Shown here in pieces: positions 1-64,000 of a stretch of DNA of 64,000 bases. Under the pieces are notes generated by a model that searched no databases, was not told where the DNA came from, and saw nothing but the letters and a program-made list of their open reading frames with translations. The stretch's first letter is position 1. Every line of letters begins with the position of its first letter. The position numbers and the translations under genes are program-made. Source of the DNA: Telmatospirillum sp. (GTDB lineage Bacteria; Pseudomonadota; Alphaproteobacteria; Rhodospirillales; Magnetospirillaceae); NCBI GenBank assembly GCA_031291415.1, contig JARLJB010000065.1, forward strand, positions 52,828 through 116,827, given 5' to 3'.

Positions 1-1720
1 CAAAGTTGCAGTTGCTGATCGTCACGCCGGTCACTGGAGGAACAGCCGGCGTCGGAGCTGGCCCGTTGTAGTCGTAGGCGACGGGACCTTGCATGATGAT
101 GGCCTGATAGCATCCGGCGGTTTGGCCGGTCGGTATGCCGACAGTGATGTTCTCGATACTGACGTTCTGGACGACTGGCGGGCGGGTGCGGACATTGTCT
201 GCGGATGGCGAATAATCGCAGTCGAAGGTCACGACGCCGCCCTGATTGGTTGTCACACTGTTTTTCGCGATGGGGCTGCCAGTCAGAGGCGTGTAATAGC
301 TGGGGGTCGTGCTGATACCGTTCGGAAGTGAGATATTTCGAACGTAGAAGTTCTTCAGATAGCCGCCGCGGTTCAAATTGGTTTTCAGACGAACCGCAAT
401 GCGCAAGCTGTCGGTGGCCCAGTTGGCGTTCCTCATCGTCAGGTTCTGCGCGTAGACATTCTGAACGCCGCCCGCCATTTCGCTTCCCAACGTCATGCCG
501 CCGTGACCGCTTTGCATGATGCAGTTCTGGACAACGACGTTCTGACAGGCCACGCCGTTATCGAGATCCTTGCCGGCTTCGATGGCGACGCAATCGTCAC
601 CGGTGTCGAAGGTGCAGCCTTCGAGCAGGACATAATTGCAGCATTCGACATCGATGCCGTCGTTGTTCGGGCCATGGCTGTTGGCCGTGACATTGCGCAT
701 CACGACATTGCGGCAGTTGGTTGGATGGTGCTGCCAGAACGGCGTGTTGGTGACTTGGTAGCCGTCCATCAACACGTTGGTGCAGTTGTAGAATTCGATG
801 GCGCAGGGCTGCAGCGCGTGGCCCACACCAAAGATTCGCTGGCTGACCGGGACGCTGGCCTCCGACAAGGCCGGCAGGTAGAGGGCGTCTTGCGTATAGG
901 CCGTGCCGGTTCCTTGAATGAGGGCGGCCAGGGCTGGGTCAAGCGAGGGATTGACAGTCAACAATGGCAGGTTGAGCGGATTGGGGGTGTTCTGCCCCAT
1001 GTTCCCGGTCTTCCAACCGGCGGTTCCTGTTTTCCCTTTCCAGGTCCACCAGCATTGCGCGTCGTCCCAGGTGACATTGGCTTGGCAGTTGAGAGTGCTG
1101 GTCGTCCCTTCGCCCGTCAGTGCGATATTGCTCTGGCCATAGGCATAGACCGGCGGAGAATAGTTCCAGCATTCGTTGCCCTGCCAGCGTGAAAACACCA
1201 GCTTGCCGTTGGTTCCACAGTCGCGGGAGCCGTATTTCGCGTAATTGGCCGGATTGGGATCGAAATAGATCTGCGCGCCGCTGGCCAGGTGGAAATTGAC
1301 GTTGCTGAGCAACGTGATCGGTCCGGCGCAGTACCAGTTTCCGGCTGGAACGATGACCCGTCCGCCACCGGCCGCGTGACAGGCTGCGATGGCAGCGGCG
1401 AAAGCCGGATAACAATCGGTCGAACCAGATGCCGGCGTGAGGATGGTTCCTGCGGCAGCCTGTGTTGTCGTATTGGTCCAGGCGACGGCTGCCCCGGTCA
1501 ACGGACACGTGGCTGCCCCGTAGGCCGTGACGTAAAAATCGCGCGCCGGAAACGAAACAGGAGAAGCGAGGCGATTCGCAATGGCGGTGGCCTGGGTCCA
1601 GGGGTCGCTGGAGGCCATGACGGCCTTGCCGTCGAAGCCAAGAGCAAATACGCCCGCGCCAGCAGCGCCGCTGGCCAGAAGTGAGCGGCGGGTAAGCTTG
1701 AATGACGTGCCGAATGCCAT
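1..1720 (-). CDS. Tat-exported glycoside hydrolase family 28 (polygalacturonase-like), 3' end missing
   Basis: About 573 codons are visible and the frame runs off the left edge of the window, so the C-terminus is missing. The ATG at 1720 follows a GGGAGG ribosome site. The N-terminus MAFGTSFKLTRRSLLASGAA is a twin-arginine signal (RR at residues 11-12 followed by a hydrophobic stretch), so the enzyme should fold before export. The rest is a right-handed beta-helix type protein with all four GH28 signatures in order: NNDGID near residue 353, GDDCVAI near 373, GHGGMTLGSE near 406 and RLKTN near 443. The aspartates of the first two motifs are the catalytic acids of the family. GH28 enzymes cleave galacturonan or related pectic chains by inversion; the exact substrate cannot be told from sequence. 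It is transcribed alone toward the edge. Confidence in the family is high, in the substrate low. Confidence 0.9.
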   Translation of the reverse strand, partial: MAFGTSFKLTRRSLLASGAAGAGVFALGFDGKAVMASSDPWTQATAIANRLASPVSFPARDFYVTAYGAATCPLTGAAVAWTNTTTQAAAGTILTPASGSTDCYPAFAAAIAACHAAGGGRVIVPAGNWYCAGPITLLSNVNFHLASGAQIYFDPNPANYAKYGSRDCGTNGKLVFSRWQGNECWNYSPPVYAYGQSNIALTGEGTTSTLNCQANVTWDDAQCWWTWKGKTGTAGWKTGNMGQNTPNPLNLPLLTVNPSLDPALAALIQGTGTAYTQDALYLPALSEASVPVSQRIFGVGHALQPCAIEFYNCTNVLMDGYQVTNTPFWQHHPTNCRNVVMRNVTANSHGPNNDGIDVECCNYVLLEGCTFDTGDDCVAIEAGKDLDNGVACQNVVVQNCIMQSGHGGMTLGSEMAGGVQNVYAQNLTMRNANWATDSLRIAVRLKTNLNRGGYLKNFYVRNISLPNGISTTPSYYTPLTGSPIAKNSVTTNQGGVVTFDCDYSPSADNVRTRPPVVQNVSIENITVGIPTGQTAGCYQAIIMQGPVAYDYNGPAPTPAVPPVTGVTISNCNF

Positions 1721-2149
1721 GGGGTCCTCCCGTTAACGAACTCTGATTGTTGGACTGAAGCGATCGAAACGGCCATGCATCCGCCGAACCCAGGGACCAC
1801 AAAGATGTGATCGAAGGAGGCTTGGCGGAAAATACATCATATAACAATACAACCATACCAAATCTCGCGAATCAATATCGCTCCACACTTTTGGTTGCAG
1901 GTATGACTGAAGGAGACATCCAGCGGTGGCATTGGTGTTGGTCGGGGCCCGGCGTGGCCGACCAGCCTGTGCTGAAAGTCATAGTATTGTCGGGTCTATT
2001 TGTTCCTGTTCCTCAACCGAATACGGCCGGTCATTCGCTCGACATCACGACGAGAAACTGCATTGGTGTTCAGGATGGATTGATCTTTCCGGCGGGGAGG
2101 GCGCAATATCAGGCCATCTTTGGCCCTTTTTACAGAGTGATGGTGTATC
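1721..2149. other. Intergenic region between divergent genes, no gene supported
   Basis: This 429-base stretch lies between the divergent GH28 gene and the small secreted protein gene, so it should hold both promoters. An open frame on the + strand (1807-2157) exists, but its protein has no domain-like pattern and reads like non-coding sequence. I see no convincing hairpin or repeat. The segment around 1830-1870 is noticeably more AT-rich than its surroundings, consistent with a promoter region. Confidence 0.5.
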
Positions 2150-2671
2150 TTGCTTAAGCGTTTGAGTGCTACCGTTGTGGCCCTTTGTATAGCGTCGTCG
2201 GGCGCTGCCGGGGCTGCGACGACAAGTTGTTTCACCCCAGAAGAGATGAAACCCGCCCAACTCCGGATCTTGCAGCAGGAATTCAACGTTGCGGCTCTGA
2301 ATTGTCGCACCGTTGATCAGACGGATCCAAATTTCTCTAGCCGTTATAATGATTTCGTCGGGAAATTCGGTGGCAAGCTGCAAGAGAATGCGGCCGCGCT
2401 CCGGCAGCATTTCGCGCGTGCCGGAGGCGGCAATTTCGATGTCTGGATGACGCGGGTTGCAAACGACGCCGGCCAGCGTGTTATGGCCGATCCGAATTTC
2501 TGCCAGCAGGCCTGGGACAATCTGGACAAAGCCCTGACCACGGAACCGCAGGATATCGAGGCGCTTGCCGTGTCGGCGGGGACGTCCCACCCCTATCTCG
2601 CGACCTGTGAGCAGGCCAAGCCGAAAGCCACCAAGACGAAAGCCGCCGCGAAAAAGAAGAAGAGCGCTTAG
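2150..2671 (+). CDS. Small secreted protein of unknown function with lysine-rich tail
   Basis: 173 residues. The start is a TTG at 2150, the only in-frame initiation codon after the stop at 2138-2140 that leaves the whole signal peptide (MLKRLSATVVALCIASSGAAGA) intact. The mature protein contains four cysteines spaced across its length (in TTSCF, LNCRT, NFCQQ and ATCEQ), which could form two periplasmic disulfides. It ends in a strongly basic alanine/lysine tail (KPKATKTKAAAKKKKSA). I do not recognise a family. It is transcribed alone and converges on the OmpA-like gene, with a bidirectional terminator between them. Confidence 0.75.
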   Translation: MLKRLSATVVALCIASSGAAGAATTSCFTPEEMKPAQLRILQQEFNVAALNCRTVDQTDPNFSSRYNDFVGKFGGKLQENAAALRQHFARAGGGNFDVWMTRVANDAGQRVMADPNFCQQAWDNLDKALTTEPQDIEALAVSAGTSHPYLATCEQAKPKATKTKAAAKKKKSA

Positions 2672-2720
2672 AGTTCCGCACTGGTGGTGCGCCGACCCGC
2701 CCTGGATGAAACATGAGCAG

Positions 2721-2746
2721 TACCGGCAGAGACGCCGGTGCTACTG
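2721..2746. repeat. Single arm of the REP-like hairpin family
   Basis: A hairpin TACCGGC-agagac-GCCGGTG (2721-2740) followed by CTACTG. It matches the arms of the larger paired elements at 20623-20770, 43733-43831 and 63887-63997 in both stem and loop. Only one arm is clear here, so this looks like a solitary or decayed copy. It lies between the small secreted protein gene and its terminator. Confidence 0.6.
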
Positions 2747-2813
2747 ACAATTTGTTTCTTTCTGGCGCGTCCCGTTCCTCTCTGTGGACGGTGCGGTACG
2801 ATCTCCGAAAAAG

Positions 2814-2850
2814 AAAAACCGCAGCAGGATTTCTCCTGCTGCGGTTTTTT
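2814..2850. terminator. Bidirectional intrinsic terminator between convergent genes
   Basis: A strong stem, AACCGCAGCAGGA (2817-2829) paired with TCCTGCTGCGGTT (2834-2846), with a run of six T on the + strand and a T-rich tract on the - strand. It lies between the secreted protein gene (+) and the OmpA-like gene (-) and can serve both. It is the one hairpin in the window with a classical U-tract in both directions. Confidence 0.85.
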
Positions 2851-2879
2851 CGTCCCGAAGAACCGGGGTGCAGAGATCT

Positions 2880-3935
2880 TTACGGAAGGATGATCTGCAC
2901 GCGACGATTCTGGGGTTCGCGAACGCCGTCCTTGGTCGGGACAAGCGGCTGGCTCTTGCCCTTGCCAACAACGGAGATTTCGTTGGCAGGGATGCCGAGC
3001 TTGACCAACGACGCCTTGACGGCGTTGGCGCGGCGCAGCGACAGGGCCATGTTGAACTTCTCGGAACCAGCCGCGTCAGTGTGACCAACCAGCGAGATGC
3101 TGGTGGCATGGCTCGACTTGGCGGCCGTGGCAGCCTGGCTGATGGTCTTGCCGGCTTCAGAGGTGATGTCCGACTTGTTGAAGTCGAAGAACACGAGGTA
3201 GTTCTTCGCGATCGGCGCAGCCTGCACCATCTTCGGAGCCGGGGCCGGAGCCGGAGCAGCTACCGGAGCCGGAGCGGGGGCCGCGACCGGCTTCGGCGCT
3301 TCGCCGCCGAACTTGTAGGTGAAGCCGACCAGGATGGCATGGGATTGATAATCGGCCTTTGATTTGCCGGTCCCATAGGACGGATCTTCCTTCAACTTCG
3401 TATCGAGCGTCCGCAGATAGCGGTAGTCGGCCTTCAGCGCCAGGTTGTCGTTAAGAGCGTAGGACGCCCCGACAATGCCCTGATAGCCGAACACGAACTG
3501 GTCCTTGTTCGAGAAGGTCGTGCCGTTGGCGCGAAGCTTCTCGGCGTTGACATCGACGCCACCAGCGCCGACACCGATGAACGGCGTGATGCTGGTGCCG
3601 GTCTTGATGTCATAATAGACGTTGGCCATCGCGGAGCTGGCATCCAGCTTGCCGCTGCCCGAGGTATTGAACGGCTGCTTGACTTTGTCGACACCGTTCG
3701 AACGCCAGCCGAGTTCACCTTCGACACGAACCGGTCCGAAGCCGTAACCAAGCTGACCAAGGACGGCATAACCCGGATCCTGGGTCTCTTTCCAGACCTT
3801 GGCGCCGTCTTTGAATTTGACCGTCGGGGCGATGGCGAGGCCGGTCTCCGCGCCGACATACAGGCCATCAGCCTGCGCGGCAGTTGCAACACCGGCAATG
3901 AGACCGGCAGAGAGAATGCCCGCAAAAATACGCAT
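2880..3935 (-). CDS. OmpA-family outer membrane protein
   Basis: 351 residues. A signal peptide (MRIFAGILSAGLIAGVATAAQA) is followed by an eight-stranded-barrel type domain to about residue 215, rich in alternating aromatic/polar strands and ending YKFGG. Then comes a proline/alanine linker (PAPAPVAAPAPAPAP) and an OmpA-like peptidoglycan-binding domain from about 245. The C-terminal domain has the family pattern: GHTDAAG, LSLRRANAV, GKGKSQP and NRRVQI. The protein anchors the outer membrane to the cell wall. It is monocistronic, with a ribosome site AAAGGAA upstream of the ATG and a sigma-70-like promoter at 3982-4010. The neighbouring porin-like domain resembles the OmpA/OprF group; pore function is inference. 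Confidence 0.93.
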   Translation of the reverse strand: MRIFAGILSAGLIAGVATAAQADGLYVGAETGLAIAPTVKFKDGAKVWKETQDPGYAVLGQLGYGFGPVRVEGELGWRSNGVDKVKQPFNTSGSGKLDASSAMANVYYDIKTGTSITPFIGVGAGGVDVNAEKLRANGTTFSNKDQFVFGYQGIVGASYALNDNLALKADYRYLRTLDTKLKEDPSYGTGKSKADYQSHAILVGFTYKFGGEAPKPVAAPAPAPVAAPAPAPAPKMVQAAPIAKNYLVFFDFNKSDITSEAGKTISQAATAAKSSHATSISLVGHTDAAGSEKFNMALSLRRANAVKASLVKLGIPANEISVVGKGKSQPLVPTKDGVREPQNRRVQIILP

Positions 3936-3981
3936 AATTTAGGCTTTCCTTTGTTTGGAAACGCGATTGGGGGTAGTGCCC

Positions 3982-4010
3982 TATTTAAACCAATGTACTG
4001 GACAACTCAA
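3982..4010 (-). promoter_or_regulatory. Predicted sigma-70 promoter of the OmpA-like gene
   Basis: Read on the minus strand there is TTGAGT (4010-4005), a 17-base spacer and TAAATA (3987-3982), about 50 bases upstream of the ATG at 3935. The spacing is ideal and the -10 is AT-rich inside a GC-rich genome. Further upstream (4057-4074) is a small hairpin TGTTGC-tatttt-GCAACA of unknown role. Confidence 0.5.
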
Positions 4011-4197
4011 CGGTAACGGGGCCAATTACGAGAGATTAGCGACAATACAGGAACACTGTTGCTATTTTGCAACATCAAAGTTGCTGTCTATTCCCGATCT
4101 CCGATGGCCACAACCGGTCCTGACCCCAATCGGGCACGATGATTGAACATCAGGATAAATTCACCGAATTGTGGCGGAAATGTGTCTATGCGAAAGG

Positions 4198-5046
4198 CTA
4201 CCCTTCATTTCCTGCCGCCACGTCTTTGACGGACGGCCCTTTGTCTGGGGTTTCCCTGGTCGTCGTCTCTGCAGCCCGAAGTTCCGCCGCCTGCTTCTGC
4301 AGTTTGCGGAAGGCGCGAGCGCTAAGCGGAATACTGCCCGCATAGAGAACTCCGATCACCGTGATTGTACCCCAAGGTTCCGTGACGAGAAAGGCAGTAA
4401 GGACGCCGACCAGAAGCAGCATCGGCACAACGTAGACATGGGGAACTCTGAAGCGTTTTCCAGAGTAGGTGGGGATGCGGCTGACCATCAGGAAGGATAC
4501 GATAACCAGGACCACCGCATTGACCGCGGAACTGGCGAAGAAACCTTCGCCGCCCGACTGCAGGCTGATGATCATTGGCAACAGTACAAGGCCTGCGGCT
4601 GCCGGAGCCGGCACACCGGTAAAGAAATTGTAGGCCCATGGCGGCAAATCGGGTTCGCCCAGCATGGTGTTGAAACGGGCCAGCCGCAACGCCATGCAGA
4701 CGGAAAAAAGCAGAACCAGCGCCCATCCCAGTCCGCCGGCCCCTTGCATTGTCCACAGGTAGAGCAGCACCGAAGGCGCTACACCGAAGCTGATGAAATC
4801 GGACAACGAGTCGAGTTCGGCTCCGAATTTGCTGGTGCCGTGCAAAAGCCGGGCGATGCGACCGTCCAGTCCGTCGAGCAATCCTGCCAGCAGGATGCCG
4901 GTGACCGCCAAGTCCCATTTCCCGTGCAGGCCGAAACGGATCGAGGTCAGACCGGCACACAGGGCCAGCATGGTGAGGATGTTCGGGATCAGCTTATTGA
5001 AGGACAGGCCGTTGATGCGTGGCGGGCGCCGTTGAGGGAATTTCAC
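4198..5046 (-). CDS. pssA: CDP-diacylglycerol--serine O-phosphatidyltransferase
   Basis: 282 residues from a GTG at 5046 that overlaps the psd stop codon (GTGA). The open frame continues upstream but those codons belong to psd, and the overlapping GTG gives the normal N-terminus [22 protein letters not shown]. The CDP-alcohol phosphatidyltransferase motif D-G-x2-A-R-x8-G-x3-D-x3-D is visible as [26 protein letters not shown] (positions near 4790-4870). Several hydrophobic helices follow, as expected for an inner-membrane enzyme. It condenses CDP-diacylglycerol with serine to phosphatidylserine, the substrate of the Psd enzyme encoded directly upstream. The C-terminal 30 residues are charged and variable. 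Confidence 0.95.
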
Positions 5047-5750
5047 CGGGCCTCTCCCTGACGCTGGGGCTCGTCGCTGGCAAGGTCGGCCAGGACGGTT
5101 TCGCCGGCGATCGCGGTTTGTCCGATCATCACCAGGGGTTTGCTGCCGGCCGGCAGGTAGACATCGACGCGGCTGCCGAATCGGATCAGTCCGAACCGCT
5201 CTCCTGCCCGTACGGTCTGACCTTCGCCGAGATCGCAACGAATGCGTCTGGCGACCAGACCGGCTATCTGCACAAAAGCGATTTCGCGGCCGTCGTCAAG
5301 GCCCAGGCGAACGGCCATCCGCTCGTTGAACGCGCTGGCCTTGTCGAGCGAGGCATTGAAAAACTTGCCGGGGGAGTAAACGCGTTTCAGAATCTTTCCC
5401 GCGAATGGTGCGCGATTCACATGGACATTGAAGACGTTCATGAAAATTGAGATGCGGGGAAGCGGCGCGTCGCCCATGGCAAGTTCGAGCGGCGGCGGGG
5501 CATCGACGATCATCTGTACGACGCCATCGGCCGGGCTGATTACCAATCCGTCGCGCGACGGCGTGATTCGTTCCGGATTGCGGAAAAAGAACGCGCACCA
5601 GATTGTCAACAGCACACCCAGCCAACCCAGCGGCGACCAGAGCCAAAACAGCAACAAAGTGCCTGCGGCGAAAAGGGGGATGAAACGCCACCCCTCCGGG
5701 TGAATGGGCATGCATAGGGTTTTTAGTACGGAATTGTCTTGCGTCGGCAC
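5043..5750 (-). CDS. psd: Phosphatidylserine decarboxylase proenzyme
   Basis: 235 residues, the short form of the family found in alphaproteobacteria. Two hydrophobic helices lie near residues 22-57. The self-cleavage site is FGS at residues 191-193 (sequence [14 protein letters not shown]); Ser193 would become the pyruvoyl group of the alpha chain. It decarboxylates phosphatidylserine to phosphatidylethanolamine at the inner membrane. It is first of a two-gene operon with pssA, whose start overlaps its stop, so both steps of phosphatidylethanolamine synthesis are translated together. The 290 bases upstream, shared with a divergent gene, hold no recognisable feature except a small CCGCCG/CGGCGG hairpin at 6001-6020. 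Confidence 0.95.
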
Positions 5751-6041
5751 GCTGTTTTCTCCTCAAGCCGGTTCCATGATAGGGGCGAACCAAGCTCTCG
5801 ATTCATCAAAGGCGCCGGGCTCTCCGCATCCGACAAGGGAGGGGCCAGCGCCGTTCAGACCTGGCGTCACCGGCTGACCGGCGGCGCCAAGCGAATCGCC
5901 CCATACTAACCGGTTGCGGCGATTCGGGTAAGCGTTTGTCCAGAAATAACGACAGCTGGTTCCGAGATGTTTTTTCTGCGAGCCTCGCCATGCTAATCTG
6001 CCGCCGTCGCCATACGGCGGAATTTGACGCAAGGGCGGGAG

Positions 6042-6557
6042 ATGCAGCAGATAAGTCCGTTCCATTTGGTTCTGGGAGAGCTTCGGCTTCCTTTTGACGA
6101 GGCTGTCGGGGGCACGGCCCTGGCGCAGCAGGATTTTAAGTTCCGATTTTCCTATCACCATATATCCTTTGCCGCCGAATGCCGCCATAAGCCTGACCAG
6201 GTCATCATTGCTCTGACGGGCGACGTGGGGCCGATGCCGTTCAGTGCTGAATCGGCCGTAGCGCGCGCCGAGCTCCAGACGGTTCTCAATGCCGCCAACG
6301 CCCACCTGGGCGATATCTTCCGCGTGGTCGAAGGGCGGATCCTGATGGTCGGAGAGGTTTCTCTCGTCCGGCCGCTGACGGCAGTCGGACTAATCGCCGG
6401 GATGGCGCGCTTTTTGCTCTCAGGGCGACCGTACCTTGAGACCATCGACGTGTTTCTCAGTCCTCTGGACGAGACGGAGACAACCGGAGAGGTTGCCCTG
6501 CGGCCCGGATGGCGCCGGGCGTCGTCGAAATCCCAAAGCGCAGCACGCCAAATCTGA
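6042..6557 (+). CDS. Conserved-looking protein of unknown function
   Basis: 171 residues from the ATG at 6042, preceded by GGCGGGAG; a TTG 18 bases upstream is possible. No signal peptide or membrane segment. The middle (LNAANAHLGDIFRVVEGRILMVGEVSLV) alternates short helices and strands in a way that recalls YbjN/CesT-like folds, but this is an impression of pattern only. The C-terminus is basic and serine-rich and looks disordered. It is transcribed divergently from psd and converges on the LysM gene. Codon use is like that of its neighbours. No function is proposed. Confidence 0.65.
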   Translation: MQQISPFHLVLGELRLPFDEAVGGTALAQQDFKFRFSYHHISFAAECRHKPDQVIIALTGDVGPMPFSAESAVARAELQTVLNAANAHLGDIFRVVEGRILMVGEVSLVRPLTAVGLIAGMARFLLSGRPYLETIDVFLSPLDETETTGEVALRPGWRRASSKSQSAARQI

Positions 6558-6627
6558 CGAATCACGCGCAGGGCCAAAGGGCACAAAGAATAACCAGCGG
6601 CCGGGTCGACCGCGAAACTCCGGAAGA

Positions 6628-7572
6628 TCAGTGCGGCGCGGGAATGTTGAAGGTCTGGCCGGGATAGATGCGATTGGGGTCGCGGATCTGTTCCTTGTTG
6701 GCGGCGTAGATGACCATGTAGTCATAGCCGCTGCCATAGGCGCGACGGGCGATCCGCCATAGGCTGTTGCCCTGCTCGACGGTCACCTTGCCTTCCGCCG
6801 GCAGCGTGCCTGAGGGTGAAAAGCTTGTTTCCGCCCGGGCGACAACCTTGCCGCCGTTGCCGAGCTCATCGACTCGCAGCGTATGTTCCGAGCCCCGCTG
6901 ATCCATCTTGGTCGATAGCCGCCAGCGCCCTTGCCCGTCGGCTTGCGTCTTGCTAAGTGGCTGATTGTCGAGATAGACCTGCAACGTGGCTTTCGGACTT
7001 GCCTTTCCGGTGACCGACAAATGACCGCTCTCGTCATACTTTATGCCGGCGATCGACACGGTACCGGCTCCATCTTTGGCTTCCGGGCCCTGAAGGATGT
7101 CCATCGTTCCATCCGGGTTGATCTTCACCGCAAGCGACGCGTCCTTGTTTTTACTGCGGTCGGGAACCACGAGGACAACTGGCGCGTTGGTTTCGCGAAC
7201 GGTGCCGTCGGGGTTGGCAGCGCGCAAGGTGAGTTCCCTGCTTCCCGGCTGGAGCGGCTGGTCCGGCACGAAGACCCACTCGCCCCGATTGTCGGCGGTC
7301 ACCCGGCCGACTTCCTTGCCACCATCCAGGATTACGACCTCGGCCTTGGGCATGGAACGACCGGCAATAACGGTTTCGCCCTGCGGATTGATGCGTACGA
7401 TGTCGAAGCTGGGAGCGTCGCTGTTCTGCGCCGCATTGCCGGCGACCGGCTGACCCGTTTGTGTGACGGTGGGAGGAACCGGTTGGTCGCCATGGCCGGT
7501 CCAAAGACTCATGACTATGGCGACGACGATGACGATGAAGCCCGCGAGGGCTATGATAACGGGCCGGGTCAA
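6628..7572 (-). CDS. Membrane-anchored protein with Ig-like repeats and C-terminal LysM domain
   Basis: 314 residues from a TTG at 7572 with GAGGAG six bases upstream. An N-terminal hydrophobic helix (VIIALAGFIVIVVAIVMSLW) acts as uncleaved anchor or signal. Two related segments follow, each with the pattern xPKAxxxVxxDG...VTADNRGEW...PGSxxLTLRA (around residues 65-115 and 185-230), typical of bacterial Ig-like repeats. The C-terminus is a LysM domain (VEQGNSLWRIARRAYGSGYDYMVIYAANKEQI..NRIYPGQTFNIP), which binds N-acetylglucosamine in peptidoglycan. A role at the cell wall in the periplasm is likely. It is monocistronic. Confidence 0.88.
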   Translation of the reverse strand: MTRPVIIALAGFIVIVVAIVMSLWTGHGDQPVPPTVTQTGQPVAGNAAQNSDAPSFDIVRINPQGETVIAGRSMPKAEVVILDGGKEVGRVTADNRGEWVFVPDQPLQPGSRELTLRAANPDGTVRETNAPVVLVVPDRSKNKDASLAVKINPDGTMDILQGPEAKDGAGTVSIAGIKYDESGHLSVTGKASPKATLQVYLDNQPLSKTQADGQGRWRLSTKMDQRGSEHTLRVDELGNGGKVVARAETSFSPSGTLPAEGKVTVEQGNSLWRIARRAYGSGYDYMVIYAANKEQIRDPNRIYPGQTFNIPAPH

Positions 7573-8080
7573 GGCTCCTCGCTCGCAATGAATGGGCGTG
7601 GATGATGATTGCGGCGTACCCTAATACGGTACCGACCGATACGCAACCCGGCTTCCGCCCCCTGTGCCGGGACTGCCGCCAATGAAGCGCGGGAACATGT
7701 CAACAATGCGGCAATAGACCAAGTCGCGACGTTTCGTCACTTTTCGGAACCGACCGTTCATCCTATTCTGACGAATAGGATAGGGACGTCCTATCCTTTT
7801 GGTATATCCGCATTCGTCAAAAAAAAGGTGTCCACCGCGATCCGTCTTGATCTCTGTTGTCAGTGTTCGTCGATCAGCCGGTCTATTGCGGGAGGTCGCT
7901 ATAACGCCACATTGTTGTCGACTTCTGTGCTGACGTGAGACTAAAAATAAAAATAGGGTGCATTGACAAAATAATTAAATAATTCATTGCATCAATTAAC
8001 GAATATAACAGTGTTGTCGCACTGTCGTGCCGTGATTCATTAAACAACAATAAGTGGCGTATGCAATATCTTGATGGGGA
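7573..8080. other. Long intergenic region with stacked hairpins and AT-rich promoter zone
   Basis: 508 bases between the divergent LysM and chemoreceptor genes; no convincing ORF. Two features are visible. At 7762-7800 two hairpins overlap and end in four T (listed separately). From about 7930 to 8070 the sequence turns very AT-rich; it contains TTGACA at 7963-7968, but no good -10 at the right spacing, so the chemoreceptor promoter is not pinned down. The ribosome site before the chemoreceptor ATG is GGGGA. Confidence 0.5.
7762..7800 (+). other. Two overlapping, mutually exclusive hairpins ending in a T run
   Basis: Hairpin 1: CCTATTC (7762-7768) with GAATAGG (7773-7779), loop TGAC. Hairpin 2: GGATAGG (7778-7784) with CCTATCC (7790-7796), loop GACGT, then TTTT (7797-7800). 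The two share bases 7778-7779 and could alternate. The second looks like a weak intrinsic terminator. No gene precedes it on the + strand, so it may end a small RNA or be part of the chemoreceptor leader; both ideas are inference. Confidence 0.35.
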
Positions 8081-10027
8081 ATGAGTATGCATACGATTAC
8101 CGGAATTGACAGATATAAAGGGCGGTTCATCGTAAAAATATTATCGGTATCCGCTTTGCTGATTGTGCTTTCGTTCGGCGTCTTCGGCGCCTGGATCTAC
8201 AAAATGACCCGCGATGTCCTCATGCAGGAGATCTCCAACAATATCGCGGCGACGGGAGAGGCTGCGGCCAGCGGAGTTCTGAAATGGCTGGACGGGCGCC
8301 TGATGCTGGTCCGTGGATTGACCGAGGATGTGACGGCCGCCGCGGCGCCGGGGGACATCCATGCCCTGGTCAGCCGACGCAACCTGACGAGCGCGTTTTC
8401 GGAGGTCTATTTTGGTCATCAGGACGACGGCGCGTTCGAAACGTCCAATCCTTTGCCGATGCCGGCCGGCTACGATCCGCGCAAGCGCCCCTGGTACGAA
8501 GCAGCCATAAAGGCCGGCCGATTGACTTTGAGCGCCCCCTACGTCGACGTGACCACGCGTAAATTGGTGATTGGTGTCGCCGAACCGGTCGGGACGGCGG
8601 GCAATGTGCGTGGCGTCGTCGGCGCGGATCTGCCTCTGGATGCCTTGGAGGCATTTCTGAAGAGCCTGACCGTGGCTGGCAAGGGATTCGTCTTCCTGGT
8701 TGATGAAAACGGCAATACTCTGGTTCACCCTGACGCCGCGAAAATCATGAAGCCTCTGGGAGTCGATCCGAAGACGCCGCAGATCGAAACCGGCGATGCG
8801 ATTATCCGCTTTTATCCTATTACCGGTCTGGCCTCGGTCAGATGGTATGTCGGGGTGTCGATCGATCGCGACGCGATGTACGCCCCCTTGCGGATGTTGA
8901 CGGCCGTGTTGGTCATGGCGGTGCTGGTGGCAACGCTGGCGGCGTTGGTCCTTCTCGGTTGCCTCATTTTCCGTCTCGTCTCGCGGCCGATCACCGAGAT
9001 GACGGCGGCGATGACCGCGTTGAGCGACGGCCACCTTGAGACGGATATTCCCGGTTTGGAGCGGCGCGACGAGTTGGGAGCGATGGCCGGAGCCCTCGAA
9101 ATTTTCAAACGCAACGCCCAGGAAGTCGGAAAACTCCAGGCCGAACGCGAGAAACTGCGCCAGGAGGCGGAGGAAAATCGTCATGTTCTGCTGGAGCAGC
9201 TTGCCCGGGATTTCGAGGGTAACGTCTCGTCCCTGTTGCAGGCGGCTTTCACGGCGACCAAGGATATGGGCGGCTTGGCCGGTTTGCTGAGCAAGGGAAT
9301 GGAGGATGCCCGGAAGAGCAGCAATACCGTTACACAAGCGACCGATGAAACCTCTTCCAACGTTCAGACAGTGGCCGCCGCAACGGAAGAACTCGCGGCG
9401 TCCATTGACGAAATTTCGCGCCGGGTCACGCAGAGCGCAGAAATCGCTACGCAGACGGCCTCGGATGCCGAAAAGGTCCGTGAAACCATGGAGGAATTGG
9501 CGCGGCAGGCCGAAAGCGTGAGCAGCATCGTGAACCTGATTAATGATATTGCGGCTCAGACCAATCTGCTCGCCTTGAACGCAACCATTGAAGCTGCCCG
9601 CGCCGGCGATTCCGGCAAGGGATTTGCCGTGGTTGCCAATGAGGTCAAGAACCTGGCCAATCAGACGGCCCAGGCCACCAGCGAGATCAAGGCTCAGATC
9701 GATGCCACGCAAATGGCCACCGCCCGGGCGGTGACGGAGACACGGGCCATTGCCAAAGTTGCGTTGGAGGCGCAGGAATTGGCCGCCAGTATCGCTTCGT
9801 CAGTCGAAGAGCAGGGCGCTGCGACCCGTGAAATTTCTCAGAACGTCAACCAGGCTTCCCACGGGACACAGATCGTCGCTACGAATATCCACTCCGTCAG
9901 CGACGCCGTCGTGGATGCGACAGCGCGGGCGGCGGACGTGCAGTTGGCCGCCGATACGCTGGTCGGCCAGTTTCATTCTCTCGATGAACAGGTGCAGCGA
10001 TTCATCGGTAGTGTGCGATCCGCCTGA
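8081..10027 (+). CDS. Methyl-accepting chemotaxis protein with dCache_1 sensor, predicted amino-acid receptor
   Basis: 648 residues. TM1 is near residues 17-40, the periplasmic sensor 42-270, TM2 273-298, HAMP 296-350 and the signalling domain from about 380. The signalling tip reads [22 protein letters not shown], standard for chemoreceptors, followed by [13 protein letters not shown]. The sensor carries Y131, R136, W138, Y139 ([13 protein letters not shown]), Y154, D156 (APYVDV) and D183 (GVVGAD). These match, with identical spacing, the amino-acid-binding signature known from PctA-type dCache_1 domains. There is no C-terminal NWETF-type pentapeptide. No che genes are nearby, so it is a lone receptor. 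It is monocistronic, with a GGGGA ribosome site and a perfect hairpin after the stop. Confidence 0.95.
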
Positions 10028-10052
10028 GCCGCGTTTTGGGCGTTATGGCAAG

Positions 10053-10081
10053 CCGCGGTGATCGGAATCCGATCACCGCGG
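10053..10081 (+). terminator. Perfect 13-bp hairpin after the chemoreceptor gene
   Basis: CCGCGGTGATCGG (10053-10065), loop AAT, CCGATCACCGCGG (10069-10081), 26 bases after the stop codon. There is no U-tract on either strand. Its position and perfect pairing suggest a transcript end or stabiliser. Confidence 0.6.
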
Positions 10082-10135
10082 CAAGCGCCGGGCGGCTCGA
10101 CCGCGTTCCAATAGTCTTTCGAGGAGTGTTTCCTT

Positions 10136-10735
10136 ATGACCAATGTCCGTTCATCCCAACTTGGTTCCCTGTGCGTGTTCTGCGGCGCCGCGATGGGGAA
10201 TGATCCCCACTTTCGCGAAGCGGCGGAGCGCCTTGGACGCCATTTGGCGGAGGCTGGGGTGACCTTGGTCTATGGCGGCGGTCATGTCGGCCTGATGGGG
10301 GCTCTCGCCGAAACCGTGATGTCCTGCGGCGGCAAGGTCATCGGGGTGATTCCCGAACACCTTCTGAAAGTCGAGGCCTCCTTCAAAGAGGCCTCGGAAT
10401 TGATCGTCGTCGACAGCATGCATACCCGCAAACATCGCATGTTCGATCTGGCCGACGGCTTTTGCGTCCTGCCGGGCGGGTTGGGAACGCTCGACGAGAC
10501 CTTCGAGATTCTGACCTGGAAACAACTGAAGCTTCATAACAAGCCGGTCATTCTCGCCAATATCGATGGGTACTGGGCGCCTTGGTTGCAACTCGTCGAC
10601 GGCATCATCGCCAAGGGATTTGCCCAACCTGGAATCAACCGGTTGTATTCGGTCGTCGACAATGTCGATGATGTTCTGGCCTCAGCAAGGCGTGAGATCG
10701 TTGCTGCTCACAAAGACCACTCAAAGTTGTTCTGA
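10136..10735 (+). CDS. LOG family protein (cytokinin riboside 5'-monophosphate phosphoribohydrolase-like)
   Basis: 199 residues, normal for the family. Motifs: VYGGGHVGLMGALA for nucleotide binding, SMHTRKHRMFDLAD, and the hallmark LPGGLGTLDETFE (PGGxGTxxE) in a Rossmann-like fold. LOG proteins hydrolyse nucleoside 5'-monophosphates such as AMP, or N6-modified AMP, to base plus ribose 5-phosphate. The N6-prenyl specificity implied by the LOG name cannot be assumed here. It sits between two hairpin-bounded genes and appears monocistronic; icd follows after 287 bases. Confidence 0.92.
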   Translation: MTNVRSSQLGSLCVFCGAAMGNDPHFREAAERLGRHLAEAGVTLVYGGGHVGLMGALAETVMSCGGKVIGVIPEHLLKVEASFKEASELIVVDSMHTRKHRMFDLADGFCVLPGGLGTLDETFEILTWKQLKLHNKPVILANIDGYWAPWLQLVDGIIAKGFAQPGINRLYSVVDNVDDVLASARREIVAAHKDHSKLF

Positions 10736-11022
10736 ATTTTATCAATTTCCCTCTAGGCGGATGAGTTGCCGGCGTCGTGAACTGCTCGGAAAAGTCCGTT
10801 TTCCGGGGCGCTCGCGGCGTCAAGACGGCCGTCGGCGATTCTATTTGAACGCGACACGCGTCTTCAATGTTCGCCGATAAAGTTGGCTGGTGGGTCTTGC
10901 GTTCGGCGGGTGGGGTGTTAAGGTTCGGCGTCCGTCGCTTATGCCGAAAATGCGGCTGTTTGTGCTTGGGGCGCACCCCAACGGACAAGGGTAACGTTCC
11001 TTCTCATAGCAGGAAGCCAGCG

Positions 11023-12246
11023 ATGACGAAAATCAAGGTCGCCAATCCCATCGTCGAACTCGACGGCGACGAGATGACACGGATCATTTGGAAGTTCATC
11101 AAGGACAAACTGATCCTTCCCTACCTCGACGTCGATTTGAAGTACTACGACTTGGGGATTGAGTATCGAGATCAGACCAACGACCAGGTCACGGTCGATG
11201 CCGCCAACGCCATCAAGCAATATGGCGTCGGCGTTAAATGCGCGACCATTACCCCCGACGAGGCGCGGGTCAGCGAATTCGGGCTCAAGAAGATGTGGAA
11301 GTCGCCCAATGGCACGATCCGCAACATTCTCGATGGTACGGTGTTCCGCGAACCGATCATCTGCAAGAATGTTCCGCGCCTGGTTCCCGGTTGGACCAAG
11401 CCGATCGTCATTGGCCGTCACGCCTTTGGGGACCAGTACCGCGCCACCGATTTCAAGGTGCCGGGAGCGGGAAAGCTGACCATGACGTTCCGGCCGGCCG
11501 ACGGCGGGGCGCCGATCGAGCACGAAGTGTTCGAGTTCCCCAGTGCCGGCGTCGCCATGGGCATGTACAACCTCGACGATTCCATCCGGGGATTTGCACG
11601 GGCTTGTCTTAACTATGGCAAGGACAAGAAGTGGCCGGTCTATCTTTCGACCAAGAACACCATCCTCAAGGCCTATGACGGGCGTTTCAAGGACCTGTTC
11701 CAGGAGGTGTTCGACAAGGAGTTCAAGGTCGACTTCGAGACCTTGGGCATCACTTACGAACATCGTCTGATCGATGATATGGTCGCCTCCGCCCTGAAAT
11801 GGTCGGGCGAATTCGTCTGGGCTTGCAAGAACTATGACGGTGACGTTCAGTCCGACACTGTGGCGCAGGGGTTCGGTTCTCTTGGGTTGATGACCTCGGT
11901 GTTGCTGTCTCCCGACGGCAAGACTGTTGAAGCCGAGGCCGCCCATGGAACGGTGACACGGCATTACCGCGAACATCAGAAAGGCAAGGAGACGTCGACC
12001 AACCCGATCGCTTCGATCTTCGCCTGGACGCGAGGCCTGTTCTATCGCGCCAAGTTTGACAATACGCCGGACGTGGCCAAGTTCGCCGGCACTCTCGAAC
12101 GGGTCTGCGTTGAGACGGTGGAATCTGGCTTCATGACCAAGGATCTGGCCATTCTCATCGGTCCGGAACAACCTTGGCTGACCACCACGAAATTTCTCGA
12201 CAAGTTGGACGAGAACTTGCGGAAGGCGATGAACTTCACCGCTTAG
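11023..12246 (+). CDS. icd: NADP-dependent isocitrate dehydrogenase
   Basis: 407 residues, the eukaryote-like homodimeric subfamily common in alphaproteobacteria. The ATG at 11023 gives the standard N-terminus [21 protein letters not shown]; the open frame upstream of it is not conserved-looking. Recognisable parts are [17 protein letters not shown] (substrate serine region), [17 protein letters not shown] (catalytic Lys), [15 protein letters not shown] (metal-binding aspartates) and [17 protein letters not shown] (NADP binding). It oxidatively decarboxylates isocitrate to 2-oxoglutarate in the TCA cycle and supplies NADPH. Monocistronic; the upstream 287 bases hold a small GC hairpin (TTGGGG/CCCCAA near 10968-10983) but no promoter I would defend. 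A perfect 16-bp hairpin follows. Confidence 0.97.
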
Positions 12247-12254
12247 CAGCGCGA

Positions 12255-12288
12255 AGAGATAAGACCGAACTGGTTCGGTCTTATCTCT
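12255..12288 (+). terminator. Perfect 16-bp hairpin after icd
   Basis: AGAGATAAGACCGAAC (12255-12270), loop TG, GTTCGGTCTTATCTCT (12273-12288). Every base pairs. It begins 9 bases after the icd stop and is not followed by a T run (GAACTTTCC). Probably the icd transcript end. Confidence 0.7.
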
Positions 12289-12351
12289 GAACTTTCCGAA
12301 AATTTCAGGCGAACCACGGGCGCCGGGACGATCTCCCGGCGACACTGAGCA

Positions 12352-12795
12352 ATGGCACAGGAACCAACGCGCGACTACATGTACGGCAAGATCCACCGTT
12401 GCCGGGTGACGCAAGCCGAGCTTGACTATGTCGGGTCGATCACCGTCGATCCGCTGCTTTTGCGGGCGGCCGGGATTCTTCCGCATACGCGGGTCGATGT
12501 CGTCAACATCGCCAATGGCGCGAGGCTGTCGACCTATGTCATCGAGGGACCGTCGGGAAGCGGCGTGATCTGCCTCAACGGGGCGGCTGCGCATCATTTT
12601 TCGCCGGGCGATCTGGCGATCATCATGGCTTATGAACAGGTGCCGGTCAGTCAGATCCCCGGACGAATCTCGCGCGCGGTGCATGTCGATGCCGACAACC
12701 GGATCGTTGCGGTCGATGAATATGTCACGCCGGGCCTGGACGAACTTGGCCAAGCGCGAAACGACCGCTTCGGACAAACCTATCCGCGTCAGTAG
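12352..12795 (+). CDS. panD: Aspartate 1-decarboxylase proenzyme
   Basis: 147 residues. The self-processing site is Gly28-Ser29 in YVGSITVDP; Ser29 becomes the pyruvoyl cofactor. The Lys/His/Arg-rich N-terminus MYGKIHRCRVTQAELDYVGS is typical. An ATG at 12379 would give the shorter start MYGKIHRC seen in most homologues, so the first nine residues are uncertain. The enzyme makes beta-alanine from aspartate for pantothenate and CoA synthesis. No other pan gene is nearby. Its 3' end overlaps the convergent slyX gene by 7 bases. Confidence 0.95.
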   Translation: MAQEPTRDYMYGKIHRCRVTQAELDYVGSITVDPLLLRAAGILPHTRVDVVNIANGARLSTYVIEGPSGSGVICLNGAAAHHFSPGDLAIIMAYEQVPVSQIPGRISRAVHVDADNRIVAVDEYVTPGLDELGQARNDRFGQTYPRQ

Positions 12796-13004
12796 TGTGG
12801 CGGCGGTCGATCATCCTGGGGCGACCGTTCATAGCCGGTCTCCAATTCCCTTACGCGGCTGCGGAGCTGCCGCACCTGACTGGTCAGCAAGTCGATGGTC
12901 TGTTGCTGCGATGCCAGGACATCGGACAATTCATCGGCCATCTTTTCGTGATGGGCGAGCCGGCTTTCCAAGGCGACGAGGCGGTTTTCGATATTACGGT
13001 CCAT
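12789..13004 (-). CDS. slyX: SlyX-like small coiled-coil protein
   Basis: 71 residues from the ATG at 13004 (MDRNIENRLVALESRLAHHEKMADELSDVLASQQ...), which matches the usual SlyX start and length; longer upstream extensions are not family-like. The protein is a single heptad-patterned coiled coil followed by a short charged tail rich in proline and ending PPPHY, as in other SlyX proteins. The molecular role is unknown. It converges on panD with a 7-base overlap of the coding ends. Confidence 0.88.
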   Translation of the reverse strand: MDRNIENRLVALESRLAHHEKMADELSDVLASQQQTIDLLTSQVRQLRSRVRELETGYERSPQDDRPPPHY

Positions 13005-13169
13005 GAGCGATAGCCTCGACTGTCGAAAGGCGCGGAGTTTGCGCTGAAGGATTGGTCGAGGCAAGAGAGGCGATTGGCAGGCAGCCGGCAAGCTTTTATT
13101 CCCGTGGTCGGCGATGAAGCCCCCCTCAATGCCTCGGTATCGGGAAAAAAAGCGGGGAATGGAGGGCTA

Positions 13170-15419
13170 TCACGCCTGTTGGCCGATGTGCGGGTCGCTG
13201 ACGCTATCGGCGCCGGTCTCGACGCGACCGGCATACTCGCGGACGAAGCTGGTATCGGTCGTCGTGATCAGGACATCGTACCAGTGGTGGCTTGACGTCA
13301 GCGGCAGGACGACCTGAAGCGTCGCGCCGGATGTCAGCTTCTGCTGCCGCGTGGTTCTACTGTACTTTTCGACGATGGTCGCGACGGTCGGCGCCGCCTT
13401 CACATTGGCGACGATCATGGTGAGCCCACCGGTCGTGGTGTCATAGACGCTCCGGACCGCGAGATTGTCCGACGAGGCGGTCAGGCCGCCGGCATAGCGC
13501 CGGAAAAAGCCATTCGGGCCATGGACCGAAAGGTCGTAAGCCGTTCCGCCGGTCGGCGTCCAACTGTCGCTGAGCGAGCCGGTAACCGGATCGACCGTGT
13601 ACCCCCAAGGGCCCGAGCCCTGGCCGCTGTTCTTGGCACCGAGGGCGGTGCGCACCTGGAAGAAGGCGCCGGCTTCCCCGCTATTGCCGAAGCCGATAGT
13701 GACCGTCCGGGTGCCGAGGTTCGCCCGGGCATCGGCCTGCAACTGGTAGGGCAGGGCGCGGGACAGCCGCATCCCCGGTTCCTGGCCCGGCATGGTCAGG
13801 TGGGTCGGAATGGTGAGATCGAGCGTTTCCACAGGCTGCGAACCCGCCGCGATGATCGCCTGGGACAGCGGCAAGAGGGTCGAACCGCCGTCTGCCACAT
13901 AGCTCAGATAGCTCGTCGTGCCGGGCAGCAACGACGTGGCGGCGTTGGCGTCCTGGAAGTGGAGCGCCGAGGTCAGGTCGCCGGCGACGGTGGGGCGCCA
14001 CGGGGTGATATGCGGCTCGGCGACGCCGAAGCGCTTCTCGATAAATTGGAGAACCGAGGTATGGTCGAAAGTCTGCGAGCAGACCCAGCCACCCTTGCTC
14101 CACGGCGAGACAATGAGACAGGGAACGCGGGCGCCGAGGCCGTAAGGGCCGGCCCCATAGGCGTTCGAGCCGGGGACGCCCGGATAGATCTCATTGACGG
14201 TCGAGACCGTCGACCGGCCTTGGGCCGCGGACATCGGTGCGGTCGGCGCCACGATATGGTCGAAGAAGCCGTCATTCTCATCGAAATTGATGATGAGGAC
14301 GGTGGAGGCCCAGACCTTTGGGTTGGCGGTCAGCGCCTGCAGGACGTTTGAGATGTACCAGGCGCCCCAATTCGGCGGATAGATCGGGTGCTCGCAATAG
14401 GCCTGCGGCGCGGCGATCCACGAGACCTGCGGCAGGGTGTCATTCTTCACGTCGTTCTCAAGCTGCGCGAAGAACGAGCCGCCGTCATATGTACCGCCAT
14501 TGCAAATATTTGTTCCCGTCCGCGCATTGTCATAGAGCGGGTTGCCCGGCTGGGCGTCTTGGTATTGTTGGAAGTAGAGGGTCGAATTATCGCCGAAATT
14601 GCCGATATAGGGGTTGCCGGTGTAACCCCAGGAGCCGGCGGAGGTGAGCCCGGTGCCGATGTCCTGATAGATCTTCCAACTCACGCCGGCGGCCTGCAGG
14701 CGTTCGGGGTAGGTCAACCAATTGTAGCCCTGTTCGCCATTGTTGACGACCGGGCCGCCGGGCGCCACGCCATTGCCGGTGCTCGGGCCCGGTACCAGTT
14801 CGAACCGGCCGGGTACGGTGCCTGACGTCGGATTGGCGAGCGTGTCGGGGATCGTGCCGTTCTGGCCGACCCAGCCGGTCCACAGATAATAGCGGTTCGG
14901 GTCGGTCGACGTCATGATCGAGCAATGATACTGGTCGCAGATCGTAAAGGCGTCGGCCAGGGCGTAGTGGAACGGAATGTCGGTCCGGTTCAGGTGGACC
15001 ATCGTTTCTGCGCCTTTGGCGGCGACCCAGCCGTCGTTGTTGCCGTAGTTCCACGCGGCGTGAGCGTCCGACCAGTCATGCGGCAGATCGCCGACGAACT
15101 GATAACCCATGAGCGGTTGCGATGGGCGGAACGGCAGCAACGTACTGGCGCCGTAAGGCTGCTGGAAAACCGAGTTGCCCGACGACAGCGTCATCGCGCG
15201 GGGGTCGCTGAAGCCGCGAACACCGCGCAACGTGCCGAAATAGTGGTCGAACGACCGGTTCTCCTGTGTGAGCACGACGATATGCTTCACGTCCCGGATG
15301 GTGCCGGTGACGGTGTCCGGCTCGATCGCCAAGGCCCGTCCGATCGAGTCCGGGAACGCGGCGGCGAGTGCGGACGCGCCAAGGCCACGAAGAACTGAAC
15401 GACGGTCTATTCTCGGCAT
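13170..15419 (-). CDS. Tat-exported phosphocholine-type phospholipase C
   Basis: 749 residues. The N-terminus MPRIDRRSVLRGLGASALAAAF is a twin-arginine signal. The catalytic domain begins with HIVVLTQENRSFDHYFGTLRGVRGF and continues with STDPNRYYLWTGW and LIINFDENDGFFDHI, the metal- and substrate-binding segments of the phosphoesterase superfamily that includes PlcH/PlcN and AcpA. The last 200 residues contain the repeated C-terminal domain of bacterial phospholipase C (GAFFQVRTA..., YDLSVHGPNGFFRRYAG). It would cleave phosphatidylcholine or related lipids outside the cytoplasm, releasing phosphocholine. Monocistronic. Choline specificity is inferred from overall architecture. Confidence 0.92.
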   Translation of the reverse strand: MPRIDRRSVLRGLGASALAAAFPDSIGRALAIEPDTVTGTIRDVKHIVVLTQENRSFDHYFGTLRGVRGFSDPRAMTLSSGNSVFQQPYGASTLLPFRPSQPLMGYQFVGDLPHDWSDAHAAWNYGNNDGWVAAKGAETMVHLNRTDIPFHYALADAFTICDQYHCSIMTSTDPNRYYLWTGWVGQNGTIPDTLANPTSGTVPGRFELVPGPSTGNGVAPGGPVVNNGEQGYNWLTYPERLQAAGVSWKIYQDIGTGLTSAGSWGYTGNPYIGNFGDNSTLYFQQYQDAQPGNPLYDNARTGTNICNGGTYDGGSFFAQLENDVKNDTLPQVSWIAAPQAYCEHPIYPPNWGAWYISNVLQALTANPKVWASTVLIINFDENDGFFDHIVAPTAPMSAAQGRSTVSTVNEIYPGVPGSNAYGAGPYGLGARVPCLIVSPWSKGGWVCSQTFDHTSVLQFIEKRFGVAEPHITPWRPTVAGDLTSALHFQDANAATSLLPGTTSYLSYVADGGSTLLPLSQAIIAAGSQPVETLDLTIPTHLTMPGQEPGMRLSRALPYQLQADARANLGTRTVTIGFGNSGEAGAFFQVRTALGAKNSGQGSGPWGYTVDPVTGSLSDSWTPTGGTAYDLSVHGPNGFFRRYAGGLTASSDNLAVRSVYDTTTGGLTMIVANVKAAPTVATIVEKYSRTTRQQKLTSGATLQVVLPLTSSHHWYDVLITTTDTSFVREYAGRVETGADSVSDPHIGQQA

Positions 15420-15732
15420 TTAGACAGGCCCGCTTCATCTGATGTGGAACGACTTACGGGGCTTGAATAGCAGCCAAGCGCACCTCGCATCCTCCTCGAT
15501 TGCATTAAGATTTAGTGATGAATTATCGTTTGATCCTTACAGTTCGTTTTAAATTATCTTATTGATTAATAATAGAAAACTCAGTTAAACCTGCTTTTGC
15601 TGGGGCCTGGCTGGCGGCGGAGAGATTGACCCGGCAAGTCGTTTTGATCCAATGTGTGACAATCTCAAAACGGACGACGCCCGATAGGTGGGACTGGAGG
15701 CGGTCGGTCAAGAACAGGGTGAATCAGGTCCC
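15420..15732. other. AT-rich intergenic region between divergent genes
   Basis: 313 bases between the phospholipase C and the glycosyltransferase genes. The part from 15500 to 15600 is the most AT-rich stretch of the neighbourhood and presumably holds both promoters. I found no clear -35/-10 pair, hairpin or ORF. Confidence 0.45.
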
Positions 15733-16839
15733 GTGTCCTCCATTTCCCACGTCAATGTTTCGCAGGCTCCCGCCGATGTTGCGGTGGTCGTTCAAACCGT
15801 TCTTGCTCCCGGCCTGGCAAAGGCCGTGCGATCGGTGTTCAGTCAGGACTTTCCTGGCCGTATTCATTTGCTGATCGGAGTCGACGTCGCTCAAGGCGAC
15901 GCATCGATTCTCGATCGTTTGGCCGGCGAATGTCCGCCGCACGTGTCGATGAGCGTGCTCGATCCCGGTTACTCGACATCCCGTCGTCACGGTGGTGTCT
16001 ATCCCAACTATTATGGCGGCAGTCTGCGGACGGTTCTCAGCTACTTGGCCAACAGCCGCCGTGTCGCCTATCTCGATGACAACGACTGGTACGCCGGCAA
16101 CCATCTTTCGGCTTTGGTGGCGGCCATCGACGGCAAGGACTGGGCTTGGTCGGGACGCTGGCTGGTTCATCCGGTGGACGGCCTGCCGATCTGCCGTGAC
16201 GAATGGGACTCCGTCGGATGCCGGCCGGGTATCAACGCCGAACGCTATGGTGGTTTCGTTCAGCCGAGTGGTTTGATGCTCGACAAGGAGGCCTGCCATT
16301 TCGTGCTGCCGTTGTGGTCGCTCGCCGCTTTTCCCGATGGCACCGGCGAGGACCGGCTGATTTTCGATGAACTTCACAAGACCCTGGTAGGCGCCTCGAC
16401 CGACCTCTTCACCTGCTTTTGCTCGCTGTCCGATCACGCCCTGCATGGAGATCACCACCAGCGCGAGTTTGCCAAGCGGGGCCTTTCCTGGGTCGTCGAT
16501 CCGACCCAGATCGAGCATGTCGGGACTCTGATGGCCGATGCCCGGGAGAGCGTGGAGCGTGGCGACTGGGAGAACGTTGGCTGGGCCGCGTCATCAGTGC
16601 TGACGATCCATCCGCATCATCCCGAGGCGCATTTTCTGCTCGGTCGGAAACACCGGTTTCTCGGAGAGTTGGGCGAAGCCATCAAGTCCTTTTCCGAGGC
16701 GGTTGCCATCGACGATTCTCGTCCCGAATGGCTCGATACCCTGGCCGATGCCCTCGAGAAAGGCCACCGCAAGCGAGAGGCGCGCGAGGTCCGGGCCAAC
16801 CGGTCGCGCCGTTTCCCAATCAAGTCGCCGGTGGCTTAA
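15733..16839 (+). CDS. Glycosyltransferase (GT-A, family 2-like) fused to TPR repeats
   Basis: 368 residues from the GTG at 15733; a GTG at 15688 in frame is possible but has no ribosome site. The N-terminal 230 residues form a GT-A-like domain: strand VAVVVQTVL, then VRSVFSQDFPGRIHLLIGVD, and the metal/nucleotide motif RRVAYLDDNDWYAGNHLSAL (DDND acting as DxD). From about residue 270 two TPR-like units follow (SVERGDWENVGWAASSVLTIHPHHPEAHFLLGRKH... and GEAIKSFSEAVAIDDSRPEWLDTLADAL). No polysaccharide cluster is nearby. Its stop codon and that of the convergent methyltransferase share the palindrome TTAA. Acceptor and donor are unknown. Confidence 0.8.
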   Translation: MSSISHVNVSQAPADVAVVVQTVLAPGLAKAVRSVFSQDFPGRIHLLIGVDVAQGDASILDRLAGECPPHVSMSVLDPGYSTSRRHGGVYPNYYGGSLRTVLSYLANSRRVAYLDDNDWYAGNHLSALVAAIDGKDWAWSGRWLVHPVDGLPICRDEWDSVGCRPGINAERYGGFVQPSGLMLDKEACHFVLPLWSLAAFPDGTGEDRLIFDELHKTLVGASTDLFTCFCSLSDHALHGDHHQREFAKRGLSWVVDPTQIEHVGTLMADARESVERGDWENVGWAASSVLTIHPHHPEAHFLLGRKHRFLGELGEAIKSFSEAVAIDDSRPEWLDTLADALEKGHRKREAREVRANRSRRFPIKSPVA

Positions 16840-17486
16840 CCGACGATCTTGTAGACCACGGCGTCGCGGCTGGTGCGGTCTTCGAGTTCGAGACTGCAAG
16901 CGATCGTATAGGCGGCCATCTTCAGAAGGCCGGTGTGCGGTAGATAAGCGCGCCCGGGATCGGCCATCAGGACGTCGGCTCCTGTCGCAGCACAGCGACG
17001 CAGCCAGGCGAACACCCTCTCGGCCATCGGCCGTTCGTAACAGACATCGCCGGCCAGAATGACATCCCAGGGACAGTCGGGGCGGTCGAGGACATCGCCG
17101 AGAAGGATTTCGATGTCGACGTTATTAATCTTGGCGTTGAGGGAGATGGCGGCTGCCGCGGTCGGATCGATTTCCGCCGCCTGGCTGCTGCTTGCGCCGG
17201 CCAGAGCGGCCGCGATGGCCGTCATGCCGCAGCCGGCCGCGAAGTCCAGCACGCGTTTGCCTCGAACCAGGGCGGGCGTGTCGAGCACATACCGAGACAA
17301 AGCCTGGCCGCCGACCCAGGCAAAGGCCCAGTAGGGCGGTTCCAGATTGGCCTTGTGCAGAAAATCTTCGGTGGCCAGCCACAAAGGGGTGATCTCGGTG
17401 GCCAAATGCAGCGCGATTTCCGGGCAGGCCGGCGGACTCGTGCGGATCGTATGAGCTTCGATGAAAGCCTCGGTCTGGGCTCTCAC
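16836..17486 (-). CDS. METTL20-type protein-lysine methyltransferase (ETF-beta methyltransferase homologue)
   Basis: 216 residues from a GTG at 17486 that overlaps the ubiA stop (GTGA). Motifs: EPPYWAFAWVGGQALSRYVLD, then the SAM-binding motif I VLDFAAGCGMTAIAAALAGA, the acidic ribose-binding region AAEIDP, and DVILAGDVCYERPMAERVFAWL. This combination, especially the PYWAFAW lead and GDVCYE, is the signature of bacterial METTL20 homologues. The Agrobacterium member methylates the beta subunit of electron-transfer flavoprotein and ribosomal protein L7/L12. An ETF-ubiquinone oxidoreductase, the redox partner of ETF, is encoded at 59450-61090, though far away. The substrate assignment is by homology, not proof. 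Confidence 0.82.
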   Translation of the reverse strand: MRAQTEAFIEAHTIRTSPPACPEIALHLATEITPLWLATEDFLHKANLEPPYWAFAWVGGQALSRYVLDTPALVRGKRVLDFAAGCGMTAIAAALAGASSSQAAEIDPTAAAAISLNAKINNVDIEILLGDVLDRPDCPWDVILAGDVCYERPMAERVFAWLRRCAATGADVLMADPGRAYLPHTGLLKMAAYTIACSLELEDRTSRDAVVYKIVG

Positions 17487-18409
17487 ATCAGTTTCCCGGC
17501 GACGATCGCGATCATCACCAGCCAGCCGAAGACACGGTTCGACTTGAATTTTTCCAGGCAGTCCGGCGAGTTGTCGATATCGAGCGTGCGGATCTGCCAG
17601 GCCAAGTGAAGGCCGGCCACGCCCAGCAGTCCGAAAAACGGCCAGGAGAGATCGGCCGCCCAGCCGGCCGTCGCAAAAAATGTCACGGCCAGCGTGTAAA
17701 AAGCGACCAACCAAGCCGGAGTCGCCGTTCCCAACCGGAGCGCGGTCGACCGTACGCCGATCAAGGCGTCATCCTGCTTGTCCTGGTGGGCATAGATAGT
17801 GTCATAGCCCAGCGTCCAGAAGATGCCGCCGATATAGAGCAGCACCGGTGCCGGATGCGGTCCGCCGCCGGCGGTCGCCCAGCCGAGCAGTGCGCCCCAA
17901 TTGAAGGTCAGTCCAAGCCAGGCCTGCGGCCAATAGGTGATCCTCTTCATGAAGGGATAGGTGAAAACCAAACCGAGCGAAGCGGCGCCCAGGAGGACCG
18001 AGGTCCCGTTGAACTGCAGAAGGATGATCAGACCGACGAAGAGCTGAAGCGCCAGAAACAGCGTCGCCTGCCGGGGGCTGACGGCTCCGGAGGGTATTGG
18101 ACGGCCGGCAGTGCGAACGACCCTGCCGTCGAAATCCCGGTCGACGATATCGTTGAAGGTGCAGCCGGCACCGCGCATCACCACGGCGCCGATGCCGAAC
18201 AGCAGCAACAATCTTATGTCCGGCCAGCCATCTGCGGCCAGGGCGATGCTCCACCATCCCGGCAGCAGCAGCAGCCACGTGCCGATGGGGCGGTCCAACC
18301 GCATCAGACGGAGGTAGGGGCGCAAGGATATGGGCGACAGGCGATCGATCCAATCGCCGACCGGTATATCCCCGATCAATGTACCTGATGACTTCATGGC
18401 GCTATACAT
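17483..18409 (-). CDS. ubiA: 4-hydroxybenzoate polyprenyltransferase
   Basis: 308 residues. Both aspartate-rich prenyl-diphosphate motifs of UbiA are present: NDIVDRDFDGRVVRTAGRP (loop 2-3) and DTIYAHQDKQDD (loop 6-7), within about eight to nine hydrophobic helices. It attaches the polyprenyl chain to 4-hydroxybenzoate in ubiquinone synthesis at the inner membrane. The start could be the ATG at 18409 or at 18397; neither has a clear ribosome site. It is divergent from rsmE with only 32 bases between the starts, and its stop overlaps the start of the methyltransferase gene downstream. Confidence 0.95.
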   Translation of the reverse strand: MYSAMKSSGTLIGDIPVGDWIDRLSPISLRPYLRLMRLDRPIGTWLLLLPGWWSIALAADGWPDIRLLLLFGIGAVVMRGAGCTFNDIVDRDFDGRVVRTAGRPIPSGAVSPRQATLFLALQLFVGLIILLQFNGTSVLLGAASLGLVFTYPFMKRITYWPQAWLGLTFNWGALLGWATAGGGPHPAPVLLYIGGIFWTLGYDTIYAHQDKQDDALIGVRSTALRLGTATPAWLVAFYTLAVTFFATAGWAADLSWPFFGLLGVAGLHLAWQIRTLDIDNSPDCLEKFKSNRVFGWLVMIAIVAGKLM

Positions 18410-18441
18410 TAGGTGTCACATCGCAGACTGCAAAGGCCGGA

Positions 18442-19197
18442 ATGGACATATCTCCGAAAGTTCGCCTGTTCGTCGACGTTCCCTTAGCCGTTGGAGCGCC
18501 GGTCGCTTTGGAACAAAGCCAGGCCCATTATCTGTTGCATGTCATGCGGGCTGAAATCGGGACGCCGGTGGCGCTGTTCAATGGGCAGGATGGCGAATGG
18601 GCCGCCCGCCTCACCGCGACCTCCAAACGTGGCGCCACGCTGGTGGCTGACCGGCAGTTGCGGCTGCAACAGCCGGAGCCCGATCTCTGGCTGCTGTTTG
18701 CGCCGGTCAAACGCGCCCGTATCGACATCATCGTCGAAAAGGCAACCGAGTTGGGGGTATCCGCCCTCTTCCCGGTGTTCACCCGTCACACAGCAATGAC
18801 CCGCGTCAACGAGGAGCGGCTGCGGGCGATCGCCCAGGAAGCCGCTGAACAGTGCGAACGGCTGAGCGTTCCCACCGTGCAGACGGCCGGCCCGCTCGAC
18901 GGACTGCTGGCGGGTTGGCAGGGCGACCGGCGTCTGATCCTCCTCGACGAAGGGGGGGGCGGGCGGCCGATTGCCGAAGCCCTGGCCGGCCAGACCGGCG
19001 GACCCGCCGCCATTCTTGTCGGACCGGAAGGCGGGTTCGCCAAATCCGAGCTTGACGCTCTGCGTCGCCTGTCGTTTGCTTGCCCCGTTGGTTTGGGTCC
19101 GCGTATCCTGCGGGCCGATACCGCCGTGATCGCCGCGCTGTCCTGCTATCAGGCGATGTGCGGCGATTGGCGAACGCCATCGGGCGTTCGTTCCTGA
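18442..19197 (+). CDS. rsmE: 16S rRNA m3U1498 methyltransferase
   Basis: 251 residues from the ATG at 18442 ([23 protein letters not shown]), matching the usual start; upstream codons in frame do not look conserved. A PUA-like N-terminal domain ([25 protein letters not shown]) precedes a SPOUT domain with the trefoil-knot motifs [17 protein letters not shown] and [34 protein letters not shown] is also characteristic. It methylates U1498 of 16S rRNA. gshA follows after 28 bases in the same direction, so the two are probably cotranscribed. Confidence 0.96.
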
Positions 19198-19225
19198 CCT
19201 CCCAAACGCAAGGAAATGCCGCCCC

Positions 19226-20590
19226 ATGTCCGCTCCTGCACAGCCAAGCGGCGAGCCTGTCACCAGCAAGGCTCAACTCGTCGAGTATTTGGCCTCCGGT
19301 TCAAAACCGGAGACGTCGTGGCTTATCGGGACCGAGCACGAGAAATTCGCCTTCCAGTGCGACGATCTCCGGCCGCTGACCTACGAGGGGCCGCGCGGAA
19401 TCGGCGCTGTCCTCAAGGGACTGGAAGCCTTCGGTTGGCAGCCGGTCGAAGAGGCCGGCCATGTCATCGCCCTGGTCAAGGATGGCGCCAGCGTCACCCT
19501 GGAACCCGGCGGGCAGGTCGAGTTGTCCGGCGCGCCGCTGGCGACCGTGCATGCGACCTGTCGCGAGGTGAACGAGCATCTGAAGCAGGTCAAGGAGATC
19601 GGCGCCAAGCTCAACATCGCCTTCCTGGGCCTGGGTTTCAATCCCAAGTGGCGCCGCGAGGATGTCCCCTGGATGCCCAAGGGACGCTACGCCATCATGC
19701 GGCGCTATATGCCGCTCAAAGGGCAGCTTGGTCTCGACATGATGCTTCGGACCTGTACCGTGCAGGTCAATCTCGATTTTTCATCGGAAGCCGACATGGT
19801 CCGCAAGTTCCGTGTCGCTCTTGCCTTGCAGCCGGTCGCCACCGCCATGTGGGCGAATTCGCCGTTCGTCGAAGGCAAGCCGTCGGGATTGCTGTCCTAC
19901 CGAAGCCACATCTGGACGGACACCGACCCCGACCGGACCGGTGTCCTGCCCTTCGTTTTCGAAGAGGGCATGGGGTTCGAGCGTTACGTCGACTACGCTC
20001 TCGATGTGCCGATGTATTTCGTTTACCGCGACGGCGTCTACATCGACGTCGCCGGCTCATCCTTCCGCGATTTCATGGCCGGGCGCTTGGCGGCCTTGCC
20101 GGGGCAACTACCGACCATGGGTGACTGGGTGGACCATCTGACCACCATGTTCCCGGAAGTGCGGCTGAAGAAATTCCTGGAGATGCGGGGCGCCGACGGC
20201 GGGCCGTGGCGGCGGCTCTGCGCCCTGCCGGCATTCTGGGTCGGCCTGCTCTACGACCAGGTCTCGTTGGACGCCGCCTGGGATCTGGTCAAGGACTGGA
20301 GTATCGCCGAATATTCCGCCCTGCGTGCCGAGGTCCCGACCACTGGTTTGGCGACGGCCTTCCGTGGGCGGCAGGTTCGCGATATCGCCATCGAAGCCCT
20401 GGCTATCGCCGAAGACGGTCTGAACCGGCGGGCGCGTCTCGATGCCTATGGGCGGACGGAGGCGATATTTCTGCAAACCCTGCACAACATCGTCCAGTCG
20501 GGGCGGACCCCGGCCGACGAGATGCTGGCCGATTTCGAAGGGCGCTGGGCCGGCAATATCGACGAGGCGTTCCGGGAATATTGTTACTGA
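19226..20590 (+). CDS. gshA: Glutamate--cysteine ligase (plant/alphaproteobacterial type)
   Basis: 454 residues, the length of the class shared by plants and alphaproteobacteria. Key segments: [12 protein letters not shown] (ATP/metal binding), [24 protein letters not shown], and [32 protein letters not shown]. It catalyses the first step of glutathione synthesis. It lies 28 bases after rsmE. The last codons and stop (TTGTTACTGAGCCGAG, 20581-20596) are exactly repeated at 20793-20808, on the other side of a palindromic element, suggesting a duplication linked to an insertion. Confidence 0.96.
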
Positions 20591-20622
20591 GCCGAGGCGG
20601 CCTCTGCTCCGAACGACACCAA

Positions 20623-20770
20623 AGTGGCACCGGCGTCCCCGCCGGTGTTCCGGCGGAGCCGGAGAGAATCCGGCAATGGCCGCTCGATCGGTGCGCGTCA
20701 GATCCGGCGCACCTTCCCTGGAAGGAACGCCGCCGCCCGCAGCGCGACCGGCAGAGACGCCGGTCCCACT
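20623..20770. repeat. Paired REP/BIME-like element between gshA and tldD
   Basis: Left arm 20623-20649 (hairpin CACCGGC-gtcccc-GCCGGTG) and right arm 20747-20770 (ACCGGC-agagac-GCCGGT) are inverted copies, 22 of 24 positions matching. The 148-base unit lies within a 16-base direct repeat (20581-20596 and 20793-20808). It separates the convergent gshA and tldD genes and may also end both transcripts. Confidence 0.75.
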
Positions 20771-20813
20771 GATTGCGACCTTGAGGGATGTGTTGTTACT
20801 GAGCCGAGAGGTG

Positions 20814-22247
20814 TCAAACGGCAGTGCCGCCCACCGTCAGTCCTTCGATTTTCAGGGTCGGTTGCCCGACACCGACGGGAACGCTCTGGCCATCCTTGCC
20901 ACAGGTGCCGACACCCTTGTCGAGTTCGAGATCGTTGCCGACCATGGCGACGCGGGTCAGGACGTCCGGACCATTGCCGATCAGGGTCGCGCCCTTGACC
21001 GCCGGACCGATTCGGCCGTTCTCGATCAGATAGGCTTCGGTCGCCGAGAAGACGAATTTGCCGCTGGTGATATCGACCTGTCCGCCGCCGAAGTTCACGG
21101 CATAGAGGCCCTTTTTCACCGAGCGGAGGATTTCCTCCGGCGAATGCTCTCCGGCCAGCATGAAGGTGTTGGTCATTCTGGGCAGCGGTTGGGCGGCATA
21201 GGACTGGCGCCGACCATTGCCGGTCGATCGGGTGCCCATCAGACGGGCGTTGAGACGGTCGAACAGATACCCCTTGAGGATGCCGTCCTCGATCAGCACG
21301 GTTCTGGACGAGGGGGTGCCTTCGTCATCGATCGAGATCGATCCGCGGCGATCGATGATCGTGCCGTCGTCGACCACGGTGACACCGGGGGCGGCGACCC
21401 GCTGGCCGATCATTCCCGAGAAGGCCGAAGTCTTCTTGCGGTTGAAGTCGCCCTCAAGGCCGTGACCGATCGCCTCGTGGAGCAGAACGCCGGGCCAGCC
21501 CGGGCCGAGGACGACGGTCATGTCGCCGGCTGGCGCCGCGACCGAGTCGAGATTGACCAGGGCTTGGCGCAACGCCTCGTCGACGGCGGATTTCCATTGG
21601 TCCGGCGCGATGACGCCGTCATAGGTGACGCGGCCGCCCATGCCGTGGCTGCCGGTTTCCATACGATCGCCATCGGCGACCATGACCGAAACGCTGAAGC
21701 GCACCAGTGGGCGGACGTCCGAAGACTGGCTGCCGTCGGGGCGGATGATTCGGACGGCCTGCCAAGATCCGGCGAGCGACGCCATGACCTGCTTGATCCG
21801 CGGATCGCGACCGCGGGCATAGGCGTCGACCTCCTCGAGCAGCTTGACCTTGGTGGCGAAGGGGATCATCGGCAGGGGATTGTGTTCGGTGTAGAGCTGG
21901 CTGTTGGTGCCGGCTGGAGCGATGTCGACGCCGCCCGAGTGGCCGTCGCGTACGGCCCGCACCGTTTCGCCGGCGCGCCGCAGGGCCGCTTCCGTCAGAT
22001 CGCTGCCATGGGCGTAGCCGGTCGCTTCGCCTGACACGGCGCGTAAGCCAAATCCGTGCGCCGTATCGAAACTGGCGCTTTTGATGCGGCCATCGTCCAG
22101 CCCGATGCTTTCCGATTGGCGATATTCAAGGAACAATTCGCCATCGTCGCTACCCGCCAAAGAATCCTTTACGATACCTTCGACACGCTCGCGATCCAGT
22201 CCGGTACGTTGGAAAAAAAGATCGTTGGTGATGGCGTTGTGCGACAT
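20814..22247 (-). CDS. tldD: Metalloprotease TldD
   Basis: 477 residues. The zinc-binding motif HEAIGHGLEGD (HExxxH, from LLHEAIGHGLEGDFNRKK) is intact, and the C-terminal GVGTCGKDGQSVPVGVGQPTLKIEGLTVGGT is highly typical. TldD pairs with TldE (PmbA) to form a peptidase that degrades unfolded peptides and processes certain modified peptides in the cytoplasm; no pmbA gene is in the window. Monocistronic, with the start at 22247. The palindromic repeat element lies just after its stop. Confidence 0.96.
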   Translation of the reverse strand: MSHNAITNDLFFQRTGLDRERVEGIVKDSLAGSDDGELFLEYRQSESIGLDDGRIKSASFDTAHGFGLRAVSGEATGYAHGSDLTEAALRRAGETVRAVRDGHSGGVDIAPAGTNSQLYTEHNPLPMIPFATKVKLLEEVDAYARGRDPRIKQVMASLAGSWQAVRIIRPDGSQSSDVRPLVRFSVSVMVADGDRMETGSHGMGGRVTYDGVIAPDQWKSAVDEALRQALVNLDSVAAPAGDMTVVLGPGWPGVLLHEAIGHGLEGDFNRKKTSAFSGMIGQRVAAPGVTVVDDGTIIDRRGSISIDDEGTPSSRTVLIEDGILKGYLFDRLNARLMGTRSTGNGRRQSYAAQPLPRMTNTFMLAGEHSPEEILRSVKKGLYAVNFGGGQVDITSGKFVFSATEAYLIENGRIGPAVKGATLIGNGPDVLTRVAMVGNDLELDKGVGTCGKDGQSVPVGVGQPTLKIEGLTVGGTAV

Positions 22248-22326
22248 GGAAACTCCTGCGGGAGGGAGGGCGCGGGGCCGAATCGTTTACCTCGTGACCG
22301 TTTTTGGCAAGGACGCATTCGGGAAT

Positions 22327-22902
22327 TCAAGCGTGTCCGGAATCCCCTGACAGCATACTGAAATCGACGCCGATCTTGGCGATGGCGCGTTCCCATTTGT
22401 GTTCGATTTCCGCGCCGAACAACAGGTCGTCGTCGGCAGGAACGTTAAGCCACACATTTTCTCGGAGCTCATAATCCAACTGTCCGGCGTTCCAACCGGC
22501 GTAGCCCAGCGCCAGCATGCTTTGGCGTGGACCGTTGCCTTGGGCGATCGCCTTCAATACATCAATGGTGGCGGTCAGGCCGACGTGATCGTCGACCAGC
22601 AGCGTGGTGTCTTGGACATAGTCGGACGAATGCAATACAAATCCGCGGCCAGCCTCCACCGGTCCGCCAAAATGTATGCGAATAGGGTCGCAAATCGGCG
22701 TCGGTTCGATATCGAGCTGTTTCAAAAGGTCGGGAAAGCTCAAGGCATTGAACAGGCGGTTGACCACCAGACCCATCGCTCCTTCCGCCGTGTGGGCGCA
22801 AAGATAGACGACAGTCCGCGCGAAACGGGCATCTTCCATGCGCGGCATGGCGATCAACATTTGGCCGTCCAGGTAGCCGATCGATTTGTGCGTGTGTGGC
22901 AT
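22327..22902 (-). CDS. yqgE: YqgE/AlgH family protein
   Basis: 191 residues from the ATG at 22902 (MPHTHKSIGYLDGQMLIAMPRMEDARFARTVVYLCAH), which matches the family start; the frame is open far upstream but that part overlaps the divergent promoter region and is not family-like. Typical segments: GQMLIAMPRM, GAMGLVVNR, IHFGGPVEAGRGFVLHS, and LALGYAGWNAGQLDYELREN. The function is not established. It is divergent from the ScsB/DsbD gene (127 bases between starts), an arrangement that may mean shared regulation. Confidence 0.93.
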   Translation of the reverse strand: MPHTHKSIGYLDGQMLIAMPRMEDARFARTVVYLCAHTAEGAMGLVVNRLFNALSFPDLLKQLDIEPTPICDPIRIHFGGPVEAGRGFVLHSSDYVQDTTLLVDDHVGLTATIDVLKAIAQGNGPRQSMLALGYAGWNAGQLDYELRENVWLNVPADDDLLFGAEIEHKWERAIAKIGVDFSMLSGDSGHA

Positions 22903-23028
22903 ACTGATCAAATATGCCGGGAATCGTCGCAACGCAAGGTTCGCACGGAATAGACTGGGGATTGACAGGCGATATGCAGGGCAGGCAGTGATGGGTCGGC
23001 AGCCGGATCGGCGTGGAGGACAGCAGGG

Positions 23029-25104
23029 ATGCATGTGGGCGGAAGGATACTGATGGCGGCGATGGCCCTGGCCGGGATTGTCCTGGCGGGCCCCGCCCGC
23101 GCCGTCGAGGCAGGCGCCTCCGACTGGGTTCGCAACGACCAGGGGGGCGTCCGTCTGATCTCCGCCGTTTCGGCCGTGGGCGACGCGTCCGATTTGCAGA
23201 TGGGGCTCGAATTCCACCTGAAGCCCGGTTGGAAGATCTACTGGCGTTCGCCAGGCGATGCCGGATTCCCTCCGTCGATCGACTGGAAGGGGTCGGACAA
23301 TCTGGCGGAAGCGGTGATGAGTTGGCCGGCGCCGCATCGGTTCAGCGTCTCCGGCATGGAAACCATGGGCTACAAGGACAATGTCGTTCTGCCCCTGGTC
23401 ATCCGGCTGAACGATGCCGGCCAGGCGGTTTCGCTAAGGGCTTCCGTCGACTATTTGACCTGTGACGTCCTGTGTGTTCCGCAGCACGCCGATCTTGCGC
23501 TCGATCTCCCGGCCAGTCCGACCGAGGCGACGGCGCATGCTCATCTGATCAGCCGGTTCCTGGCCCAGGTTCCCAGCAATGGCGCGCTGCAGGGCTTGAC
23601 GCTGGTCTCGTCGCGCGCGACGGAAACCGGTTCCTTGAAGGTCGTCGTGACCGCCGATCCGCCGATGAGCAACCCCGATCTGTTCATCGAAAGAGCGGAT
23701 CAGCTTCAGTTCGCCAAGCCGAAGGTGCGTCTGCAAATGGGCGGCCGGCGGGTCGTTTTCGAGGCGACGCCGGTGCCCAATACCGGCGAAGGCGATCTGT
23801 TCGACAAACCTCTGACCTTGACCGTCGTCGATGGGGCGCGGGGAATGGAAGTGGTCGCAGATGTCGCCCAGGCCGAACCGGGATCCCGGTTTTCGAAGAC
23901 CTTCGCCATGCTGGGCATCGCACTGCTCGGAGGCTTCATTCTCAATCTGATGCCCTGTGTCCTGCCGGTGCTGTCGATCAAGGTGCTCGGACTGATCGGC
24001 CATGCCGGGGCGGCGAGAGCGACCATTCGGACCGGCTTTCTCGCTTCGGCCGCGGGAATCGTCGCCTCCTTCCTGATCCTGGCGGTTGCGGCTGTATCGG
24101 TCCGCGCCGCCGGCTCGGCGGTCGGCTGGGGAATTCAGTTTCAGCAACCGCTGTTTCTGGTGGCGATGGTCGTGGTCATCACTTTGTTTTCCGCCAACCT
24201 TTTCGGCTTTTTCGAAATTGGCCTGCCACGCTGGGCCGGTGCCGTGGGAGGCAGCGGCAATCGGCAAGGTCTGGTCGGACATTTCGCCTCCGGCGCCTTC
24301 GCCACGTTGCTGGCCACCCCCTGTTCGGCTCCATTTCTCGGCACGGCGGTTGGTTTCGCCCTGGCACGGGGGGCTCCTGAGATCTTCGCGATCTTTATCG
24401 CGCTGGGTCTCGGAATGGCCTTGCCCTACCTGGCGATCGCGGCCTGGCCGCAACTGGCGCAACGCCTGCCGCGGCCCGGCCGGTGGATGATCGGCCTTCG
24501 CTTCGTGCTGGGGGCCGTGCTGCTGGCGACGGCCGGATGGCTGCTGGTCGTTCTGTCCGCCGAGGCCGGGTTGCGTGCCGGCGCGATCATCGGCGGCTTG
24601 ATGCTGGTGATTCTTGCCGTTCTTTCGGCCAGGCATCGCCTTTCCGGGATTGCCCGCGTGGTGGCGGTGGTGTTGGTCTCATTGGCGGCGGTTGTCGTCT
24701 CGAACACTGGGACACCGCGTCCCGCGGCCGGTATCCCCGCGGATCTCAAGGGGGTATGGAAGCCCTTCGATCGTGAGACGCTGGCGCGTTCGGTGGCTGA
24801 CGGCAAGGTGGTGTTCGTCGATGTGACGGCGGACTGGTGCATCACCTGTCAAGTCAACAAGGCGGCGGTCGTCTATCGCGGCAAGGTGGCGCAGAGCCTG
24901 ACGGCTCCCGATGTCGTCGCCCTGGAAGCCGACTGGACCCGACCCGACGAGGCCATCACCGCCTATCTGGCGAGTTTCGGCCGCTACGGAATTCCCTTCA
25001 ACGCGGTTTATGGGCCGGGGGCGCCGGACGGCATCGCCTTGCCGGAACTGCTGACCGAAGACGCTGTCATGGAGGCGCTGGCGAAGGCGCGCAAGCCGTC
25101 TTGA
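23029..25104 (+). CDS. ScsB/DsbD-type thiol-disulfide interchange protein
   Basis: 691 residues in three parts. After a signal peptide (MAAMALAGIVLAGPARA) comes a periplasmic DsbD-alpha-like domain with the redox pair CDVLC in YLTCDVLCVPQH. The membrane domain has about eight helices, with the conserved cysteines in NLMPCVLPVLSIKVLGL and ATPCSAPFLGTAVGFAL. The C-terminal thioredoxin-like domain contains DVTADWCITCQVNK (CxxC). Such proteins carry electrons from cytoplasmic thioredoxin across the membrane to periplasmic partners. The long N-terminal domain is more like ScsB (copper-tolerance protein) than E. coli DsbD. No cytochrome c maturation gene is nearby. Monocistronic, followed by a palindromic repeat. 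Confidence 0.9.
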   Translation: MHVGGRILMAAMALAGIVLAGPARAVEAGASDWVRNDQGGVRLISAVSAVGDASDLQMGLEFHLKPGWKIYWRSPGDAGFPPSIDWKGSDNLAEAVMSWPAPHRFSVSGMETMGYKDNVVLPLVIRLNDAGQAVSLRASVDYLTCDVLCVPQHADLALDLPASPTEATAHAHLISRFLAQVPSNGALQGLTLVSSRATETGSLKVVVTADPPMSNPDLFIERADQLQFAKPKVRLQMGGRRVVFEATPVPNTGEGDLFDKPLTLTVVDGARGMEVVADVAQAEPGSRFSKTFAMLGIALLGGFILNLMPCVLPVLSIKVLGLIGHAGAARATIRTGFLASAAGIVASFLILAVAAVSVRAAGSAVGWGIQFQQPLFLVAMVVVITLFSANLFGFFEIGLPRWAGAVGGSGNRQGLVGHFASGAFATLLATPCSAPFLGTAVGFALARGAPEIFAIFIALGLGMALPYLAIAAWPQLAQRLPRPGRWMIGLRFVLGAVLLATAGWLLVVLSAEAGLRAGAIIGGLMLVILAVLSARHRLSGIARVVAVVLVSLAAVVVSNTGTPRPAAGIPADLKGVWKPFDRETLARSVADGKVVFVDVTADWCITCQVNKAAVVYRGKVAQSLTAPDVVALEADWTRPDEAITAYLASFGRYGIPFNAVYGPGAPDGIALPELLTEDAVMEALAKARKPS

Positions 25105-25156
25105 GAGAGCATGTCGTCAGGTTACGTCAAAGGTTCGTCTGCGGGTATTTTGTCGT

Positions 25157-25261
25157 CGTCATTCCCGCAAACGCGGGAATCCACGGTTGGAAAAAACGAT
25201 GACTCTACGACCAAAGATCGTTTCTGTCGCCGCATGGATCCCCGCTTTCGCGAGGATGACG
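25157..25261. repeat. 105-base MITE-like palindromic element
   Basis: The left end CGTCATTCCCGCAAACGCGG and the right end (reverse complement CGTCATCCTCGCGAAAGCGG) are inverted copies, and pairing continues inward through ...GATCC/GGAATCC and AAACGAT/ATCGTTT. The whole unit can fold into one long imperfect hairpin, and each end is also a small hairpin. It lies between the convergent ScsB/DsbD-type and rnhA genes. Related fragments occur at 34480-34510, 59312-59339 and 63846-63865. Confidence 0.75.
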
Positions 25262-25299
25262 GGAAAATATGATAGAAAATCCGTAACTGGCGACACGCC

Positions 25300-25749
25300 T
25301 TAGGCTTTTGCCCCGACCGCTTCTTTCAGTCCCTTGCGGGCCAGTTCGTCGGCCCGTTCGTTTTCCGGGTGCCCGGCATGGCCGCGGACCCAGTTCCAGG
25401 TCACCTTGTGCTGGGCCGCCAGGGCGTCAAGAATCAGCCAAAGATCCTGGTTGGCGACCGGGTTGGCGCTGTCTTTGGCCAGACGGCCCTTCTTTTTCCA
25501 ACTGTAAATCCAGGCGGTGATACCCTTTTGCACATATTGGCTGTCGGTATAGACATCGACGCTGCATGGGCGCTTCAAGGCGCGCAGTCCTTCGATGACG
25601 GCAGTCAGTTCCATGCGGTTATTGGTGGTCGGCGCCTCGCCGCCGCAAAGCTCCCGCTCGGTCTCTTTCCAGCGCAGGATGACGCCCCAGCCGCCCGGTC
25701 CGGGATTGCCCGAACAGGCGCCATCGGTGAAAAGCTCGACATCGGCCAC
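25300..25749 (-). CDS. rnhA: Ribonuclease HI
   Basis: 149 residues from a GTG at 25749 that overlaps the thrB stop by one base (TAGTG). The catalytic residues are in place: D9 in [18 protein letters not shown]47 in [14 protein letters not shown]69 in VYTDSQYV, the histidine in [12 protein letters not shown] and the last Asp in NERADELAR. It removes RNA from RNA-DNA hybrids. It is the last gene of the ispH-thrB-rnhA run, in which every junction overlaps or touches, so translation is likely coupled. A second RNase H (rnhB) is at 53145-53792. Confidence 0.97.
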
Positions 25750-26738
25750 TAGAGCTCACCCGCCGCCAGGGAATGGTATTCGAGCCCATAACCGCCGGGG
25801 CCGTCGATTTCGGCATGGAACCGAAGTTTACGTTCGTATTCCAACGGGTCCTTGCGCTTGACGAAGGCGCCGGGCGGCGTGTTCAGCCAGTCGTACAGCC
25901 TGGTCAGCAGGAAACGGGTGGCCGCGCCGCGGGCCAGGATCGGCAAGGCGTTGAACTCGGCGGCGGACAGCGGTCGAACCTTTTGGTAGGACGACAGCAT
26001 CAGACGCGCCTTGGTGACGTTGAAGCTGCCATCGTCTTCGAAGCACCAGGCATTGAGACAGATGGCGATGTCGTAAGCGAGAAAATCGGTGCAGGCGAAA
26101 TAGAAATCGATCAGCCCCGAAACCTCGGTTCCCTGGAAGAACACATTGTCGGGGAACAGGTCGGCGTGGATGATGCCGACCGGCAGGTCGGTCGGCCAGT
26201 GCTTCTCCAAGTGGTCGAGCTCATGACGCAGGAAAGCGGCCAGCCCCGGCTTGACTTTGTCGGTCCGGTGCGCTTCCAGATCGAACAGCGGGCGCCAGGC
26301 TTTCGGCCCCAGGGAATTCGGTCGCCTCTGCGGGAAACTCAACCCCTTCAGATGCAGGTCGGCCATTGCGGCGCCAAGCGAGGCGCAATGGGCGGAGGAG
26401 ACGCGGCGCGGCCACAAGCCCTGCAGGAAGGAAATGATGGCGGCCGGCCGGCCGCACAGACTGCGCAGTCTGGCGCCGTCGCGACCGGCAAGCGGTGTCG
26501 GACAGCGCAGGCCCTGGTTGGCCAGATGTTCCATCAGACCGATGAAGAAGGGCAGATCCGTCGGGTTGACGCGCTTTTCGTAGAGAGTGAGGATAAAATT
26601 GCTGCGGTCGGTCTGCAGCAGATAGTTCGAGTTCTCGACGCCCTCGGCGATACCTTTGCAACTGACCACCGTGCCGATATCGTACTCGGCGACGAAGGTC
26701 CGCAGATCCTCGTCGGCCACCTCAGTATAGACAGCCAT
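25749..26738 (-). CDS. thrB: Homoserine kinase (APH-fold type)
   Basis: 329 residues from the ATG at 26738, one base after the ispH stop. N-terminus [22 protein letters not shown] and the glycine-rich/nucleotide segment [15 protein letters not shown] are those of the choline-kinase-like ThrB family. The catalytic loop is [13 protein letters not shown] (Brenner motif HADLxxDN), and the metal-binding Asp is in [15 protein letters not shown]. It phosphorylates homoserine in threonine synthesis, and is unrelated in fold to the GHMP-type ThrB of enteric bacteria. The coupling with ispH and rnhA is a common alphaproteobacterial order. Confidence 0.95.
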
Positions 26739-26739
26739 C

Positions 26740-27684
26740 TCAGGTGCTGAGCTCCGCCGGCAGTTTGAAGGTGACGGTCTCGCGGGTGACCGACATCTCT
26801 TCGATGGTGAGCTCGAAGCGCTCACGGCAGGCGTCCAAGACCTCGTCGACCAGGACTTCAGGTGCCGAGGCGCCGGCCGAAACACCCAGGCGGGTGATTC
26901 CGTTCAGCCAGTTCCAGTCGATTTCGCTTGCCCGTTGCACCAGATAGGACCGCGGGCAGCCGGCACTGGCCGCGACTTCCACCAGACGCCTGGAGTTCGA
27001 CGAGTTGGGGGCGCCGATGACCAGGACGGCTTCGCATTTCGGTGCGATCGCCTTGATCGCCTGCTGCCGGTTGGTCGTCGCGTAGCAGATATCTTCCTTG
27101 TGCGGGCCTTCGATGTCGGGAAAGCGGCGACGCAGGATGGCGACGATGCCGGCCGTGTCGTCGACCGAGAGCGTCGTCTGGGTAATGTAGGCGAGACGCT
27201 TGCCGGCCGAGGGGACGATCTCTTCGGCCTGCTCCGGCGTTTCGACCAGCAGGATGCTGCCGTTGGGGACTTGTCCCATGGTGCCGACAACTTCCGGGTG
27301 ACCGGAATGGCCGATCATGATGATCTGGCGGTCGTCAATGACGTGACGGGCCGCCTCATGATGGACCTTGGTCACCAAGGGGCAGGTGGCATCGAGATAG
27401 AACATGCCCCGGGCTTCCGCCGCGGCAGGAACCGTCTTCGGCACGCCATGGGCGGAAAAAACCACAGGGCGATCGGCAGGTACTTCGTCGAGCTCCTCGA
27501 CGAAGACCGCACCCTGTGCCTCCAGCGAATGGACGACATAGCGGTTGTGAACGATCTCGTGGCGAACATAAACGGGCCGGCCATATCGGCGAAGAGCCTC
27601 TTCGACAATGTGGATGGCGCGATTGACTCCTGCGCAAAAGCCGCGCGGGCTGGCCAGAAGTATGGTAAGCGCTGTTTTGGTCAT
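26740..27684 (-). CDS. ispH: 4-hydroxy-3-methylbut-2-enyl diphosphate reductase
   Basis: 314 residues. The three iron-sulfur cysteines are in [21 protein letters not shown] and [28 protein letters not shown] and [14 protein letters not shown] are also conserved. It performs the last step of the MEP pathway, giving IPP and DMAPP. ispE of the same pathway is at the other end of the window (62902-63798). First gene of the ispH-thrB-rnhA operon. The 305 bases upstream, shared with the divergent lipoprotein gene, show no clear promoter. Confidence 0.97.
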
Positions 27685-27989
27685 GATCCCCGGATGACTG
27701 GGGTGGAACGACGGAACTCGATTACGGCAGCTTGTGTGCCGTCCCGTGGTTCACTACAGTCGCCAGCAATAGCAGAATTGCGTCGCATGCAAAAGGTCAA
27801 CTCGCGCATTGTGTCGTCGCCGGCGGCCAAAGACCGGTTCTGCGGAGATATTTTTGCGGGCCGATCCAGGCGCCCTGACACCCAGGCCTCTGGAGAATCG
27901 GTCGGTTAACGACTTGAAATGTAGGGGGCGTCCGTCGGAGAGTGCGCCTTCATCCGCCGGATGTTCGATATGAGGACGGAATTGAAATT
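27685..27989. other. Intergenic region between ispH and the lipoprotein gene, nothing recognised
   Basis: 305 bases between divergent genes. No ORF with protein-like composition, no repeat and no strong hairpin was seen. It should contain the promoters of both the ispH operon and the lipoprotein gene, but no good -35/-10 pair stood out. Confidence 0.4.
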
Positions 27990-28532
27990 ATGACATTTGT
28001 CCAGCGCAGCATCGTCTTGCTCTCTACCCTCCTGGCCCTGTCCGCCTGCAAGTCTCTCGACAAGGAAGAACCACCGCTCTGCCCGCACGTTTCCATGCTG
28101 GCCGATTCCGCCGCGATGACGAGGTTCGCTCCGGGTGGTGGGCAAGAGGAGAAAGACAGGCAGTTCAAAGCCGAGCTGACGAGCTTCCATGGGGTTTGCC
28201 GCTACGATCCCGAAGCGAAAAAGATGCTCTTCACCCTGAATGTCGGAATCGACGCCGAACGCTATCCAGCCCTTGCCGGCGGGCGGGCCGACATCGCCTA
28301 TTACGTCGCCATTCCCGCTTTCTATCCCGATCCTCAGGGCAAGGCCCTGTTCCCAGTGCGGCTTGACTTCTCGCAGGATTCCAAGCGGCTGCATGTCACC
28401 GACGACGAACTTGAAATCGCCATTCCAATGTCGGCGGACCCCAAGGAACTGGGCAAGTACGAAGTGTTCCTGGGATTGCAACTGACGCCGGCGGAACTCG
28501 CCTATAATCGCCAACATCGCGAGGACCGCTGA
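27990..28532 (+). CDS. Lipoprotein of unknown function
   Basis: 180 residues from the ATG at 27990. The N-terminus MTFVQRSIVLLSTLLALSAC is a lipoprotein signal with lipobox LSAC. The mature part begins KSLDKEEPPLCPHVSMLADSAAMTRF; it contains further cysteines in PLCPHV and GVCRYDPE. The VCRYDP...LNVGIDAERYPA...IAYYVAIPAFYPD pattern suggests a single beta-rich domain. The mature segment is conserved-looking, but I know no function. Monocistronic and closed by a perfect 15-bp hairpin. Confidence 0.8.
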   Translation: MTFVQRSIVLLSTLLALSACKSLDKEEPPLCPHVSMLADSAAMTRFAPGGGQEEKDRQFKAELTSFHGVCRYDPEAKKMLFTLNVGIDAERYPALAGGRADIAYYVAIPAFYPDPQGKALFPVRLDFSQDSKRLHVTDDELEIAIPMSADPKELGKYEVFLGLQLTPAELAYNRQHREDR

Positions 28533-28544
28533 AAAGCTGAAAAA

Positions 28545-28584
28545 GTGTCTCGCTCCAGGCCAAGGTTGACCTGGAGCGAGACAC
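28545..28584 (+). terminator. Perfect 15-bp hairpin after the lipoprotein gene
   Basis: GTGTCTCGCTCCAGG (28545-28559) pairs fully with CCTGGAGCGAGACAC (28570-28584) across a 10-base loop. No U-tract follows. It ends only about 30 bases before the glycine riboswitch, so the gcv promoter must overlap this hairpin; a weak candidate -35 TTGACC lies at 28566-28571, in its loop. Confidence 0.65.
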
Positions 28585-28615
28585 AGGTAAACTGAGTTCC
28601 ATATTCAGACGACCC

Positions 28616-28802
28616 CCGTGGGAGAGTCCGGCCGGTTGGCCGGCGCCGAAGGAGCAACCGCCCCTGGAAACTCTCAGGCAAATGGACCGCGGGGTGATGA
28701 CTCTCTGGAAAGCAGACGATGGCGAAATGGTCATCGTCTCACCGAAGATGAAACCCGGTCCATCGCGCCGGGGAATCTTTCAGGTCTCAGGACAGAGGGG
28801 GG
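28616..28802 (+). promoter_or_regulatory. Tandem glycine riboswitch upstream of the gcv operon
   Basis: Two successive glycine aptamers are recognisable. Aptamer 1 contains GGGAGAG, the GCGCCGAAGGAGCAACCG block, then GGAAACTCTCAGGCAAA and GGACCGCGG, closing near GACTCTC with the linker CTGGAAAGCAG. Aptamer 2 contains CACCGAAGATGAAACCCGG, GGAATCTTTCAGGTCTCAGG and GACAGAGGGGG. The two lie head to tail, as in classic gcv leaders, where glycine binding raises expression of the cleavage system. The gcvT ribosome site (AAGGAGGT, 28841-28848) lies about 40 bases downstream. I see no intrinsic terminator in between, which favours control at translation or by another mode of termination; this last point is inference. 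Confidence 0.93.
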
Positions 28803-28854
28803 CAAACCGCTTTCTCGTTGGAAGGTGGATTGGCTCACCCAAGGAGGTCCGCGC

Positions 28855-29958
28855 TTGAGTCCTGATTTGGCACACACTCCCCTCCACCACCTGCACCTCG
28901 AACTCGGGGCCAGGATGGTACCGTTCGCCGGCTACGAGATGCCGGTTCAATATCCCTCAGGCATTTTGGCCGAACATCTTCATACACGGCAGGCGGCCGG
29001 CCTTTTCGATGTCTCGCATATGGGGCAGGCGCGGATCGTCGGCCGTGATCGGGTCGCCGCGCTGGAAGCTCTGATTCCTGGCGATATCCAGGCGCTGGCC
29101 GCCGGTCGGATCCGTTACAGCCAATTGACCAACGAGCAGGGCGGCATCAAGGACGACCTGATGGTCACCAATGCCGGCGATCACCTGTTTCTCGTGGTCA
29201 ATGCCGCCTGCAAGACCGCAGATATCGCCCACATCAAGGCTGGTCTTGCCGGTATGGCAACGATCGAGGTGGCTGCCGATCGGGCACTCCTGGCGCTTCA
29301 GGGGCCGCTGGCGGCCACCGTCCTGGCACGGTTGGCTCCCGAGGTGGCGGTCATGGATTTCATGACCTGGCGTGCCGTCGACATCTCGGGAATCGCCTGC
29401 CTGGTCAGCCGGTCCGGCTACACCGGCGAAGATGGCTTCGAGATTTCTCTGCCGGATGACCGGGCCGAGGAATTCGCCCGTCGGCTGCTGGCCGAACCCG
29501 AGGTCCTGCCGATCGGTCTCGGTGCCCGCGATTCCTTGCGGCTGGAGGCCGGGCTTTGTCTCTTCGGCGCCGATATCGATGAAACGACGACGCCGGTCGA
29601 GGCGGCACTCACCTGGAGTATCTCCAAGCGGCGGCGGATCGAAGGCGGGTTTCCCGGCGCGGCCGTCGTACAGCGGCAGTTGGCGGAAGGCATGACGCGG
29701 AAATTGGTTGGCTTCAGATCGTTGGACAAGGCTCCGGCCCGGGCCCACACCGCGGTTATCGATGCGGCCGGGCAATCGATCGGCCTGATCACCAGCGGTG
29801 GCTTCGGTCCCTCCGTCGGGGCACCGGTCGCCATGGGATACGTGACAAGCGCCTTTGCCCGATCTGGCACGCCGGTCCGCCTCCTGGTTCGCGGCACGCC
29901 GCGCGACGCCGTCGTCGCCGATCTGCCTTTCTTTCCTCATCGCTATCGCAAATCTTGA
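28855..29958 (+). CDS. gcvT: Glycine cleavage system T protein (aminomethyltransferase)
   Basis: 367 residues. The start is a TTG at 28855 placed six bases after a perfect AAGGAGGT; the open frame continues upstream but that is the riboswitch. Conserved parts: TPLHHLHLELGARMVPFAGYEMPVQY, FDVSHMGQARI, LVSRSGYTGEDGFEI (folate-binding region) and LGARDSLRLEAGLCLFG. GcvT transfers the methylene group from the H-protein-bound intermediate to tetrahydrofolate and releases ammonia. First gene of gcvT-gcvH-gcvPA-gcvPB. A TTG start behind an ideal ribosome site would suit translational control by the riboswitch. Confidence 0.96.
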   Translation: MSPDLAHTPLHHLHLELGARMVPFAGYEMPVQYPSGILAEHLHTRQAAGLFDVSHMGQARIVGRDRVAALEALIPGDIQALAAGRIRYSQLTNEQGGIKDDLMVTNAGDHLFLVVNAACKTADIAHIKAGLAGMATIEVAADRALLALQGPLAATVLARLAPEVAVMDFMTWRAVDISGIACLVSRSGYTGEDGFEISLPDDRAEEFARRLLAEPEVLPIGLGARDSLRLEAGLCLFGADIDETTTPVEAALTWSISKRRRIEGGFPGAAVVQRQLAEGMTRKLVGFRSLDKAPARAHTAVIDAAGQSIGLITSGGFGPSVGAPVAMGYVTSAFARSGTPVRLLVRGTPRDAVVADLPFFPHRYRKS

Positions 29959-29975
29959 TTTTCCAGGGGTTTCTC

Positions 29976-30353
29976 ATGAGCAAGACATATTTCACCAAGG
30001 AACATGAGTGGGTGACGGTATCCGGTGACGAGGGGAAGGTCGGCATTACCGACTATGCCCAGCACGCTCTGGGTGATGTCGTCTTCGTCGAGCTGCCCGA
30101 TATCGGAAAAAAGCTGGCCAAAGGCGCCGAGGCCGCCGTCGTCGAGTCCGTCAAAGCTGCTTCGGACGTCTTTTCGCCGGTCACCGGCGAAGTGCTGGCA
30201 GTCAATGCCGCAATTGTCGATCAGCCCAGCCTGATCAACGAGTCCCCGGAGGAGGGAGCCTGGTTTTTTACCGTTCGACTGGCAGCGCTGGACGAGATTG
30301 GCGAGATGATGGATCGCGCTGCCTATGACGATTTCCTGAAAAGCCTGGAGTAG
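29976..30353 (+). CDS. gcvH: Glycine cleavage system H protein
   Basis: 125 residues from the ATG at 29976, preceded by CAGGGG and 17 bases after gcvT. The lipoyl-lysine is in the motif GAEAAVVESVKAASDVFSPV (ESVKA), the site of lipoylation. HEWVTV near the N-terminus and NESPEEGAWFFTV are also typical. It carries the aminomethyl group between the P, T and L proteins of the cleavage system. No lpd (L protein) gene is in the window; it is normally shared with the 2-oxoacid dehydrogenases. Confidence 0.97.
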   Translation: MSKTYFTKEHEWVTVSGDEGKVGITDYAQHALGDVVFVELPDIGKKLAKGAEAAVVESVKAASDVFSPVTGEVLAVNAAIVDQPSLINESPEEGAWFFTVRLAALDEIGEMMDRAAYDDFLKSLE

Positions 30354-30359
30354 GCATCG

Positions 30360-31706
30360 ATGCGTTATCTTCCGCTGACCGATGCGGACCGGAAAGCCAT
30401 GCTGGCGGCCATCGGGGTGGCCAGCGTCGACGATTTGTTCATCGACGTTCCCCAGGCCGTGCGGCGGGATGCTCCGGTCGAACTGCCGCCGCATGCCAGC
30501 GAATATGAGGTCGAACGCCGGCTGACGGAGTTGGCGGGCAGAAACCTGGTGGCCGGAAGCGGTCCCTTTTTCCTCGGCGCCGGAGCCTATCGGCACCATG
30601 TGCCGGCGACCGTCGATGCGCTGATCCAGCGTGGCGAGTTTCTGACGTCCTATACGCCTTACCAACCGGAGGTCAGTCAGGGGACGCTGCAATATCTGTT
30701 CGAGTTCCAGACGCAGGTGGCGCTGATCACCGGAATGGAGGTTGCGAACGCGTCGATGTATGACGGGGCAACGGCAACCGCCGAAGCGGCCGCCATGGCC
30801 TGCCGCATCACCCGGCGTAAATCGATCCTGCTGTCGGGAAGCCTGCATCCCCACTATCGCAGCGTTACGGCAACGGCCTTGCAATTCAGCGGCTTGACCG
30901 TCGAGGCGTTGGATCCCGATCCTCTCGATCTCGAAGATCTGATTGGCCGTGTCGGGCCCGAGACGGCGTGCGTTGTCGTCCAAAACCCCGGCTTTTTCGG
31001 TCGAATCGTCGACCTTTCGGCGTTGGCGGCGGTATGTCACGACGAAGGTGCTTTGCTGGTCGTCGCTGTCGCCGAACCGGTTTCCCTGGGTCTGATCGAG
31101 CCGCCCGGCGCCATGGGGGCCGATATCGTCGTGGCGGAAGGCCAAAGCATCGGCAACGCTCTCAACTTTGGAGGGCCGGGTCTGGGTCTGTTTGCCACGA
31201 GGGAGAGATTCGTCCGCCAGATGTCTGGCCGCGTGGTCGGTCAGACGGTCGACGCCGACGGCAGGCGCGGCTGGGTCTTGACGCTGTCGACCCGCGAGCA
31301 GCATATCCGGCGCGAAAAGGCGACCAGCAATATCTGCACGAACTCCGGACTTTGTGCGCTGGCCTTCACCATTCATCTCGCCTTGTTGGGCGAGGCGGGC
31401 TTGCGCAAGTTGGCCGAAATCAACCATGCCAAGGCCGTCCGACTGGCGGAAAAACTGCAGCCGGTCAAAGGCGTCCGGCTGTTGAGCCAGACATTTTTCA
31501 ACGAATTCGCGGTGGCCTTGTCGAAACCGGCCGCCGATGTGGTCGAAACCCTTGCCTCGCGCCGCATTCTGGCCGGCGTTCCGGCGTCACGGTTTTATCC
31601 ATCCTATCCGGAACTGGACGAGGTCCTGCTGCTGGCTGCCACCGAAATGACGAGCGAAGCCGACATGGACAGTCTTGTCGCCGCCCTGAAGGAGGTGCTG
31701 TCATGA
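30360..31706 (+). CDS. gcvPA: Glycine dehydrogenase (decarboxylating) subunit 1
   Basis: 448 residues, the N-terminal half of the P protein in its split form. It starts 6 bases after gcvH. Typical segments: [61 protein letters not shown] and [14 protein letters not shown]. It pairs with GcvPB to decarboxylate glycine. Its TGA overlaps the ATG of gcvPB (ATGA), so the two subunits are translationally coupled, fitting a 1:1 heterodimer. Confidence 0.96.
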
Positions 31707-33208
31707 CAAAAACCATCAGTGGCAGCCGGGGGCTGACGATCGAAGAACCTCTGCTGTTCGAGCAGGGCAGTCCGGAGCAGTGCGGGGTCGATCTGGAAGA
31801 GCCACCGGCCGTTGTCGATCGCTTGGGCGGTTTGCGGCGCAAGGCGCCGATCGGTTTGCCGGGGTTGGCCGAGCCGACGGTCGTTCGTCACTATACCCGC
31901 CTCAGCCAGAAGAATTTCGGTATCGATTCGGTGTTCTACCCGCTGGGGTCGTGCACCATGAAGCATAATCCACGGTTGAACGAAAAGATGGCAAGGCTTG
32001 CCGGGTTTGCCGATGTTCATCCATTTCAGCCGGAAAGCACGGTGCAGGGTGCTCTGGCTTTGATCGATCTTATGGCGCATTGGCTGAAGACGCTTACCGG
32101 CATGCCGGCCGTTGCCATGACGCCGGCGGCCGGCGCGCACGGAGAATTTTGCGGCTTGATGACCATTCGGGCTGCCCTCGAAGACCGCGGCGAGACGCGG
32201 ACGCGCGTTCTTGTGCCGGAATCGGCGCATGGGACCAACCCGGCCAGCGCCGCCGCCTGCGGCTTTACCGTCGATCCGATACCGGCCAATCGGCGCGGCC
32301 GCGTCGATCTGGCGGCGTTGAAGAGTAAACTCGGTCCGGATGTCGCAGCCTTCATGCTGACCAACCCCAACACCTGCGGCTTGTTCGAGGACGAAATCCT
32401 GGAAATCTCCGAGGCGGTTCATGCCGCCGGGGCTTTCTTTTACGGCGACGGGGCGAACTACAACGCCATCGTCGGGCGCGTTCGGGTGGCCGATCTCGGC
32501 ATCGACGCCATGCACATCAATCTTCACAAGACCTTTTCGACGCCGCACGGCGGCGGCGGCCCGGGCGCCGGCCCGACGGTCCTATCGGCCGCCTTGGCTC
32601 CTTTCGCTCCGTTGCCCGGCGTCATTCATGACGACACCGGCTTTCATCTGGTGGAGCATGCCGTCGGATCGGGGCGCAAGCCTTGCGGCCGGATCAAGGG
32701 CTATCACGGACAGTTTGGCGTCTTCATTCGGGCGCTCAGCTACATGATGTCGATGGGCGCCGATGGTTTGCGCCAATCGGCCTCGGATGCCGTGCTGAAT
32801 GCCAATTACCTGCTGGCTCGTCTGTCGTCCGACCTGACGCCGTCGTTCGAGGGGCCCTGCATGCACGAGGCGCTGTTCGACGACCGGTTTCTGAAAGACA
32901 GTGGTGTCAGTACCCTCGACTTCGCCAAGGCGCTGATCGATGAAGGGTTCCACCCGATGACCATGTATTTTCCGCTGGTGGTGCATGGCGCGCTGCTGAT
33001 GGAGCCGACCGAGAGCGAAAGCAAGGAAACCTTGGATGGTTTTATTGCCAGCGTGCAGGGGCTTGCCCGCCGGGCCAAGGCTGGCGACGGCGAGCTTTTC
33101 CACAACGCGCCGGAATTCACGCCACGTCGCCGTCTCGACGAAACGGCGGCGGCGCGGTCGCCCGTCCTGCGGTGGAGTCCGGCGGGCGGCAACGGGGACA
33201 AAAAGTAA
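31703..33208 (+). CDS. gcvPB: Glycine dehydrogenase (decarboxylating) subunit 2
   Basis: 501 residues from the ATG at 31703 ([21 protein letters not shown]), with GGAGGTG upstream. The same frame is open for another 735 bases upstream, within gcvPA, but without a plausible protein. The PLP-binding lysine lies in [39 protein letters not shown] and [14 protein letters not shown] are family hallmarks. Last gene of the gcv operon, followed by a terminator hairpin at 33229-33263. Confidence 0.97.
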
Positions 33209-33228
33209 AGTCGTGTGGGCGATGTTCC

Positions 33229-33263
33229 CCGGAGCGGCTCGTGTTTTGCCCGAACCGCTCCGG
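33229..33263 (+). terminator. Hairpin at the end of the gcv operon
   Basis: CCGGAGCGG (33229-33237) pairs with CCGCTCCGG (33255-33263), and the inner bases extend the stem with one mismatch. It begins 20 bases after the gcvPB stop. No T run follows (ACTGAATG). Confidence 0.7.
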
Positions 33264-33404
33264 ACTGAATGACAACAGGGGCGTTTTTCTTAAGGAATTG
33301 TTCTGCGTCGGGCGACTATAAAGAGTTGAGGCATGTCCCTGGCATTTCGCCGGATCTGCCCCTGCAGTAAGATGCCCGACCATGACTGTCCTTGAAGTTT
33401 CAGC

Positions 33405-34406
33405 ATGAACGCTCCCGCCAGCGGCCAATCGTCTCGCCGAAGTCCTCCGTCACTCTATCGCAGGATACGTCGACGCGTTTACCATATGCTGGGCGGCGAA
33501 GGCCATTCGGATCCCTGGGTCAAGCTGGTCGACTATGCGCTGGTCAGTCTGATCACCATCAATTGCGTCTTCTCGATTCTGGAGTCGGTTGAAGACTTGG
33601 CCATCGTCCATGGCCACATCTTTCATGCCTTCGACCATTTCTCGGTGGCCGTTTTCTCGGTGGAATATGTGCTCAGGGTCTGGACGGCGGTGGAAATCAA
33701 TCAGCCGCGTTTCCGACATTCCTTTTGGGGAAGGGTGCGGTTTGTCTTCACGCCGATGGCGATCGTTGATCTGGTTGCCATCGTACCGTTTTACCTGGGA
33801 ATTTTTTTCGAGGTCGATCTGCGCGCTATGCGGGTTCTCCGCCTGCTGCGCGTCTTCAAGCTGACGCGCTATTCCCAGGCGATGAGCATCATGATCGACG
33901 TGCTGCGCCAGGAAGCGCGTTCGATCGGCGCCATGCTTTTCGTGTTTCTGGTGATGCTGGTTTTCGTCTCGAGCGTCATGTACATGCTGGAACATCCCCG
34001 GCAGCCCGAGGTGTTTTCCGACATTCCGTCAGCCATGTGGTGGGCTGTCGTGACGATGACGACGCTGGGCTATGGCGACATGGTGCCGGCGACGGTCGCT
34101 GGACGAGTCCTAGGGGCCTGCACCGCGGTCTTCGGCGTCGGCATGATCGCCCTTCCCGCCGGTGTTCTGGCATCCGGCTTCAGCGAACAGCTCCGTCGCC
34201 GCCGCGAGGAATATCTGGAATCGGTCGATAAGGCGGTGCAGGACGGCCGGGTGAAACCCCGCGAAAAGCGGCGGTTGGAAGCGACACGCTTGGCGCTTGG
34301 CCTGTCTTCGGAAGAGGCCGCCCGCATTCTCGAGTACGGCGTCAAAGGCGGACAGATGCATTGTCCGCACTGTGGCGAACTGATCCACCGCAATCCCGCC
34401 CCGTGA
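33405..34406 (+). CDS. Voltage-gated-type potassium channel with TerB-like tail and CxxC end
   Basis: 333 residues, six-helix channel. S1 to S3 lie in the first 150 residues; the S4-like segment is RAMRVLRLLRVFKLTRYSQAM, with arginines every third or fourth position. The pore loop is WWAVVTMTTLGYGDMVPATVAGR: the filter GYGD is intact, with TTLGYGD replacing the commoner TTVGYGD. After S6 (VLGACTAVFGVGMIALPAGVLASGF) comes a coiled region and a segment DGRVKPREKRRLEATRLALGLSSEEAARILE, which recalls TerB-like calcium- or acid-sensing motifs. The chain ends MHCPHCGELIHRN, a single CxxC that could bind metal in a dimer. Monocistronic. Selectivity for K+ is predicted; gating signals are unknown. 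Confidence 0.9.
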   Translation: MNAPASGQSSRRSPPSLYRRIRRRVYHMLGGEGHSDPWVKLVDYALVSLITINCVFSILESVEDLAIVHGHIFHAFDHFSVAVFSVEYVLRVWTAVEINQPRFRHSFWGRVRFVFTPMAIVDLVAIVPFYLGIFFEVDLRAMRVLRLLRVFKLTRYSQAMSIMIDVLRQEARSIGAMLFVFLVMLVFVSSVMYMLEHPRQPEVFSDIPSAMWWAVVTMTTLGYGDMVPATVAGRVLGACTAVFGVGMIALPAGVLASGFSEQLRRRREEYLESVDKAVQDGRVKPREKRRLEATRLALGLSSEEAARILEYGVKGGQMHCPHCGELIHRNPAP

Positions 34407-34479
34407 TCCTGGGACTGTCCGGTCCGGCTTTTGTGCTCAATATTCGAAAGTGCTTATGGCGGATTGTGCAATCCAACAC

Positions 34480-34510
34480 CGTCATACCCGTGCTTGACAC
34501 GGGTATCCAC
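34480..34510. repeat. Fragment of the CGTCATxCCCG palindromic repeat
   Basis: CGTCATACCCGTG...CACGGGTATCCA, a 31-base unit with a CCCGTG/CACGGG hairpin. It matches the left end of the 105-base element at 25157-25261 in layout and in the flanking CGTCAT and ATCCA. It lies between the channel gene and the end of the atp operon. Confidence 0.55.
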
Positions 34511-34564
34511 TGGCCGGACCAAACGATGCCGTCTACTTTATTAAGATAGAGGCGGATTTCGACC

Positions 34565-34595
34565 TTTGACGGTATCGCGATGCGATTCCGTCAAA
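34565..34595 (-). terminator. Hairpin at the end of the atp operon
   Basis: TTTGACGG (34565-34572) pairs with CCGTCAAA (34588-34595), and inside it ATCGC (34574-34578) pairs with GCGAT (34582-34586), separated by a single T-T mismatch. It lies 13 bases after the atpF stop. On the minus strand no U-tract follows. Confidence 0.6.
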
Positions 34596-34607
34596 AATCA
34601 TCCGGCT

Positions 34608-35150
34608 CTAATGCAGGCGGTTCGGCAGATCCTGGATGACGGCATCGACGAGGGCTGACGCCTGTTCCGATGAGAGATTGTCGGCGATCAGCCGTCGGGT
34701 GGCGCCGATGGCGATATCCACGGCCTGGTTGCGGACCTCGCGCAGTGCCTCGGCTTCCGCCTGGGCGATCCGTTCCACCGCCTGCTGTTCGCGGCGCTTC
34801 AGCAGATCTTCGAGGTTGGCTGCCGCCTGCTGGGCCAGCCGTTCGGCTTCGGCCTTGGCGTTGGCGATGATGCCCTGCGCCTCTTTCAGCGCGTCGCGTT
34901 GCTTTTTCTGATAGGACGCCAGCATCTCCTGGGCTTCGGCGCGAAGCCGTTCAGCTTCCTCAATGCGAGAGCGGATCTTCTCGCGGCGCAGGTCAAGGGC
35001 GGCGGTGATGCCGCGGTAAACCGGGCGAGCCAGGAAGGCGACGACAATGACCCAGGTGATGGCGACCCAGGTCTCGGCCTCGGAGAAAAAACCGCCGTGT
35101 TCTGCATGCTGCGCGGCAGCTTCGGCGGCCTGCGCGACGGAAATGAACAT
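34608..35150 (-). CDS. atpF: ATP synthase F0 subunit b
   Basis: 180 residues. A hydrophobic N-terminal helix ([22 protein letters not shown]) is followed by a long charged coiled coil ([29 protein letters not shown]...), the peripheral stalk. In alphaproteobacteria two different b subunits are encoded in tandem; this is the second, and it starts at the very base where the b' gene ends (stop 35150, overlap by one base). Last gene of the operon. Confidence 0.95.
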
Positions 35151-35641
35151 CAGCGGCCCTCCTCGAGAACGGCCGAGACGGCGGCCGAAACTTTGCTGTC
35201 GTCCAACGTCACGCCAGTCAGTTTGGCGGCCGTCGATTTGGCGACTTCGGTGGCGATGCCGCGGACATGCGCCAGGGCTTGTTCCTTGGCGGCATTGATA
35301 CGGGCTTCGCCGGCTTTGACTTGGCCAGCCAAGCGTTCACCCAATTGTTTCTGACGCTCTTCGGCCTGTTTGCTCAGCGTTTCGGCACTGTGGCGAAGCA
35401 GGTCCTGGGCTTGGGCGCGAGACTCGGCCAACGCTTTTTCGTAAAGCGCAATGGCCGCTTCGGCTTCGGCTTTCAATTGGCCGGCCTTGTCGAGATTGTC
35501 GTCAATCCTGCGCTGACGCTCTTCAAGCACGGCGCCGATTTTGGGCATCGCCATTGTCGACATCAGGAGGTAGAGAAGCACAAAAGTGACGCACAGCCAG
35601 AAGAGCTGTGTCGCATAGAAGGTCGGATCGAACTGAGGCAT
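35150..35641 (-). CDS. ATP synthase F0 subunit b'
   Basis: 163 residues. N-terminal [35 protein letters not shown] gives one membrane helix, followed by [32 protein letters not shown], the start of the stalk helix. The N-terminal [16 protein letters not shown] is characteristic of b' proteins of alphaproteobacteria and cyanobacteria. It pairs with b to form the stator. A strong hairpin separates it from atpE upstream. Confidence 0.95.
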
Positions 35642-35681
35642 CGCTCGTAGCTTTCTGTTCGCGAAGTGCGGCCATGAAACA

Positions 35682-35714
35682 GGTTTTCGGGCCTCTTTCG
35701 AGGACCCGAAAACC
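35682..35714 (-). promoter_or_regulatory. Intercistronic hairpin between atpE and the b' gene
   Basis: GGTTTTCGGG (35682-35691) pairs with CCCGAAAACC (35705-35714), and the stem continues through CCTC/GAGG to a small TTTC loop with one bulged A. It sits within the 87-base gap between atpE and b'. Such hairpins can stabilise the 3' end of the upstream message or terminate part of the transcripts, which would help give the high c-subunit stoichiometry. Confidence 0.6.
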
Positions 35715-35728
35715 CCTAGGCGGAACCC

Positions 35729-35953
35729 TTAGACGAACAGCAGGATCAGAGCGACGACCAGGGCGAACAGCGCGATGGCTTCGGTCACCGCGAAGCCGAT
35801 CCAGCCATAAAGCTCGACGCTGTTTTTGGCGGCGGGATTGCGGCCGACAGTAGCGATCAGGCTGGCCCAGATGTTACCGACGCCGATACCCGACCCGATC
35901 ATGCCGATGGCAGCCAGACCAGCACCAATCATCTTCGCAGCTTGAGGATCCAT
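35729..35953 (-). CDS. atpE: ATP synthase F0 subunit c
   Basis: 74 residues from the ATG at 35953 (MDPQAAKMIGAGLAAIGMIGSGIGVG), two transmembrane hairpin helices with the GxGxG packing motif in helix 1 and RNP in the cytoplasmic loop. The ion-binding carboxylate is Glu58 in GFAVTEAIALFALV. The surrounding residues look like the proton type and lack the Na+ signature. Codons upstream of this ATG (to 35977) are not family-like. It forms the rotor ring. Confidence 0.97.
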   Translation of the reverse strand: MDPQAAKMIGAGLAAIGMIGSGIGVGNIWASLIATVGRNPAAKNSVELYGWIGFAVTEAIALFALVVALILLFV

Positions 35954-36028
35954 GGAATTTCCCTTTCTAGAAACCAATAAACACCAAAAACACGTCTCGG
36001 TCCGTTGACCGCACGGGCCGCCGTTTCC

Positions 36029-36751
36029 TCAATGCATGTGGATGGCGTCGTGCAGATAAATGCAGGAAAGAATGGCGAACACGTATGCCTGCAGGACTGC
36101 GATACCGAACTCCAGGATTGTCACGCCGCCCAGGAATGCCATGGGCACGATGCCGAAGACGCCGAGCGCGACGACAAATCCGCCCATGACTTTCAAAATG
36201 ATATGGCCGACCGTCATGTTGGCGAACAAACGAATCGCCAAGCTGAACGGGCGCGAACAATAGGATATCAGTTCGATCGGAACCAGGATCACGGCTGTCG
36301 CCAGAGGGGCGCCATGCGGGAAAAACATCCGCAGATAGCCTGCGCCGTGACGGGCAAACCCGATGATCGTGACGCCGATGAAAACCACCACCGCCAAGCC
36401 AAAGGTCACGATGATGTGGCTGGTGTATGTGAAGGTGTAGGGGACCATCCCCAACAGGTTGCCGAACAAAACGAACATGAACAGGGAAAAGATGAACGGG
36501 AAATACTTCCGTCCTTCCGACCCGACATTGTCGCGGATCATGTTGGCAACGAATTCGTAAAGGATCTCGGCCAGCGATTGCCAACGGCCGGGGATCATGG
36601 CACGGCCACGCACCGACAGCGTCAGAAACGCCGTGACGAGGACAACCGAAACCACCATGAAGAGTGCGGAATTGGTGAATGAGAGATTCACACCACCGAC
36701 TTCGATGGGCACCAAGGGTTGAATCTTAAATTGTTCGACCGGATTAGCCAC
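36029..36751 (-). CDS. atpB: ATP synthase F0 subunit a
   Basis: 240 residues from a GTG at 36751 with GAGAGG upstream. Five or six membrane helices; the essential arginine is in SLAIRLFANMTVGH, the channel-facing helix of subunit a. FVANMIRDNVGSEGRKYFPFIFSLFMFVLFGNLLGMVPYTFT is also typical. It carries the two proton half-channels against the c ring. atpI lies 12 bases upstream. Confidence 0.97.
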   Translation of the reverse strand: MANPVEQFKIQPLVPIEVGGVNLSFTNSALFMVVSVVLVTAFLTLSVRGRAMIPGRWQSLAEILYEFVANMIRDNVGSEGRKYFPFIFSLFMFVLFGNLLGMVPYTFTYTSHIIVTFGLAVVVFIGVTIIGFARHGAGYLRMFFPHGAPLATAVILVPIELISYCSRPFSLAIRLFANMTVGHIILKVMGGFVVALGVFGIVPMAFLGGVTILEFGIAVLQAYVFAILSCIYLHDAIHMH

Positions 36752-36763
36752 CGTCTGCCTCTC

Positions 36764-37132
36764 TCACGAATCGTTCGACTTACCCCGTTCCTTACGCCTT
36801 TGCGCCAAGCCGAGACCGACGGAATCGTCCAGTCCCTTCGCGGCGCGATAGACGTTCATCGTACCGGCGGCAGCACCCAGAAACAGGAACACCACCATCA
36901 ACCACGGTCGGGTGCCAAGCCATCCATCGAGAGCATACCCTATGAGGGTGCCCACGGCGATACCGGCAACCAACTCGGTAGCGATACGAAAACCCAGGCC
37001 CATGCCCGCGCTCGCGCCGCCACCACCATGCGACGTTGCCCCCCGGGTCTCGTTCTCTCCTCGGCCGCGCGCCGTGCGCAATCGGGCCGCAAGATCATCG
37101 AGCTGGCGGGGCGCCTTGGATTCGTCCGTCAT
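36764..37132 (-). CDS. atpI: AtpI, F0F1 assembly-associated protein
   Basis: 122 residues from the ATG at 37132 (MTDESKAPRQLDDLAARLRTARG), the only start giving the usual length. Two membrane helices (ATELVAGIAVGTLIGYALD and WLMVVFLFLGAAAGTMNVYRA) follow a charged N-terminus. AtpI/Z proteins assist c-ring assembly or Mg2+ supply. First gene of the F0 operon, served by the promoter at 37188-37216. Confidence 0.93.
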   Translation of the reverse strand: MTDESKAPRQLDDLAARLRTARGRGENETRGATSHGGGGASAGMGLGFRIATELVAGIAVGTLIGYALDGWLGTRPWLMVVFLFLGAAAGTMNVYRAAKGLDDSVGLGLAQRRKERGKSNDS

Positions 37133-37187
37133 TTCCGTCCGTTCCTCAAGGCCCCCGTTTGGCCGTATAGAGGCCAAAGGCGCGGGC

Positions 37188-37216
37188 ACCATAAGATTTG
37201 CGTCCAAACCTGTCAA
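37188..37216 (-). promoter_or_regulatory. Predicted sigma-70 promoter of the atp (F0) operon
   Basis: On the minus strand TTGACA (37216-37211), a spacer of exactly 17 bases, and TATGGT (37193-37188). The -35 is perfect. The start of transcription would fall near 37181, giving a leader of about 50 bases before the atpI ATG at 37132. It lies 30 bases after the smc stop codon on the same strand. Confidence 0.65.
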
Positions 37217-37245
37217 GGCCACATCCCAAGAGGATTTATGCCTTG

Positions 37246-40200
37246 TCAGACGGTTTCGCGCAACGCCTCGGCAGTATGCAAGTCCACTGAAACAACAGTG
37301 GAAATACCGCGCTCGGCCATGGTGACGCCAAACAGGCGGTCCATGCGGGCCATCGTCATACGGTGGTGCGTTACGACAAGAAATCGCGTCTTGGTAGTCT
37401 CTGCGATCTCGCCGACCAAAGAGCAAAAGCGGTCGACATTGGCGTCGTCGAGCGGGGCGTCGACCTCGTCGAGCACGCAGATCGGCGCCGGGTTGGTCAT
37501 GAAGACGGCGAACAGCAGGGCAAGAGCCGTCAGCGCCTGCTCGCCGCCCGATAAGAGGGAGAGCACCTGCAGGCGTTTGCCGGGCGGGCTGGCCATGATC
37601 TCCAGGCCGGCGGCCAGGGGGTCGTTCGATTCGGTAAGCGTCAGATGCGCCCGGCCGCCGCCGAACAGGCGGACGAACATTCCGCGAAAGTGCTGGTCGA
37701 CCTCCTCGAACGAGGCCAGCAGGCGTTCCCGGCCCTGGCGGTTGATGTCAGCAATGCCCTGGCGCAATTTGGCGATGGCGGCGACCAGATCGTCGCGTTC
37801 CGAGACCAGCAGGCCGACACGGCCTTCCAATTCGGCGGCCTCGTCCTCGGCCCGCAGATTGACCGGTCCCATGGCGTCGCGGTCATGGACGAGGCGGGCG
37901 TGCCGCTGTTCCATCTCGGCGATGTCGAGATCGGCGACATCGCCCGCCTGCTCGGCCAGCTGGGTTGGCGTGAGGTCTAGCTTCTCGGCGATCCGCTCGG
38001 CGATTCCTCTGGCCGCCTGGGCAGCGGCGGCGATGCCGGCTTCGCGGCGGACGCGTTCCTCGCGCGCCGCCGCCAAGGCCTGCTCGGCTTCCTTCAACAG
38101 ATGCTCGGCGGCGGTCAAGGCCTGTTCGCCGTCGGCCAGTACGGCAGCCGCCTGCCGACGCTCGTTTTCGGCAGTGGCGATCTCGTCGAGGAGCGATTGA
38201 CGGCGCTCGCCGATTTCCATCGGCAGGGCGGCCAGGCGCTCCAGTTCATCGATGACGGTCTCGCGCCGTTCGTCCAATTCCTCGCGATGCCGCCTGGCCG
38301 TCGCGGCGCGTTCGTTCCACGAGGTCTCCTCGACGGCGATCGCCTCCAGCCGGCGCCGGCGGTCGCCGGTTTCGCGGCGCAAACGGTCGAGGAAGCTGCG
38401 GGCCTCGACCAAATGGGTGCGCTTTTCAGCCAGGTCGGCCCTCAGCATGGCTACTTTGTCCCGACGGTCGTCGGTGTCGGTGAAGCCGGCGACCACGGCA
38501 CGGGCTTCCTCTTCAGCATTGACCGCTTCGGCGAGATCGGCCTCGATCGACACCTGCTGTTCGATCAGGGCGGCCAGCCGAGACTGCGCGGCGGCAGCCT
38601 TTTGCGCCAACTTTCCGTGCGCTTCCCGGAGCTTTCCGGTTTCGACTTCGGCTCTCTTGACGTCTTCCCGGGTTTGCCGTTCGGCGATCGATGCCTGTTC
38701 GACGGAGGCCAGCGCCGCGTCGGCCCGTGCCTCCGCCTCGGCCAGTCCAAGCTCGGCATCCTCGATCAGCAGGGTCAGTTCGCGGACCCGGTTGCGCTGG
38801 CGCAGCCTGACCGCCGCGGCGCTCGGGGCACCGGCCCGGGCGGTGAAGCCGTCCCAACGCCAGACATCGCCTTCCGCCGTGACCAACCGTTGGCCTGAGA
38901 CCAGGTCATGGCGCAGCGCCTCGCCGCGATCGACGTTGGCGACGACGCCGATCTGGCCCAGGCGGCGGGCGAGCGCCGGAGGCGCGGTGACGTAGCGCGA
39001 CAACGGTTCGACGCCGGGCGGCAAGGCGGGCGGCGAGGTCAAAGGCGGCTCGGTCCGCCAACTGAAGGGAGCCTCGGCGTCGACCGGTGCCGACAGGTCC
39101 TCGCCGAGTGCGGCGCCCAAGGCGATTTCGTATCCGCTGATTGCCGTGATGTCGTCGAGAACCGGCGTGTGGTCGCCACCACCAGCCGCTTGCGACATCA
39201 GTTCCTGCAGAGCTTCGGCCTCGGCCCGCAATTTGGCGCGTGAGGCGGCGCATTCCTGCAGGGCGTCGCGGGCCTGTTCGCGGGCGTTTTGCACGTCATG
39301 GCGGCGTTGTTCGGCGCTTTCGGCCTGGGCACGGCAGGTCTCGAGATATTCAAGCGCCTCTTCCAGATCCATTTCAGCCGACGTCAGCTCAGCCTGATCG
39401 ACGGCGTCCATCTCGGCCCGCTGACGCTGATCGGCCATTTCGTTCGATCGCGCCGTCAGCCGTTCGCGCCGGGTTTCGGCTTCACCGACGGCGCGAAGGG
39501 CAGCCGCCCGATCGGCATCGGCGGCGGCCACTTCTTCCATGACGGCGTTCAGTGCCGCTTCGATGTCGGTCGCTTCGGCGGTGGCGGTCGCGACGGCGGC
39601 TTCGGCTTCGGCCTGTTGCTCGCCTTCGTCGGCGCAAGCCGACAGCAGGGCATCTTTTTCCTCGATGAGATGCGCCAATGCCTGTTCGGCGTCGGTGGCG
39701 CGTGCCGTTTCGCGATTGAGGTCGGCAGCGATCTGCTCGAGGCGCAGCTCCATGTCGCGTTTGGCTGCGCCGATGCGTCCTTCCTCGGCGTCGAGCTGTT
39801 CGCGGGCCAGTGTCAGGCGCTGCAGGCGGGCGCCGGCTTCGGCCTCGGCCATACGCAGGAGCGGAAGTCCCTCGGCCGCTTCCGCCTGCCGGGTGGTAGC
39901 CTGGGCAGCCAAACCGGTCAGTGTGGCAACCTGGTTTTCGATCTCGGCGCTGTCGGCCCGGGCGGCGTCCAATGTCTGCATGGCGGCCAGCCACTGGGCG
40001 GCCAGCAGTTTCGTCTCGATGTCGCGGATCTGCTGGGACAGATTGCGGTAGCGGGCGGCCTGCTTGGCCTGCCGCTTCAAGGCCTGTAATTGCGTGTCGA
40101 GCGTCGACAGCACGTCGACCAGCCGGTCGAGGTTGGTTTCGGCGCCCTTCAAGCGCAGTTCGGCCTCATGGCGTCTGGAATGGAGTCCGCCGATGCCCGC

Positions 40201-40704
40201 CGCCTCTTCCAGCAGGCTGCGGCGGTCGGAGGGTTTGGCATTGATGATGGCGCCGATGCGCCCTTGGCTGACGATCGCCGTTGAGCGCGCGCCGGTCGCC
40301 GCATCGGCGAACAGGACCTGGACATCGCGGGCGCGGGCTTCCTTGCCATTGACCTTATAAAGAGATCCCTGGCCGCGCTCGATGCGACGAATCACTTCCA
40401 GTTCGTCGGAGTCGTTGAACTGGGCTGGGGCGCTGCGCGACCGGTTGTCGAGAACCAGGCAGACCTCGGCCAGATTGCGCGGCGGGCGGTTGGAGCAACC
40501 GCCGAAAATGACGTCGTCCATTTCGCCGCCGCGCATCTGTTTGGCGGAGGTTTCGCCCATCACCCAGCGCAGGGATTCGACCAGGTTCGATTTGCCGCAG
40601 CCATTGGGACCGACAACGCCGGTCATGCCCGGTTCGATCAGGACGTCGGTCGGGTCGACGAACGATTTGAATCCCGACAGTCGAAGACGAACAAAATGGA
40701 TCAC
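37246..40704 (-). CDS. smc: Chromosome partition protein SMC
   Basis: 1152 residues. Walker A is GPNGCGKSN at residues 32-40, and the signature/Walker B pair at the C-terminus is LSLLSGGEQALTALALLFAVF and PAPICVLDEVDAPLDDANV. Between them are two long coiled coils joined by a hinge domain near residues 490-640. It is the core of the condensin complex that compacts and segregates the chromosome; scpA and scpB are not in this window. The chain continues through a long alanine/glutamate-rich arm, normal for the family. Cotranscription with the DsbA-like gene 166 bases upstream is possible. Confidence 0.97.
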   Translation of the reverse strand: MIHFVRLRLSGFKSFVDPTDVLIEPGMTGVVGPNGCGKSNLVESLRWVMGETSAKQMRGGEMDDVIFGGCSNRPPRNLAEVCLVLDNRSRSAPAQFNDSDELEVIRRIERGQGSLYKVNGKEARARDVQVLFADAATGARSTAIVSQGRIGAIINAKPSDRRSLLEEAAGIGGLHSRRHEAELRLKGAETNLDRLVDVLSTLDTQLQALKRQAKQAARYRNLSQQIRDIETKLLAAQWLAAMQTLDAARADSAEIENQVATLTGLAAQATTRQAEAAEGLPLLRMAEAEAGARLQRLTLAREQLDAEEGRIGAAKRDMELRLEQIAADLNRETARATDAEQALAHLIEEKDALLSACADEGEQQAEAEAAVATATAEATDIEAALNAVMEEVAAADADRAAALRAVGEAETRRERLTARSNEMADQRQRAEMDAVDQAELTSAEMDLEEALEYLETCRAQAESAEQRRHDVQNAREQARDALQECAASRAKLRAEAEALQELMSQAAGGGDHTPVLDDITAISGYEIALGAALGEDLSAPVDAEAPFSWRTEPPLTSPPALPPGVEPLSRYVTAPPALARRLGQIGVVANVDRGEALRHDLVSGQRLVTAEGDVWRWDGFTARAGAPSAAAVRLRQRNRVRELTLLIEDAELGLAEAEARADAALASVEQASIAERQTREDVKRAEVETGKLREAHGKLAQKAAAAQSRLAALIEQQVSIEADLAEAVNAEEEARAVVAGFTDTDDRRDKVAMLRADLAEKRTHLVEARSFLDRLRRETGDRRRRLEAIAVEETSWNERAATARRHREELDERRETVIDELERLAALPMEIGERRQSLLDEIATAENERRQAAAVLADGEQALTAAEHLLKEAEQALAAAREERVRREAGIAAAAQAARGIAERIAEKLDLTPTQLAEQAGDVADLDIAEMEQRHARLVHDRDAMGPVNLRAEDEAAELEGRVGLLVSERDDLVAAIAKLRQGIADINRQGRERLLASFEEVDQHFRGMFVRLFGGGRAHLTLTESNDPLAAGLEIMASPPGKRLQVLSLLSGGEQALTALALLFAVFMTNPAPICVLDEVDAPLDDANVDRFCSLVGEIAETTKTRFLVVTHHRMTMARMDRLFGVTMAERGISTVVSVDLHTAEALRETV

Positions 40705-40803
40705 GGCAGCGCCGGGCGCATCGCGGCAGGACTGACCGCCCGGGATTCCGGCCGCGCCCCACCCATGCCGCAGACGCTGCGAGGAACTTCGCTCATCTGC
40801 GGT

Positions 40804-40825
40804 TGTTTCGTCAAAGACCGAAACA
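40804..40825 (-). terminator. Weak hairpin between the DsbA-like gene and smc
   Basis: TGTTTCG (40804-40810) pairs with CGAAACA (40819-40825), loop of eight. It lies 46 bases after the DsbA-like stop and 100 bases before the smc start, with no U-tract. It may only attenuate transcription. Confidence 0.3.
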
Positions 40826-40870
40826 GGGGTGACGCGGGCCGGGGCATACCGCTTCTTGGGTCCAGGCGCT

Positions 40871-41464
40871 CTATTTCGCCGCGGAAAGCAGCTTGGCGAA
40901 CTCGTCGTAGGTCATGTCGCCGGAATAAAGCTTGCCGTTGATGATGAAACTCGGCGTCGAGTCGACGTTGTAACGCTTCATACCATCATCCTTGCGGGCG
41001 TTGATCTCGTTCAGGAGACCGTTGTCGGCGATGCATTTGTCGACCTGGTCCTCGCTCATGCCGCCCAGTTTGGCGATGGTTTTGATCGCGGTGAGCGGCT
41101 GCTGACTGCGCGCCCATTGTTCCTGGGTACGGAAAAAGGTGTTGAGAAAGGCAAAATAGCGGTCGCCCGAGCAGTGCGAGATCATCGCGGTGGCCTGGGC
41201 CAGCGGATCCCAAGGCAAGTCGCGGAAAATAAGCTTGGCCTTTCCGGTATCGAGCCATTCGGCCTTCAGCTTGGGAAAGGCTTCTGCATGGAATTTGGCG
41301 CAATGCGGGCAGGTGAGCGAGGAATATTCGATAATGGTGATTGGCGCGTCCGCCTTGCCGATCACCTGGTCGATCGCCCAAGGCTTGTCCTGGGCGTTGG
41401 CAGCGGTCCATCCGCCGATCACCAAGGCTGCCACCATGATCACAGTCTTCGCAAAGATCTTCAC
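40871..41464 (-). CDS. DsbA-family periplasmic thiol oxidoreductase
   Basis: 197 residues. Signal peptide MKIFAKTVIMVAALVIGGWTAANA; the active site is C52-P-H-C55 in YSSLTCPHCAKFH, and the cis-proline loop is NVDSTPSFIING. The central helical insertion (KLIFRDLPWDPLAQATAMISHC) is that of the DsbA/Com1 group. It introduces or shuffles disulfides in periplasmic proteins. The gene lies between DUF721 and smc, a conserved order in alphaproteobacteria, and 40 bases downstream of the DUF721 gene. Confidence 0.93.
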   Translation of the reverse strand: MKIFAKTVIMVAALVIGGWTAANAQDKPWAIDQVIGKADAPITIIEYSSLTCPHCAKFHAEAFPKLKAEWLDTGKAKLIFRDLPWDPLAQATAMISHCSGDRYFAFLNTFFRTQEQWARSQQPLTAIKTIAKLGGMSEDQVDKCIADNGLLNEINARKDDGMKRYNVDSTPSFIINGKLYSGDMTYDEFAKLLSAAK

Positions 41465-41504
41465 TCGGTCCTCCTGAAAGGGGTACGGCGGATATTAGGG
41501 TGCA

Positions 41505-42008
41505 TTACCGTCTGGCTGCAAGATGGCGTCCGAGAGCGGCAAGGACCGATTTGAGTTCGGGGTCCTCGACATCCCGGAGCTGAGTGGCGAGATCCTGTTC
41601 CTGTTCACCCGTCAATTGCGGAACAGCGGGCGGGCGGTGGCGTGGCTGGCGGGGGACCGGACCTTGGGTAATCGACAGTCTGGCCACGGCCGCATAGCCG
41701 AAGTAACCGTTGATCCGTTGGATCAGCAACGGTTCCTGATGCTGAATTTGCGTCGCCATCGCGCCGGAGGCCACCCTGATCGCCAGTGTGCCGCCGGACC
41801 GTTCGCCGCGGGGAAAACGGATGCGCAAAGGCATGCTGGCCTCGCCCAACAGACTGCCGACAATGATCGGCCATTCGGTGACCATGGCAGCCTCGGTGAA
41901 GCCGTGTTTACCGAGCGTACGTCGGGTCAGGCGGGCGGCGGTTTCGGCGATGGCGCGCGGTCCGGCGCTTCCTCGCTTTTCTTCAGGCTGGTCGGGCATG
42001 GCGGCCAT
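41505..42008 (-). CDS. DUF721 family protein (DciA-like)
   Basis: 167 residues from the ATG at 42008. The core LTRRTLGKHGFTEAAMVTEWPIIVGSLLGEASMPLRIRFPRGERSGGTLAIRVASGAMATQIQHQEPLLIQRINGYFGYAAVARLSI is the DUF721 fold (KH-like). Related DciA proteins load the replicative helicase in bacteria without DnaC; whether this shorter alphaproteobacterial form does so is inference. Its start is only 20 bases from that of the divergent mutY gene. Confidence 0.88.
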   Translation of the reverse strand: MAAMPDQPEEKRGSAGPRAIAETAARLTRRTLGKHGFTEAAMVTEWPIIVGSLLGEASMPLRIRFPRGERSGGTLAIRVASGAMATQIQHQEPLLIQRINGYFGYAAVARLSITQGPVPRQPRHRPPAVPQLTGEQEQDLATQLRDVEDPELKSVLAALGRHLAARR

Positions 42009-42028
42009 TCTATGCTATCTTGCCCGTC

Positions 42029-43093
42029 ATGCCACACGCTTCCCCTTCCGCCTTGGCCGAGCGGCTGCTCGCCTGGTACGACCACAACGCCCGTACGCTC
42101 CCTTGGCGGTCTTTGCCGGGAGCGCATGCCGATCCTTACCATGTCTGGCTGTCGGAAGTCATGCTGCAGCAGACCACCGTGGTCGCCGTGGCGCCCTATT
42201 TCCGGGCCTTTGTCGAACGCTGGCCGACGGTCAAGGATTTGGCCGCGGCGCCGCTTGATGATGTTCTGACGGCTTGGGCCGGTCTCGGCTATTACGCCAG
42301 GGCGAGGAATTTGCACAAATGCGCCCAACGGGTCGCCGAATGGCGTGACGGCGTTTTTCCCGATGACGAGGACGCTCTGCGCCAATTGCCGGGGATCGGC
42401 GATTACACGGCGGCGGCGATCGCGGCGATCGCTTTCGGCCGTCCGGCCGTGGTCATGGACGGTAACATCGAACGGGTGATCGCCCGAATGTTTGCCGTCG
42501 TCGAAGCGCTGCCGGCGGTCAAACCGAAGCTCAAAGCCTTGGCGGGCCGTCTTACGCCGGTCGACAGGCCGGGCGACTATGCCCAGGCGGCGATGGATCT
42601 GGGGGCGACCGTCTGTACGCCCCGCCAGCCGGCCTGTGTGCTCTGTCCCTGGCGTGACGCCTGCGAGGGGTGCCGCCAGGGTATCGCCGATGGTCTGCCC
42701 GCCAAGCAGCCGAAACCGGAACGGCCAACCAGGCGGGGGATTGCCTTTTGGGTGGTGCGCAAGGACGGCGCCATCCTTTTGCGCCGCCGCCCTGACACCG
42801 GTTTGCTGGGGGGCATGATGGAAATTCCCTCGACCCCCTGGCGTGATGATCCGCCGTGGGAGCTTGCCGACGCGGCGGCGGAAGCTCCGGTCAAGACTGT
42901 CTGGCGGCCGCTTCCCGGGCTGGTTCGACACACATTCACCCATTTTCATCTTGAACTGACGGTGGTCGCCGGCCACGCGAAGGTTCCGGAACTGGCCAAG
43001 GGACTCTGGTGCCAGCTTGACCGTCTGGACGAATACGCCCTGCCAACGCTGATGCGGAAAGTGGTTCGCCATGCGTTGGCCAAGGCGTATTAA
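42029..43093 (+). CDS. mutY: A/G-specific adenine glycosylase
   Basis: 354 residues from the ATG at 42029 (a TTG nine bases upstream is less likely). The helix-hairpin-helix GPD domain has the catalytic Glu in WLSEVMLQQTTVV, LPGIGDYTAAAIAAIAFG, and the catalytic Asp in VVMDGNIERVIAR. The iron-sulfur cluster cysteines are CTPRQPACVLCPWRDAC (C-x6-C-x2-C-x5-C). The C-terminal Nudix-like domain (LLRRRPDTGLLGGMMEIPSTPW) recognises 8-oxoguanine. It removes adenine mispaired with 8-oxoG. Codes away from DUF721; a periplasmic protein gene follows after 25 bases. Confidence 0.97.
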   Translation: MPHASPSALAERLLAWYDHNARTLPWRSLPGAHADPYHVWLSEVMLQQTTVVAVAPYFRAFVERWPTVKDLAAAPLDDVLTAWAGLGYYARARNLHKCAQRVAEWRDGVFPDDEDALRQLPGIGDYTAAAIAAIAFGRPAVVMDGNIERVIARMFAVVEALPAVKPKLKALAGRLTPVDRPGDYAQAAMDLGATVCTPRQPACVLCPWRDACEGCRQGIADGLPAKQPKPERPTRRGIAFWVVRKDGAILLRRRPDTGLLGGMMEIPSTPWRDDPPWELADAAAEAPVKTVWRPLPGLVRHTFTHFHLELTVVAGHAKVPELAKGLWCQLDRLDEYALPTLMRKVVRHALAKAY

Positions 43094-43118
43094 TGCCGGG
43101 TCAAATCTGGAGACCACT

Positions 43119-43724
43119 ATGCGTTGCGTTCTTTTGGCCGTTTCCGGCTTTCTGCTTCTGACGTCGCTGGCCGCGGCGCAACAGCCGTCCGGCGAACAAT
43201 TGTACGTCCTTCCGCCAAAGGGGTGGGATGTCGCCTATCACGACAGCAAGGGCAATATCGACGTGACGGAGGTTCTGCCGCCGGGACAGACGCTGAAAAA
43301 CTGGACCGAAATGCTGACCGTCCAGATGATTTCCGGGCAACCGGTGAAGACGCCGCAGGATGTGCTGACCGATCAGGTCGAGGTCATCAAGAATGCCTGC
43401 GAGGACATCGGCGCCGGCCGGCTCAATCTGGCGGTGGAAAACGGTTACGAAACGGCTCTCAGGGCCATCGCCTGTCCGAAGTCGAAGCAGTGGGGTGACG
43501 GCGAGCTCAGTCTTTACAAGGTGATCAGCGGGCGCGAACGGGCCTATGTCGTGTGGCGGTCGTGGCGCGGACCGGCCTTCGATAAGGAGCATCTGCCGGT
43601 TCCGGCCGAGAAGACGACCGAATGGCTGACCTTCATGCAGCAGGTCATGCTGTGCGACGAGCACGACCCCAAGCATAGCTGCCTGGTGGCGCAAGGCGGC
43701 AAGGGTGCCCCTGCCGGCCACTGA
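43119..43724 (+). CDS. Periplasmic protein of unknown function
   Basis: 201 residues from the ATG at 43119. Signal peptide MRCVLLAVSGFLLLTSLAAAQQ. The mature part is a compact mixed domain: EQLYVLPPKGWDVAYHDSKGNIDVTEVLPPGQTLKNWTEMLTVQ, then CEDIG and IACPKSKQWGDGELSLYKVISGRERAYVVWRSWRGP and a final pair of cysteines in VMLCDEHDPKHSCLV. The pattern 'PxGW...ITEYVPxGQTVxDWTEMVTVQ' is common in small exported proteins of alphaproteobacteria. No function is known. It follows mutY by 25 bases and is probably cotranscribed with it. Confidence 0.82.
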   Translation: MRCVLLAVSGFLLLTSLAAAQQPSGEQLYVLPPKGWDVAYHDSKGNIDVTEVLPPGQTLKNWTEMLTVQMISGQPVKTPQDVLTDQVEVIKNACEDIGAGRLNLAVENGYETALRAIACPKSKQWGDGELSLYKVISGRERAYVVWRSWRGPAFDKEHLPVPAEKTTEWLTFMQQVMLCDEHDPKHSCLVAQGGKGAPAGH

Positions 43725-43732
43725 GACCACCA

Positions 43733-43831
43733 GTAGCTCCGGCGTCTCTGCCGGAGTTCCGGCGGAGCCGGATCGCCTTCTGAAGGACCGCCGCTGCTTG
43801 CGGCGTGACGAGCAGGGACGCTCGTCCCACT
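43733..43831. repeat. Paired REP/BIME-like element with compensatory stem changes
   Basis: Left arm: CTCCGGC-gtctct-GCCGGAG (43737-43756). Right arm: GACGAGC-agggac-GCTCGTC (43807-43826). Compared with the arms at 63887-63997 (CACCGGC/GCCGGTG), changes occur on both sides of the stem so that pairing is kept. The element lies between the convergent periplasmic protein gene and the S46 peptidase gene. Confidence 0.75.
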
Positions 43832-43858
43832 ATTTCCAGGAACTCCGGCGGTTTCCCC

Positions 43859-45931
43859 CTACTGCGCCAGTTCGGTGACCAGGCGGTCGGCGTGGTAGGT
43901 CTTGGCCAGGCTCTCTTTCAATGCCCCCACCGATACGGCAACCGCCCGGTTGACGGAACCGTCGTAACCAAACTCACCCCCCAGGGACTGACTGTTGCCG
44001 TCGAAGATCAGGCCGATGATTTCGCCAGCCTTGTTGATCATCGGCGATCCCGAGTTGCCGCCGATTATGTCGTTGGTGGCGACGAAGTCGAACGGCTGGG
44101 CAAGGTTGAGGCTGTCTTTGGCGGAGATCCAGCTGGCGGGAAGCCGGAAGGGATCAGAACCGGTGGCGCGGTCGAACGCGCCGCCCAGGGTTGTGAAGGG
44201 GGGAATGTCCTGTCCGCGTTGCCGGAATCCTTTGACCGCGCCGTAAGAGAGGCGAAGCGTGAAGGTGGCATCCGGGTAGGTGGCGCGGCCAAGGATTTTG
44301 AACGATGCCTCGGCGATCTGGCCGGAAAACTTGGTCAACGGCGCTTCGACGGTGGCTTCGTAGTTGGCGCGCTCAGTGCGGAAATCCTCGTCGATCAGGC
44401 GGGCAAAAGCGATCATCGAATCATTGGCGTCGGTCAGCGCCGTGGCGTCGCTATCGACCAGGCGGCGGCGGAGTTCGATGTCGGCCAGGTGCGAATTGTC
44501 GATCAGTTCAGCAGCTCGTTCGACCGGGCTTTTGCCGGCCAGAACCTTGCGTACGAAGAGATCGTCCGGCCCCAATGCCTCACGCAGCTTGCGTAGAGAA
44601 AAGGCCAAGGTCAGCTTTTCCAGCTCGGGATAAACCGGTGCGGTCGAGGTGATCGACTGGCGCAGGGCCGGGAAATTGGCGTCGGTATATTCCTTGAGAC
44701 GGGTCTGGTCGGGCTTGCCGGATTCGTCGGCGTGGCGAACCAGCTCCAAGGCGGTCCGGAACAGGGTCGATCGGAAACCCTGTCCTCCCTCGGTCATGAC
44801 AAAGCGCGTGCGCCGGTCGCGGAAGCCATCCAGGGCGGTCCGGATGCCGCCCCATGCGCCGGCGTAGGCGGCTTTCAACTTCGGATCGGCGTTGACCGCC
44901 CGGCGCAGCGCATTCTCGGCCTTTGTCTTCTCGGCGATGATCTTCGGATCGACCAGGGCGGCGAGTTGTCCCTTCAGTGCCTTAAGGCCGTTCTCGGTGC
45001 CGAACAGCATGTCCGTGGCAATGCGTTCCTGTTCGGGCCCCTTGGTGGAAAATTCGATGAGAGTGCCGCGCAGTTCGGAGCGCAGGAAGAGAGTGTCGGG
45101 CAGCACGACGTCGCGCAGGAATTCCAGCTGGGCCAGGGTGTAGAGACGGGCAGTCGTTCCCGGATGCCCCGACACGAAGGTCAGATCGCCTTCCTTGGCG
45201 TCGGCGCTTGCGTAGGGGAAATGGGTGGCGCTGGTATCGAGCGGCCTGTCCTGGTCGTAGACGCGGACATAGCTGACATCGAGATCGTAGCGCGGAAACT
45301 CGAAATTGTCGGGGTCGCCGCCGAAGAAGGCGATCTCCGTCTCCGGGGCGAAAACCAACCGGACGTCCTGGAAACGTCGGTACTTATAAAGATTGAAGAC
45401 CCCACCGTGATAGAGCTCGACGACGTCACAGCGGATCGCCTGGTCGCTGCCCGAGCATTCCTGGGCGATGCCGGCCTTTTCCGCTTTCAGGGCGTCGGCC
45501 AAGGCGGCGCCCTCTTTGCCGGCAGTCGCTTTGTGGACCCGTCCGGTAACGTCGCTGATGGCGACCAACTGGTTGACCTCCATCTCCGGACACTTCGGTT
45601 CTTCGGCCAGCGTTTTGGCGTAAAATCCCGTTTCGGTGAAGTTCTTTTCGGCGCTCGACAATTGCTCGATACATTCGCGGGCGCAGTGGTGATTGGTCTG
45701 GATCAGGCCGTCTTTCGAGACGAAGCTGCCGGAACAGCCCTGTGCCAGGCGAACCGAGGACAGCCGGACATGGTCGAGCCAGGCCTGATCGGGCTTGAAG
45801 CCATAGGCCTTGGCGACCTTGTCGGACGGAAAGTCATTTAGTGTCCACATGCCCTCGTCGGCGTGGGCTTGGGACATGACGAGAAGACCGGCGACGACGA
45901 CGGCGCGCGCCGGGAGACCTGCGAAAGACAT
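43859..45931 (-). CDS. S46 family dipeptidyl-peptidase (DPP7-like)
   Basis: 690 residues with a signal peptide (MSFAGLPARAVVVAGLLVMSQAHA). The chymotrypsin-like catalytic set is visible: His in NHHCARECI, Asp in GGDPDNFEFPRYDLDVSYVRVYD, and Ser in IGGNSGSPMINKAGE. The residue 18 after the catalytic Ser, which is Arg in acid-specific DPP11, is Gly here (IFDGNSQ), predicting the broader hydrophobic-type DPP7/DAP BII specificity. The enzyme removes dipeptides from the N-terminus of peptides in the periplasm. The adjacent peptide transporter gene lies 37 bases upstream in the same direction, so the two probably form an operon. Family certain; specificity inferred. Confidence 0.93.
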   Translation of the reverse strand: MSFAGLPARAVVVAGLLVMSQAHADEGMWTLNDFPSDKVAKAYGFKPDQAWLDHVRLSSVRLAQGCSGSFVSKDGLIQTNHHCARECIEQLSSAEKNFTETGFYAKTLAEEPKCPEMEVNQLVAISDVTGRVHKATAGKEGAALADALKAEKAGIAQECSGSDQAIRCDVVELYHGGVFNLYKYRRFQDVRLVFAPETEIAFFGGDPDNFEFPRYDLDVSYVRVYDQDRPLDTSATHFPYASADAKEGDLTFVSGHPGTTARLYTLAQLEFLRDVVLPDTLFLRSELRGTLIEFSTKGPEQERIATDMLFGTENGLKALKGQLAALVDPKIIAEKTKAENALRRAVNADPKLKAAYAGAWGGIRTALDGFRDRRTRFVMTEGGQGFRSTLFRTALELVRHADESGKPDQTRLKEYTDANFPALRQSITSTAPVYPELEKLTLAFSLRKLREALGPDDLFVRKVLAGKSPVERAAELIDNSHLADIELRRRLVDSDATALTDANDSMIAFARLIDEDFRTERANYEATVEAPLTKFSGQIAEASFKILGRATYPDATFTLRLSYGAVKGFRQRGQDIPPFTTLGGAFDRATGSDPFRLPASWISAKDSLNLAQPFDFVATNDIIGGNSGSPMINKAGEIIGLIFDGNSQSLGGEFGYDGSVNRAVAVSVGALKESLAKTYHADRLVTELAQ

Positions 45932-45968
45932 ATCTGCTCCTGAGGTGGGACGGACCGGGAGCCGGCCG

Positions 45969-47372
45969 TCATTCTCCCAAAATTGGTGTCAGCGGTTTGT
46001 TGAACAGCCAGATGACGACCCCGGCACCCGCCGCAATGGCCGCGATCATCAAGAAAAACGCCGCCTTGTCCATGCTGCTCCAGAAACTGCCGAGCCAGCC
46101 GGAAAGGAAGTTGCCGGCGAAGCTGGTGGCCAGCCAGACACCCATCATCATCGAAAGAATGCGTCCCGGGGCAACCTTGGAGACCAGGGACAGGCCGATC
46201 GGCGAAAGATAGAGTTCTCCGGTCGTCAAAATGGCGAAATAGCCAAACAGCCACAGCCAGTTGGACTTGCCGCCGGCTTCGATGCCGTGCGCCGCCATCA
46301 CCATCAACAGGTTGGCCAGAGCGACGCCGAAACAACCGAACGCCATTTTGGTGACGGTCGACGGCTCGCTGCCGCGCTTGGCCTGCCATGCCCACAAGGT
46401 GACAACGAATGGGGTGAAGGCAAAGATCATGAAGGGATTGAAGGCCTGGAACCAGGTCGTCGGGATTTCCGCGGTCCATGACAACAGCGAAATCGAGCGG
46501 TCGGTGAAGTCATCGGCCCACAAGGCGATGGTGTTGCCTTGTTGCTCATAGGTCGCCCAAAACAACACATTGGGGAACCATAAAATCAACAGGGCGATCA
46601 CCGCCTTCCACTCCTGGCGGGTAAAGGGCGTCTTCTCACGGTTTGCCGACTTGCGGACGATCGGCGGTTCGGGGGGCAGATAGCGCTTGCCGTAAAGATA
46701 GATGAACAGGCCGACCAGCATGCCGACGCCGGCCGCGCCAAATCCGAAATGCCATCCAACCGTTTCGCCCAAAGTGCCGCAGACCAGCGGGGAGAAGAAG
46801 GCGCCGAGATTGATGCCGACGTAGAAAATCGAATAAGCCCGGTCGCGACGGTGGTCGCCAGGGGCGTAGAGGCCGCCGACCTGCGTGGAAATATTGGGCT
46901 TGAAAGCCCCGTTGCCGATGATCAGCACCAACAGGGCCGGCAGAAACATGCCTTCGAAGGCCATCATGAAATGTCCGACGGCCATCAGCGCCGCGCCGAT
47001 CACCACGGTACGGCTTCTGCCGATCAGGCGGTCGGCCACCAGTCCGCCGAGGATCGGCGTCAGAAAGACCAGGCCGGTGTAGAGCCCATACACCTGTGAG
47101 GCCATCGGTTGCACGCCAAGCGGCCCGAAGACCGATTCGAGCATGGCTTTCAAGGTGCTGTAGCCGAACACGGTTTCGGCCGGATTGTTGAGGAACAGAT
47201 ACTTGACCATGTAAAGGGTGAGCAGCGCCCGCATGCCGTAATAGGAAAACCGTTCCCACATTTCCGTCCCGAACAGGAAGGTCAGGGCTTTCGGATGGCC
47301 GAAAACCGTACCGTGGTCAACAAGACCGGGTACGTCGTCGGCGGTCAGCGGGAGCGGCGTGGACGGGCTCAA
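45969..47372 (-). CDS. Proton-dependent di-/tripeptide transporter (POT/PTR2 family)
   Basis: 467 residues from a TTG at 47372 preceded by AAGGA; another TTG at 47417 has no ribosome site. Twelve to fourteen membrane helices. Typical motifs: FGTEMWERFSYYGMRALLTLYMV (ExxERFxYY), GGLVADRLIGRSRTVVIGA, GNGAFKPNISTQVGGLY (PTR signature) and ATYEQQGNTIALWAD. It imports short peptides with protons. Its position just before the S46 dipeptidyl-peptidase suggests it takes up the dipeptides that enzyme releases. The ribosome site lies in an AT-rich spot (ATATAAGGATTC). Confidence 0.94.
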   Translation of the reverse strand: MSPSTPLPLTADDVPGLVDHGTVFGHPKALTFLFGTEMWERFSYYGMRALLTLYMVKYLFLNNPAETVFGYSTLKAMLESVFGPLGVQPMASQVYGLYTGLVFLTPILGGLVADRLIGRSRTVVIGAALMAVGHFMMAFEGMFLPALLVLIIGNGAFKPNISTQVGGLYAPGDHRRDRAYSIFYVGINLGAFFSPLVCGTLGETVGWHFGFGAAGVGMLVGLFIYLYGKRYLPPEPPIVRKSANREKTPFTRQEWKAVIALLILWFPNVLFWATYEQQGNTIALWADDFTDRSISLLSWTAEIPTTWFQAFNPFMIFAFTPFVVTLWAWQAKRGSEPSTVTKMAFGCFGVALANLLMVMAAHGIEAGGKSNWLWLFGYFAILTTGELYLSPIGLSLVSKVAPGRILSMMMGVWLATSFAGNFLSGWLGSFWSSMDKAAFFLMIAAIAAGAGVVIWLFNKPLTPILGE

Positions 47373-47570
47373 GGGCAGAATCCTTATATTATGGTGTTGG
47401 ACCTTCGGTGGCGGCAAAGGTCGTCACCGTGCCTGAACCGCCGTTCGGGCTCTCGGCACGGTTTGGTTTCCGCCTGGTGGCGCGCTTCATTTCAGATGAA
47501 GAGTGCCACGAGAGCCCGAGCGGCGCCTGAGTCTGCCGGAGCCGGAGCCGGAGGCATCAGATGGACTCCA

Positions 47571-47603
47571 GTCGGGCATGTCATTTTGGATGACATGCCC
47601 GAC
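47571..47603 (-). terminator. Perfect 13-bp hairpin between ccrM and the peptide transporter
   Basis: GTCGGGCATGTCA (47571-47583), loop TTTTGGA, TGACATGCCCGAC (47591-47603). It lies 64 bases after the ccrM stop codon, with no U-tract on either strand. The rest of the 294-base gap shows nothing else. Confidence 0.6.
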
Positions 47604-47666
47604 TACGGGAATTGCACTAAAAGAAAGAAAATTTCAAGACAATCCAGCAGCCGATTCCCGCCAAAT

Positions 47667-48785
<1,119 letters not shown>

Positions 48786-48855
48786 TCAGGGCTCGTCAAG
48801 AACTTGTTGAAATGTATGATTTTTCAAGAAGATCGCTCGCAGCGCAAGCCGGGCA

Positions 48856-50094
48856 TTACGCGCTGGAACGAAGATTTGGACTCACGGGCCGGCGATAGAC
48901 GAAAAGCGCGGGAATCAACGCCATGCCGCTTCCGCAGAGAATAATGAGCGCGAAGAAGGCCAATTCGGACCAGCCGAGGGTGACGGCAAGATGCAAACCG
49001 GTCCGGGCTTCGATCACCGAACCGGCGACCCAACTGGCGAGCAAGGAGAGGCCGAGGCCCAGCACGCAGCCGGCGGTCAGCAGCCCGGCGGTTCCGAGCC
49101 AGACGGCCAGCAGGACATAACGGCGCGGTGCGCCCAGGGCACGCAGGACGGCGTAACGCCTCTGGCGCAAGCCGACCATGGTGAGCAGCAGGGCGACGGT
49201 GGCGACGAGAACAAGGGCGTTGTTGAATCCCGAAACGACGACCATGGCCAGTTTGACGTCACCCAGCGTTTGGTAGATCGCAACCAGAACCTCGGCTGGA
49301 AACAGCGCCATCGTTCCGTTTTTCCGGTATTCGCCGCGCAGCACATAGGCATCGGCGACAGATTTCGGTTTGACCAGGATGGCCGGCACGCCGGGAACCG
49401 TTTTGGCGTCGAACGGCGGTCCGAGCGGCGCCTCGTCGACCGCATGACCGTTGCCGAGGCCGTGGATTTCCCAGACGCTCTCGATCGGTACCAGGATGGC
49501 CCAATCCCAGGGCGAGTTCTGTCGGGGAAGGCGGCCGACGATGCGATATTGCGCCTCCTCGTGACGGTGGGCGTATTCCTCGGTGTCTTCGGCGCCAAGC
49601 GACCCGTGGTGGGCCATGCCGTGCGACGGCGTGACCGTCGCGCCCAGTTGCAGGGCCACGCTGGCGCCAATCACCGCTTCGTTTTCAGCGGCGAATGTCC
49701 GGCCCTCGGCCGGTTGCAGCCGGCCCCAGCGGCTGACGAAGGAGGTCGTCGTGCCGACCACCGGGTAGCCGTGCACCACGTCACCAAAGGCGATGGGCGC
49801 GGCGGCGGCGACCCGTTTATCGTTGGCCAGCCGATTGAGCAGGGCGCCGTCGGCCAGGCCGATGGCATCCGGTTGCAGATAAACGGTGGTCAGGACAAGT
49901 TGAGTCTGACTGCCCGGCGCGCCGATCACCAGATCGAAATCGTCGGCGGCCCGCGCCGAGGCGGTCCGCAGCGCCTGATCCTGGGCGCTGACCGCGATCC
50001 CGATGGCGACAGCGATGGCGACGACCAGCGGAACCGCCCAGGCGATCCACCGAAGGCTGCGGAGATCGGCCAGAATGATTGGCCAGGGGTTCAT
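48856..50094 (-). CDS. FtsX/MacB-type ABC transporter permease with histidine-rich outer loop
   Basis: 412 residues: an N-terminal helix (WIAWAVPLVVAIAVAIGIAVS), a large periplasmic domain (about 40-270) and three C-terminal helices (FNNALVLVATVALLLTMVGL..., LLAVWLGTAGLLTAGCVLGLGLSLLA, LAFFALIILCGSGMALIPALFVY). LRQRRYAVLRALGAPRRYVL between helices is the FtsX coupling motif. The periplasmic loop HGMAHHGSLGAEDTEEYAHRHEE (near 49555-49625) holds five histidines and several acids, suggesting metal binding. Its ATG overlaps the stop of the ATPase gene. With the ATPase it forms a transporter or mechanotransmission pair; the cargo is unknown. Confidence 0.85.
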   Translation of the reverse strand: MNPWPIILADLRSLRWIAWAVPLVVAIAVAIGIAVSAQDQALRTASARAADDFDLVIGAPGSQTQLVLTTVYLQPDAIGLADGALLNRLANDKRVAAAAPIAFGDVVHGYPVVGTTTSFVSRWGRLQPAEGRTFAAENEAVIGASVALQLGATVTPSHGMAHHGSLGAEDTEEYAHRHEEAQYRIVGRLPRQNSPWDWAILVPIESVWEIHGLGNGHAVDEAPLGPPFDAKTVPGVPAILVKPKSVADAYVLRGEYRKNGTMALFPAEVLVAIYQTLGDVKLAMVVVSGFNNALVLVATVALLLTMVGLRQRRYAVLRALGAPRRYVLLAVWLGTAGLLTAGCVLGLGLSLLASWVAGSVIEARTGLHLAVTLGWSELAFFALIILCGSGMALIPALFVYRRPVSPNLRSSA

Positions 50095-50813
50095 GGCCGT
50101 TCTCCGTCGTCGTTTGTCGAAGCGGTGATCAATCCACCTTGTTCCATATGGACGACCCGATCGAGCCGGGCCAGAAACCGCGCGTCGTGCGACACGGCGA
50201 TTAGCGTCGCTCCAGTTTTCCGGGCTCCGCCGATCAGCAGATCGATGACGGCGGCGCCACTGTCGGCATCGAGGCTGGCGGTCGGCTCATCGGCGAGAAT
50301 CAGCCGGGGGCAGCAGAGCAGGGCGCGGGCGACAGCCACTCGCTGCTGTTCGCCCCGTGACAGCAAGAGCGCCCGACGTGAGGTTTCCGGCAGAGCCATC
50401 TCCGTCGCCAGTTCGATGGCGCGAGCCCGCAAATGGGCTGGGACGCGCCAATGATCGAAACTGATCGGCAACAGGATGTTGGCGAGGACGGACAGTTCCG
50501 GAACCAGGGCGAAATCCTGGAAGACGAAACCGACATTGTCGCGCCGCCAGCGGTCGCGCGCCACCTCGGGGAGGGCCGAGAGTTCCACGGCGCCCCACGC
50601 AAGCCGGCCGCTGCCGGGCAACAGGCCGGCCAGGACATGCAGGAGAGTGGTCTTGCCGGCGCCCGACGGTCCGGCGATGCCGAGACGTTCTCCCGGTGCC
50701 ACCGAGAGCGCAGGAACGTCGAGAATGGTAATGCGCCGGCCGCTTCCTTCGGCCACCGTGACCATCAAATTCTCGATATCGAGGCTGGGACTAACTGCGG
50801 CGGAAGGCGGCAT
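50091..50813 (-). CDS. ABC transporter ATPase (LolD/MacB-like)
   Basis: 240 residues from the ATG at 50813; a TTG two codons upstream is possible. Walker A is GPSGAGKTTLLHVLAGLL and Walker B LILADEPTASLD; the Q-loop is VGFVFQDFALVPELSV. The signature motif reads LLSRGEQQRVAVARAL, with Arg in place of the second Gly of LSGGQ. The gene begins inside the end of the upstream small-protein gene (overlap 23 bases) and its stop overlaps the permease start (ATGA), so all are coupled. It energises the FtsX-type permease. Confidence 0.92.
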   Translation of the reverse strand: MPPSAAVSPSLDIENLMVTVAEGSGRRITILDVPALSVAPGERLGIAGPSGAGKTTLLHVLAGLLPGSGRLAWGAVELSALPEVARDRWRRDNVGFVFQDFALVPELSVLANILLPISFDHWRVPAHLRARAIELATEMALPETSRRALLLSRGEQQRVAVARALLCCPRLILADEPTASLDADSGAAVIDLLIGGARKTGATLIAVSHDARFLARLDRVVHMEQGGLITASTNDDGERP

Positions 50814-51264
50814 CGACAATTCTCACCTGACTGACAAAACCGGTTTCCGGATCGGTCCAGGATCCGACCTGCAAGCGTCCATGCACGGTAATCGGGTCGC
50901 CGGCGCTGACCAGGGGAGCTGTCCCGTCGAGATAGATGACGACGATGTCGAGCGGCCATTCCGCGTCCGATTGGCAAAATGGACACAGGGCCATCGGCTC
51001 GCGGGTCAAGACGAAGAAGTGGCTTTCGGCTTTCAGCGGTGGCGCCATATAGCCTTTCATCGACACGATGCTGTCCTTGAGCGACAGCAGGCGGTCGCTG
51101 AATTCAAGTCCGCGGACGCCGAAGCTTTTGTAAAGGCCGTCGAACGTCAGGGCTTCCTCGCCGCGGGCCGACCGGACCGGCGAGATCAGCGCGGCAACGA
51201 GCAGCGTGGCGGCGCCCAGAACTAGGGGACGCCGCCCGATCGACGATTCGCGAAACGTGATCAC
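50791..51264 (-). CDS. Exported protein of unknown function with CPFC motif
   Basis: 157 residues from a GTG at 51264, 7 bases after the alkaline phosphatase stop. An N-terminal signal or anchor (RRPLVLGAATLLVAALISPVRSARG) is followed by FDGLYKSFGVRGLEFSDRLLSLKDSIVSMKGYMAPPLKAESHFFVLTREP and MALCPFCQSDAEWPLDIVVIYLDG. The 'V.MkGYM.PpL' and 'FVL...CPFC' pattern recalls DUF3299-type periplasmic proteins that occur next to FtsX-type ABC pairs; this is from memory and unverified. The CPFC could bind a metal or be redox active. The second residue block VSAGDPITVHGRLQVG suggests an OB-like strand set. Its 3' end overlaps the ATPase gene. Confidence 0.72.
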   Translation of the reverse strand: MITFRESSIGRRPLVLGAATLLVAALISPVRSARGEEALTFDGLYKSFGVRGLEFSDRLLSLKDSIVSMKGYMAPPLKAESHFFVLTREPMALCPFCQSDAEWPLDIVVIYLDGTAPLVSAGDPITVHGRLQVGSWTDPETGFVSQVRIVDAAFRRS

Positions 51265-51271
51265 CGTTCGC

Positions 51272-53017
51272 TCATGGCTTGGCCAATCCCAGGGCATTGG
51301 CCATATAGCGGAACACCCGGGTATTGTCGATGCGACCATGGAACTGTTCGGCGCCGGGGCCGATCGCCGTCAAGACCACGTCGTCGGCGGCATGCACGTC
51401 CTGCGGCTGGTTGGTCGGCAGATTGCCGGTGCGGCGGACCGCCTGCGGACCGCTGCAGTTCTTTTCGTTGGCGATGTATTTCCCATCGTCACCTTTGACG
51501 GCCGGGACATTCGGCCCTTCGGTATGGGGCCGGATGGTGTCGCAATGGTCGGGAAAGGCGCCGAAGACGAATGCCAAACGACGAGAAACCTCGACCGAGG
51601 TCGGATAGCCTTCGGCATCGGCCGGCGGATAGTTGGGGAACTTCGCTTCGTCATAGACGCCCAGCTTGTCGCGCGCCGTGTCGCCTTTGCGATCGTCGTC
51701 ATAGGTGCCGACGATCGACACCGGATGGGCGTGATCGGCCACCACGATGACCAGGGTATCGTTCTTTTTGGCGGCGAAATCCTTGGCCAGCTTGACGGCG
51801 TTGTCGAGCATGATGGTGTCGAAGATCGCCCGTTCCCAATCGAGAACGTGGCTGTATTTGTCGATATGGCCGGATTCGACCATCAAGACGAAGCCTTTGT
51901 CGCGCTTGGACAGGATGTCGAGGGCGGCGCCGACCTGATCGGTGAGGTCCGGTTGATCGGGGAACTTGTCGACTGATCCCTTCTTGAGAAGACGTCGATC
52001 CAAGGCGCCATCCATATTGCCGGTATTGAACAGTCCCAGCAGCTTCTTGGCGGTATGGCCCGGTTGCACGGCGGCCTTCAGCTCGGTGTTGCTGGTGACG
52101 AAGCTGTAGCCGGCATCCTGGAACTGTTTAAGAAAATCCTTGTCGTCGGTCCGTTTGGAACCCGGTGTCGATTTGGGCAGGAAGTTGGGCGAACCGCCGC
52201 CCATGATGACGTCGGGTTGCACCTGATAGAACATGCCGACGATATCGTTGTAGTCGGCGCGACGGCGCGTGTGTGAAACCATGCCGGCCGGTGTGGCGTC
52301 CTCGATTTCCGTATTGGTGACCACGCCGACCGCCATGTCGCTGCGGCGCTTGACCAGTTCGGCGATGGTTTCGACCTTGGGGTGATCGAGTGTGTTCTTG
52401 TTATGGGCGCAATAGACACCCAGGGCATTGACGCAGGATTTGTGGCCGGTGGTGTAGGCCGACATGCTGTTGGCGCTGTCGGTGACCACGGAATCGGTTC
52501 CCGACGTCGAGACCAGTGCCATGTAAGGCATGTCGTCGATGGCCAGTTCGCCGCCGTAACGGCCTTCCTTCAACCCTTTGGAGAGGATGCGGGCGGCGGT
52601 GCGATGCGCCACCGACATGCCGTCGCCGATGAAGAGAATGACGTTCTTGGCCTTGCGGGCCGGGGTGGCGAAGACTTCCCAGGTGACCCGGACCGGTTCG
52701 GCTCCGCGAACCGTCGCCTCGACGACGTATTTTCCCGGCTTGGCAAGTGTCGCGCCGCGGATCCAAAGGGCCGAGCGTTCGCCATCTTCGCTGGGCAGGA
52801 AGTCGGCCGGCTGAGTGAGGACGCTTTTGGCATCCTGTCCGTTGATCGTCACCGAGACGGCCGAGGCGTCCTGCACCGGGGGAAACTCAACTTTGAAGTC
52901 GAATTGCGAGCCGGCAAGGATCTCCGCGCGATCCAAAGGATAGATCGTCTGGCCGAAGGCCGTGCCGGCAGCCGACAGCATGAGCGCTGCGGCCAACGCC
53001 GAAATTCGCGAAATCAT
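51272..53017 (-). CDS. Alkaline phosphatase (PhoA superfamily), exported
   Basis: 581 residues. A signal peptide (MISRISALAAALMLSAAGTAFG) and about 100 residues of beta-rich domain precede the phosphatase domain. The phosphoserine motif is SVVTDSANSMSAYTTGHK (E. coli VTDSAASATAWSTG). Metal-ligand segments are VILFIGDGMSVAHRTAARI, LMVESGHIDKYSH and LVIVVADHAHP. It hydrolyses phosphate monoesters in the periplasm and needs zinc and magnesium. First gene of a four-gene operon with the CPFC protein and the ABC pair. No Pho box was recognised upstream. Confidence 0.92.
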   Translation of the reverse strand: MISRISALAAALMLSAAGTAFGQTIYPLDRAEILAGSQFDFKVEFPPVQDASAVSVTINGQDAKSVLTQPADFLPSEDGERSALWIRGATLAKPGKYVVEATVRGAEPVRVTWEVFATPARKAKNVILFIGDGMSVAHRTAARILSKGLKEGRYGGELAIDDMPYMALVSTSGTDSVVTDSANSMSAYTTGHKSCVNALGVYCAHNKNTLDHPKVETIAELVKRRSDMAVGVVTNTEIEDATPAGMVSHTRRRADYNDIVGMFYQVQPDVIMGGGSPNFLPKSTPGSKRTDDKDFLKQFQDAGYSFVTSNTELKAAVQPGHTAKKLLGLFNTGNMDGALDRRLLKKGSVDKFPDQPDLTDQVGAALDILSKRDKGFVLMVESGHIDKYSHVLDWERAIFDTIMLDNAVKLAKDFAAKKNDTLVIVVADHAHPVSIVGTYDDDRKGDTARDKLGVYDEAKFPNYPPADAEGYPTSVEVSRRLAFVFGAFPDHCDTIRPHTEGPNVPAVKGDDGKYIANEKNCSGPQAVRRTGNLPTNQPQDVHAADDVVLTAIGPGAEQFHGRIDNTRVFRYMANALGLAKP

Positions 53018-53122
53018 GGATGTTCCCCCCCTGATCGAATTTAGATGGGGCGCATCTTAGGGGGGCGAACAGACGTCAAGAAAATAAGATTATGTTAAAT
53101 TTATGACGATGAACTGCGGCAA

Positions 53123-53136
53123 GCGCCACGTGGCGC
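53123..53136. promoter_or_regulatory. Perfect 14-base palindrome upstream of the alkaline phosphatase operon
   Basis: GCGCCACGTGGCGC, fully self-complementary without a loop, 106 bases upstream of the phosphatase start codon and 9 bases after the rnhB stop. It could be an operator or, less likely, a remnant terminator. The AT-rich stretch 53085-53110 between it and the gene would suit a promoter. Confidence 0.35.
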
Positions 53137-53144
53137 GGTCTCCG

Positions 53145-53792
53145 TCAGCGGTTTCCGATAAGATCGGCGATCGGCGCGAAACTGCGGCGGTGATGCGGGG
53201 TGATGCCCAACCGGCCAAGGGCGTCGCGATGTTCGGCGGTGCCGTAGCCGGCGTTGCGCTCCCAACCGTAACCGGGAAAGACGGTGGCGAGTTCGGTCAT
53301 CAGTCGATCGCGGGTCACCTTGGCGACGACCGAGGCTGCGGCAATCGACAGGCTGCGGGAATCTCCCTTGACGATGCATTGGACCGGGCAGGGCAACGGC
53401 GGGCGCTGATTACCGTCGACCAATGCCTGGTCGACCGTCGTTTGGCTGCGCAAGGCGTCCAGCGCCCGTCCCATGGCGAGGAAGGTCGCCTGCAGTATGT
53501 TCACCTGGTCGATTTCGGCGACGCTTGCCTGGCCGATGCCGACGAAAGCACAGCCGTTGATGATGTCGGCGAGGCGCTCGCGTTTCTTTGCCGACAAACG
53601 CTTGGAATCATCGAGTTCGCGATCGAGCGGCGGCGGTAGATCGCGGGGAAGGACAACAGCTGCGGCAAACACCGGTCCGGCCAAGGGGCCGCGGCCCACC
53701 TCGTCGATGCCGCAGACGGTTCCGGCAAAGGTTTGTTCGAAGGAAAAGTCCGGGGGCATCGCGCCACTTTCATCAGTATGGGAAAGGGCCAT
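53145..53792 (-). CDS. rnhB: Ribonuclease HII
   Basis: 215 residues from the ATG at 53792 (an ATG at 53759 would shorten it by 11). The active site is GIDEVGRGPLAGPV (D30, E31), with further acids in LDDSKRLSAKKRE, VDGN and IAAASVVAKVTRDRLM. It removes ribonucleotides from DNA. In many alphaproteobacteria rnhB lies directly beside ccrM; here a four-gene phosphatase/ABC operon separates them. The radical SAM gene is 54 bases upstream in the same direction. Confidence 0.96.
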   Translation of the reverse strand: MALSHTDESGAMPPDFSFEQTFAGTVCGIDEVGRGPLAGPVFAAAVVLPRDLPPPLDRELDDSKRLSAKKRERLADIINGCAFVGIGQASVAEIDQVNILQATFLAMGRALDALRSQTTVDQALVDGNQRPPLPCPVQCIVKGDSRSLSIAAASVVAKVTRDRLMTELATVFPGYGWERNAGYGTAEHRDALGRLGITPHHRRSFAPIADLIGNR

Positions 53793-53846
53793 CTTCGGGT
53801 TCCCGGATCATTTCCGCAAGTCGCCCCGGTCATTTTGACCGGCCGG

Positions 53847-54917
53847 TCAGAGAGACAAGGTCAGTTGGTCGCCCGGCCGCGCCGGCGGGGTGAAAAGATC
53901 GTCACGCAGGGACCTGTGCGGTTGTCGGTCGAGACCGAGCCTGCGGCAGGCAAGGCGAAACCGCGTCTCAAGAAGGTCGGCATAGGCGCCGGTGCCGGAA
54001 AAGCGATGGCCAAAGCGGGGGTCGTTCAGTTTTCCCTGTCGGCTTTGCCGCATCAGACTGAGGACATGGCGTCGGCGGTCGGGAACATGCCGGGCGAGCC
54101 ACTGGTCGAACAGGTCTTTGACCTCATGAGGCAGCCGCAACAGGATCCAGGAGGCCGCGGCAACGCCGTGATCGGCGGCGGCGGCAAGAATGTCCTCCAT
54201 CTCATGGTCGGTGAGCGCCGGAATGACCGGCGCGACATTGACCATGGTGGGAATCCCCGCCTCGGAAAGATGCCGGATGGCCTCCAGACGTTTGGCCGGA
54301 ACCGCAGCCCGCGGTTCAAGGATAGCGGCCATCTCGCGATCGAGCGTCGTCAGCGACACGGCGACACCGACCAGATCCAAGGTGGCCATCGGCGCCAGAA
54401 GATCGATGTCGCGGACGATCAATGCCGATTTGGTGGTGATGGTGACCGGATGGCGAAAGGCGGCCAGTACCTCAATGATGCCGCGCATGATTTTCCGGCT
54501 GCGCTCGATCGGCTGGTAGGCATCGGTATTGGTGCCGATGGCAATGGTCCGGCAACGATATCCCGGCCGCCGCAATTCGGCTTCGAGCAGGCTGGCGGCG
54601 TTCGGCTTGGCGTAAAGCCTGGTTTCGAAATCGAGACCGGCGGAAAGTCCAAGATAGGCGTGGCTGGGACGGGCGTAGCAATAGATGCAGCCATGCTCGC
54701 ATCCCCGGTAGGGATTGATCGATTGTTCGAATGGAATGTCGGGTGAGTCGTTCCGGGTGATGATGGTCCGTGCGCTGTCGCTCCCGACCGTGGTTCGCAA
54801 CGGCGGAAGGTCATCGTCCTGCCACCAGCCGTCATCGACAGCGAAACGTTGCCGACGTTCGAAACGTCCGTCGGGATTGGTTGGCGCGCCGCGGTGATCT
54901 GGCCGACAGTCTGTCAT
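53847..54917 (-). CDS. PA0069-type radical SAM protein
   Basis: 356 residues. The iron-sulfur motif is NPYRGCEHGCIYCYARPSHAYLGLSAGLDFETRLYAK (C-x3-C-x2-C), followed by GTNTDAYQPIER and SLTTLDREMAAILEPRAAVPAKRLEAIRHLSEAGI. This is the SplB-like group found near rnhB in many proteobacteria (PA0069 family); its reaction is not known. It is probably cotranscribed with rnhB. Upstream is an AT-rich 150-base region. Confidence 0.92.
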   Translation of the reverse strand: MTDCRPDHRGAPTNPDGRFERRQRFAVDDGWWQDDDLPPLRTTVGSDSARTIITRNDSPDIPFEQSINPYRGCEHGCIYCYARPSHAYLGLSAGLDFETRLYAKPNAASLLEAELRRPGYRCRTIAIGTNTDAYQPIERSRKIMRGIIEVLAAFRHPVTITTKSALIVRDIDLLAPMATLDLVGVAVSLTTLDREMAAILEPRAAVPAKRLEAIRHLSEAGIPTMVNVAPVIPALTDHEMEDILAAAADHGVAAASWILLRLPHEVKDLFDQWLARHVPDRRRHVLSLMRQSRQGKLNDPRFGHRFSGTGAYADLLETRFRLACRRLGLDRQPHRSLRDDLFTPPARPGDQLTLSL

Positions 54918-55067
54918 ACCAAAGCCTATCGCAGGGATAAGAACAAAACAAGAACATTGACGATATTACAGGAGACGTATTTTAAAGGGTATCTGGAATT
55001 ATTAAATTCCATCGATAGGGATCAGGTCAGCCGGAAAACAGGCATGACGAAAAACGGGAGATACGCC

Positions 55068-55226
55068 ATGGACGAACAGCACGAGGACGGCAAGGACGTC
55101 GCCGTGAAACAAATGCCGCCAACCCCTCCGACACCGCAGAGCGCTCCGCCTCCGTCCGATGAGTCTCGTGAAGAGAGCGGGCATCAGCCGCAGTTCGACG
55201 CTTTCATGAGGATTATCAGGCGATAA
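55068..55226 (+). CDS. Possible small proline-rich protein
   Basis: 52 residues from the ATG at 55068, preceded by CGGGAG at a good distance; a start at 55044 is also open. Sequence MDEQHEDGKDVAVKQMPPTPPTPQSAPPPSDE... ends FDAFMRIIRR. Highly charged with a proline stretch and a short helix at the end, disordered in look. An AT-rich promoter-like stretch (54930-55040) precedes it. I know no family; it may be a real small protein, since composition differs from the antisense frames. Confidence 0.4.
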   Translation: MDEQHEDGKDVAVKQMPPTPPTPQSAPPPSDESREESGHQPQFDAFMRIIRR

Positions 55227-55280
55227 TGGTAAAAAATCTGACGGATGAGTCCCTAAACCAGGAGTGGAGCGGGCGTCCGG

Positions 55281-55401
55281 GCTTGTGAAAAATTAGTGGC
55301 ATCCGTGCCAGTGTCGGGCCGAAGTAGAAAGCAAGGACTTTCGCCGCTTTGCGGAGAACACCGGCACGGAGGCCGGTGCCACTTTCTATTTAATTCACAG
55401 C
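55281..55401. repeat. 121-base palindromic element, copy A
   Basis: Ends GCTTGTGAAAAATTAGTGGC and (reverse complement) GCTGTGAATTAAATAGAAAG are inverted; inside each, GTGGCA followed by a GC-rich arm pairs with its partner. The centre contains TCGCCGCTTTGCGG. It is about 85% like copy B 195 bases downstream. Lies in the roughly 490-base gap after the small proline-rich gene. Confidence 0.7.
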
Positions 55402-55475
55402 CTCTCCCGCCCGTCCTTCTGCGAAGTCGAAAAGTCAGCATTTCCGCCGCTTCCGCGTCGGAGGCGGGCAGGAGA

Positions 55476-55591
55476 GGTTGTGAAAAATTAGTGGCATCCG
55501 CGCCGGTGAAGAACCGAAGTCGAAAGCAAGGATTTTCGCCGTTTTGCGGCGAACACCGGCGCGGATGCCACTTTTGATTTAGTTCACAACC
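55476..55591. repeat. 116-base palindromic element, copy B
   Basis: Ends with GGTTGTGAA and TTCACAACC, then GTGGCATCCGCGCCGG (55491-55506) pairs perfectly with CCGGCGCGGATGCCAC (55556-55571). The centre GAAAGCAAGGATTTTCGCCG is shared with copy A. No ORF inside. Together with copy A it fills the space up to moaB. Confidence 0.75.
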
Positions 55592-55714
55592 TCGGATGCT
55601 CGCCCCGCTCGTTGGGGGACCAAGTGTTAGATTCCCCACGTTGGTGATTCGCCGGCCGGAATGACTCTGTCGAAGGGGCGGTTTGGCCTGTCGGGGCCGG
55701 ACGGCCGCTTTCCG

Positions 55715-56260
55715 TCAGGCCTTCGGCTTCAGATGCTCCATAAGACGGGGCATCAGTTCGACCAGATTGCAGGGAAGGTGGCGGCTGTCCAACTGCCAGC
55801 ACAGGATATCGTCCCAGGCATCGCGGCAGGCGCTGGGCGAGCCGGGCAGGGCGAACAGATAAGTGCCATGCGCCACGCCGCCGGTGGCACGACTTTGGAT
55901 CGTCGACGTGCCGATCTTCGGATAGGAAAGCTGCCGAAACAGTTCACCAAATCCAACGATTTCCTTTTCATAGACCGCGTGGAATGCCTCTGCCGTCACA
56001 TCGCGTCCGGTCAACCCGGTGCCGCCGGTCGAAATGACCACGTCGACGTTCGCGTCGGCGATCCAGCGATTGAGCTGTTCGACCAGCAGGCTTTGCTCGT
56101 CGGGAAGGATCATCTTGTCGACGACCTTGTGGCCCGCCGCCGTGATGCGTTCGACCAGCGTATGGCCCGAGCGGTCATCCGCCTCGGTACGACTATCGGA
56201 AACGGTCAGGACCGCAATGTTGACCGAAAGAAACGCCCGCTCACCGTCAATTTTGGACAT
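55715..56260 (-). CDS. moaB: Molybdenum cofactor biosynthesis protein B (molybdopterin adenylyltransferase type)
   Basis: 181 residues. VNIAVLTVSDSRTEADDRSGHTLVERI and the MoCF motif DVVISTGGTGLTGRDVTAEAF are intact; ALPGSPSACRDAWDDIL is also conserved. MoaB/MogA proteins bind molybdopterin and adenylate it before metal insertion. Its first codons overlap the end of the slt gene by 14 bases, so translation is coupled to an unrelated function. No other moa or mog gene is in the window. Confidence 0.94.
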   Translation of the reverse strand: MSKIDGERAFLSVNIAVLTVSDSRTEADDRSGHTLVERITAAGHKVVDKMILPDEQSLLVEQLNRWIADANVDVVISTGGTGLTGRDVTAEAFHAVYEKEIVGFGELFRQLSYPKIGTSTIQSRATGGVAHGTYLFALPGSPSACRDAWDDILCWQLDSRHLPCNLVELMPRLMEHLKPKA

Positions 56261-58079
56261 GCTTCACCGTCTGAATTTTGGAACCATCCCCATCATACAG
56301 CGGCCAATCGCCGGCGGCGATGGAGTCGAGTGACGGAGAGGTCTGACCCAGACGATTGCGATAAGCCCAGAAATTGGTCATCACCCGTTCGACGAAGGCA
56401 CGGGTTTCCTGCACGGGAATGCTTTCCATGAACAACAGGGCATCGCCGTTGTGCTGAACGGTCTGCAGCCAGCGGGCCACATTGCCCGGCCCGCTGTTGT
56501 AGGAGGCCGCCAGGAACAGAAGGTTTCCCTTGATGGTTTCGTCGTCGAGCAGGTGACGGACATAGCGCTGCCCGAGATCCAGATTGACCTGCGGGTCGGT
56601 CAGCTTGCCGGCACCCATCGATTTGGCGGTACGCGGCATCAATTGCATCAGGCCGACGGCGCCGGCCGGACTCTTGGCCCTGGGATTGAAGGACGATTCC
56701 TGGCGCGCGATGGCCAGAAGCAGGGCTCGATCGATTGACCAACCGCTGGCCGGACGCCAATCGGGCAGGGGATAATCGGCGCTGTCGTGATAGCGGCCAT
56801 CCTTTGCCTCAATGCGGCTGCCCAGGGCAAGGGCCAGAGAGGGCAGGCCGGCGGTATGAGACAGAGCCAGCATCGATTGGGTCAGGGCAGGACCCGTGCT
56901 GTCCTCGGCCAATCGCCGCAGTTCGTCCTCGGCCCGGCTACGATCGCCGATTTGCATGAGGGCAAGGGCTCGTCTGGCGGCGGGAACCCGCGACAAGGTT
57001 TCGCCATCGAGATCGGTGAAGGGCCGCGTGTCCCATGAATACTGAATGTCTTCACCGAGCGCGCGGCGGGCGAGCAGTCCATAGAACGTCCGCGGATAAG
57101 CCGCGGCCCGCTGCAGCCAGTGGTTCACCAATTCAGGGTGACGAGCCGTCAGATTGGCGCGCGCTGCCCAATAGGCGCCGGCCGAAATCAGCCAGGACGA
57201 GACATCGGTGGCATTGCCGACCGCTTCGAAATGGCGGGCCGCCGCCATATCGCGGCTGCCGCTTCGCCACATGGCAAGGCCTGCGACCCAATGGGCTTCC
57301 GGCAGCACGTCGCCGGACCGATCGGCCGCCTGACCGGCCAATTTCAGGGCTTCGCTATCCTGACCTTGGGAGAAGTAGGCGATCGCCAGAACGGTCTTCA
57401 ACTCGTCAAAGTCGACCTGATCGAACAACCGCTTGGTATCGGCCGCCTGGAAAAGCGTAACTGCGGCGTCGAATTTGTTCTGGTGCACCAGAGTGCGGAA
57501 GCGCTCCTTGATGTCTTGCAAGTGGCGCCGGTCGGCCGGGCTGAGCTCGCGATTGCTCTCGACGGAAAACTCTTCCCAGATCGGATCGTCGTCGTGGTTG
57601 GTCGACGCGGTTGCCGGCTTTCCGCTCTGGGCCGGCGGCCGCAGGCTCGCCAGCTTGCCCGACAGACGCTGCCGCGCCAGTTCATAGACCGTGGGCGCTT
57701 CCGGAAGATCGGCGTAGCGCGACATCCAGTCCGACAGTTCTTCCGCCTGGGTGCGGTAGGCCGGCGACAGATACCGTTGCGCCAGCAGATGGCCCACCAG
57801 CAACGGATCATGAAGCCTGGCGATATCCCGGTCGGCGGCGGCCCACAGGCCCCGGTCCTGGGCATCGAAGGCGGATTGATAGAATTGGACGTCGGACTCC
57901 GACAGGATGGAGGGAATCGCCGCCTGACGCCCCAGCTTGCCGGCCGCACCATTGATGGCGGCCAACTGGTTTCCAGCGTCAGTTTCGGCGGGCGTAGGCT
58001 CGCTGGCCCACGCAGATTGCGCGGCCATGGTCGTCAATACCAGGGCCAGGAAGGCCTGGAGAAGCCTGCTTTTCAGCAT
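56247..58079 (-). CDS. slt: Soluble lytic murein transglycosylase
   Basis: 610 residues with a signal peptide (MLKSRLLQAFLALVLTTMAAQSAWA). About 400 residues of helical, TPR-like superhelix form the U-shaped ring of Slt70-type enzymes. The catalytic domain follows: IARQESSFNPRAKSPAGAVGLMQLMPRTAKSMG (catalytic Glu in the ES motif) and ASYNSGPGNVARWL. It cleaves peptidoglycan between MurNAc and GlcNAc, forming 1,6-anhydroMurNAc. moaB overlaps its 3' end. Confidence 0.95.
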   Translation of the reverse strand: MLKSRLLQAFLALVLTTMAAQSAWASEPTPAETDAGNQLAAINGAAGKLGRQAAIPSILSESDVQFYQSAFDAQDRGLWAAADRDIARLHDPLLVGHLLAQRYLSPAYRTQAEELSDWMSRYADLPEAPTVYELARQRLSGKLASLRPPAQSGKPATASTNHDDDPIWEEFSVESNRELSPADRRHLQDIKERFRTLVHQNKFDAAVTLFQAADTKRLFDQVDFDELKTVLAIAYFSQGQDSEALKLAGQAADRSGDVLPEAHWVAGLAMWRSGSRDMAAARHFEAVGNATDVSSWLISAGAYWAARANLTARHPELVNHWLQRAAAYPRTFYGLLARRALGEDIQYSWDTRPFTDLDGETLSRVPAARRALALMQIGDRSRAEDELRRLAEDSTGPALTQSMLALSHTAGLPSLALALGSRIEAKDGRYHDSADYPLPDWRPASGWSIDRALLLAIARQESSFNPRAKSPAGAVGLMQLMPRTAKSMGAGKLTDPQVNLDLGQRYVRHLLDDETIKGNLLFLAASYNSGPGNVARWLQTVQHNGDALLFMESIPVQETRAFVERVMTNFWAYRNRLGQTSPSLDSIAAGDWPLYDGDGSKIQTVKHVQN

Positions 58080-58210
58080 CGTCTCTCCTCTTCCGTAATC
58101 GGTTTCGCCGATGATTGTCTTCAGCTTTATAAATCGATTCGGAAGGTAGGGGCAAGCGTTGATGGCCTAATCCCCTAAACTTTTCGTCAGTTTTGTGTAG
58201 ACTCAAGGTG

Positions 58211-59086
58211 TTAGCGGACGGGCTTTGGCCATGTTTTTTCCTCATGGCTGCCCAATCGCTTACGGATAGATAGAAAATCACTCCATGCCTCTCGCTTGCT
58301 GTGCGGGGTCCGCAGCAGGTAGGCCGGATGGAAAGTCGGCATTGCCGGAACTGGGTGCGGCAAACCGGCGGACGCATAATCGAACCAGCGTCCGCGGAGC
58401 CGGCTGATGGCGTCATGCCGGTTGAGCAGCGCGGTGGCCGGTGCGCCGCCGAGGAACACCAGGATCGTCGGGCCGACCAATTCGATGTGGCGGGTGATGA
58501 AGGGCAGACAGAGCTCGACCTCGGTCGGTTCCGGCTTGCGATTGCCTGGTGGCCGCCAGGGAACGACATTGGTGATGTAGGTATCGGCACGGTCCAATCC
58601 GATTGAGGCCAGCATGCGGTCGAGCAGTTTGCCGCTGGCGCCGACGAAGGGCAGGCCCAGCCGGTCCTCGTCGGCCCCCGGCGCCTCGCCAATCAGCATG
58701 ACCGCCGCTTCCGGATTACCATCGGCGAAGACCGTCCGTTGGCAGGTGCGTTTCAGCGCACAGCCGTCATAGGCTTCCATCGCCTGCTTCAGGTCGTCCA
58801 AGGTCTGGCACTGCTCGGCCAGATGTGCCGCCGTGGCCCGCTCGGCAGCGGCCGATGATGATGCTCTTGCGGTAAAAGGCGTCGTCTGAGGGGCAATCGG
58901 GCTTGGCACCGCCGATCGGTGAGGCGCGTCGTCCGAGTGTCGGGCGCCGATGGCGGGAGAGACCCTGGGGTTAAGGGCATAGCGGTCGAGAGCTTCGTCA
59001 CCGATGGTTTCATCCACGCCGGCGTCCAGATACCAGCGCAGGATCTGCGCGGGCGTCATCGGAGGGACGATCTGGTCAAAAGTCAT
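58211..59086 (-). CDS. Family 4 uracil-DNA glycosylase
   Basis: 291 residues. After a variable, alanine-rich N-terminus of about 95 residues comes the glycosylase: [21 protein letters not shown], the catalytic [39 protein letters not shown] and HPAYLLRTP. Cysteines before the catalytic motif and in VELCLPF could belong to the iron-sulfur cluster of this family; the N-terminal spacing differs from the Thermus type. It excises uracil from DNA. Long forms like this are usual in alphaproteobacteria. Divergent from ETF-QO, 363 bases apart. Confidence 0.93.
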
Positions 59087-59150
59087 GGGTCCGGCCTATT
59101 CCTGAGCGAGCGGAAAAAATACCTGCGATATCGGCCGGAGTCTTCCCACA

Positions 59151-59345
59151 TTGTCATCCGAGGATCTGTTCTGGACAGCCCGGCGCTTACGGCGGCATGT
59201 GGCAGAGGCTGCCCGGACCCTGGCCGCTCGGGATATGATTGGCCTGTCGGCAGAGCAAGATGGCTATGTTATAGAGGCTGAGGAGCCGCGCAATAATAGC
59301 AGCAACTCTTTCGTCTTCCCCGCGAAAGCGGTAATGACGACGTGA
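59151..59345 (+). CDS. Possible small protein with repeat-derived tail
   Basis: 64 residues from a TTG at 59151 without a clear ribosome site. The first 47 residues (SSEDLFWTARRLRRHVAEAARTLAARDMIGLSAEQDGYVIEAEEPRN) have coding-like composition and codon use and suggest two helices. The last stretch is encoded by a copy of the CGTCAT-type palindromic repeat (59312-59339), implying that the original C-terminus was replaced. It lies between the divergent glycosylase and ETF-QO genes. Could be spurious. Confidence 0.35.
   Translation: MSSEDLFWTARRLRRHVAEAARTLAARDMIGLSAEQDGYVIEAEEPRNNSSNSFVFPAKAVMTT
59312..59339. repeat. Copy of the CGTCATxCCCG palindromic repeat
   Basis: CGTCTTCCCCGCGAAAGCGG followed by TAATGACG. 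It is the same unit as the ends of the element at 25157-25261, with CCGC(GAAA)GCGG hairpin and CGTCxT/ATGACG termini. It overlaps the end of the possible small gene. A further small hairpin CCGGCGC-tt-GCGCCGG lies at 59386-59401. Confidence 0.6.
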
Positions 59346-59449
59346 TGCATTTATTTCGCGGGAAGCCCTGAAACAAAAGCCGATTCCGGCGCTTGCGCCG
59401 GTGGCGGCAGAAAACGGAACAAGAAACGAAGGTCGCAGAGAGGGCGTAT

Positions 59450-61090
59450 ATGGAAAGAGAATCGATGGAGTTCGACGTGGTGATCGTCGGTGCCGGCCCG
59501 TCCGGCTTGGCCGCGGCGATCCGCCTGCGGCAACAGGCGATCGAGAGTGACCGCGAACTGTCTGTTTGCGTCATCGAAAAAGGCTCGGAACTGGGGGCCC
59601 ATATTCTGTCGGGCGCCGTGCTCGAACCCAGGGCCCTGACCGAATTGATTCCCGACTGGAAAGCCAAGGGAGCGCCGCTCAACACGCCGGCCGCCGACGA
59701 TCATTTTCTGTTTTTCACCGAATCGAAAGCCTACCGCCTGCCGACCCCGCCGCAGATGCGTAACCACGGGAATTACATTGTCAGCCTTGGCAATCTGGTC
59801 CGCTGGCTGGGAACCCAGGCAGAAGAGCTGGGGGTCGAGATCTTTCCGGGTTTTGCCGCCGCCGAAGTGCTCTATGACGAAAGCGGCGCCGTCCGCGGCA
59901 TCGCCACCGGCGATATGGGGATTGGGCGCGACGGGCAGCCGACGGCCAATCATACGCCGGGCGTCGAACTGCTGGCCCGCCAGACGCTGTTCGCCGAGGG
60001 ATGTCGGGGATCGCTGACCAAGACGCTGTTCGAGCGGTTTTCGCTTCGCAGGAACTGCGATCCGCAGACCTATGGCATCGGCATCAAGGAGCTTTGGGAG
60101 ATCGACCCCGCCAGGCACAAGCCGGGGCAGGTCGTGCATTCGGTCGGTTGGCCGCTGGACCGTGAAACATACGGCGGGTCCTTTCTCTATCATCTTGAGA
60201 ACAACCAGGTGGCCGTGGGTTTCGTCGTCGGTCTCGACTACAAGAATCCCCATTTGTCGCCATTCGAGGAAATGCAGCGGTTCAAGACCCATCCGGCGAT
60301 CCGTCCCATCTTCGAGGGAGGACGGCGAATCGCCTATGGCGCGCGGGCCTTGTCGGAGGGTGGTCTCCAGTCCATCCCCGAACTGACGTTCCCCGGCGGT
60401 CTCTTGATCGGCGATGCGGCCGGGTTCCTCAATACACCGAAGATCAAAGGCATTCACACCGCGATGAAGTCGGGAATGGTGGCGGCCGAGGCGGTGTTCA
60501 AGGCGCTTGCCGTCGGGGCCGGCGAGGCATTGCGCGAGGTGGACGACTATCCCGAGCGGTTGAAGGCGTCATGGCTGTGGGAGGAACTTCATGCCGCCCG
60601 CAACATCAGGCCGGCTTTTCACTGGGGAATGTGGGCCGGACTGGCTTATGCCGCCATCGACACCTATCTGTTCCGCGGCAAGGCTCCATGGACACTTCCC
60701 ATTCATGCCGATCATGGCTGTTTGCGCAAGGCCGCCGAGTCCAAGGTCATCGCCTATCCCAAGCCGGACGGGCAAATCACCTTCGACCGTCTGTCGTCGG
60801 TTTTCATTTCCAGTGCCGCGCATGAGGAGAACCAGCCGATCCATCTTCGCCTGAAAGATCCAAAAGTGGCGATTGATGTCAATCTGGCCCTGTACGATGC
60901 TCCAGAGCTGCGCTATTGTCCGGCCGGCGTTTACGAGATCGTAAGAGATGACGCCGGACAATCCCCACGCCTGCAGATCAACGCTGCGAATTGCGTCCAT
61001 TGCAAGACATGCGACATCAAGGATCCCACCCAAAATATCAATTGGGTGGTGCCGGAGGGAGGCGGTGGCCCGAATTATCCCAATATGTAA
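59450..61090 (+). CDS. Electron-transfer flavoprotein:ubiquinone oxidoreductase
   Basis: 546 residues from the ATG at 59450, with GAGAGGGC eight bases upstream (an ATG at 59465 is possible). FAD-binding N-terminus [44 protein letters not shown] is typical. The substrate/ubiquinone part includes [11 protein letters not shown] and [28 protein letters not shown]. The 4Fe-4S cluster cysteines are in RYCPAGVYE and [33 protein letters not shown]. It passes electrons from ETF to ubiquinone, ending beta-oxidation and amino-acid dehydrogenation. A METTL20-type ETF-beta methyltransferase is encoded at 16836-17486. The TPR lipoprotein gene follows. Confidence 0.97.
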
Positions 61091-61147
61091 AGCTGGGAAA
61101 GAAAGGGTCTGCCCGGCGGCAGGCTGCCTGAGAATGCGGAGATGGTA

Positions 61148-62905
61148 ATGCGTGGATCGGCGGTCCGCCTGTCTTTCGGCTGGCGGCAGCGGCTTGCCGT
61201 CTTCCTTATGGCTGCTTTGCCGGCCTGTGTGAACGATTTGCAGTCGGAGGGGCCGTCTTCGGCCCCTGCCGACAACGCGGTGTTCGGTCGCGCGATGACG
61301 CCCGGCACCTCGGGGGCGGGCAACTATCTGGCGGGTCGGTTCGCGCAGAACCAGAGCGACCTTGGCGTCGCTTCGGATTATCTGGCGCGCGCCCTGCAAT
61401 ATGATCCGGAAAACACCGAGCTATTGCAGCGGACCTATCTCTCGCTTGCCGCCAACGGTCGGCTGGAGGAAGCCGGTGCCGTCGCCAAGCGACTGCTGAC
61501 CTATGACGGAGAGGCGGCGATCGCGGCTCTTCTGGTCGCCGAGCAACAGGCCAAGGCGGGAAACTGGGGGGCGGTCGAGGACACGGTGACCCATTTGCCC
61601 AATCGAGGCCTCAACACCTTTATGATTCCGTTGATGTCGAGTTGGGCCAAGGCCGGCCAGGGCCGGATCGACGCGGCGCTCGAAGCGCTGGCGCCACTGG
61701 CGCAAAACAGCAATTTTGCCACCCTGCACGATTTTCATGCCGCCCTGATCAACGATCTGGCGGATCGGCCAAAGGATGCTGAGCGCTATTACCGGAGCAC
61801 GCTGGCCGGCTCGGGCGGTTCGACCTTGCGGACAACCGAGGCGGCGATCGGCTTTTACCGGCGGATCGGACAGAACGACAAGGCGATCGAGCTGATCAAC
61901 CGCTACCGGCAGGAGCATCCGGAAGGCACCATGCTGAACGACAAGGCGAGCGGCGCCCGCACGATCGATTCGGCGCGGGCCGGCATGGCTGAAGCCTTGT
62001 TCGATACGGCCGGATCGCTGCGCCAGGGACGGGCTTCGGAACTGGCCCTGATCTTTGCGCGCATGGCCGTGGATCTACAGCCCGATTTCCCACTGGCCCA
62101 GGTGATGGTCGCCGATCTGCTGCAAGGATTGGGACGCCTGCGCGAAGCGAATGCGGTGTTCGAACAGATCAGTTCGTCGTCGTCGGTCTATTGGTCGGCG
62201 CAACTTCGTATCGCCGCCAACGATGACGACCTCGACGAGGTCGATGCCGCCATCCGGACGCTGGAGCGGTTGGCCGACCAGCATGCCGATCGGCCGGAGG
62301 CGCTGGTGACCCTGGGTGACGTGCTGCGCCGGCACAAGCGGTGGAGCGAGGCGGTGGCAGCCTATGATCGCGCCTTGGCCAATCTCGGTCCGGCCCGGCG
62401 GGAACACTGGGGCATCTACTATTCGCGGGGCATCGCGCTCGAACGCAGCAAACAGTGGACCCGCGCCGAAAGCGATTTTCTGCGGGCGCTCGAGCTTGAG
62501 CCGGACGAGCCGCATGTGCTCAATTATCTGGGCTACAGTTGGATCGAGCAGGGCGTCAATATCGAGGCCGGTCGCCAAATGATCGAGAAGGCGGTGGCCC
62601 AGCTTCCGAAGGACGGGTACATCATCGACAGTCTCGGTTGGGCCTTTTACCGGTCCGGCGACTTCGGCAAAGCCGTCGAGGTTCTGGAGCAGGCGGTCGA
62701 GTTGCACCCGGAAGACGCCTCGATCAACGACCATTTGGGCGATGCCCTGTGGAAGGTTGGTCGCGAGGACGAGGCCCGATTCCAATGGCAGCGCGCCTTG
62801 ACCTTCGATCCCGAGCCGGAGCTCAAGCAACAGATCGAAAGCAAACTGACCGTCGTTCCGCAAGGGACCGCGGCTTCGCCCGACAAAAACGCCACGGTGC
62901 CATGA
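61148..62905 (+). CDS. TPR-repeat lipoprotein
   Basis: 585 residues from the ATG at 61148 (a start at 61142 is equally open). Signal MRGSAVRLSFGWRQRLAVFLMAALPACVNDLQS with lipobox LPAC. The whole mature protein is helical TPR repeats (for example AGNYLAGRFAQNQSDLGVASDYLARALQYDPENTELLQRTYLSLAANGRLEEA and SRGIALERSKQWTRAESDFLRALELEPDEPHVLNYLGYSWIEQG). It likely acts as a scaffold on the inside of the outer membrane. Its TGA overlaps the ATG of ispE, an arrangement kept in many alphaproteobacteria. Confidence 0.9.
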   Translation: MRGSAVRLSFGWRQRLAVFLMAALPACVNDLQSEGPSSAPADNAVFGRAMTPGTSGAGNYLAGRFAQNQSDLGVASDYLARALQYDPENTELLQRTYLSLAANGRLEEAGAVAKRLLTYDGEAAIAALLVAEQQAKAGNWGAVEDTVTHLPNRGLNTFMIPLMSSWAKAGQGRIDAALEALAPLAQNSNFATLHDFHAALINDLADRPKDAERYYRSTLAGSGGSTLRTTEAAIGFYRRIGQNDKAIELINRYRQEHPEGTMLNDKASGARTIDSARAGMAEALFDTAGSLRQGRASELALIFARMAVDLQPDFPLAQVMVADLLQGLGRLREANAVFEQISSSSSVYWSAQLRIAANDDDLDEVDAAIRTLERLADQHADRPEALVTLGDVLRRHKRWSEAVAAYDRALANLGPARREHWGIYYSRGIALERSKQWTRAESDFLRALELEPDEPHVLNYLGYSWIEQGVNIEAGRQMIEKAVAQLPKDGYIIDSLGWAFYRSGDFGKAVEVLEQAVELHPEDASINDHLGDALWKVGREDEARFQWQRALTFDPEPELKQQIESKLTVVPQGTAASPDKNATVP

Positions 62906-63798
62906 CAGAGACAATGGTTTCGCCCGCCGGCGCCGGCCTCGCGGTCGACGTTTTCGCCCCAGCCAAGGTCAATCTCTACCTGCAGGTCGTCGGCCGGCGG
63001 CCCGACGGTTATCATCTGCTGGACAGTCTGGTCGTTTTCGCCGGGGTCGGCGACACCATCACGATTCGCCCGTCGGCGACGCTGTCGCTGACAATCGATG
63101 GTCCGATGGCGCCATTGTTGACCGGCACGCCGGACAATGTGGTGTTGAAGGCGGCTCGCGGTTTGGCCGAAGCCTCCGGTGTGGCGCCGGCGGCGGCCAT
63201 CACTCTGACCAAGCGCCTGCCGGTGGCGGCGGGCATCGGCGGCGGATCGGCCGACGGTGCGGCGGCATTGCGCGCCTTGTGCCGTTTCTGGAACATTGCT
63301 CCCGACGAGACCCTGCTCTCGCGTATCGGTCTGTCTTTGGGCGCCGATTTGCCGGTCTGTCTGGCCGGGCGGCCGACCCAGATGGCCGGCATCGGCGAAA
63401 TCCTGTCGCCGGCGGTTGCCTTGCCGCCAGCTTGGCTGGTTCTGGTCAATCCGCGCGTCGGGGTCTCGACCCCGGCCGTCTTCAAGGCCCGGCACGGGGA
63501 TTTTTCGGCGCCGGCGCCTCTCGTCGAGACGCTGCGCGATGTTTATGACTTGGCCGCCGCGCTCAAACGCCGCCGCAATGATCTGGCGGAACCGGCGATC
63601 GGTCTGGCGCCGGTGATCGGCGACGTTCTGGCGGCGATCGGCGCCGAGGCGGATTGCCTGCTGTCGCGGATGTCGGGCAGCGGCGCCACCTGTTTTGGCC
63701 TGTTCGCCGACGAGGGGTCGGCCGAAGCGGCGGCGGCGCGGTTGACGGCGGCGCATCCGAATTGGTGGGTGGCGCCGGCGCCGTTGGTGGAACGCTGA
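62902..63798 (+). CDS. ispE: 4-diphosphocytidyl-2-C-methyl-D-erythritol kinase
   Basis: 298 residues from the ATG at 62902, overlapping the TPR gene stop (ATGA). GHMP kinase motifs: FAPAKVNLYLQVVGRRPDGYHLLDSLVVFA, the phosphate loop LPVAAGIGGGSADGAAALRAL, and SRMSGSGATCFGLFAD. It phosphorylates CDP-methylerythritol in the MEP pathway, the pathway completed by the IspH encoded at 26740-27684. A repeat region follows its stop. Confidence 0.97.
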   Translation: MTETMVSPAGAGLAVDVFAPAKVNLYLQVVGRRPDGYHLLDSLVVFAGVGDTITIRPSATLSLTIDGPMAPLLTGTPDNVVLKAARGLAEASGVAPAAAITLTKRLPVAAGIGGGSADGAAALRALCRFWNIAPDETLLSRIGLSLGADLPVCLAGRPTQMAGIGEILSPAVALPPAWLVLVNPRVGVSTPAVFKARHGDFSAPAPLVETLRDVYDLAAALKRRRNDLAEPAIGLAPVIGDVLAAIGAEADCLLSRMSGSGATCFGLFADEGSAEAAAARLTAAHPNWWVAPAPLVER

Positions 63799-63845
63799 CC
63801 GCCACGCGGATCCTTAAGCGTTCCGCAGAGACAAATGAATCACTT

Positions 63846-63865
63846 CGTCATTCCCGCTTGCGCGC
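63846..63865. repeat. Fragment of the CGTCATTCCCGC repeat
   Basis: CGTCATTCCCGCTTGCGCGC, the left end of the unit seen at 25157. Its partner end is not visible before the next element begins, so it is a fragment. Confidence 0.4.
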
Positions 63866-63886
63866 ATCGGCGCTGACTTAAGCTTC

Positions 63887-63997
63887 GGTGGCACCGGCGT
63901 CTCTGCCGGTGTTGCCGCCCAAAGCGGCAAGAAATGCTGCCGAGATCTTTTTGCTTGCCGGCACCGCCGGCACACCGGCAGAGACGCCGGTGCCACC
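63887..63997. repeat. REP/BIME-like element with 26-bp perfect inverted ends
   Basis: Bases 63887-63912 and 63972-63997 are perfect inverted copies over 26 bases. Each arm is itself a hairpin: CACCGGC-gtctct-GCCGGTG and CACCGGC-agagac-GCCGGTG. Between them is a small GCCGC/GCGGC hairpin and a T-rich spot (ATCTTTTTGC). Same family as the elements at 2721, 20623 and 43733. It follows ispE and reaches almost to the right edge. Confidence 0.85.
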
Positions 63998-64000
63998 TAA

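Follow-up and report, generated by a model that had tools for sequence, protein, structure and literature searches.

The window analysed here, a 64,000-nucleotide stretch of a Telmatospirillum contig, contains an operon-like block of four minus-strand genes (positions 48856-53017). Open reading frames and Pfam matches identify their products as a PhoA-type alkaline phosphatase, a small protein with a CPFC motif, an ABC ATPase and an FtsX-type permease. Comparison with other genomes indicates that the four genes are one conserved unit. The preferred reading, to which a probability of about 0.5 is given, is that an ABC machine related to the Zrg zinc systems supplies periplasmic zinc to the alkaline phosphatase of the same operon, under predicted phosphate-starvation control. 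To our knowledge, the metal supply of periplasmic zinc enzymes when zinc is scarce is a largely unanswered question. A conserved operon in which a zinc-type phosphatase and a Zrg-type ABC machine are joined makes this question testable by phosphatase assays. In addition, the operon provides a client for the ZrgBC/ZrgE proteins; the two roles proposed for these proteins, zinc uptake and pyochelin-cobalt export, differ from each other.

The features of the block are given in Table 1. The open reading frames bear out the four minus-strand genes of the original prediction and their spacing: successive genes are separated by a gap of 7 bases, then overlap by 23 and by 4 bases.

Table 1. Features of the four-gene block and its surroundings (positions in the window)
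Feature	Positions	Strand	Basis
phoA, leading gene of the block; 581-residue alkaline phosphatase with a Sec-like signal (by eye)	51272..53017	-	PF00245
CPFC protein, 157 residues from a GTG start codon; OB fold like that of ZrgE/DUF3299; Tat-like signal (by pattern)	50791..51264	-	
ABC ATPase, ZrgC-like	50091..50813	-	PF00005 and family profile
FtsX/MacB-type permease, ZrgB-like, His-rich periplasmic loop at residues 151-182	48856..50094	-	PF02687 and profile match
Pho box TCGTCATAAATTTAACATAA, starting 92 bases ahead of the phoA start	53090..53109	-	learnt motif
Sister-type ccrM upstream region, possible insertion scar	48765..48836	-	comparison by eye with L003, L004 and L006

The CPFC protein was used to collect 224 loci, and the best 80 were examined for gene order. 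All four genes are present in the same order in 75 of these 80, and no additional gene group is found in more than 14 of them. The four genes do occur together in other genomes, as the original prediction required. The carriers include Bosea, Microvirga, Reyranella, Propionivibrio and Rubrivivax and, according to the record titles, belong to the alpha-, beta- and gammaproteobacteria. In two genomes of the class (L216 and L217) the cassette is paired with a different PhoA subfamily, and in L217 the ATPase gene is transcribed divergently from the phosphatase, CPFC and permease genes. Two related cassettes (L192 and L193) accompany ZrgA-like and DUF3299-like proteins, and a third (L194) comes after a TonB receptor gene; no phosphatase gene lies within the stretch read in any of the three.

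In the window the block sits between rnhB and ccrM. Thirty ccrM loci were kept for comparison, 29 of them from outside the window. In 22 of the 29, rnhB is at most 0.7 kb upstream of ccrM. Three genomes of the same genus have an orthologous ccrM (L003, L004 and L006), and the two genes are adjacent in all of them. The expected rnhB-ccrM adjacency is thus confirmed, and the adjoining genes in the sister genomes support the proposal that the block was added between them. No rnhB was found upstream of ccrM in six loci (L014, L020, L025, L028, L029 and L030), and in L015 the upstream DNA was too short to look for it. The ccrM upstream region in Table 1 is of the sister type and includes a short stretch that, by eye, is like the 3' end of rnhB in the sister genomes, possibly an insertion scar. 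Transposon or integrase borders were rejected: apart from the four genes, the listed open reading frames of at least 90 residues in the rnhB-ccrM interval are all antisense or overlapping. A 9-base repeat, TTCTTGACG, close to both ends of the block was also discarded, being within chance expectation (about 5% by estimate). The GC content of the block, 63.5%, is not distinct from that of rnhB (64.3%), ccrM (60.2%) or the window (61.6%).

The phosphatase matches PF00245 with 264 bits against a cut-off of 24.4, and phoA is the only PF00245 match in the genome. The positions of D180, E381, D386, H390, D428, H429 and H542 are kept in 76 of 76 PhoA sequences and that of D132 in 75 of 76; these residues correspond to the catalytic and metal positions of E. 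coli PhoA. With the PF00245 domain and the metal and nucleophile positions in place, the enzyme can be classed as a PhoA.

The kinship of the two ABC components is with the Zrg systems. The ATPase matches ABC_tran (PF00005) with 98.1 bits. Its family profile gives 190-221 bits on 12 ATPases in 15 fetched ZrgA regions, and 150 bits on a thirteenth, partial open reading frame. The permease matches FtsX (PF02687) with 36.4 bits (cut-off 25.5), and aligns with the ZrgB profile over 400 columns (probability 100, E-value 2.9e-42). The permease profile scores 130-173 bits on 11 ZrgB proteins compared to 14-24 on LolC, LolE, MacB and YbbP. The core histidines of ZrgB (HG, H and IH) are conserved. By these scores the permease is assigned to ZrgB of the Zrg zinc systems, not to YbbP or LolC/E, and the link to the vibrio Zrg systems made in the original prediction holds for a ZrgB-type permease and a ZrgC-type ATPase.

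The predicted structure of the permease has a type VII fold, with four long helices and a large periplasmic domain after the first, and matches the folds of LolCDE, MacB and YbbP. This predicted architecture and the FtsX domain place the protein among type VII (MacB/LolCDE) ABC permeases. The histidine-rich character noted earlier for its periplasmic loop is real and general. In the window, His158, His162, His163, His176 and His178 fall within 21 residues, and at least three loop histidines are present in all 75 permeases compared (74 orthologues and that of the window), which is above chance. Histidine makes up 15.6% of loop residues versus 1.4% elsewhere.

The CPFC protein reaches the cut-off of no Pfam family. 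Its proposed kinship to DUF3299 finds support in the fold, but not in the Pfam profile: among 350,542 library chains, its model matches best with 4HSP, which is PA4066, a protein of the DUF3299/ZrgE kind, whereas PF11736 (DUF3299) is not listed up to an E-value of 0.5; the ZrgE of L185, by comparison, scores 150.7 bits with this profile. A role as an SSB-like nucleic-acid binder was rejected, because the weak PF00436 match fits the shared OB fold. A thiol redox protein was considered as well; the model resembles an OB fold. Most copies carry a Tat-like signal, and a distant relative adjoins znuA (L218).

Of the two kinds of box looked for upstream, a Pho box is present in the window, and a Zur-type box in some relatives only. 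When motifs were sought blind in 63 other promoters, with the window excluded, a Pho box emerged. Scores above 4 are found in 58 of the 63 promoters (in-sample), mostly at -60 to -95. The motif reaches a log-likelihood of 342; four shuffled sets give 77-85, and the DNA immediately upstream of the promoters gives 106. With this learnt motif the window site has p = 0.002 (1000 dinucleotide shuffles), whereas a plain Pho consensus, applied to the window alone, gives 9/14 (p = 0.35). The promoters of L216 and L217 also match (p below 0.002 and 0.008). In L212 the motif fails to match the phoA promoter (p = 0.49) and scores weakly at pstS (p = 0.10); the lone phoA of L211 scores moderately (p = 0.026). 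With this box upstream, the operon is a putative member of the Pho regulon, and phosphate starvation is predicted to induce it.

A Zur-type palindrome, matching at 12 or more of 14 positions, was found in 7 of 67 promoters (Bosea-type), compared with none in 1340 shuffles and none of 67 in the reversed control. If one mismatch at most is allowed, genomes of 6.0-7.6 Mb contain the palindrome 0-2 times; it is located at phoA in six of seven genomes, and once lies ahead of a COG0523 GTPase gene. A related box (11-12/14) precedes seven of nine His-rich znuA genes and none of six other PF01297 genes. The best window site matches the Bosea-type palindrome at 8/14; the Zur box of the host itself may differ from this type. 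The box as a general feature of phoA promoters was rejected, since 12 further genomes scored low. The best phoA site has 6-8/14 in seven of these (two Microvirga, Reyranella, Prosthecomicrobium, Aurantimonas, Siculibacillus and Pinisolibacter). The 9-10/14 sites at phoA in the other five (Xanthobacteraceae L043, Corticibacterium, Consotaella, Pseudochelatococcus and Pectobacterium) are suggestive at most. On the znuA side of the further genomes, 18 of 26 PF01297 matches were inspected, the eight of Pectobacterium being excluded.

In the zinc-supply reading, Sec would export PhoA without metal, and the CPFC protein would leave the cytoplasm folded, perhaps carrying metal on its CPFC cysteines. 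The two would come together at the His-rich periplasmic domain of the permease, where ATP-driven motions of the ABC pair would pass zinc to PhoA. Such mechanotransmission has been described for MacB-type proteins. In a group of Bosea-type genomes, the Zur-type box next to the Pho box would also boost expression at low zinc. A more specific version, in which a Tat-exported, cytoplasm-loaded CPFC metallochaperone and a ZrgBC-type mechanotransmitter form an ATP-driven machine that puts zinc into Sec-exported PhoA, is tentative. If it were true, the Zrg cassette would be a general type VII module with an exchangeable periplasmic client, candidates being ZrgA, PhoA of two subfamilies and TonB-linked systems.

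The block might instead encode an importer or exporter of zinc or another metal that is co-regulated with PhoA, because more zinc enzyme raises the demand for zinc, and that makes no direct contact with the phosphatase. ZrgBC kinship, the Pho and Zur-type boxes and the divergent ATPase gene of L217 all suit such a transporter, which is nevertheless somewhat doubtful: the gene order is near-constant, with PhoA first and directly ahead of the CPFC protein, and the lack of any extra gene common to more than 14 of the 80 loci implies that no other binding protein accompanies the unit. The same lack implies that no metallophore gene set does so. Metallophore-type export, proposed for PA4063-PA4066 (PMC11481552), moreover leaves the phosphatase unexplained and is very improbable here, although the ABC subfamily is shared with the Zrg systems.

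Rather unlikely, too, is a type VII hydrolase complex in which PhoA hydrolyses a hydrophobic phosphate ester, for example a phosphorylated lipid, that the permease has extracted from the inner membrane and handed over. The model for this is YbbAP-TesA, a type VII ABC pair beside an exported hydrolase (PMC12646458). The fit of the permease model to LolCDE, MacB and YbbP and the pairing of the cassette with two PhoA subfamilies are in its favour. However, the permease clusters with ZrgB and not with YbbP or LolC/E, this mechanism explains neither the loop histidines nor the Zur-type boxes, and the related cassettes of L192, L193 and L194 are those without a phosphatase in the stretch read.

Like the Zur-regulated ZrgABCDE and PA4063-PA4066 systems, the block has a ZrgB-like permease with its core histidines, a ZrgC-like ATPase, a predicted exported protein with a DUF3299-like fold and, in some of its relatives, Zur-type boxes. 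Unlike them, it has an alkaline phosphatase in first place, where ZrgA would be, and is preceded in the window by a Pho box and not by a Bosea-type Zur box. Its small protein has CPFC in place of the CIHVPPPPPNQ-type motif. The highest PF10986 (ZrgA) score anywhere in the genome, 12.1 bits, is below the cut-off, and because it is without ZrgA the block is a relative of the Zrg systems, not a member. With YbbAP-TesA it shares, at the level of genes alone, the type VII ABC pair beside an exported hydrolase, but TesA is an esterase/thioesterase, and YbbP has 804 residues and scores 22.6 bits with the permease profile of the block. The phosphatase resembles the E. coli type in its PF00245 domain with the tested ligand positions, but differs in its length of 581 residues, about 100 of which separate the signal from this domain, and in the operon partners of its gene.

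The four minus-strand genes between rnhB and ccrM and their spacing were confirmed by ORF calling and Pfam. They encode, in order, a PF00245 phosphatase (PhoA), a protein with a CPFC motif, an ABC ATPase and an FtsX-type permease. The 7.1 Mb genome that carries them (G000, contig C243) yielded one match each for the phosphatase, the CPFC protein and the permease in a genome search, and no ZrgA over the cut-off. Among the matches listed, the CPFC protein's closest named homologue comes from Telmatospirillum (P0002; 90% across 79% of the query length).

The CPFC protein has 2186 homologues at E <=1e-3, 120 of which were listed; 27 of these were aligned for a profile scan of genome contigs, giving 224 relatives, and the best 80 were retained. 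In 79 of these best 80 of 224 loci a PhoA gene sits directly upstream on the same strand, its best pieces being 51-74% identical; the exception is L110, where the contig begins 29 bases before the match. The ATPase and permease genes follow in 76 of the 80. Two loci, L068 and L095, end too early for both genes, and no permease was seen in L044 and L083 (ATPase matches were counted at 110 bits or more). The complete unit is present in 75 of the best 80, so that the predicted co-occurrence in other genomes holds. Neighbouring ORFs were also grouped, and of the 30 largest groups none beyond the four genes occurs in more than 14 of the 80 loci.

Within the window's class the distribution is patchy: the CPFC family was found in 11 and a close PhoA (E <=1e-60) in 4 of 385 sampled genomes. 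One of the ten CPFC matches outside the window genome, L197, has all four genes. A different PhoA subfamily accompanies the cassette of CPFC, ATPase and permease genes in L202/L216 and L203/L217. L198/L221 carries the cassette on a short contig, and L199/L214, L200/L213 and L201/L215 have a CPFC gene with a permease gene nearby in other arrangements. No PhoA match was found in the stretch around these two genes in L213 and L215, where genes judged by eye to be cytochrome-c-like and pentapeptide-repeat genes lie nearby. L204-L206 are distant CPFC relatives without the cassette. A close PhoA without a CPFC gene was seen twice, alone in L211 and in the L212 unit.

Coordinates of the gene units and sites discussed in the text
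Locus	Position	Feature	Surroundings
Window	48856-53017, minus strand	four-gene unit	between rnhB and ccrM
L078	563-3257	two CPFC-family copies	second copy 39% identical, ~1.85 kb after the first, immediately before the ATPase gene
L126 (G063:C38)	75468	second Zur-type palindrome of a Bosea genome	beside an ORF with the look of an exported protein
L194	1254-5853	other type of ZrgBC-like cassette	ATPase gene preceded by one for a TonB-dependent receptor
L212 (G476:C1)	3652-11552	phoA-ATPase-permease, no CPFC gene	between pstS and pst genes, the latter read as pstC, pstA, pstB
L213	147-6067	CPFC and permease genes	near PQQ dehydrogenase
L216	2780-6970	cassette with different, shorter PF00245 subfamily	
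L217	4121-8530	cassette with different, shorter PF00245 subfamily	ATPase gene divergent
L218	5477-8246	distant CPFC relative (CPHC motif), divergent from znuA (PF01297)	znuA, then a gene resembling (by eye) a nickel/cobalt transporter

The proposal that the block was added between rnhB and ccrM was borne out. CcrM was matched in 57 of the 61 genomes of the relatives search and 30 loci were retained. Of the 29 loci from other genomes, 22 have rnhB at most 0.7 kb upstream of ccrM by tblastn, and in six it was not found nearby; L015 is too short to judge. Three loci from the same genus carry an orthologous ccrM (L003, L004, L006), each with rnhB upstream; a fourth record from this genus, G002, has just 0.9 Mb and contains no such orthologue. 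The ccrM side of the block retains an upstream region of the sister type, and a short stretch there resembles the rnhB 3' end of sister genomes (both by eye). The other 60 genomes contain no close relative of the permease, only six further matches at 25-33% identity. When 63 complete units were concatenated for a tree, the window unit joined those of Reyranella soli and of a Bradyrhizobiaceae MAG at a local support of 0.98 and did not fall beside the Rhodospirillales units; the deeper nodes nearby are weak. The insertion, the missing close permease relatives and the tree placement together suggest that the block was gained horizontally.

Five of the six distant permease regions were fetched wider. 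As judged by eye, L192 and L193 hold sets of a ZrgA-like protein, ATPase, permease and DUF3299-like protein, and in L194 and L195 the ATPase and permease genes are paired amid other neighbours; the pair in L196 was seen by tblastn only. A small ORF, thioredoxin-like by eye and without a Pfam match, lies near the cassette in L194 and likewise in L196.

Promoters were taken from 71 loci and the window, leaving 67, window included, once near-duplicates were removed. The plain Pho consensus reaches at least 11/14 in 26 of 67, compared to 2.1% expected from shuffles; the reversed and spacing controls gave 4/67 and 0/67. Blind EM on 63 promoters, the window left out, returned the Pho box in the form ctGTCATcaAA.TGTCAcaT, with an 11-base period. 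Four dinucleotide-shuffled sets reach log-likelihoods of 77-85 and the -300 to -160 stretch (62 promoters) one of 106, against 342 for this motif. The window has a matching site upstream of the operon (p 0.002).

A Zur-type palindrome scores at least 12/14 in 7 of 67 promoters, and all seven are Bosea or Boseaceae records. With at most one mismatch it occurs eight times in these seven genomes: adjacent to phoA in six of them, once ahead of a COG0523 GTPase gene (L127) and once in L126; G067 has no such copy. A related box (11-12/14) precedes 7 of 9 PF01297 genes with a His-rich stretch and 0 of 6 in the other class, where L140, read in another frame than its proper one, was put by score (15 PF01297 genes, nine genomes); about 0.25 sites are expected by chance in all DNA examined. 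In Bosea the palindrome would be a Zur-binding site.

Potential metal-binding residues recur in the unit. In each of 75 aligned permeases the loop corresponding to residues 151-182 contains at least three His, the His share being 15.6% in the loop versus 1.4% elsewhere; H158 and H211 are present in all 75 and H178 in 71. The phosphatase ligand positions, numbered after E. coli PhoA, are retained in 75-76 of 76 sequences. The CPFC motif reads CPFC in 73 of 73 proteins; by pattern count, which is not a signal prediction, RR precedes the domain in 70 and a Tat-like [STN]RRx[FLMVIA] in 53.

The simplest reading, drawn from the order of the genes, their kinship to Zrg, the His-rich loop, the fold match of the CPFC protein and the Pho box, is that the unit is a machine providing zinc to PhoA in the periplasm. 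Its proteins would bind zinc and transfer it to PhoA, with which the machine would be in direct contact. Mere co-regulation of the ABC pair with PhoA is a less likely alternative. Extraction of lipids from the membrane, modelled on YbbAP-TesA, a type VII ABC system with a hydrolase (PMC12646458), seems rather unlikely.

A literature search, barely covering subscription journals and bioRxiv, found no publication on a phosphatase operon with a Zrg-type ABC pair among the papers listed (mostly the best 8-20). According to three papers (PMC9817125, PMC9820375, PMC11481552), ZrgABCDE is linked to zinc, ZrgB resembles MacB, ZrgE/PA4066 is solved in structure with its function unassigned, and PA4064-PA4065 form a pair of the MacB type for which export of pyochelin-cobalt has been proposed. 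By eye, ZrgB permeases carry HG, H and IH at places like those of the block permeases.
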